Source: an uncultured Blautia sp. (lineage in GTDB: Bacteria; Bacillota; Clostridia; Lachnospirales; Lachnospiraceae). From it: DNA of 16,288 bases. Below the pieces are notes generated by a model, which saw only the letters and a list, made by a program, of their open reading frames with translations, was not told the origin of the DNA and searched no databases. The DNA lies in NCBI GenBank assembly GCA_934409175.1, contig CAKRVX010000043.1:1-16288 (forward strand), read 5' to 3'. Shown here one piece after another: positions 1 to 16,288 of the stretch. Every line of letters starts with the position of its first letter. The stretch's first letter is position 1. The translations under genes were made by a program, and so were the position numbers.

Positions 1-45
1 ACGCTGCTTGCACTCGGTACATGCTAATGTAATCTTAACGCGCAC
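1..45 (-). CDS. rpmG: 50S ribosomal protein L33, N-terminal fragment (runs off left edge)
   Basis: Only the first 15 codons lie in the window. Read on the minus strand from a GTG at 45-43 they give MRVKITLACTECKQR, the characteristic start of Firmicute L33, including the first CxxC zinc-ligand pair. A very good Shine-Dalgarno site (GGAGGTGG, complement of 51-58) lies 5 bases upstream and decides the GTG start. L33 is a small protein of the large ribosomal subunit; in many Firmicutes rpmG is followed by secE and nusG, which would lie beyond the edge here (not seen). The reading frame stays open upstream to an ATG at 123-121, but that codon has no ribosome binding site. Confidence 0.9.
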   Translation of the reverse strand, partial: MRVKITLACTECKQR

Positions 46-137
46 AACTTCCACCTCCAGTGTTTTCATTTGCATGGCCATTTTCTCATACCTGACAATG
101 TATCCGTCATCTTTTTCGGGCATAAAAAAAAGACCTA

Positions 138-183
138 ACTTCCATGTCGCTCGTCAAGTTTATCACAAAACAGCTATGGAAGT
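138..183 (-). other. Inverted repeat plus T-run overlapping the rpmG promoter; possible weak terminator of the GGDEF gene
   Basis: On the minus strand ACTTCCAT (176-183) and ATGGAAGT (138-145) are perfect 8-base inverted arms around a 30-base loop, followed six bases later by eight T (124-131). The upstream arm overlaps the rpmG -35 box. It could act as an inefficient terminator for transcripts from the diguanylate cyclase gene, but the long loop and the gap before the T-run make this doubtful. The rest of 46-227 shows nothing else. Confidence 0.3.
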
Positions 184-186
184 CAA
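159..186 (-). promoter_or_regulatory. Promoter of rpmG (extended -10)
   Basis: Minus strand: -35 TTGACT (181-186), 16-base spacer, -10 GATAAA (159-164) preceded by TGT, so an extended -10. It would start transcription near 152, giving a leader of roughly 105 bases. A run of eight T (minus strand, 124-131) lies inside this leader. Confidence 0.6.
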
Positions 187-227
187 GCCTTTTTATTAAA
201 TTAAGATATTTAAAACGAAAAAGATTT

Positions 228-2039
228 TCAGACAATATACCAGGTTCCCTTATTGGTTCTTTTTACTTCATAAAGTCCTTTATCTGCTTTCTTATACAGT
301 TCCTGGAAGGTATCCTGTTCATTCTGTGTGATCGCTACTCCCATAGAAACAGAAATGGTAACAGCCTCTCCTTCATTCTCATATGTAATATGAAGCTGTT
401 CGGACAATGTCTTTACCCTCTTTTCTACTACATTTGCAGGAATGTCCCTGAAAAATACTACAAACTCATCTCCGCCCAGTCTGCAAACCACATCCTGCAA
501 ACGACAATGATCTTTCATAATCTTCACCACATCATGAAGTGCACGGTCTCCCCACATATGCCCCAGACGATCATTCAATCTCTTAAAGTTATCCAAATCG
601 GCAATTACAAATGCATGAACATTTCCACCAGAAGGCACCGTTTTAAGTATTCTTTCGATTCTTTCAGTTCCTGCCGCCCGTATTGCAGCGCCTGTAAGCG
701 GATCTGTTTCATTATCTGTAACATCTTCTATGCTTCCTACCATACGTGAAACAGCCCCTGAATCGTCAAAAATATTCGTTGTATATATCTGCAGATAACG
801 CTGTCTGCCCTTTGACCACACGGATATTTTCTGACGGCTGGTTGTCTGTTTATCTTCAATTGTCTTCAGAATATTTTCAATATCAGTGCAAGTCTGAGGA
901 CTGAGTTTGCTGATATTTTTAAGAAGAATCGGTACACTCAGCTGTTGCTGATCCAGACCAATGTCCTTATATTTATCATTCAGAAACTGAATCAGTTCTG
1001 TTTCTACATCATACGTAAAAACGCAGGTAGCACTGCTTCTGGCTGTAATCCGGTAAGTTTCTTCATTCAGCATCAGTTTTTTATTCAACCTTCTGATATA
1101 ATGTTTATCTTCTCTCTGGAAATACTGATATACGACAAGTACCAGAAGAAGTATTCCCATAAGTCTGGCTGTAAGCCGTATCACATATTTCTGATATACA
1201 GTACTTTCCTTCAGAATCTCTGTCTCTTTTATAGTAGTGACAGTATACAGTCTCACATCCCGCACAGGTGCAATAACTGCCAGCATTTCTGTTTCAGAAT
1301 CTCCATATATCTCAAACGGGACAGTCACATTATCCTTAATTCTAAGCTGAATTGTAGGCATCAGTACACTAAGTTCCTTCGAACTCATATCCGCAAAGAA
1401 ATTTGTTCCTGCTGTGTTCCGAACATCCTGCTTTAACAGATAATTACCATCTTCATCCAGAATAAAAAGATTCCTTTTTTCTTTTTCTTTGGCCGTATCA
1501 TTAAAGATATTCAGTCTGGTACAGGATAATATTCCGCAAAGCACCCCCTCTACCTGATGTCCATCATTGTAGATTGGCACGGAAAGTACAACTCCACTTT
1601 TATATGTGGTACCATTTTTGCTGATACTTTTATTTCCGGCTATACTTGTCTTAAAATAGCTTTCTGTGGAATAATCTTTCTCCATCAACAGACTTTTCCC
1701 ATTTTTATCCAGAACCCTCATGTATATAAAATGGGTTTCTTTTTTGTTATACGCTTTTCCAAGAAATTTCTGGGTTTCCTCACTGTCCAGAGGCATATCC
1801 TTTATTTTTCTCGCAGCTGATTCCAATATCTCATAATATCTGGCTGTTCTATATTGCATCAGTCTTGCATTCTGTTCTGTCCATTCCGTCACATAATCAT
1901 ATTTTTTATTCTTCTCTGTTTTTTTCAGTGTTGCATTGAACTCTATCAGGGAATACACCATAAATACCACTGCAAGCACCACTATCAGAGTCATGACTTT
2001 TTTTGTTTTTTTCTTATTATACGTTCCTTCCACGTTCAT
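228..2039 (-). CDS. Membrane-bound diguanylate cyclase (Cache-like sensor, PAS-like, GGDEF)
   Basis: A 603-residue protein predicted to make cyclic di-GMP from two GTP at the membrane. Helix 1 (about 15-34) and helix 2 (about 286-307) bracket an extracellular region of some 250 residues with a double-Cache-like layout, the type that binds small ligands. A PAS-like segment (about 323-442) follows, then a GGDEF domain (about 445-603). The active-site motif GGDEF is intact at 522-526, and the metal-binding DLDNFKRLND lies at 481-490. An RLQD at 513-516, exactly five residues before GGDEF, is a canonical RxxD inhibitory site, so product inhibition is expected. There is no EAL or HD-GYP domain. 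The ATG at 2039 has AGGAG only three bases upstream; a GTG two codons later is better spaced. It lies downstream of the polysaccharide operon but has its own promoter, so it may tune surface polymer or adhesion (inference). Confidence 0.92.
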   Translation of the reverse strand: MNVEGTYNKKKTKKVMTLIVVLAVVFMVYSLIEFNATLKKTEKNKKYDYVTEWTEQNARLMQYRTARYYEILESAARKIKDMPLDSEETQKFLGKAYNKKETHFIYMRVLDKNGKSLLMEKDYSTESYFKTSIAGNKSISKNGTTYKSGVVLSVPIYNDGHQVEGVLCGILSCTRLNIFNDTAKEKEKRNLFILDEDGNYLLKQDVRNTAGTNFFADMSSKELSVLMPTIQLRIKDNVTVPFEIYGDSETEMLAVIAPVRDVRLYTVTTIKETEILKESTVYQKYVIRLTARLMGILLLVLVVYQYFQREDKHYIRRLNKKLMLNEETYRITARSSATCVFTYDVETELIQFLNDKYKDIGLDQQQLSVPILLKNISKLSPQTCTDIENILKTIEDKQTTSRQKISVWSKGRQRYLQIYTTNIFDDSGAVSRMVGSIEDVTDNETDPLTGAAIRAAGTERIERILKTVPSGGNVHAFVIADLDNFKRLNDRLGHMWGDRALHDVVKIMKDHCRLQDVVCRLGGDEFVVFFRDIPANVVEKRVKTLSEQLHITYENEGEAVTISVSMGVAITQNEQDTFQELYKKADKGLYEVKRTNKGTWYIV

Positions 2040-2048
2040 TTACTCCTG

Positions 2049-2073
2049 TTCAGACACCCAAAAAACATCTGAA
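2049..2073 (-). other. Small hairpin in the GGDEF-gene leader, just before its RBS
   Basis: Minus strand TTCAGA (2068-2073) and TCTGAA (2049-2054) are perfect six-base arms separated by a 13-base loop containing six T. The hairpin would lie directly upstream of the AGGAG ribosome binding site of the diguanylate cyclase gene. It might affect translation initiation, though six A/T-rich pairs are weak. Confidence 0.3.
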
Positions 2074-2088
2074 TACATTTTTATTTCA

Positions 2089-2117
2089 AATATATCTGTA
2101 CCACCAATGCTTGTCAA
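2089..2117 (-). promoter_or_regulatory. Near-consensus promoter of the diguanylate cyclase gene
   Basis: Minus strand: -35 TTGACA (2112-2117, consensus), 17-base spacer, -10 TATATT (2089-2094, one mismatch). It lies in the 114-base gap after the SDR gene, so the cyclase can be expressed separately from the polysaccharide operon. No intrinsic terminator is visible between the SDR stop and this promoter, so read-through from upstream is also possible. Confidence 0.75.
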
Positions 2118-2153
2118 ACAGAACGCTTTATCCGGTCATATTCCCTGCAAATA

Positions 2154-2891
2154 TCAGAAATAATCGTATCCTCCATGGATATCCACAATACTTCCATTCA
2201 TATAATGATTTGTCAGAATACTATATGCCATATCTGCTACTTCCCGCGTCTGTCCAAAGCGGTGCAACGCAATTTTGCGGTTAATCCTTTCATAGCTTTC
2301 CTGCGTCCTGTTCTCATGCCAGGGCGTCTCTATGAATCCAGGAGCTATTGCATTTACTCTGATTCCCTGAGGTTCAAATTCTTTAACCAGTGACTTGGTC
2401 AGAAAATGAATTGCCGCTTTTGTCACTCCGTATACAACTGAGGAGGAATAAGCCTGCTGTCCTGCGTAAGACCCCATAAAAAGAACACTTCCTCCCTTTG
2501 TCATAACAGGCATAAATTCTTTTATCATAAATACGGGAATGGACAGGTTTGTATTTACAATTCTATTCCATTCTTCAAAAGTATAATCTTTAAATTTATC
2601 ATACGTACTGATCCCGGCATTGCTGATCAGCCAGTCCACATGTCCCACCTGCTTTTTTACCTTGCTTACAAATGCTGTCATATCTTCATAGGAAGACATA
2701 TCTGCTTTTAAAATAATCAATCTCTCCTGATATTCAGGACTAAGACTGTCCCAGAATTTCTCCGCTTTCTTTGCATCATGAGCATATGTGGCAAATATCA
2801 GATCATCTTTTTCAGAATTTTCCAGAATTTTTTCTACGATTCCTCTTCCGATTCCGGAAGTACCTCCTGTAATTACAGTTACTTTGCTCAT
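2154..2891 (-). CDS. Short-chain dehydrogenase/reductase (classical SDR)
   Basis: A 245-residue NAD(P)-dependent oxidoreductase of the classical SDR family, the usual length. The cofactor motif TGGTSGIG is at 8-15, NAG at 91-93, and the catalytic set is complete: N115 region (NTN 113-115), S141, Y154 and K158 in YGVTK. PG at 184-185 is the conserved turn after the active site. The substrate cannot be read from sequence; SDRs reduce ketones or oxidise alcohols. It is the last gene of the polysaccharide operon, 84 bases after the TPP enzyme, so the most economical idea is that it reduces the keto group formed by that enzyme, or acts on a sugar-derived intermediate (inference). Start: ATG at 2891 with AGAAGGTGA about eight bases upstream. 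Confidence 0.9.
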   Translation of the reverse strand: MSKVTVITGGTSGIGRGIVEKILENSEKDDLIFATYAHDAKKAEKFWDSLSPEYQERLIILKADMSSYEDMTAFVSKVKKQVGHVDWLISNAGISTYDKFKDYTFEEWNRIVNTNLSIPVFMIKEFMPVMTKGGSVLFMGSYAGQQAYSSSVVYGVTKAAIHFLTKSLVKEFEPQGIRVNAIAPGFIETPWHENRTQESYERINRKIALHRFGQTREVADMAYSILTNHYMNGSIVDIHGGYDYF

Positions 2892-2919
2892 ATATTTTCA
2901 CCTTCTGTTTCCAGTATAT

Positions 2920-2956
2920 CAGATATTAAATAGCCGACACGTTGACATAATATCTG
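2920..2956 (-). repeat. Intergenic inverted repeat between the TPP enzyme and SDR genes
   Basis: Minus strand CAGATATTA (2948-2956) and TAATATCTG (2920-2928) are perfect nine-base arms with a 19-base loop. The hairpin has no following T-run, so it is not an intrinsic terminator. It could be an RNA processing or stabilising element that sets the expression ratio of the two flanking genes, or an operator; the sequence does not decide. Confidence 0.45.
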
Positions 2957-2975
2957 TATCTTCCTTATTAATTAT

Positions 2976-4718
2976 TTATAAATTCATCAATTTGTCGAAA
3001 ACTTCCTTTGGTGCATAGGGCTGCTGATTGTGAATCGGCTCTCCCAGGCATGTTTTCGGATATGCATAAGTTCCATGCTCCAGCATAACCTCCAGAAGGC
3101 CCGGGCCTTGCTCTTTCAGAAACTGCGGTGCCATTTCCTTTACTGCATCGCACATCATTCTCTTTGCAGGAATTCCATAGGCCTGCGCTACCTTTTCAAA
3201 ATTACAGGATGCAAAACCACAGCCATCTGTAGTTCCGGTAAACAGACAGTCAAAATAGTCTCTCTGAAGATGACGTATCATACCCAGTGCCTCATTATTC
3301 ATGATCAACATTTTTATTGGAAGGTTCTCTCTTTTTACCCATTCCAGCTCCTGAATATTCATCTGGAAAGCTCCGTCTCCACAGATGCATACAGAAGGCT
3401 TACCTGTTGCATAATAGGCCCCGATTGCAGCCGGAAGGCCATACCCCATAGCTCCATGGCCACCGGAAAATAAAAGTTTTTGTCCTTCTCGATTCTTAAA
3501 TGACTGATAGCTCCACACCATATGCTGTCCTACATCTACCGCTATGGCGGAAGTATTCTGTAACATATCACTGAGATCTGCGATCATACGATTGGTATAT
3601 CTCTCAGGAGTCTGATCATCCACTGCCTGCAGATTGTCTTTGATCTCTTTGCATACCAACAGCCAGTCGCTGAACTTCTTCGGTTCTCTGCGGTTTTCCT
3701 CCTCCATGCACTGAATCACAGCCCCTGTTTCCGCCTGGAGTTTCTTCTCGTTTATACCATTCTCATGGATGTCTCTTTTCAGATTATATGAATCAATGTC
3801 CACCCGGATGATTTTTGCACCTTTTGCAAATTCATGCACCTTTGTTCCAATCTGTCTGGTGCACAGGGAAATACCAAAGCATAAAAGCAAATCGCTCTTT
3901 GCATTGGCGATCATATTGGCATAACGATGTCCATAGGCCCCTCCGATACAGCCGAAATTTAAGGGATGGTCATATGGCAAAACTGATTTCGCCAGAACAC
4001 TGGTAATAACAGGAATATCCCTTTTCCGGGCAAAACTGATCAGCCTCTGCTGACTGACTGCACTATCCACACCATGACCAAGCATGATCACAGGGCGTTC
4101 TGACTGCTCCAGTGCTTCCAGTATAACATCCGTCACTTCTTTCGCCTGCCCACGATCTGTATGCTGATCTGTAAATTCCATATCATAAACAGGTTCCTCT
4201 ATCTCACTTCTCTGAATGTTCATAGGCAGATCAATAAGTACAGGTCCCCTTCTGCCGGTAGTAGCAATATGGTACGCTTTATTAAGCTCCGGCACGATAT
4301 CTTCGGGTTTACGGATCTGTACCGCATATTTCGTAATCGGCTTTACCATGGAAATAATATCTGTTTCCTGAAATCCCTGCTGACGCAGGCCCTTAATTCC
4401 CGAATATTCATACGTATTCAGCTGCCCTGTCAAAAAGACAACCGGCAAAGAATCATAATAAGCATCTGCTACACCACTTAGCAGATTTACTGCTCCCGGA
4501 CCACTGGTAGCATAAGCACAGGCACACTGCTCCTTTGCCTGGGCATAACCACAGGCTGCAAAAGCAGCTCCCTGTTCATTATAACAGGAATGATTCTCTG
4601 TCAGCGGATTTCTCTCGATGGAATCTGCCAGATGCGCGATCATGGTTCCCTGATACCCAAAGAAATGCCTGATACCCTTTTTCTGTAAAAATGCAACAAT
4701 ATAGTCTGAAAGCTTCAT
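2976..4718 (-). CDS. Acetolactate-synthase-like thiamine-diphosphate enzyme of a polysaccharide locus
   Basis: A 580-residue member of the three-domain TPP family (acetolactate synthase, YerE and relatives). The catalytic glutamate lies in NEQGAAFAACGYA (E48), the ATSGPG turn at 71-76, and the C-terminal TPP/Mg motif begins GDGAFQ (447-452) and ends at NN (474-475), 29 residues overall. The middle domain resembles the FAD-binding domain of acetolactate synthases. Such enzymes decarboxylate pyruvate or another 2-oxo acid and add the carbanion to an acceptor carbonyl. No small regulatory subunit or ilv gene is nearby, so branched-chain amino acid synthesis is unlikely. Surface-glycan homologues such as YerE add a two-carbon branch to keto-sugars. 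The start is the ATG at 4718, which has GGAGG at 4724-4728; an in-frame GTG at 4739 lacks a site. The acceptor is unknown. Confidence 0.88.
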   Translation of the reverse strand: MKLSDYIVAFLQKKGIRHFFGYQGTMIAHLADSIERNPLTENHSCYNEQGAAFAACGYAQAKEQCACAYATSGPGAVNLLSGVADAYYDSLPVVFLTGQLNTYEYSGIKGLRQQGFQETDIISMVKPITKYAVQIRKPEDIVPELNKAYHIATTGRRGPVLIDLPMNIQRSEIEEPVYDMEFTDQHTDRGQAKEVTDVILEALEQSERPVIMLGHGVDSAVSQQRLISFARKRDIPVITSVLAKSVLPYDHPLNFGCIGGAYGHRYANMIANAKSDLLLCFGISLCTRQIGTKVHEFAKGAKIIRVDIDSYNLKRDIHENGINEKKLQAETGAVIQCMEEENRREPKKFSDWLLVCKEIKDNLQAVDDQTPERYTNRMIADLSDMLQNTSAIAVDVGQHMVWSYQSFKNREGQKLLFSGGHGAMGYGLPAAIGAYYATGKPSVCICGDGAFQMNIQELEWVKRENLPIKMLIMNNEALGMIRHLQRDYFDCLFTGTTDGCGFASCNFEKVAQAYGIPAKRMMCDAVKEMAPQFLKEQGPGLLEVMLEHGTYAYPKTCLGEPIHNQQPYAPKEVFDKLMNL

Positions 4719-4723
4719 AATTT

Positions 4724-4728
4724 CCTCC
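4724..4728 (-). promoter_or_regulatory. RBS deciding the TPP enzyme start
   Basis: Minus strand GGAGG (4724-4728) followed by AAATT and ATG (4718-4716). The 49-base gap from the preceding LicD-like gene shows no terminator or clear promoter, so the gene is probably co-transcribed. Confidence 0.7.
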
Positions 4729-4767
4729 ATGCTTATCACGCACAGATTCAGACAGTTATTTCTCTTC

Positions 4768-5928
4768 TCAGATCAATGTCCCTATCTTTTCTCTCTGCAC
4801 GGTTTTTCCTGTTTTCTCCAGAACATCTGTATAAATATCCAGGATTTCCTCATCTTCTGCAAAAATCTCTCCTTTTTCGAGACTTTTCTGCATCATTTTA
4901 TAATATGGCCGGAAAAACTTTTCCAGCGTCATAAAATCTTCATTCTTATAAAGGTTTTTGATATAGTCTTTATTTTTTTCATAAAAAATTCCCAGATTCA
5001 TACGTTTTCCACAAAATTCTACATATTCCCAGCTCTCGTCAAAATACTCCTTCATTCTGCGGCTTTTCCTGATCTTTTTCATGATTTTCAGCCGTTCTTT
5101 AACAAATCCGTCAAAATTTCCCGCTTCTTTCCACATCTGTGAATAACTGACTTCTGCACTGATAATTGTCTGAGATGGTATGACATATTTTTCTTCTTTG
5201 TTCTCTTTATAATTTGGCCCATAGCTTATGGTCAGATACTGCTTTGTATTCTCCGGAACCATAAACTTTATTCCTTCCAGTTCCACTGTTTTCGTTTTTT
5301 TCAAAAGTTCCGCAGGGTAAACAGTTATCTGTTTTTTTCTCTTAAGAGTATACGTTGCGGTACCTGGATTTTGCTGACTTCTGCACAATCCCATATAAAT
5401 GCTTCTGGCAGTTTTCTGTCTGCCAGTGATCATACAACGAAGTTTTATGAGTATCTTACTGCAGAATATCTTTAATCCAGTACCTCCACTCGTCTGGTCG
5501 CAATTTTCCAGCCATCCCGTTTCCCCTATTGTAAGCCATCTCTTTTTCAGTCCGGATGGCCCGTCAGCTCTCAGAGGATAGATTGTAATTCCCATCCCCG
5601 GATATGCGTATTCTCTGGGTGAATCAAGGTTAATACAGACAGTATCTGTATTTTCATATCTGAGATAGAATCCCGGGAAATACTTATGAGTTCGCATGGA
5701 TTCCAGTGCGCGTTTTTCTCTGGGATCTTCTTCCACTGCCTGACGAAACCTTTCCATCTCCCCGGTTTTCATCAACACCACTCCAAATGATGGATTCTGT
5801 GGAAAAGGAAATCCTTCCTCTGCACATAGAGCAAGGCGCGGTGACAGATAATATTCTATGTCATGCTTCCGGCATATTTCATCAATTTCTTTTAATAAAG
5901 ATAAAATTACCTTCTGTTTCTTATTCAA
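4768..5928 (-). CDS. LicD-like protein lacking the catalytic aspartates (degenerate paralogue of its upstream neighbour)
   Basis: About 386 residues from the TTG proposed here. The first 28 residues align with the start of the adjacent LicD protein (both contain KQK and KEIDEIC followed by an H and a Y). Where the neighbour has PWDDDVD, the nucleotidyltransferase metal site, this protein reads FPFPQNPSFGVV, with no aspartate. Later LicD landmarks survive in weak form: MGITIYPLRADGP corresponds to IDVLTLDPIP, and YLTISYGPNY to the YGDEW segment. The C-terminal part (about 290-386, with FFRPYYKMMQ) resembles the neighbour's FGDYYKIQ region, so the similarity extends beyond the LicD domain. It is probably not catalytic alone and may be a partner or regulator of the intact LicD (inference). 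A longer frame begins at 6078 but would overlap the upstream gene by 122 bases. Confidence 0.72.
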   Translation of the reverse strand: MNKKQKVILSLLKEIDEICRKHDIEYYLSPRLALCAEEGFPFPQNPSFGVVLMKTGEMERFRQAVEEDPREKRALESMRTHKYFPGFYLRYENTDTVCINLDSPREYAYPGMGITIYPLRADGPSGLKKRWLTIGETGWLENCDQTSGGTGLKIFCSKILIKLRCMITGRQKTARSIYMGLCRSQQNPGTATYTLKRKKQITVYPAELLKKTKTVELEGIKFMVPENTKQYLTISYGPNYKENKEEKYVIPSQTIISAEVSYSQMWKEAGNFDGFVKERLKIMKKIRKSRRMKEYFDESWEYVEFCGKRMNLGIFYEKNKDYIKNLYKNEDFMTLEKFFRPYYKMMQKSLEKGEIFAEDEEILDIYTDVLEKTGKTVQREKIGTLI

Positions 5929-5938
5929 TTCTTTATAT

Positions 5939-5944
5939 CCTCTC
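5939..5944 (-). promoter_or_regulatory. RBS supporting a TTG start for the degenerate LicD gene
   Basis: Minus strand GAGAGG (5939-5944), ten bases before TTG (5928-5926). It lies just after the stop codon of the upstream LicD-TPR gene (5957-5959), so the two genes are 28 bases apart. Starting here also brings the N terminus into register with the upstream paralogue's. Confidence 0.55.
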
Positions 5945-5956
5945 TCAATCTGCTGC

Positions 5957-8278
5957 TCATACAATCTTCGATGCCAGTACCTGAATATCTTCCAGACTTC
6001 CGTATTTATCGAGCCATCCATCAAGGGCAGTCTGAATATCGGCCTTCTTTGCAAAGCTTGTCGCCTGTCTGCTTCCATCCTTCAGATCAGTAATAATGAT
6101 CCTGTACAGTTCTGTTTTTACATAAGAGGGAACTGCATATTCCAGAGCCTTTAAATAATTCTCAAAAGCAATTCTCGTCTGACCCTGTTTGCTTCGGATA
6201 TCACCGACAAGTTTATAGACATACACCCGTTCTTCCTTATGAATCTGCCGGTTTCTTACCTGCTCTGCCAGCCATTCCAGTTCACTTTCATCCTCAGTGC
6301 AGATAATATCTGTTCTGAGAGATGCCAGCTCTTTGGGATATCCAAGTCGTCTCCATGCTTTTGTCAGAGCCTTTTTATACATCTGAAGTCCCGGGATTTC
6401 TTTATCTGGAACTGCCTCTCTTTCCTCATCAGTTTCTTTTCCGTCTGATGATATGGAATTCAGCATAGGCGTTCCTATTTTCTGGCATATTTCACTGATC
6501 TCACCCTCAATTTCGCTTTGAGTGTGTGCACAGGAAACCTTTGCCAGATATAAACCACTGATCATGTCCTCATCATCAGGAAGAATTCTGTTCCACAATT
6601 TCATAGTCCGCAATGCTTCCGTCTTTGCACGTTCTGCGATCATACGCTCACAGTTTGACAAAATCTGTTTTTTATATGGCTGAAATAATCTGTCCATCTC
6701 CATCCAGATCATACCATTGGATGTTTTCTCCCGTACCTGTGCATAAATCTCCAGTGCCTTTTCACCGTTTCCATTCATCCAGAGAATATCTGCTCTGTAT
6801 TTAAGGAAATAACCGTCATCAGGAAAAAGCTTCAATGCCTCTTCCAGGAAGCGTTCTGCTTCCAGTCTGTGTTCTGCTGCATCAACCATCATAAAACGGC
6901 ATTTAAATTTCATCAGTCCCGGATGCTTTGGATATTTTTGAAGTAACTCTTCACAGATTCTGGAAGCCTCATCCATTCGCTGAAATTCATAATGATCCGC
7001 AGCCTTACGAAACAGTTCTATATCCGTTTTCAGATTCTGCATATTCTGACTGAGATGATCCTGCTTTTCCCGTATTTCCAGCATACGGTATGCTTTGGAA
7101 ACTCTTTCTGTATAAAACAGAGTCTGCACAGCAGTCATAAATATGTCCTCCGGAAGTTCTATAAGTATCGGATGATAAAATGCATAAATAAATGTATAAT
7201 CTTCTCTTCCGATAAACTCTGCACTGAGCTGTATCTTGTAATAGTCCCCGAAAAGTTTTGACAGTCTGTCATACTCTCCCTTTGCCAGCGCTTCAGAAAG
7301 ATTCAGACCTGACTCCGCTATGGTCTTCTGGAGATCCAGTGCTGCTACCTTTGCCTTCATTCTGAAGCTCTCCTGGCGCAGTCTGTGCTTCTTTTTAGCC
7401 ATACGCATATTATAAAATTTTCTTCTGGCAGCGTTAAAACGAAGTTTTCCTTTTTTCAGCTTCGGCATATAATCCTCTCGGAATTCTTCAAAAGAAGCAT
7501 CCTGTACAGACACAGCCACATGTCCCTCTCTGCTGTCGTGAGGAGGCATATATGACCATTCATCACCGTAATGCCATATCAGATAATCACTGCAATGATT
7601 GGGGATCATCACCCTCTCCCCTTCAAATTTTCCGTATTTTACCGGAAAAAGCATATCTTTTTCAAAAAGGAACGGACATCCGCCCCACCGCATGGCATAT
7701 CTGTCACATTCTTCCTCATTGTAGGAAAACATAATCTTCTCCAGCTTACGTAAAGTTCTGTTTTTTCCGAGAAAAACATACGAAAGCAGATATTTCAGAT
7801 ACAGAGACGCCGGAATTTCCCAACGATCACTGTATCCTACTGAAATATTGATCAGATCCGAATAGATCATCATATGTGTTCTGTATTTCTCATACTCCTT
7901 GTCATCCGCAGGGATAGGATCCAACGTAAGTACATCTATAATTTCTCCAGCACAATCCCTGCCAATAATCTGACTCTTGTGAATCACACAGGTATCCGCC
8001 GATGCATAACGCGGAAAAGAATTAGTATAAGTTCTGTCCACATCTGAACACTGTATCTTTCTGTCGGATGGCAGTTCTGTTTCACAGATCTTTACAAACT
8101 TCTCCCAGTCGGATCTGGGCATATACAGATCCACATCGTCATCCCATGGAACAAATCCTTCATGGCGGACGGCCCCCACAAGGGAACCTCCCGCCATCAC
8201 ATACCGAAGATTATGTTCTTTACAGATTTCATCAATCTCCTTAAAAAGTTTCAGGAGATATTTTTGTTTTTCCGTCAT
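5957..8278 (-). CDS. LicD-family phosphotransferase with a C-terminal TPR-like helical extension
   Basis: A 773-residue protein. The N-terminal third (about 1-275) is a LicD-type nucleotidyltransferase-fold domain: MAGGSLVGAVRHEGFVPWDD (28-47), with the metal-binding aspartates D46, D47, D48 and D50 intact, then IDVLTLDPIP (114-123) and WHYGDEWSYMPP (235-246). LicD proteins transfer phospho-substituents, classically phosphocholine, from CDP-activated donors to surface glycans or teichoic acids. The remaining roughly 490 residues are helical and TPR-like; RICEELLQKYPKHPG (440-454) and EEALKLFPDDGYFLKYRADI (479-498) are typical repeat halves. Stand-alone LicD proteins are usually about 270-300 residues, so the tail is an addition, perhaps for protein partners. 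It starts three bases after the cytidylyltransferase fusion gene, with AAAGGA overlapping that gene's end, so translation is probably coupled. No membrane segment is evident. Confidence 0.88.
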   Translation of the reverse strand: MTEKQKYLLKLFKEIDEICKEHNLRYVMAGGSLVGAVRHEGFVPWDDDVDLYMPRSDWEKFVKICETELPSDRKIQCSDVDRTYTNSFPRYASADTCVIHKSQIIGRDCAGEIIDVLTLDPIPADDKEYEKYRTHMMIYSDLINISVGYSDRWEIPASLYLKYLLSYVFLGKNRTLRKLEKIMFSYNEEECDRYAMRWGGCPFLFEKDMLFPVKYGKFEGERVMIPNHCSDYLIWHYGDEWSYMPPHDSREGHVAVSVQDASFEEFREDYMPKLKKGKLRFNAARRKFYNMRMAKKKHRLRQESFRMKAKVAALDLQKTIAESGLNLSEALAKGEYDRLSKLFGDYYKIQLSAEFIGREDYTFIYAFYHPILIELPEDIFMTAVQTLFYTERVSKAYRMLEIREKQDHLSQNMQNLKTDIELFRKAADHYEFQRMDEASRICEELLQKYPKHPGLMKFKCRFMMVDAAEHRLEAERFLEEALKLFPDDGYFLKYRADILWMNGNGEKALEIYAQVREKTSNGMIWMEMDRLFQPYKKQILSNCERMIAERAKTEALRTMKLWNRILPDDEDMISGLYLAKVSCAHTQSEIEGEISEICQKIGTPMLNSISSDGKETDEEREAVPDKEIPGLQMYKKALTKAWRRLGYPKELASLRTDIICTEDESELEWLAEQVRNRQIHKEERVYVYKLVGDIRSKQGQTRIAFENYLKALEYAVPSYVKTELYRIIITDLKDGSRQATSFAKKADIQTALDGWLDKYGSLEDIQVLASKIV

Positions 8279-8281
8279 GTG

Positions 8282-9583
8282 TTATCCTTTCTGGTTAATT
8301 GTTTCAAGTACCTCCAGCAGCTTTACTGACTCATCATAAAAAAGTCTGGTGCATTCTGTTCTCTGATCTCTGATCATGATCATCAGTTCCTGAAGAAGAT
8401 AACGGAATCCATTTCCATCAAAATTAAAGCTGTAACGTTTCAGGAACTCCCGTCCTGAAATGTTCGCCTCGAAATATCCGGTATTCCACCAGTCATTGGG
8501 AATGGTAACTCTTCCATTGCTTCCGATGATCACCATCTCATCTTCCACATCAACAGTAGTTCCAATCTCTATGGTTGCAAGGGCATTTTCATACTTTATG
8601 GTAATCATATCATACACAAATTTTCCATTCCTGTCTGTCACAGCATTCGTATTCACTTCCAGGCAGTCCTTGCCCAGAATCTTGATCACTGCACATATCG
8701 CATTACATACCGTTTCATTAAACGGTTTTCCACCTTCAAAATCATCCTGGGAAATAGAACATTTCACACTGACCAGATCCCCCACCAGATTACTGTGCAC
8801 CAGCCATACAAGCTGTGTAAAAGCCCTCAGATATACTAAAGTCAGACGTTCAATGAGAATTACATTATTCTCTTTCGCCTTTCGGAAAAGGTCTCTTAGT
8901 TTATTCGGAGAAAGTGCTGCAGGCACATCACTGATCACATATTTTCCATTTTCAACAGCACGTTCAATATATTTTTCTCTTTTCGCCTGTTTACACTTAA
9001 TATATACAATATCAATATCATGCAGAAATTCATCATAGTCATTCCACCAGGAATCCAGTTCATATTTGTCACAGAACTCCCGGGCAGTTTTCTCATCCTC
9101 TGAAAAAACACGTTCTACATGAACACCGCTGACATACTTGGACTCCTGTACGAAATCATTATCACAAATATCATCTGTTACAATTCCCATATTAAAGATT
9201 GTACCTTCTCCCCGCAATTTGGTACTGGAAATATTTTTTGTTCTTTCCAGATAGATTACATCGCAGTAATTTTTAAGGTAATCAAATTTTCCTCTCCAGT
9301 CTGAACCGACCACCAGTACATCAATATCATATTTGATAATGTCATTTACCTTCTGACCCTGATATTCCTCAATAATAATCTCATCTGCCAGCCCTGTTCT
9401 TCTCACATTCTCGATTCTCTTGATCAGGCTGTCCCGTACATTAAGCTTTCCACGTTCGATATCATAGCTCTCGCTGGTAACACCAACGATCAGATAATCG
9501 CCCAGAGCTTTCGCGCGTTTTATAATATTATAGTGACCCTTATGAAACAGATCAAAAGTACCATACGTAATTACCTTCTTCAT
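8282..9583 (-). CDS. TagD-like cytidylyltransferase fused to a Gfo/Idh/MocA-like domain
   Basis: 433 residues, two domains. Residues 1-127 form a glycerol-3-phosphate-cytidylyltransferase-like domain: GTFDLFHKGH with HxGH at 14-17, GSDWRGKFD (93-101) and RTKNISSTKLRG (114-125), matching the TagD motifs GDDW..KFD and RTxxISTT. It should form a CDP-alcohol or CDP-polyol from CTP. Residues about 130-430 follow the Gfo/Idh/MocA layout: DIDIVYIKCKQAKREKYIERAV (189-210), then GKYVISDVPAALS (213-225). The Rossmann glycine motif is absent after the linker (MGIVTDDICD) and the usual EKP lysine is replaced by DVP (219-221), so NAD(P)-dependent catalysis is doubtful. First gene of the LicD/TPP/SDR operon, with promoter at 9663-9691 and AGGGGA before the ATG. 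The natural alcohol phosphate is not deducible from sequence. Confidence 0.87.
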   Translation of the reverse strand: MKKVITYGTFDLFHKGHYNIIKRAKALGDYLIVGVTSESYDIERGKLNVRDSLIKRIENVRRTGLADEIIIEEYQGQKVNDIIKYDIDVLVVGSDWRGKFDYLKNYCDVIYLERTKNISSTKLRGEGTIFNMGIVTDDICDNDFVQESKYVSGVHVERVFSEDEKTAREFCDKYELDSWWNDYDEFLHDIDIVYIKCKQAKREKYIERAVENGKYVISDVPAALSPNKLRDLFRKAKENNVILIERLTLVYLRAFTQLVWLVHSNLVGDLVSVKCSISQDDFEGGKPFNETVCNAICAVIKILGKDCLEVNTNAVTDRNGKFVYDMITIKYENALATIEIGTTVDVEDEMVIIGSNGRVTIPNDWWNTGYFEANISGREFLKRYSFNFDGNGFRYLLQELMIMIRDQRTECTRLFYDESVKLLEVLETINQKG

Positions 9584-9662
9584 ATAATCCCCTGTATTCT
9601 GTCTTTGACAGCAATTCTATTTGCTTTATATTTTCTTTACTATTATTTCACCATTATTTTTA

Positions 9663-9691
9663 ATTATAACATAGATCAGTTCTCCCGTCAT
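9663..9691 (-). promoter_or_regulatory. Promoter of the cytidylyltransferase-LicD-TPP-SDR operon
   Basis: Minus strand: -35 ATGACG (9686-9691), 17-base spacer, -10 TATAAT (9663-9668) preceded by TGT, a consensus extended -10. Predicted start near 9656, leaving a leader of about 70 bases that is A/T-rich without obvious structure. The next four genes follow with short gaps, so this is probably the main operon promoter. Confidence 0.75.
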
Positions 9692-9763
9692 TACTTTGTA
9701 AAAAAAGTGATATGTTTTTGTAATGATAACAAATCCACATCCACTTTGGGAAGATAACAACAA

Positions 9764-9800
9764 AAGCTCCGGAAACAATTCCTGTATGTCTCCAGAGCTT
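9764..9800 (-). terminator. Intrinsic terminator after the acyltransferase gene
   Basis: Minus strand AAGCTCTGGA (9791-9800) pairs over ten positions, with one G-U, with TCCGGAGCTT (9764-9773), followed by TTTGTTGTTATCTT. It separates the acyltransferase from the downstream operon, whose promoter lies about 75 bases further on. The plus strand also has a T-rich flank, but no plus-strand gene is near. Confidence 0.75.
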
Positions 9801-9814
9801 ATTTTTATCTTTCG

Positions 9815-11212
9815 TTATTTAACAGAATCCTGTCCATCTTTATTCGCATCTTGCGAATTCTGATTTTCCAGCGCCTGATTTTCCATTTGTCTGGTAGTAG
9901 CTTCCAGTTCTTTCATCAGTTCATCCAGAGTCAGTTCCCGTTCTTCTTCCTCAAGAGGCTGCCCGGCTATATCATCCAGATTATCCTCTTCTATATCCAT
10001 CTCATATTCGGCATCAGTGCCTGGATTTTTATCCTTTACACCGGTTTCTGTTTCTTCTACCTCAGGATCCGGACTGCCTACATGATCTTTATCCGGTTCC
10101 AAAGTTGCCGCCAGTTCTTCGATGGCTTTTTTACGCTGTTTCAGTGTTTCATATTTATTCTCATCACTGTCATATTCTTCTTCCAGTCCCTCATCTCTGA
10201 CGGTCTTATCCTTCTTAAAAAGAATAAATGCTATAACATTGACCACACCTGTATATATCCAGTCCACAGGAAGACTTCCAAGTATCAGGATAAATACCAG
10301 TGATACTCCAAGCAATGCCCATACATTGGTCAGTTCAGGAATCCTCAGCAGATACAGACCATTCATAATGATCATGATCGGATAATGGAAAAAATAAATC
10401 CCCATAGTATGACGGCCAATATACGTCAATGGTAATTTCATATCCGGCATCAGTGCCAGAAATGTATAGATCACAATAAAAGATACCAGATACATCAGAA
10501 GCCTGATCACGATTCCCTCCTGATCAGTCAGCCCACAAAGCTGATATCTGTGGTTCGCACGAAAAATGGCAATTCCCATATCATTAGTGATCATATAGTT
10601 CGGGATTGCCCAGAGCAGTACAGCAGAAATGGGAACAAGAACCCATTTACCCTTAAATCTGCGTACAGCTGTGATATATTCACTTTTCCATAAATATCCG
10701 GCCACAAAAAACGGGAAAAATACCACGATTCTGGACGCTGATAAAAATGTGGTAAACTCCGGTCTGGTTCCTGCCCATAATGCAAAGATAATACTTAGTG
10801 GAACAATAAACCGTATCTTACCCATAGCTTCGATCGTCAGTCTGTATGCAAAAAGTGCCAGAACATACCACATAACTGTTCCTGTAGGTCTGAGTATTTC
10901 ATAATCTACGGATCTGCCCAGCCAGACCTGTGCATACCATGTAAGTGTATATCCCAGAATGTACGGAATCAGGAGATTCTTTACATTCTTCAGAACATTC
11001 TGCGGTTTCTTTGACAAATATCCTGATACAAAAATAAAAGCAGGCATATGGAAAATCGTAATCCCATACCAGATATATCGTACTACTACATCCACCTTTA
11101 CAAGATTAAATGCAATAATATGGTTGAAAACTACCAGGAAAATAAGTAATACTTTAATATTGTCTATCAGGTAGGAATACGGAACAGCCGACCTGTCTGT
11201 TTTAAATTTCAT
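9815..11212 (-). CDS. Membrane acyltransferase (acyltransferase-3 / fucose 4-O-acetylase-like) with an acidic tail
   Basis: About 465 residues from the ATG at 11212. The first 335 or so are hydrophobic with roughly ten membrane helices, and open with the family pattern: IDNIKVLLIFLVVFNHIIAF, carrying the conserved histidine, then FHMPAFIFVSGYL. Another family-like block is YIGRHTMGIYFFHYPI. These proteins acylate extracytoplasmic sugars, usually with acetyl groups, so O-acetylation of the locus's glycan is likely. From about 335 on, a soluble tail of about 130 residues is very rich in Glu and Asp (for example GLEEEYDSDE, EEEERELTLDELMKELEA) with a coiled-coil-like end; this is not part of the enzyme fold. 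A TTG two codons upstream is in frame, but AGAAGGG is much better spaced for the ATG. It has its own promoter and terminator, so it is a single-gene unit. Confidence 0.87.
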   Translation of the reverse strand: MKFKTDRSAVPYSYLIDNIKVLLIFLVVFNHIIAFNLVKVDVVVRYIWYGITIFHMPAFIFVSGYLSKKPQNVLKNVKNLLIPYILGYTLTWYAQVWLGRSVDYEILRPTGTVMWYVLALFAYRLTIEAMGKIRFIVPLSIIFALWAGTRPEFTTFLSASRIVVFFPFFVAGYLWKSEYITAVRRFKGKWVLVPISAVLLWAIPNYMITNDMGIAIFRANHRYQLCGLTDQEGIVIRLLMYLVSFIVIYTFLALMPDMKLPLTYIGRHTMGIYFFHYPIMIIMNGLYLLRIPELTNVWALLGVSLVFILILGSLPVDWIYTGVVNVIAFILFKKDKTVRDEGLEEEYDSDENKYETLKQRKKAIEELAATLEPDKDHVGSPDPEVEETETGVKDKNPGTDAEYEMDIEEDNLDDIAGQPLEEEERELTLDELMKELEATTRQMENQALENQNSQDANKDGQDSVK

Positions 11213-11247
11213 ACTCAAAGTGCCCTTCTGAAAATTTTATTAATCTA

Positions 11248-11276
11248 AGCATAACATATTTTTATGATTTTTGGAA
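11248..11276 (-). promoter_or_regulatory. Possible promoter of the acyltransferase gene
   Basis: Minus strand: extended -10 TGTTATGCT (hexamer TATGCT, 11248-11253), 17-base spacer, weak -35 TTCCAA (11271-11276). It sits in the 83-base gap after the glycosyltransferase, where no terminator is seen, so read-through from the upstream pair is also possible. Confidence 0.5.
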
Positions 11277-11295
11277 TAGAAACTTAACAACAGCT

Positions 11296-12042
11296 TTAAT
11301 GAAAGTATTTCCATACTCCATTTACTGCATATGAAATAAAGAAAATACTGCTTCTCAGGTGACCATACCCTACGTATCTGTAAGCACGGTAGGTCATAGC
11401 TGCTGATTTCAGTTTATTTCTTGATTTTCCGCCTTCACTGAGCCGGTATTTAAGATACGGTTTGTCGATACCTGCTGCATATCCATATTTCTTCAGGACT
11501 TTAAGCCATGTAATATAATCTTCATGGCTGTCATCATGTTCCATTGGAAATTCCAGCGCCGCTTCTCTGCGAATGAGCACAGAAGAACAGTTAATACAGT
11601 TATGTTTCAGAAGATCTCTGTAACGGATCGTTTCCCTCACCGAAATGTATCGTCCTGTATCCCTTCCGTCAGATGTCATAAGTTCTCTTCCTGTAGAACA
11701 CATAACCATTCCGGTCCTTTCAAGTACTTCCAGTTGTTCCTTAAGTTTTCCGTTCTCCCACCAGTCATCTGCATCCAGGAAAGCAATATATTTTCCTCCT
11801 GCTTCCTGCACTCCACGGTTTCTGGAACGGGCCGCTCCCATATTTTGACTGTTCTTAATATATCGAAAGTCCTCTCTGCCATCCCAGGCAGACAGGACTT
11901 CCTCTGTACGGTCCGTAGAGCCATCATCTATAACCAGCAGTTCCACAGGGACTCGCTGTTCATAGACAGATTCCACGGCTTTTTTTATATATTTCTCTCC
12001 ATTATAAACCGGCATGATTACAGATACCAGCGGTTTGTTCAT
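11296..12042 (-). CDS. Family 2 glycosyltransferase (GT-A fold)
   Basis: 248 residues from the second ATG. The N terminus is typical GT2: VSVIMPVYNGEKYIKKAVES, then LLVIDDGSTD (36-44) and the metal-binding FLDADDWW (88-95). HEDY (173-176) supplies the likely catalytic-base region. Such enzymes transfer one sugar from a nucleotide-sugar donor in the cytosol to a lipid-linked or protein acceptor; the sugar cannot be predicted. There is no transmembrane helix, only a modestly hydrophobic stretch near the C terminus (ISYAVNGVW). The gene lies two bases after the sugar-phosphate transferase gene, so it most likely adds the second sugar to the primed polyprenyl carrier. Two ATGs are available (12048 and 12042); GGAGG is seven bases from the second and only two from the first, so 12042 is chosen. 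Confidence 0.92.
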   Translation of the reverse strand: MNKPLVSVIMPVYNGEKYIKKAVESVYEQRVPVELLVIDDGSTDRTEEVLSAWDGREDFRYIKNSQNMGAARSRNRGVQEAGGKYIAFLDADDWWENGKLKEQLEVLERTGMVMCSTGRELMTSDGRDTGRYISVRETIRYRDLLKHNCINCSSVLIRREAALEFPMEHDDSHEDYITWLKVLKKYGYAAGIDKPYLKYRLSEGGKSRNKLKSAAMTYRAYRYVGYGHLRSSIFFISYAVNGVWKYFH

Positions 12043-12044
12043 GA

Positions 12045-13445
12045 TCATTCCTCCGTTTTATCCTTATCAGTTTTCACAGTATTTCCGGAATCCTTTAATG
12101 CATTTACCTGCTTATCATCTACACCTTCAGAGACTTCCTTCTGGAAAAATATCTTCACTGTCATAAAAATAAGCTTGATATCCAACAGAAAAGAATAATT
12201 TTCAATATAAAACAGATCCAGTTTCAATTTATCGTAAGGAGTTGTATTATATTTTCCATAAACCTGTGCATACCCCGTCAGTCCGGCTTTCACCTTCAGG
12301 CGATAATAAAACTCCGGTAATTCTTTCTCATATTCACGCATGATCATCATTCGCTCCGGTCGCGGGCCTACCAGGGCCATATCTCCCTTAAACACATTAA
12401 AAAGCTGTGGCAGTTCATCCAGATGAAGATTTCTCAACACTTTTCCCACAGGAGTGATCCTGGAATCATGTTTTGACGCCAGACGCGCCCCGTTTTTTTC
12501 GGAGTCCACACACATACTGCGGAATTTGCATATCTTAAAAGATCTGCCTCCTACAGTGAGACGATCCTGAAAATAAAATACCGGTCCTCTGTCATATAAC
12601 TTCACCGCAGCAGCAATGATCAGCATGATCGGAGAAGCTATTATAATTCCGATCCCCGAAACCAGAATATCCATCGCCCTTTTCGCAACTCTCTGATCTA
12701 CTGACAATCCCATATTTCTGGACATGAGCAGCGGCGTATCAAAAAGATGAATTCTGTCGCTTCCCATCAGTATGATGTCTGAAATTTTCGGACTGACATA
12801 GCATCGAATGGAATGAGCAAAGCAATATTTAAGATAACGGTTTCTCTCTGTAGACGGAAGATCCCAGATGATCACGCCATCATAATTTTTCATCAGATAG
12901 TGAATTTCCTTTTCTCCTATACTGGAATGCACTTTACCACTGATATTATATTTATCCTTTCTGGAATTCATTTTATGGATCAGATCATCTCCCGGATCCC
13001 GGTCTCCATAAATGACCAGAAGATTTCTGGCACGATACAGTTTGGAATATATATATCTGGATCCCCAGATCCATATGATGATAAGAATCAGCTGAAAACC
13101 AGTCATTTCCACCATTGGCCATACACTGAGGAACCATCTGTTAATCAGGGTGATCTCAAAGTATTCCACTACATTGGTACAAAGCAAGGCCAGTGTAAGC
13201 GAATAAAACACATCGATTCTTTTCAGGTATCCTACCTTCAGTCCACCATACAGCTTGGCAAACATGGCAAACATCATTCCATAGATTGCTATCAGTACCC
13301 AGTTTCCTTTTCTCCAGAATGGTTCATCGATCTGTCCACGATAAACTGTATACCATACATAGGCAAAAACTACCATCTGTGCCAGAACTGCCAGGCTGGC
13401 CAGACAGAATACGATCAAGCGTTTATAATCTTCTCTTTTATTCAC
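12045..13445 (-). CDS. Polyprenyl-phosphate sugar-phosphate transferase (initiating transferase, WcaJ/CpsE type)
   Basis: 466 residues. Hydrophobic helices occupy about 9-35, 48-66, 78-98 and 112-128, then a cytosolic Rossmann-like segment (about 140-240), then the catalytic C-terminal domain. The re-entrant helix segment ASPIMLIIAAAVKLYDRGPV (270-289) carries the helix-breaking proline; KFRSM (307-311), LDELPQLFNVFKGDMALVGP (342-361, with the catalytic D343-E344 pair), RPE, and GLTGYAQVYGKYNT (388-401) are all intact. The enzyme moves a hexose-1-phosphate from a UDP-sugar to undecaprenyl phosphate, the first step of exopolysaccharide or glycoprotein glycan assembly. Sugar specificity (glucose, galactose or another) is not deducible. 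Start is GTG (13445-13443) with AGAGGT about seven bases upstream; no ATG fits. First gene of the minus-strand locus, sharing the intergenic region with glgC. Confidence 0.94.
   Translation of the reverse strand: MNKREDYKRLIVFCLASLAVLAQMVVFAYVWYTVYRGQIDEPFWRKGNWVLIAIYGMMFAMFAKLYGGLKVGYLKRIDVFYSLTLALLCTNVVEYFEITLINRWFLSVWPMVEMTGFQLILIIIWIWGSRYIYSKLYRARNLLVIYGDRDPGDDLIHKMNSRKDKYNISGKVHSSIGEKEIHYLMKNYDGVIIWDLPSTERNRYLKYCFAHSIRCYVSPKISDIILMGSDRIHLFDTPLLMSRNMGLSVDQRVAKRAMDILVSGIGIIIASPIMLIIAAAVKLYDRGPVFYFQDRLTVGGRSFKICKFRSMCVDSEKNGARLASKHDSRITPVGKVLRNLHLDELPQLFNVFKGDMALVGPRPERMMIMREYEKELPEFYYRLKVKAGLTGYAQVYGKYNTTPYDKLKLDLFYIENYSFLLDIKLIFMTVKIFFQKEVSEGVDDKQVNALKDSGNTVKTDKDKTEE
12050..12054 (-). promoter_or_regulatory. 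RBS deciding the GT2 start
   Basis: Minus strand GGAGG (12050-12054), inside the last codons of the sugar-phosphate transferase gene, seven bases before ATG 12042. The overlap with the upstream coding sequence suggests translational coupling. Confidence 0.7.
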
Positions 13446-13494
13446 GTAATACCTCTTATTTCTTCTTATTTATAGCTTTTTTTCTCACTTTCCC

Positions 13495-13523
13495 ATTATA
13501 GACCAAGAAATATGGTACGTCCA
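13495..13523 (-). promoter_or_regulatory. Promoter of the sugar-phosphate transferase gene
   Basis: Minus strand: -35 TGGACG (13518-13523), 17-base spacer, consensus -10 TATAAT (13495-13500). Predicted start near 13488, giving a purine-rich leader of about 43 bases before the GTG. Confidence 0.72.
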
Positions 13524-13544
13524 CCCGTTTTCGTTAAATTCGTG

Positions 13545-13598
13545 TATAATGCTATAAACCCCCAAAATGATTTCTCCGCATTGTTTTGTATATAATGC
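13545..13598 (+). repeat. Two copies of TATAATGC between the divergent promoters
   Basis: TATAATGC occurs at 13545-13552 and 13591-13598, 46 bases apart, on the plus strand. Neither has a good -35 box at 16-18 bases, so they may be weak extra glgC promoters, a regulator site, or chance in A/T-rich DNA. The whole 13446-13726 gap otherwise holds only the two divergent promoters. Confidence 0.25.
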
Positions 13599-13662
13599 AT
13601 AATTTTTTGACAGTTTTTATCTATTTCTAGCGAAAAGTTTACATATTTTTTTCATAAACCTA

Positions 13663-13691
13663 TGGAAATCTATAAAGAAAAATTGTATAAT
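13663..13691 (+). promoter_or_regulatory. Promoter of glgC-glgD
   Basis: -35 TGGAAA (13663-13668), 17-base spacer, consensus -10 TATAAT (13686-13691). Predicted start near 13698, so the leader is only about 28 bases and contains the GAGGG ribosome binding site. Confidence 0.7.
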
Positions 13692-13726
13692 AATTCATAA
13701 GTAAATGAAAGCGAGGGTTCACTATT

Positions 13727-14866
13727 ATGAAACAAAATAGTATGTTGGCTATGATTCTGGCCGGCGGTCGTGGAAGCCGCCTGCATGATTTAACCAATAA
13801 AGTGGCAAAGCCAGCCGTTTCATACGGCGGTAAATATCGTATCGTAGACTTTCCGTTAAGTAACTGTGCCAACAGTGGTGTTGACGTTGTTGGTGTTCTT
13901 ACACAGTATGAATCCATCCAGCTTAACAGCTATGTAGCAGCTGGCGGACGCTGGGGACTTGATGCCAAAGACAGCGGTGTTTATGTTCTTCCTCCCCGTG
14001 AAAAAGCTGATGAAAATCTGAACGTATACCGTGGAACTGCAGATGCGATTTCGCAGAATATTGACTTTATTGACAAATTTGATCCTGAATATGTTCTTGT
14101 CCTTTCCGGCGACCATATTTATAAAATGAACTATGACGAAATGCTTACGGCTCATAAACAGGCCAATGCAGATGCAACCATCGCAGTTATCGAAGTTCCG
14201 ATGAAGGAAGCAAGCCGTTTCGGTATCATGAATACTGATGAATCCGGACATATTGTAGAATTCGAGGAGAAGCCTGAACATCCGAAGAGTAATCTTGCAT
14301 CTATGGGTATCTATATCTTTACATGGAAGCTTCTCCGTAAAATGCTCCTGGCTGATATTAAGAATCCGGATTCCAATCATGACTTCGGTAAAGATATCAT
14401 CCCTACTATGCTTAACGATAACAGGACTCTTTATGCATACAAATTCAAAGGTTACTGGAAAGATGTAGGAACCATCGATTCTCTCTGGGAAGCCAATATG
14501 GATCTGTTAAGTTCCAAAAGCGAACTTGATCTGGGCGACCCTTCCTGGAAAATCTATACAGAAGATGTTACTGCACTTCCACAGTATATCAGTGAAGAAG
14601 CAGATGTAAAAGATGCATATATCACACAGGGCTGTGTTGTCGCAGGTGAAGTAAAGCATTCCGTTCTCTTTACAGGTGTTAAAGTTGGTGCCGGCGCTAT
14701 CGTTATTGACAGTGTACTGATGCCTGGTGCTGTTGTAGAAGAAGGTGCTGTTGTTCAGCGTGCACTGGTAGCTGACGGTATCCGTATCGGCAAAGGAGCT
14801 GTTGTAGGCGATCCGAAGAGTGAACACATCGAGCTTGTAGCGAAACGTGTAAAGGGGGCAGAATAA
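13727..14866 (+). CDS. glgC: Glucose-1-phosphate adenylyltransferase, catalytic subunit
   Basis: 379 residues. It makes ADP-glucose and pyrophosphate from ATP and glucose-1-phosphate, the committed step of bacterial glycogen synthesis. The nucleotide-binding loop LAGGRGSRL is at 11-19, K28-P29 and [18 protein letters not shown] (34-51) follow, YRGTADAI is at 101-108, and [10 protein letters not shown] (127-136) holds the catalytic aspartate D129. [10 protein letters not shown] (179-188) carries the glucose-1-phosphate lysine K182. The last 90 or so residues show the left-handed beta-helix pattern (V..GAVV..GAVVQ). The N terminus is short, with only about ten residues before the loop, so it lacks the longer extension seen in E. 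coli GlgC, as in Bacillus-type enzymes. It is coupled to glgD with a one-base gap. Start: ATG with GAGGG upstream. Confidence 0.96.
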
Positions 14867-14867
14867 T

Positions 14868-15992
14868 ATGATGTATAAGGATAAGGCTTTTGGAATCGTA
14901 AACTCTTCCGGGAGAAATATTTATGTAGACGGTATGCAGGATTATCGACCGATCGGCGCATTTTCCTTCCTTGGTCGATACAGAGTTATTGACTTTCCTA
15001 TTTCAAATATGACAAACAGTGACATCGACCGTATTCAGGTTTACATCAATAACAAACCACGTTCTGTTGTAGAACACCTTGGAACAGGACGTCATTACAA
15101 TATTAACTCCAAAAGCGGCAGACTGCAGCTTCTTTTCTCCGAACATAATAATGACAACGATATCTATAACACAGATATTTCCTGCTACATGGACAATATG
15201 GAATCCTTGAGCAGAATGCCACATCCATACGTTGTCATTGCTCCAAGTTACATGGTTTATTCTATTGATTTTGATCAGTTTTTACATACACATGTTGATT
15301 CCGGTGCAGATGTTACTCTTCTTTATCATTCTGTCGATAACGCAAAAGATGCATATCTCACCTGTAATGTCCTGGAACTCAACCGCCAGAAAGGGGTTGA
15401 ATCTATTGGTCCAAACCATGGTAATAAGAAGAACCAGAATGTTTACATGGATACCTGTGTTATGAAAACAGAACTTTTCATCAACCTGGTAAAAGAAGCC
15501 AAAAAACTTTCCTCCATGTATACTCTGACTGACATCCTGAACGACAAATGTGCCGATCTGGATATCCGTGGCGTTGCCCATAAAGGTTTCTTTGCAAGCA
15601 TCACTGATTTTCCAAGCTATTATGCCGCAAACATGGATCTTCTTAATTATAAAGCTGCTCAGGAACTTTTCCATGATAACTGGCCAATTTATACACGTAC
15701 CAATGATTCCTGCCCAACTCAGTATTTTTCCACAGCAGAAGTTAAAAATTCTGTAATCTCCAATGGCTGCCAGATCGAAGGTACTGTTGAAAATTCTGTA
15801 ATCGGTCGTGGCTGCATTATCAAGAAAGGGGCTGTTGTAAGAAACAGCGTTGTTCTTGCTGAAGTTACCATCGGTGAAGATGTCCATGTAGAAAACGAAG
15901 TTGTGGATAAATGGGCTCGTCTCATCCACAAAAAAGAAATCATCTCTCCTGCCGAGAACCCTGGCTATATCAGAAGAAATGATACTCTGTAA
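14868..15992 (+). CDS. glgD: ADP-glucose pyrophosphorylase, non-catalytic (modulatory) subunit GlgD
   Basis: 374 residues, collinear with GlgC but without its active site. In place of the GGRGSRL loop it has VNSSGRNIYVDG (11-22). The catalytic [10 protein letters not shown] becomes PSYMVYSIDF (126-135), with tyrosine 128 where GlgC has its aspartate. The fold is otherwise kept: FLGRYRVIDFPISNMTNSDI (34-53), and a C-terminal beta-helix (NSVISNGCQIEGTVENSVIG). In Geobacillus GlgD pairs with GlgC in a heterotetramer and raises its activity, and the adjacent genes fit that role here. Start: ATG one base after the glgC stop, with AGGGGG seven bases upstream; a second ATG follows immediately. No glgA or glgB is in the window, and a strong terminator ends the pair. 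Confidence 0.95.
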   Translation: MMYKDKAFGIVNSSGRNIYVDGMQDYRPIGAFSFLGRYRVIDFPISNMTNSDIDRIQVYINNKPRSVVEHLGTGRHYNINSKSGRLQLLFSEHNNDNDIYNTDISCYMDNMESLSRMPHPYVVIAPSYMVYSIDFDQFLHTHVDSGADVTLLYHSVDNAKDAYLTCNVLELNRQKGVESIGPNHGNKKNQNVYMDTCVMKTELFINLVKEAKKLSSMYTLTDILNDKCADLDIRGVAHKGFFASITDFPSYYAANMDLLNYKAAQELFHDNWPIYTRTNDSCPTQYFSTAEVKNSVISNGCQIEGTVENSVIGRGCIIKKGAVVRNSVVLAEVTIGEDVHVENEVVDKWARLIHKKEIISPAENPGYIRRNDTL

Positions 15993-16020
15993 TCTGTCAT
16001 TTATATTCAGGCTGGAAATC

Positions 16021-16059
16021 AAAACATCCCCGGAAGCAACTACTCCGGGGATGTTTTTT
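16021..16059 (+). terminator. Strong intrinsic terminator after glgD
   Basis: AACATCCCCGGA (16023-16034) and TCCGGGGATGTT (16044-16055) form a perfect 12-pair stem with a nine-base loop, extended by two A-T pairs and followed by a T-run to 16059. The A-run before the stem gives some terminator character on the other strand too. Confidence 0.93.
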
Positions 16060-16083
16060 CACATATTCTTCACATTTCTGGCC

Positions 16084-16111
16084 TTGCATTTCAATCACGG
16101 CGTGTTATAAT
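16084..16111 (+). promoter_or_regulatory. Promoter of rplY/ctc
   Basis: -35 TTGCAT (16084-16089), 16-base spacer, extended -10 TGTTATAAT with consensus hexamer at 16106-16111. Predicted start near 16118, so the leader is about 110 bases long. Confidence 0.72.
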
Positions 16112-16144
16112 ACACTTGTAACAAAGATAAAGAACAAACAACTG

Positions 16145-16162
16145 AATACTTAAAATACTTAA
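16145..16162 (+). repeat. Tandem 9-base direct repeat in the rplY leader
   Basis: AATACTTAA occurs twice head to tail (16145-16153, 16154-16162) in the predicted untranslated leader. A related AATACTTTAA begins at the second codon of the gene (16231). Confidence 0.5.
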
Positions 16163-16227
16163 CACCACCTGAATCAAAGATAGTGTCAAGCGTGTCACCT
16201 CAGCTGTAATTATGGAGGAAAAGTCAA

Positions 16228-16288
16228 ATGAATACTTTAAAAGCTGAAAAAAGAACAATGGACACAAAGGCCAAAAGATTAAGAAGAG
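16228..16288 (+). CDS. rplY: 50S ribosomal protein L25 / general stress protein Ctc, N-terminal fragment (runs off right edge)
   Basis: Twenty complete codons are visible, MNTLKAEKRTMDTKAKRLRR, which matches the N terminus of L25/Ctc-family proteins of clostridia, where the gene product binds 5S rRNA in the large subunit. The ATG at 16228 has a strong GGAGGA site about nine bases upstream. The gene is separated from glgD by an intrinsic terminator and has its own promoter, so it is an independent unit. The identification rests on a short stretch, but the K/R-rich pattern and position in a chromosomal backbone are consistent. Confidence 0.8.
   Translation, partial: MNTLKAEKRTMDTKAKRLRR

Follow-up and report, generated by a model that had tools for sequence, protein, structure and literature searches.

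A five-gene cluster from an uncultured Blautia sp. may direct the synthesis of a branched-chain polyol phosphate, its activation as a CDP ester and its attachment to a surface glycan, a reading to which we give slightly less than even confidence. The window analysed here is a stretch of 16,288 nucleotides, and the cluster occupies positions 2154-9583 of its minus strand. All five genes described by the first-pass annotation were found at this place, with the correction that two of them are of LicD type and that the second of these is without the WDDDxD motif. In the order of transcription, the genes encode a TagD-like cytidylyltransferase (residues 1-126) fused to a Gfo/Idh/MocA-fold domain (8282-9583), a LicD phosphotransferase with TPR repeats (5957-8278), a second LicD-fold protein (ORF 4768-6078), a ThDP enzyme (2976-4718, ORF open to 4739) and a short-chain dehydrogenase/reductase or SDR (2154-2891). 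The start at position 4718 of the ThDP enzyme is favoured by its homologues and gives a protein of 580 residues. The gaps between successive genes are 3, -122, 49 and 84 nt; the value of -122 nt assumes that the second LicD ORF starts at its first ATG, whereas its probable start lies later, near position 5946. A promoter scan placed a promoter-like site with an extended -10 upstream of the fusion gene (9663-9691, minus strand); the scanned region contained 30 such sites for 35.0 expected, that is, no excess over chance. Beyond it, a terminator-like hairpin with a T-rich tail (9765-9799, minus strand) separates the fusion gene from an acyltransferase gene. Its folding energy of -27.7 kcal/mol corresponds to a z score of -4.5 against 200 shuffles, for a stretch that was picked after the repeat had been spotted. 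Transcription of the five genes from one promoter as one transcript is plausible from this layout. Scans of the window for Rfam families (at gathering scores) and for tRNA genes were both empty.

An alignment of close homologues of the ThDP enzyme was used to scan GTDB species genomes for the distribution of these genes. This yielded 35 loci, which were retrieved via two short words, VGQHMVW and FFGYQGTM, and are thus a biased sample of the family. Judging by their titles, they came mostly from Blautia and other Lachnospiraceae, with some Bacilli bins, and the best matches were from Blautia (L001, 85%; L002, 84%). The fusion gene lay within the fetched flank in 33 of the 35 loci. The two exceptions were L033, whose contig begins inside the ThDP gene and which is probably the other half of L027, from the same bin, and L024, where an IS605-type transposase is found downstream. 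A full-length SDR was present in 29 loci and a 38-residue remnant in L024. None was found in L020, L021, L022, L027 and L028, an absence of limited meaning for L027, whose contig stops at the ThDP gene, and for L020, whose contig stops just past the fusion. Four gene orders were observed across lineages (fusion-LicD-LicD-ThDP-SDR, LicD-ThDP-fusion-SDR, SDR-ThDP-fusion and fusion-SDR-ThDP), indicating that the link between the genes has survived rearrangement. The order fusion-SDR-ThDP forms a tight unit by itself in L029, L030, L032 and L035. An acyltransferase-3 membrane protein (PF01757; 9815-11218, minus strand, in the window) is the usual upstream neighbour of the module, being present in 19 of the 35 loci, and may acylate the pathway product or the glycan.

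Of 64 genomes searched in the genus that includes B. wexlerae (L002), 23 contained the ThDP enzyme (E values up to 1e-90) and the same 23 the SDR (1e-60); the fusion (1e-60) was detected in all of these and in three more at about 40% identity. These species are related, and simple probability does not apply to this co-occurrence. In a set of 250 genomes of the family, the fusion (1e-40) was found in 23, the ThDP enzyme (1e-100) in six and both in two. In one of these two, G219, they lie on different contigs and the ThDP enzyme clusters with the yersiniose type in the tree described below. Across the genomes compared, the ThDP enzyme, the SDR and the fusion are confirmed as a conserved module whose linkage goes far beyond chance, which bears out the co-conservation that the first-pass annotation had proposed as a check on its pathway.

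We then compared the ThDP enzyme with characterised relatives. The best of 160 matched PDB sequences was 5ahk (329 bits), which we take to be PpYerE, followed by 8rph (266 bits), and AHAS chains started at 263 bits and continued downward. Val499 of the 5ahk chain fits V479 of PpYerE, a position given in PMC12247030, if the chain has 20 extra residues. The second match, 8rph, is JanthE, as stated in PMC12188165. In a tree of 60 proteins of 500-700 residues, rooted on PoxB and with L027 and L033 left out, the module enzyme fell in a YerE-like clade (support 0.96) with JanthE, 5ahk, L095, L096 and L099. Within this clade, the module enzymes form an inner group with L094-L099 (support 1.0). The neighbours of L095, L096 and L099 include a glucose-1-phosphate cytidylyltransferase and a CDP-glucose 4,6-dehydratase, as in yersiniose-type clusters; monophyly of the module enzymes with respect to these yersiniose-type enzymes was unsupported (0.28). 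Six host genomes contributed ten AHAS-type paralogues that clustered with IlvB and IlvI of E. coli (0.61, or 0.96 without IlvB), whereas the module enzyme did not group with these proteins. One further paralogue of genome G005 was placed at the base of the AHAS group (0.33), and another was JanthE-like.

The residues of the module enzymes led to the same assignment. The ThDP catalytic glutamate and the GDG...NN motif are kept in all 34 module enzymes compared, as are Arg112, Gln113, Tyr262, Arg265 and Lys555; these five residues are common to the yersiniose-type enzymes, and no more than 10% of AHAS rows have them. The module enzymes, unlike AHAS, contain the YerE insert with its RQ pair. Tyr262 and Lys555 align with Tyr268 and Lys567 of JanthE, two of the five positions singled out in PMC12188165, while the other three hot-spot positions differ in the module enzyme. 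Eight positions are specific to the module, including Gln23 and Thr25 in a loop for which most YerE and AHAS rows have GYPGG. This loop hints weakly at a different, smaller acceptor, weakly because Phe19, Gln23 and Thr25 sit inside the search word FFGYQGTM, which partly selected for their conservation. Since the best PDB matches, the tree, the YerE insert and the acceptor residues agree, the sequence identifies the enzyme as a YerE-like carboligase, a relative of the yersiniose builder and not an acetolactate synthase.

The first gene of the cluster contains a cytidylyltransferase domain (PF01467) and a Gfo/Idh/MocA-type domain (PF01408). The fusion protein scored 109.5 bits against the TagD model TIGR01518, for a cut-off of 165.4. 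Its scores in 28 host genomes ranged from 105.7 to 124.3 bits, below the cut-off in every case, and separate TagD proteins scored above it in 13 of these genomes. The cytidylyltransferase half keeps the HxGH and RTxxIS motifs and branches as a separate clade next to true TagD. Trp74 of TagD was found in none of 55 fusions but in all 11 usable TagD rows, which include 1coz and from which three of 13 fetched pieces had been left out for a wrong longest reading frame; the positions of Lys44 and Lys46 of TagD, where the alignment shifts, were not part of this comparison. The Gfo half keeps its fold (AF2 pLDDT 88, best Foldseek E value 1.4e-23), and its glycine loop and EKP lysine are present in 0 of 33 module fusions compared with 8 of 8 group-A relatives, where both motifs are retained. 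This half is therefore probably not an oxidoreductase or second reductase in the module. Oxidation of CDP-glycerol by the Gfo half as the source of a ketone was considered and dropped for the module, the motifs being gone in 33 of 33 proteins. A set of 14 group-B relatives likewise lacks the Gfo motifs. An aminotransferase, HisC/CobD-like or PhnW-like (one representative of each kind verified by profile), was found in the fetched stretch of nine of the 14 group-B loci and of one of the eight group-A loci; the fetched stretch of five group-B loci contained neither kind. One group-B fusion, in L089, lies next to a YerE-like enzyme that is more distantly related (35%).

The two LicD-type proteins differ in their motifs. 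The first scored 118.6 bits against PF04991 and has an intact WDDDxD; 31 of the 32 rows in the alignment have a motif of this type. The second scored 20.9 bits, below the cut-off of 22.6, and the motif is found in 0 of 23 aligned sequences. FKRP is a LicD relative that has been solved with CDP-ribitol, and the model of the second protein has a weak likeness to it (E value 1.7e-4, TM 0.34). This protein may be a non-catalytic partner. A LicD domain was detected by tblastn in 26 of the 35 loci. L028 and L030, without LicD, contain instead proteins of the CDP-glycerol glycerophosphotransferase type (PF04464), and L018, L023 and L026 have both kinds. The LicD domain has been lost from L003, and no phosphotransferase gene was present near the core in L016, L034 and L035. 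The first-pass annotation had given the transfer step to LicD; on this distribution, LicD is the phosphotransferase normally present, though a replaceable one, and lies outside the fixed module. The SDR (PF13561 and PF00106) has its YxxxK motif in all 27 aligned sequences, together with an N-terminal glycine motif.

Known chemistries that involve related enzymes were searched for by family in the host genomes of 28 of the 35 loci, several of which are draft bins and possibly incomplete. Glucose-1-phosphate cytidylyltransferase is the first enzyme of the CDP-sugar route of YerE, and the enzyme class of the module, like the position of its relatives L095, L096 and L099 in such clusters, could suggest that it acts on a CDP-4-keto-deoxyhexose to produce a yersiniose-like sugar. 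YerE-like enzymes are described for deoxy-keto sugars in the review PMC12247030. However, glucose-1-phosphate cytidylyltransferase scored above the cut-off in only four of the 28 host genomes, always on a contig other than that of the module; the other 24 had no match above the cut-off, and the ORFs at the 35 loci included no member of the glucose-1-phosphate cytidylyltransferase cluster. We therefore consider this route very unlikely. YerE-type branching of a nucleotide-linked keto-sugar, an alternative of the first-pass annotation, thus holds for the enzyme class and is disfavoured for the CDP-hexose acceptor. A plain acetolactate synthase in a chance neighbourhood is an even less probable explanation. 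It would account for the nearest NCBIfam models, which are those of acetolactate synthases, yet the scores fall below every listed cut-off (376 bits for a cut-off of 538 with TIGR00118). The YerE-like clade and the conserved linkage also argue against it, as does the finding that each of the six host genomes examined encodes at least two further homologues at 31-35%. At the level of sequence, the proposal of a dedicated pathway thus came through the comparison with acetolactate synthases that the first-pass annotation had set against it. ThDP decarboxylases and LicD-like transferases play a role in the phosphonate tailoring of cell surfaces, and one could imagine a phosphonopyruvate decarboxylase in the ThDP enzyme and a phosphonate-activating protein in the fusion. 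Nucleotidyltransferases activate phosphonates for such tailoring according to PMC6697681. This explanation has a negligible probability in our view, as PEP mutase was above the cut-off in two of the 28 host genomes, on contigs other than that of the module, and the ThDP enzyme belongs to another subclass. Neither PEP mutase, choline kinase nor a ribitol gene was found among the 10 window proteins scanned, in agreement with the first-pass annotation. A choline substituent was rejected as well: choline kinase was above the cut-off in six of the 28 host genomes, on contigs other than that of the module, and absent from the 10 proteins scanned.

Two other explanations are in our view unlikely, but less so than the preceding ones. 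The ThDP enzyme could join pyruvate to an aldehyde phosphate (glyceraldehyde 3-phosphate, for instance) and so form a linear 1-deoxyketose phosphate, which the SDR would reduce to a 1-deoxypentitol phosphate for CDP activation and transfer. The linkage of the module serves this linear route equally well, and YerE-like enzymes have also been tested with aldehydes (PMC12247030). However, the ThDP enzyme groups with ketone-accepting enzymes and shares their acceptor-site residues. The first-pass annotation had offered, as one hypothesis, an acyloin or deoxyketose phosphate leading to a CDP-polyol; the end of that pathway is retained here, and its linear chain is not, the characterised relatives of the enzyme being known to attack ketones. 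Alternatively, the operon could contain two pathways, one in which the fusion and LicD handle an ordinary CDP-alcohol and one in which an unrelated branched compound arises through the ThDP enzyme and the SDR. Of the 23 family genomes with the fusion, 21 are without this ThDP enzyme beside it, or 22 if G219 is counted as unlinked; for this reason we gave the possibility the same weight as the linear route, and the lack of LicD near the core in some loci is also in its favour. Against it, the ThDP enzyme rarely occurs without the fusion (33 of 35 linked) and this across several gene orders, and fusion, SDR and ThDP enzyme stand alone as a tight unit in the four loci named above.

The enzyme classes, the motifs kept or lost and the conserved linkage are read from the sequences, and at this level the general idea of the first-pass annotation, a pathway for a CDP-activated substituent, is supported. 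The TagD-like domain together with LicD, or with PF04464 proteins in L028 and L030, speaks for CDP-alcohol chemistry. For a branched polyol phosphate as the preferred product, we infer the acetyl donor, the acceptor, the order of the steps, the product and the glycan target as follows. The YerE-like enzyme would decarboxylate pyruvate and transfer the acetyl unit to a small ketose phosphate, or to the CDP ester of such a phosphate, at the ketone; the adduct would be a tertiary alcohol that bears an acetyl branch. A branched rather than linear chain is predicted because those relatives of the enzyme that have been characterised are known to attack ketones. The SDR would then turn the acetyl branch into a 1-hydroxyethyl group. 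In branched octoses, an aldo-keto reductase converts an acetyl branch to hydroxyethyl as a step of its own (PMC4753412). In the module, such a reduction is not universal, since L020, L021, L022 and L028 are without the SDR. Before or after these two steps, the TagD-like domain would use CTP to link the phosphate to CMP. The synthesis of CDP-6-glucitol is a known case in which activation comes ahead of reduction (PMC10918830). Finally, the active LicD, perhaps aided by its motif-less partner, would move the polyol phosphate to the glycan. As the Gfo half is without its motifs in 33 of 33 fusions, no dehydrogenase of the fusion would make the ketone. A ready-made ketose phosphate such as dihydroxyacetone phosphate (DHAP) fits, because a carbonyl is required for the reaction of an aminotransferase as well as for that of a YerE-like enzyme. 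DHAP would thus suit both the module and the aminating sister pathways suggested by the aminotransferases near group-B fusions; the five group-B loci with neither kind of aminotransferase count against this analogy. Cj1437 of C. jejuni aminates DHAP to serinol phosphate for a capsule (PMC11800397). By analogy, DHAP is our first choice of acceptor, a tentative one that we would not call probable; the activated product would then be CDP-2-C-(1-hydroxyethyl)glycerol.

The proposed pathway has partial counterparts in several known systems. Bcs1 of Haemophilus influenzae is a bifunctional CDP-ribitol synthase with cytidylyltransferase and reductase in one polypeptide; both halves of the fusion studied here come from other families, and its oxidoreductase half is motif-less in the module. 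With TagD, the glycerol-3-phosphate cytidylyltransferase of teichoic acid synthesis, the fusion shares its fold and the HxGH and RTxxIS motifs, and it differs by its separate clade, its score below the TIGR01518 cut-off, the loss of Trp74 and the attached Gfo-fold domain. Among LicD/FKRP phosphotransferases, of which FKRP uses CDP-ribitol, the first LicD protein is comparable by its domain with an intact metal motif; it is set apart by its TPR extension and its motif-less LicD-fold partner. In the carbon-carbon bond step, the module resembles the yersiniose A pathway of Yersinia pseudotuberculosis, through YerE and its relatives PpYerE and JanthE. These share with the module the class of ThDP carboligase, the insert and several acceptor-site residues. 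An acetyl branch followed by ketoreduction, CDP chemistry and a surface glycan setting are also common to both, in the pathway as proposed here. Unlike the yersiniose A pathway, the module is without CDP-hexose genes, has a TagD-type cytidylyltransferase with LicD or TagF-type transferases as well as a classical SDR, and occurs in Gram-positive hosts. The synthesis of CDP-6-D-glucitol in C. jejuni HS:5 (HS5.18 and HS5.17; PMC10918830) also combines a cytidylyltransferase acting on a ketose phosphate with an SDR, and yields a CDP-polyol for a surface polymer as proposed for the module. However, it has no carbon-carbon bond step and proceeds by activation and then reduction, and the cytidylyltransferase of the module is instead TagD-like.

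In the open-licence literature, among the matches listed, we found no report on this cluster or pathway, on a YerE-like enzyme in a CDP-polyol setting or on the formation of a carbon-carbon bond on the way to a CDP-polyol. A wider reading, which we advance as doubtful, is that a new ketone-accepting branch of ThDP carboligases would build branched polyols from ketose phosphates of central metabolism (2-C-(1-hydroxyethyl)glycerol from DHAP), and that these would be CDP-activated and displayed as phosphodiesters on gut Lachnospiraceae, the same cytidylyltransferase family serving ketone-aminating sister pathways. If this is true, the uncharacterised cytidylyltransferase-Gfo family would become testable by simple assays, and biocatalysis would gain a ThDP subclass that may accept small phosphorylated ketones. 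It would also account for those proteins of glycan loci that would otherwise be called acetolactate synthases, and would add another kind of surface decoration to those of common human gut bacteria.

At three loci holding the module's ThDP enzyme and fusion (L020, L021 and L022), the SDR was absent. A threonine-synthase-like PLP enzyme adjoins LicD at the first of these (L020:4890-6473), and its counterparts occupy the same position next to LicD at the other two. L003, another module locus, differs in its first LicD gene, which follows the fusion and precedes the second LicD: the LicD domain itself is gone and the TPR part alone is retained. The single cluster at L025 combines the module with a small separate TagD-like protein, three proteins of the LicD type and two that resemble class II aldolases.

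Downstream of the module, the window carries a diguanylate cyclase gene (228-2039; GGDEF plus a Cache-like part), preceded by a promoter-like site of its own (2117-2089). GGDEF-type ORFs were also found downstream of the module at L001 and at L002, the B. wexlerae locus.

Yersiniose-type gene clusters occur in Lachnospiraceae genomes, at the YerE-like enzyme loci L095, L096 and L099, and one host genome (G004) contains a cluster of this type as well as the module.

Among the relatives of the fusion whose Gfo half is intact, a protein of about 850 residues recurs as a neighbour at five of eight loci (L072, L074, L076, L077 and L079); the one representative scanned gave no Pfam match. None of the sister fusions at L073, L080, L081, L084-L087 and L091-L093 is accompanied by the module's ThDP enzyme; their neighbourhoods contain an aminotransferase, either HisC/CobD-like or PhnW-like, along with LicD or PF04464 proteins. 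Such loci may encode CDP-amino-polyol pathways of the serinol type.
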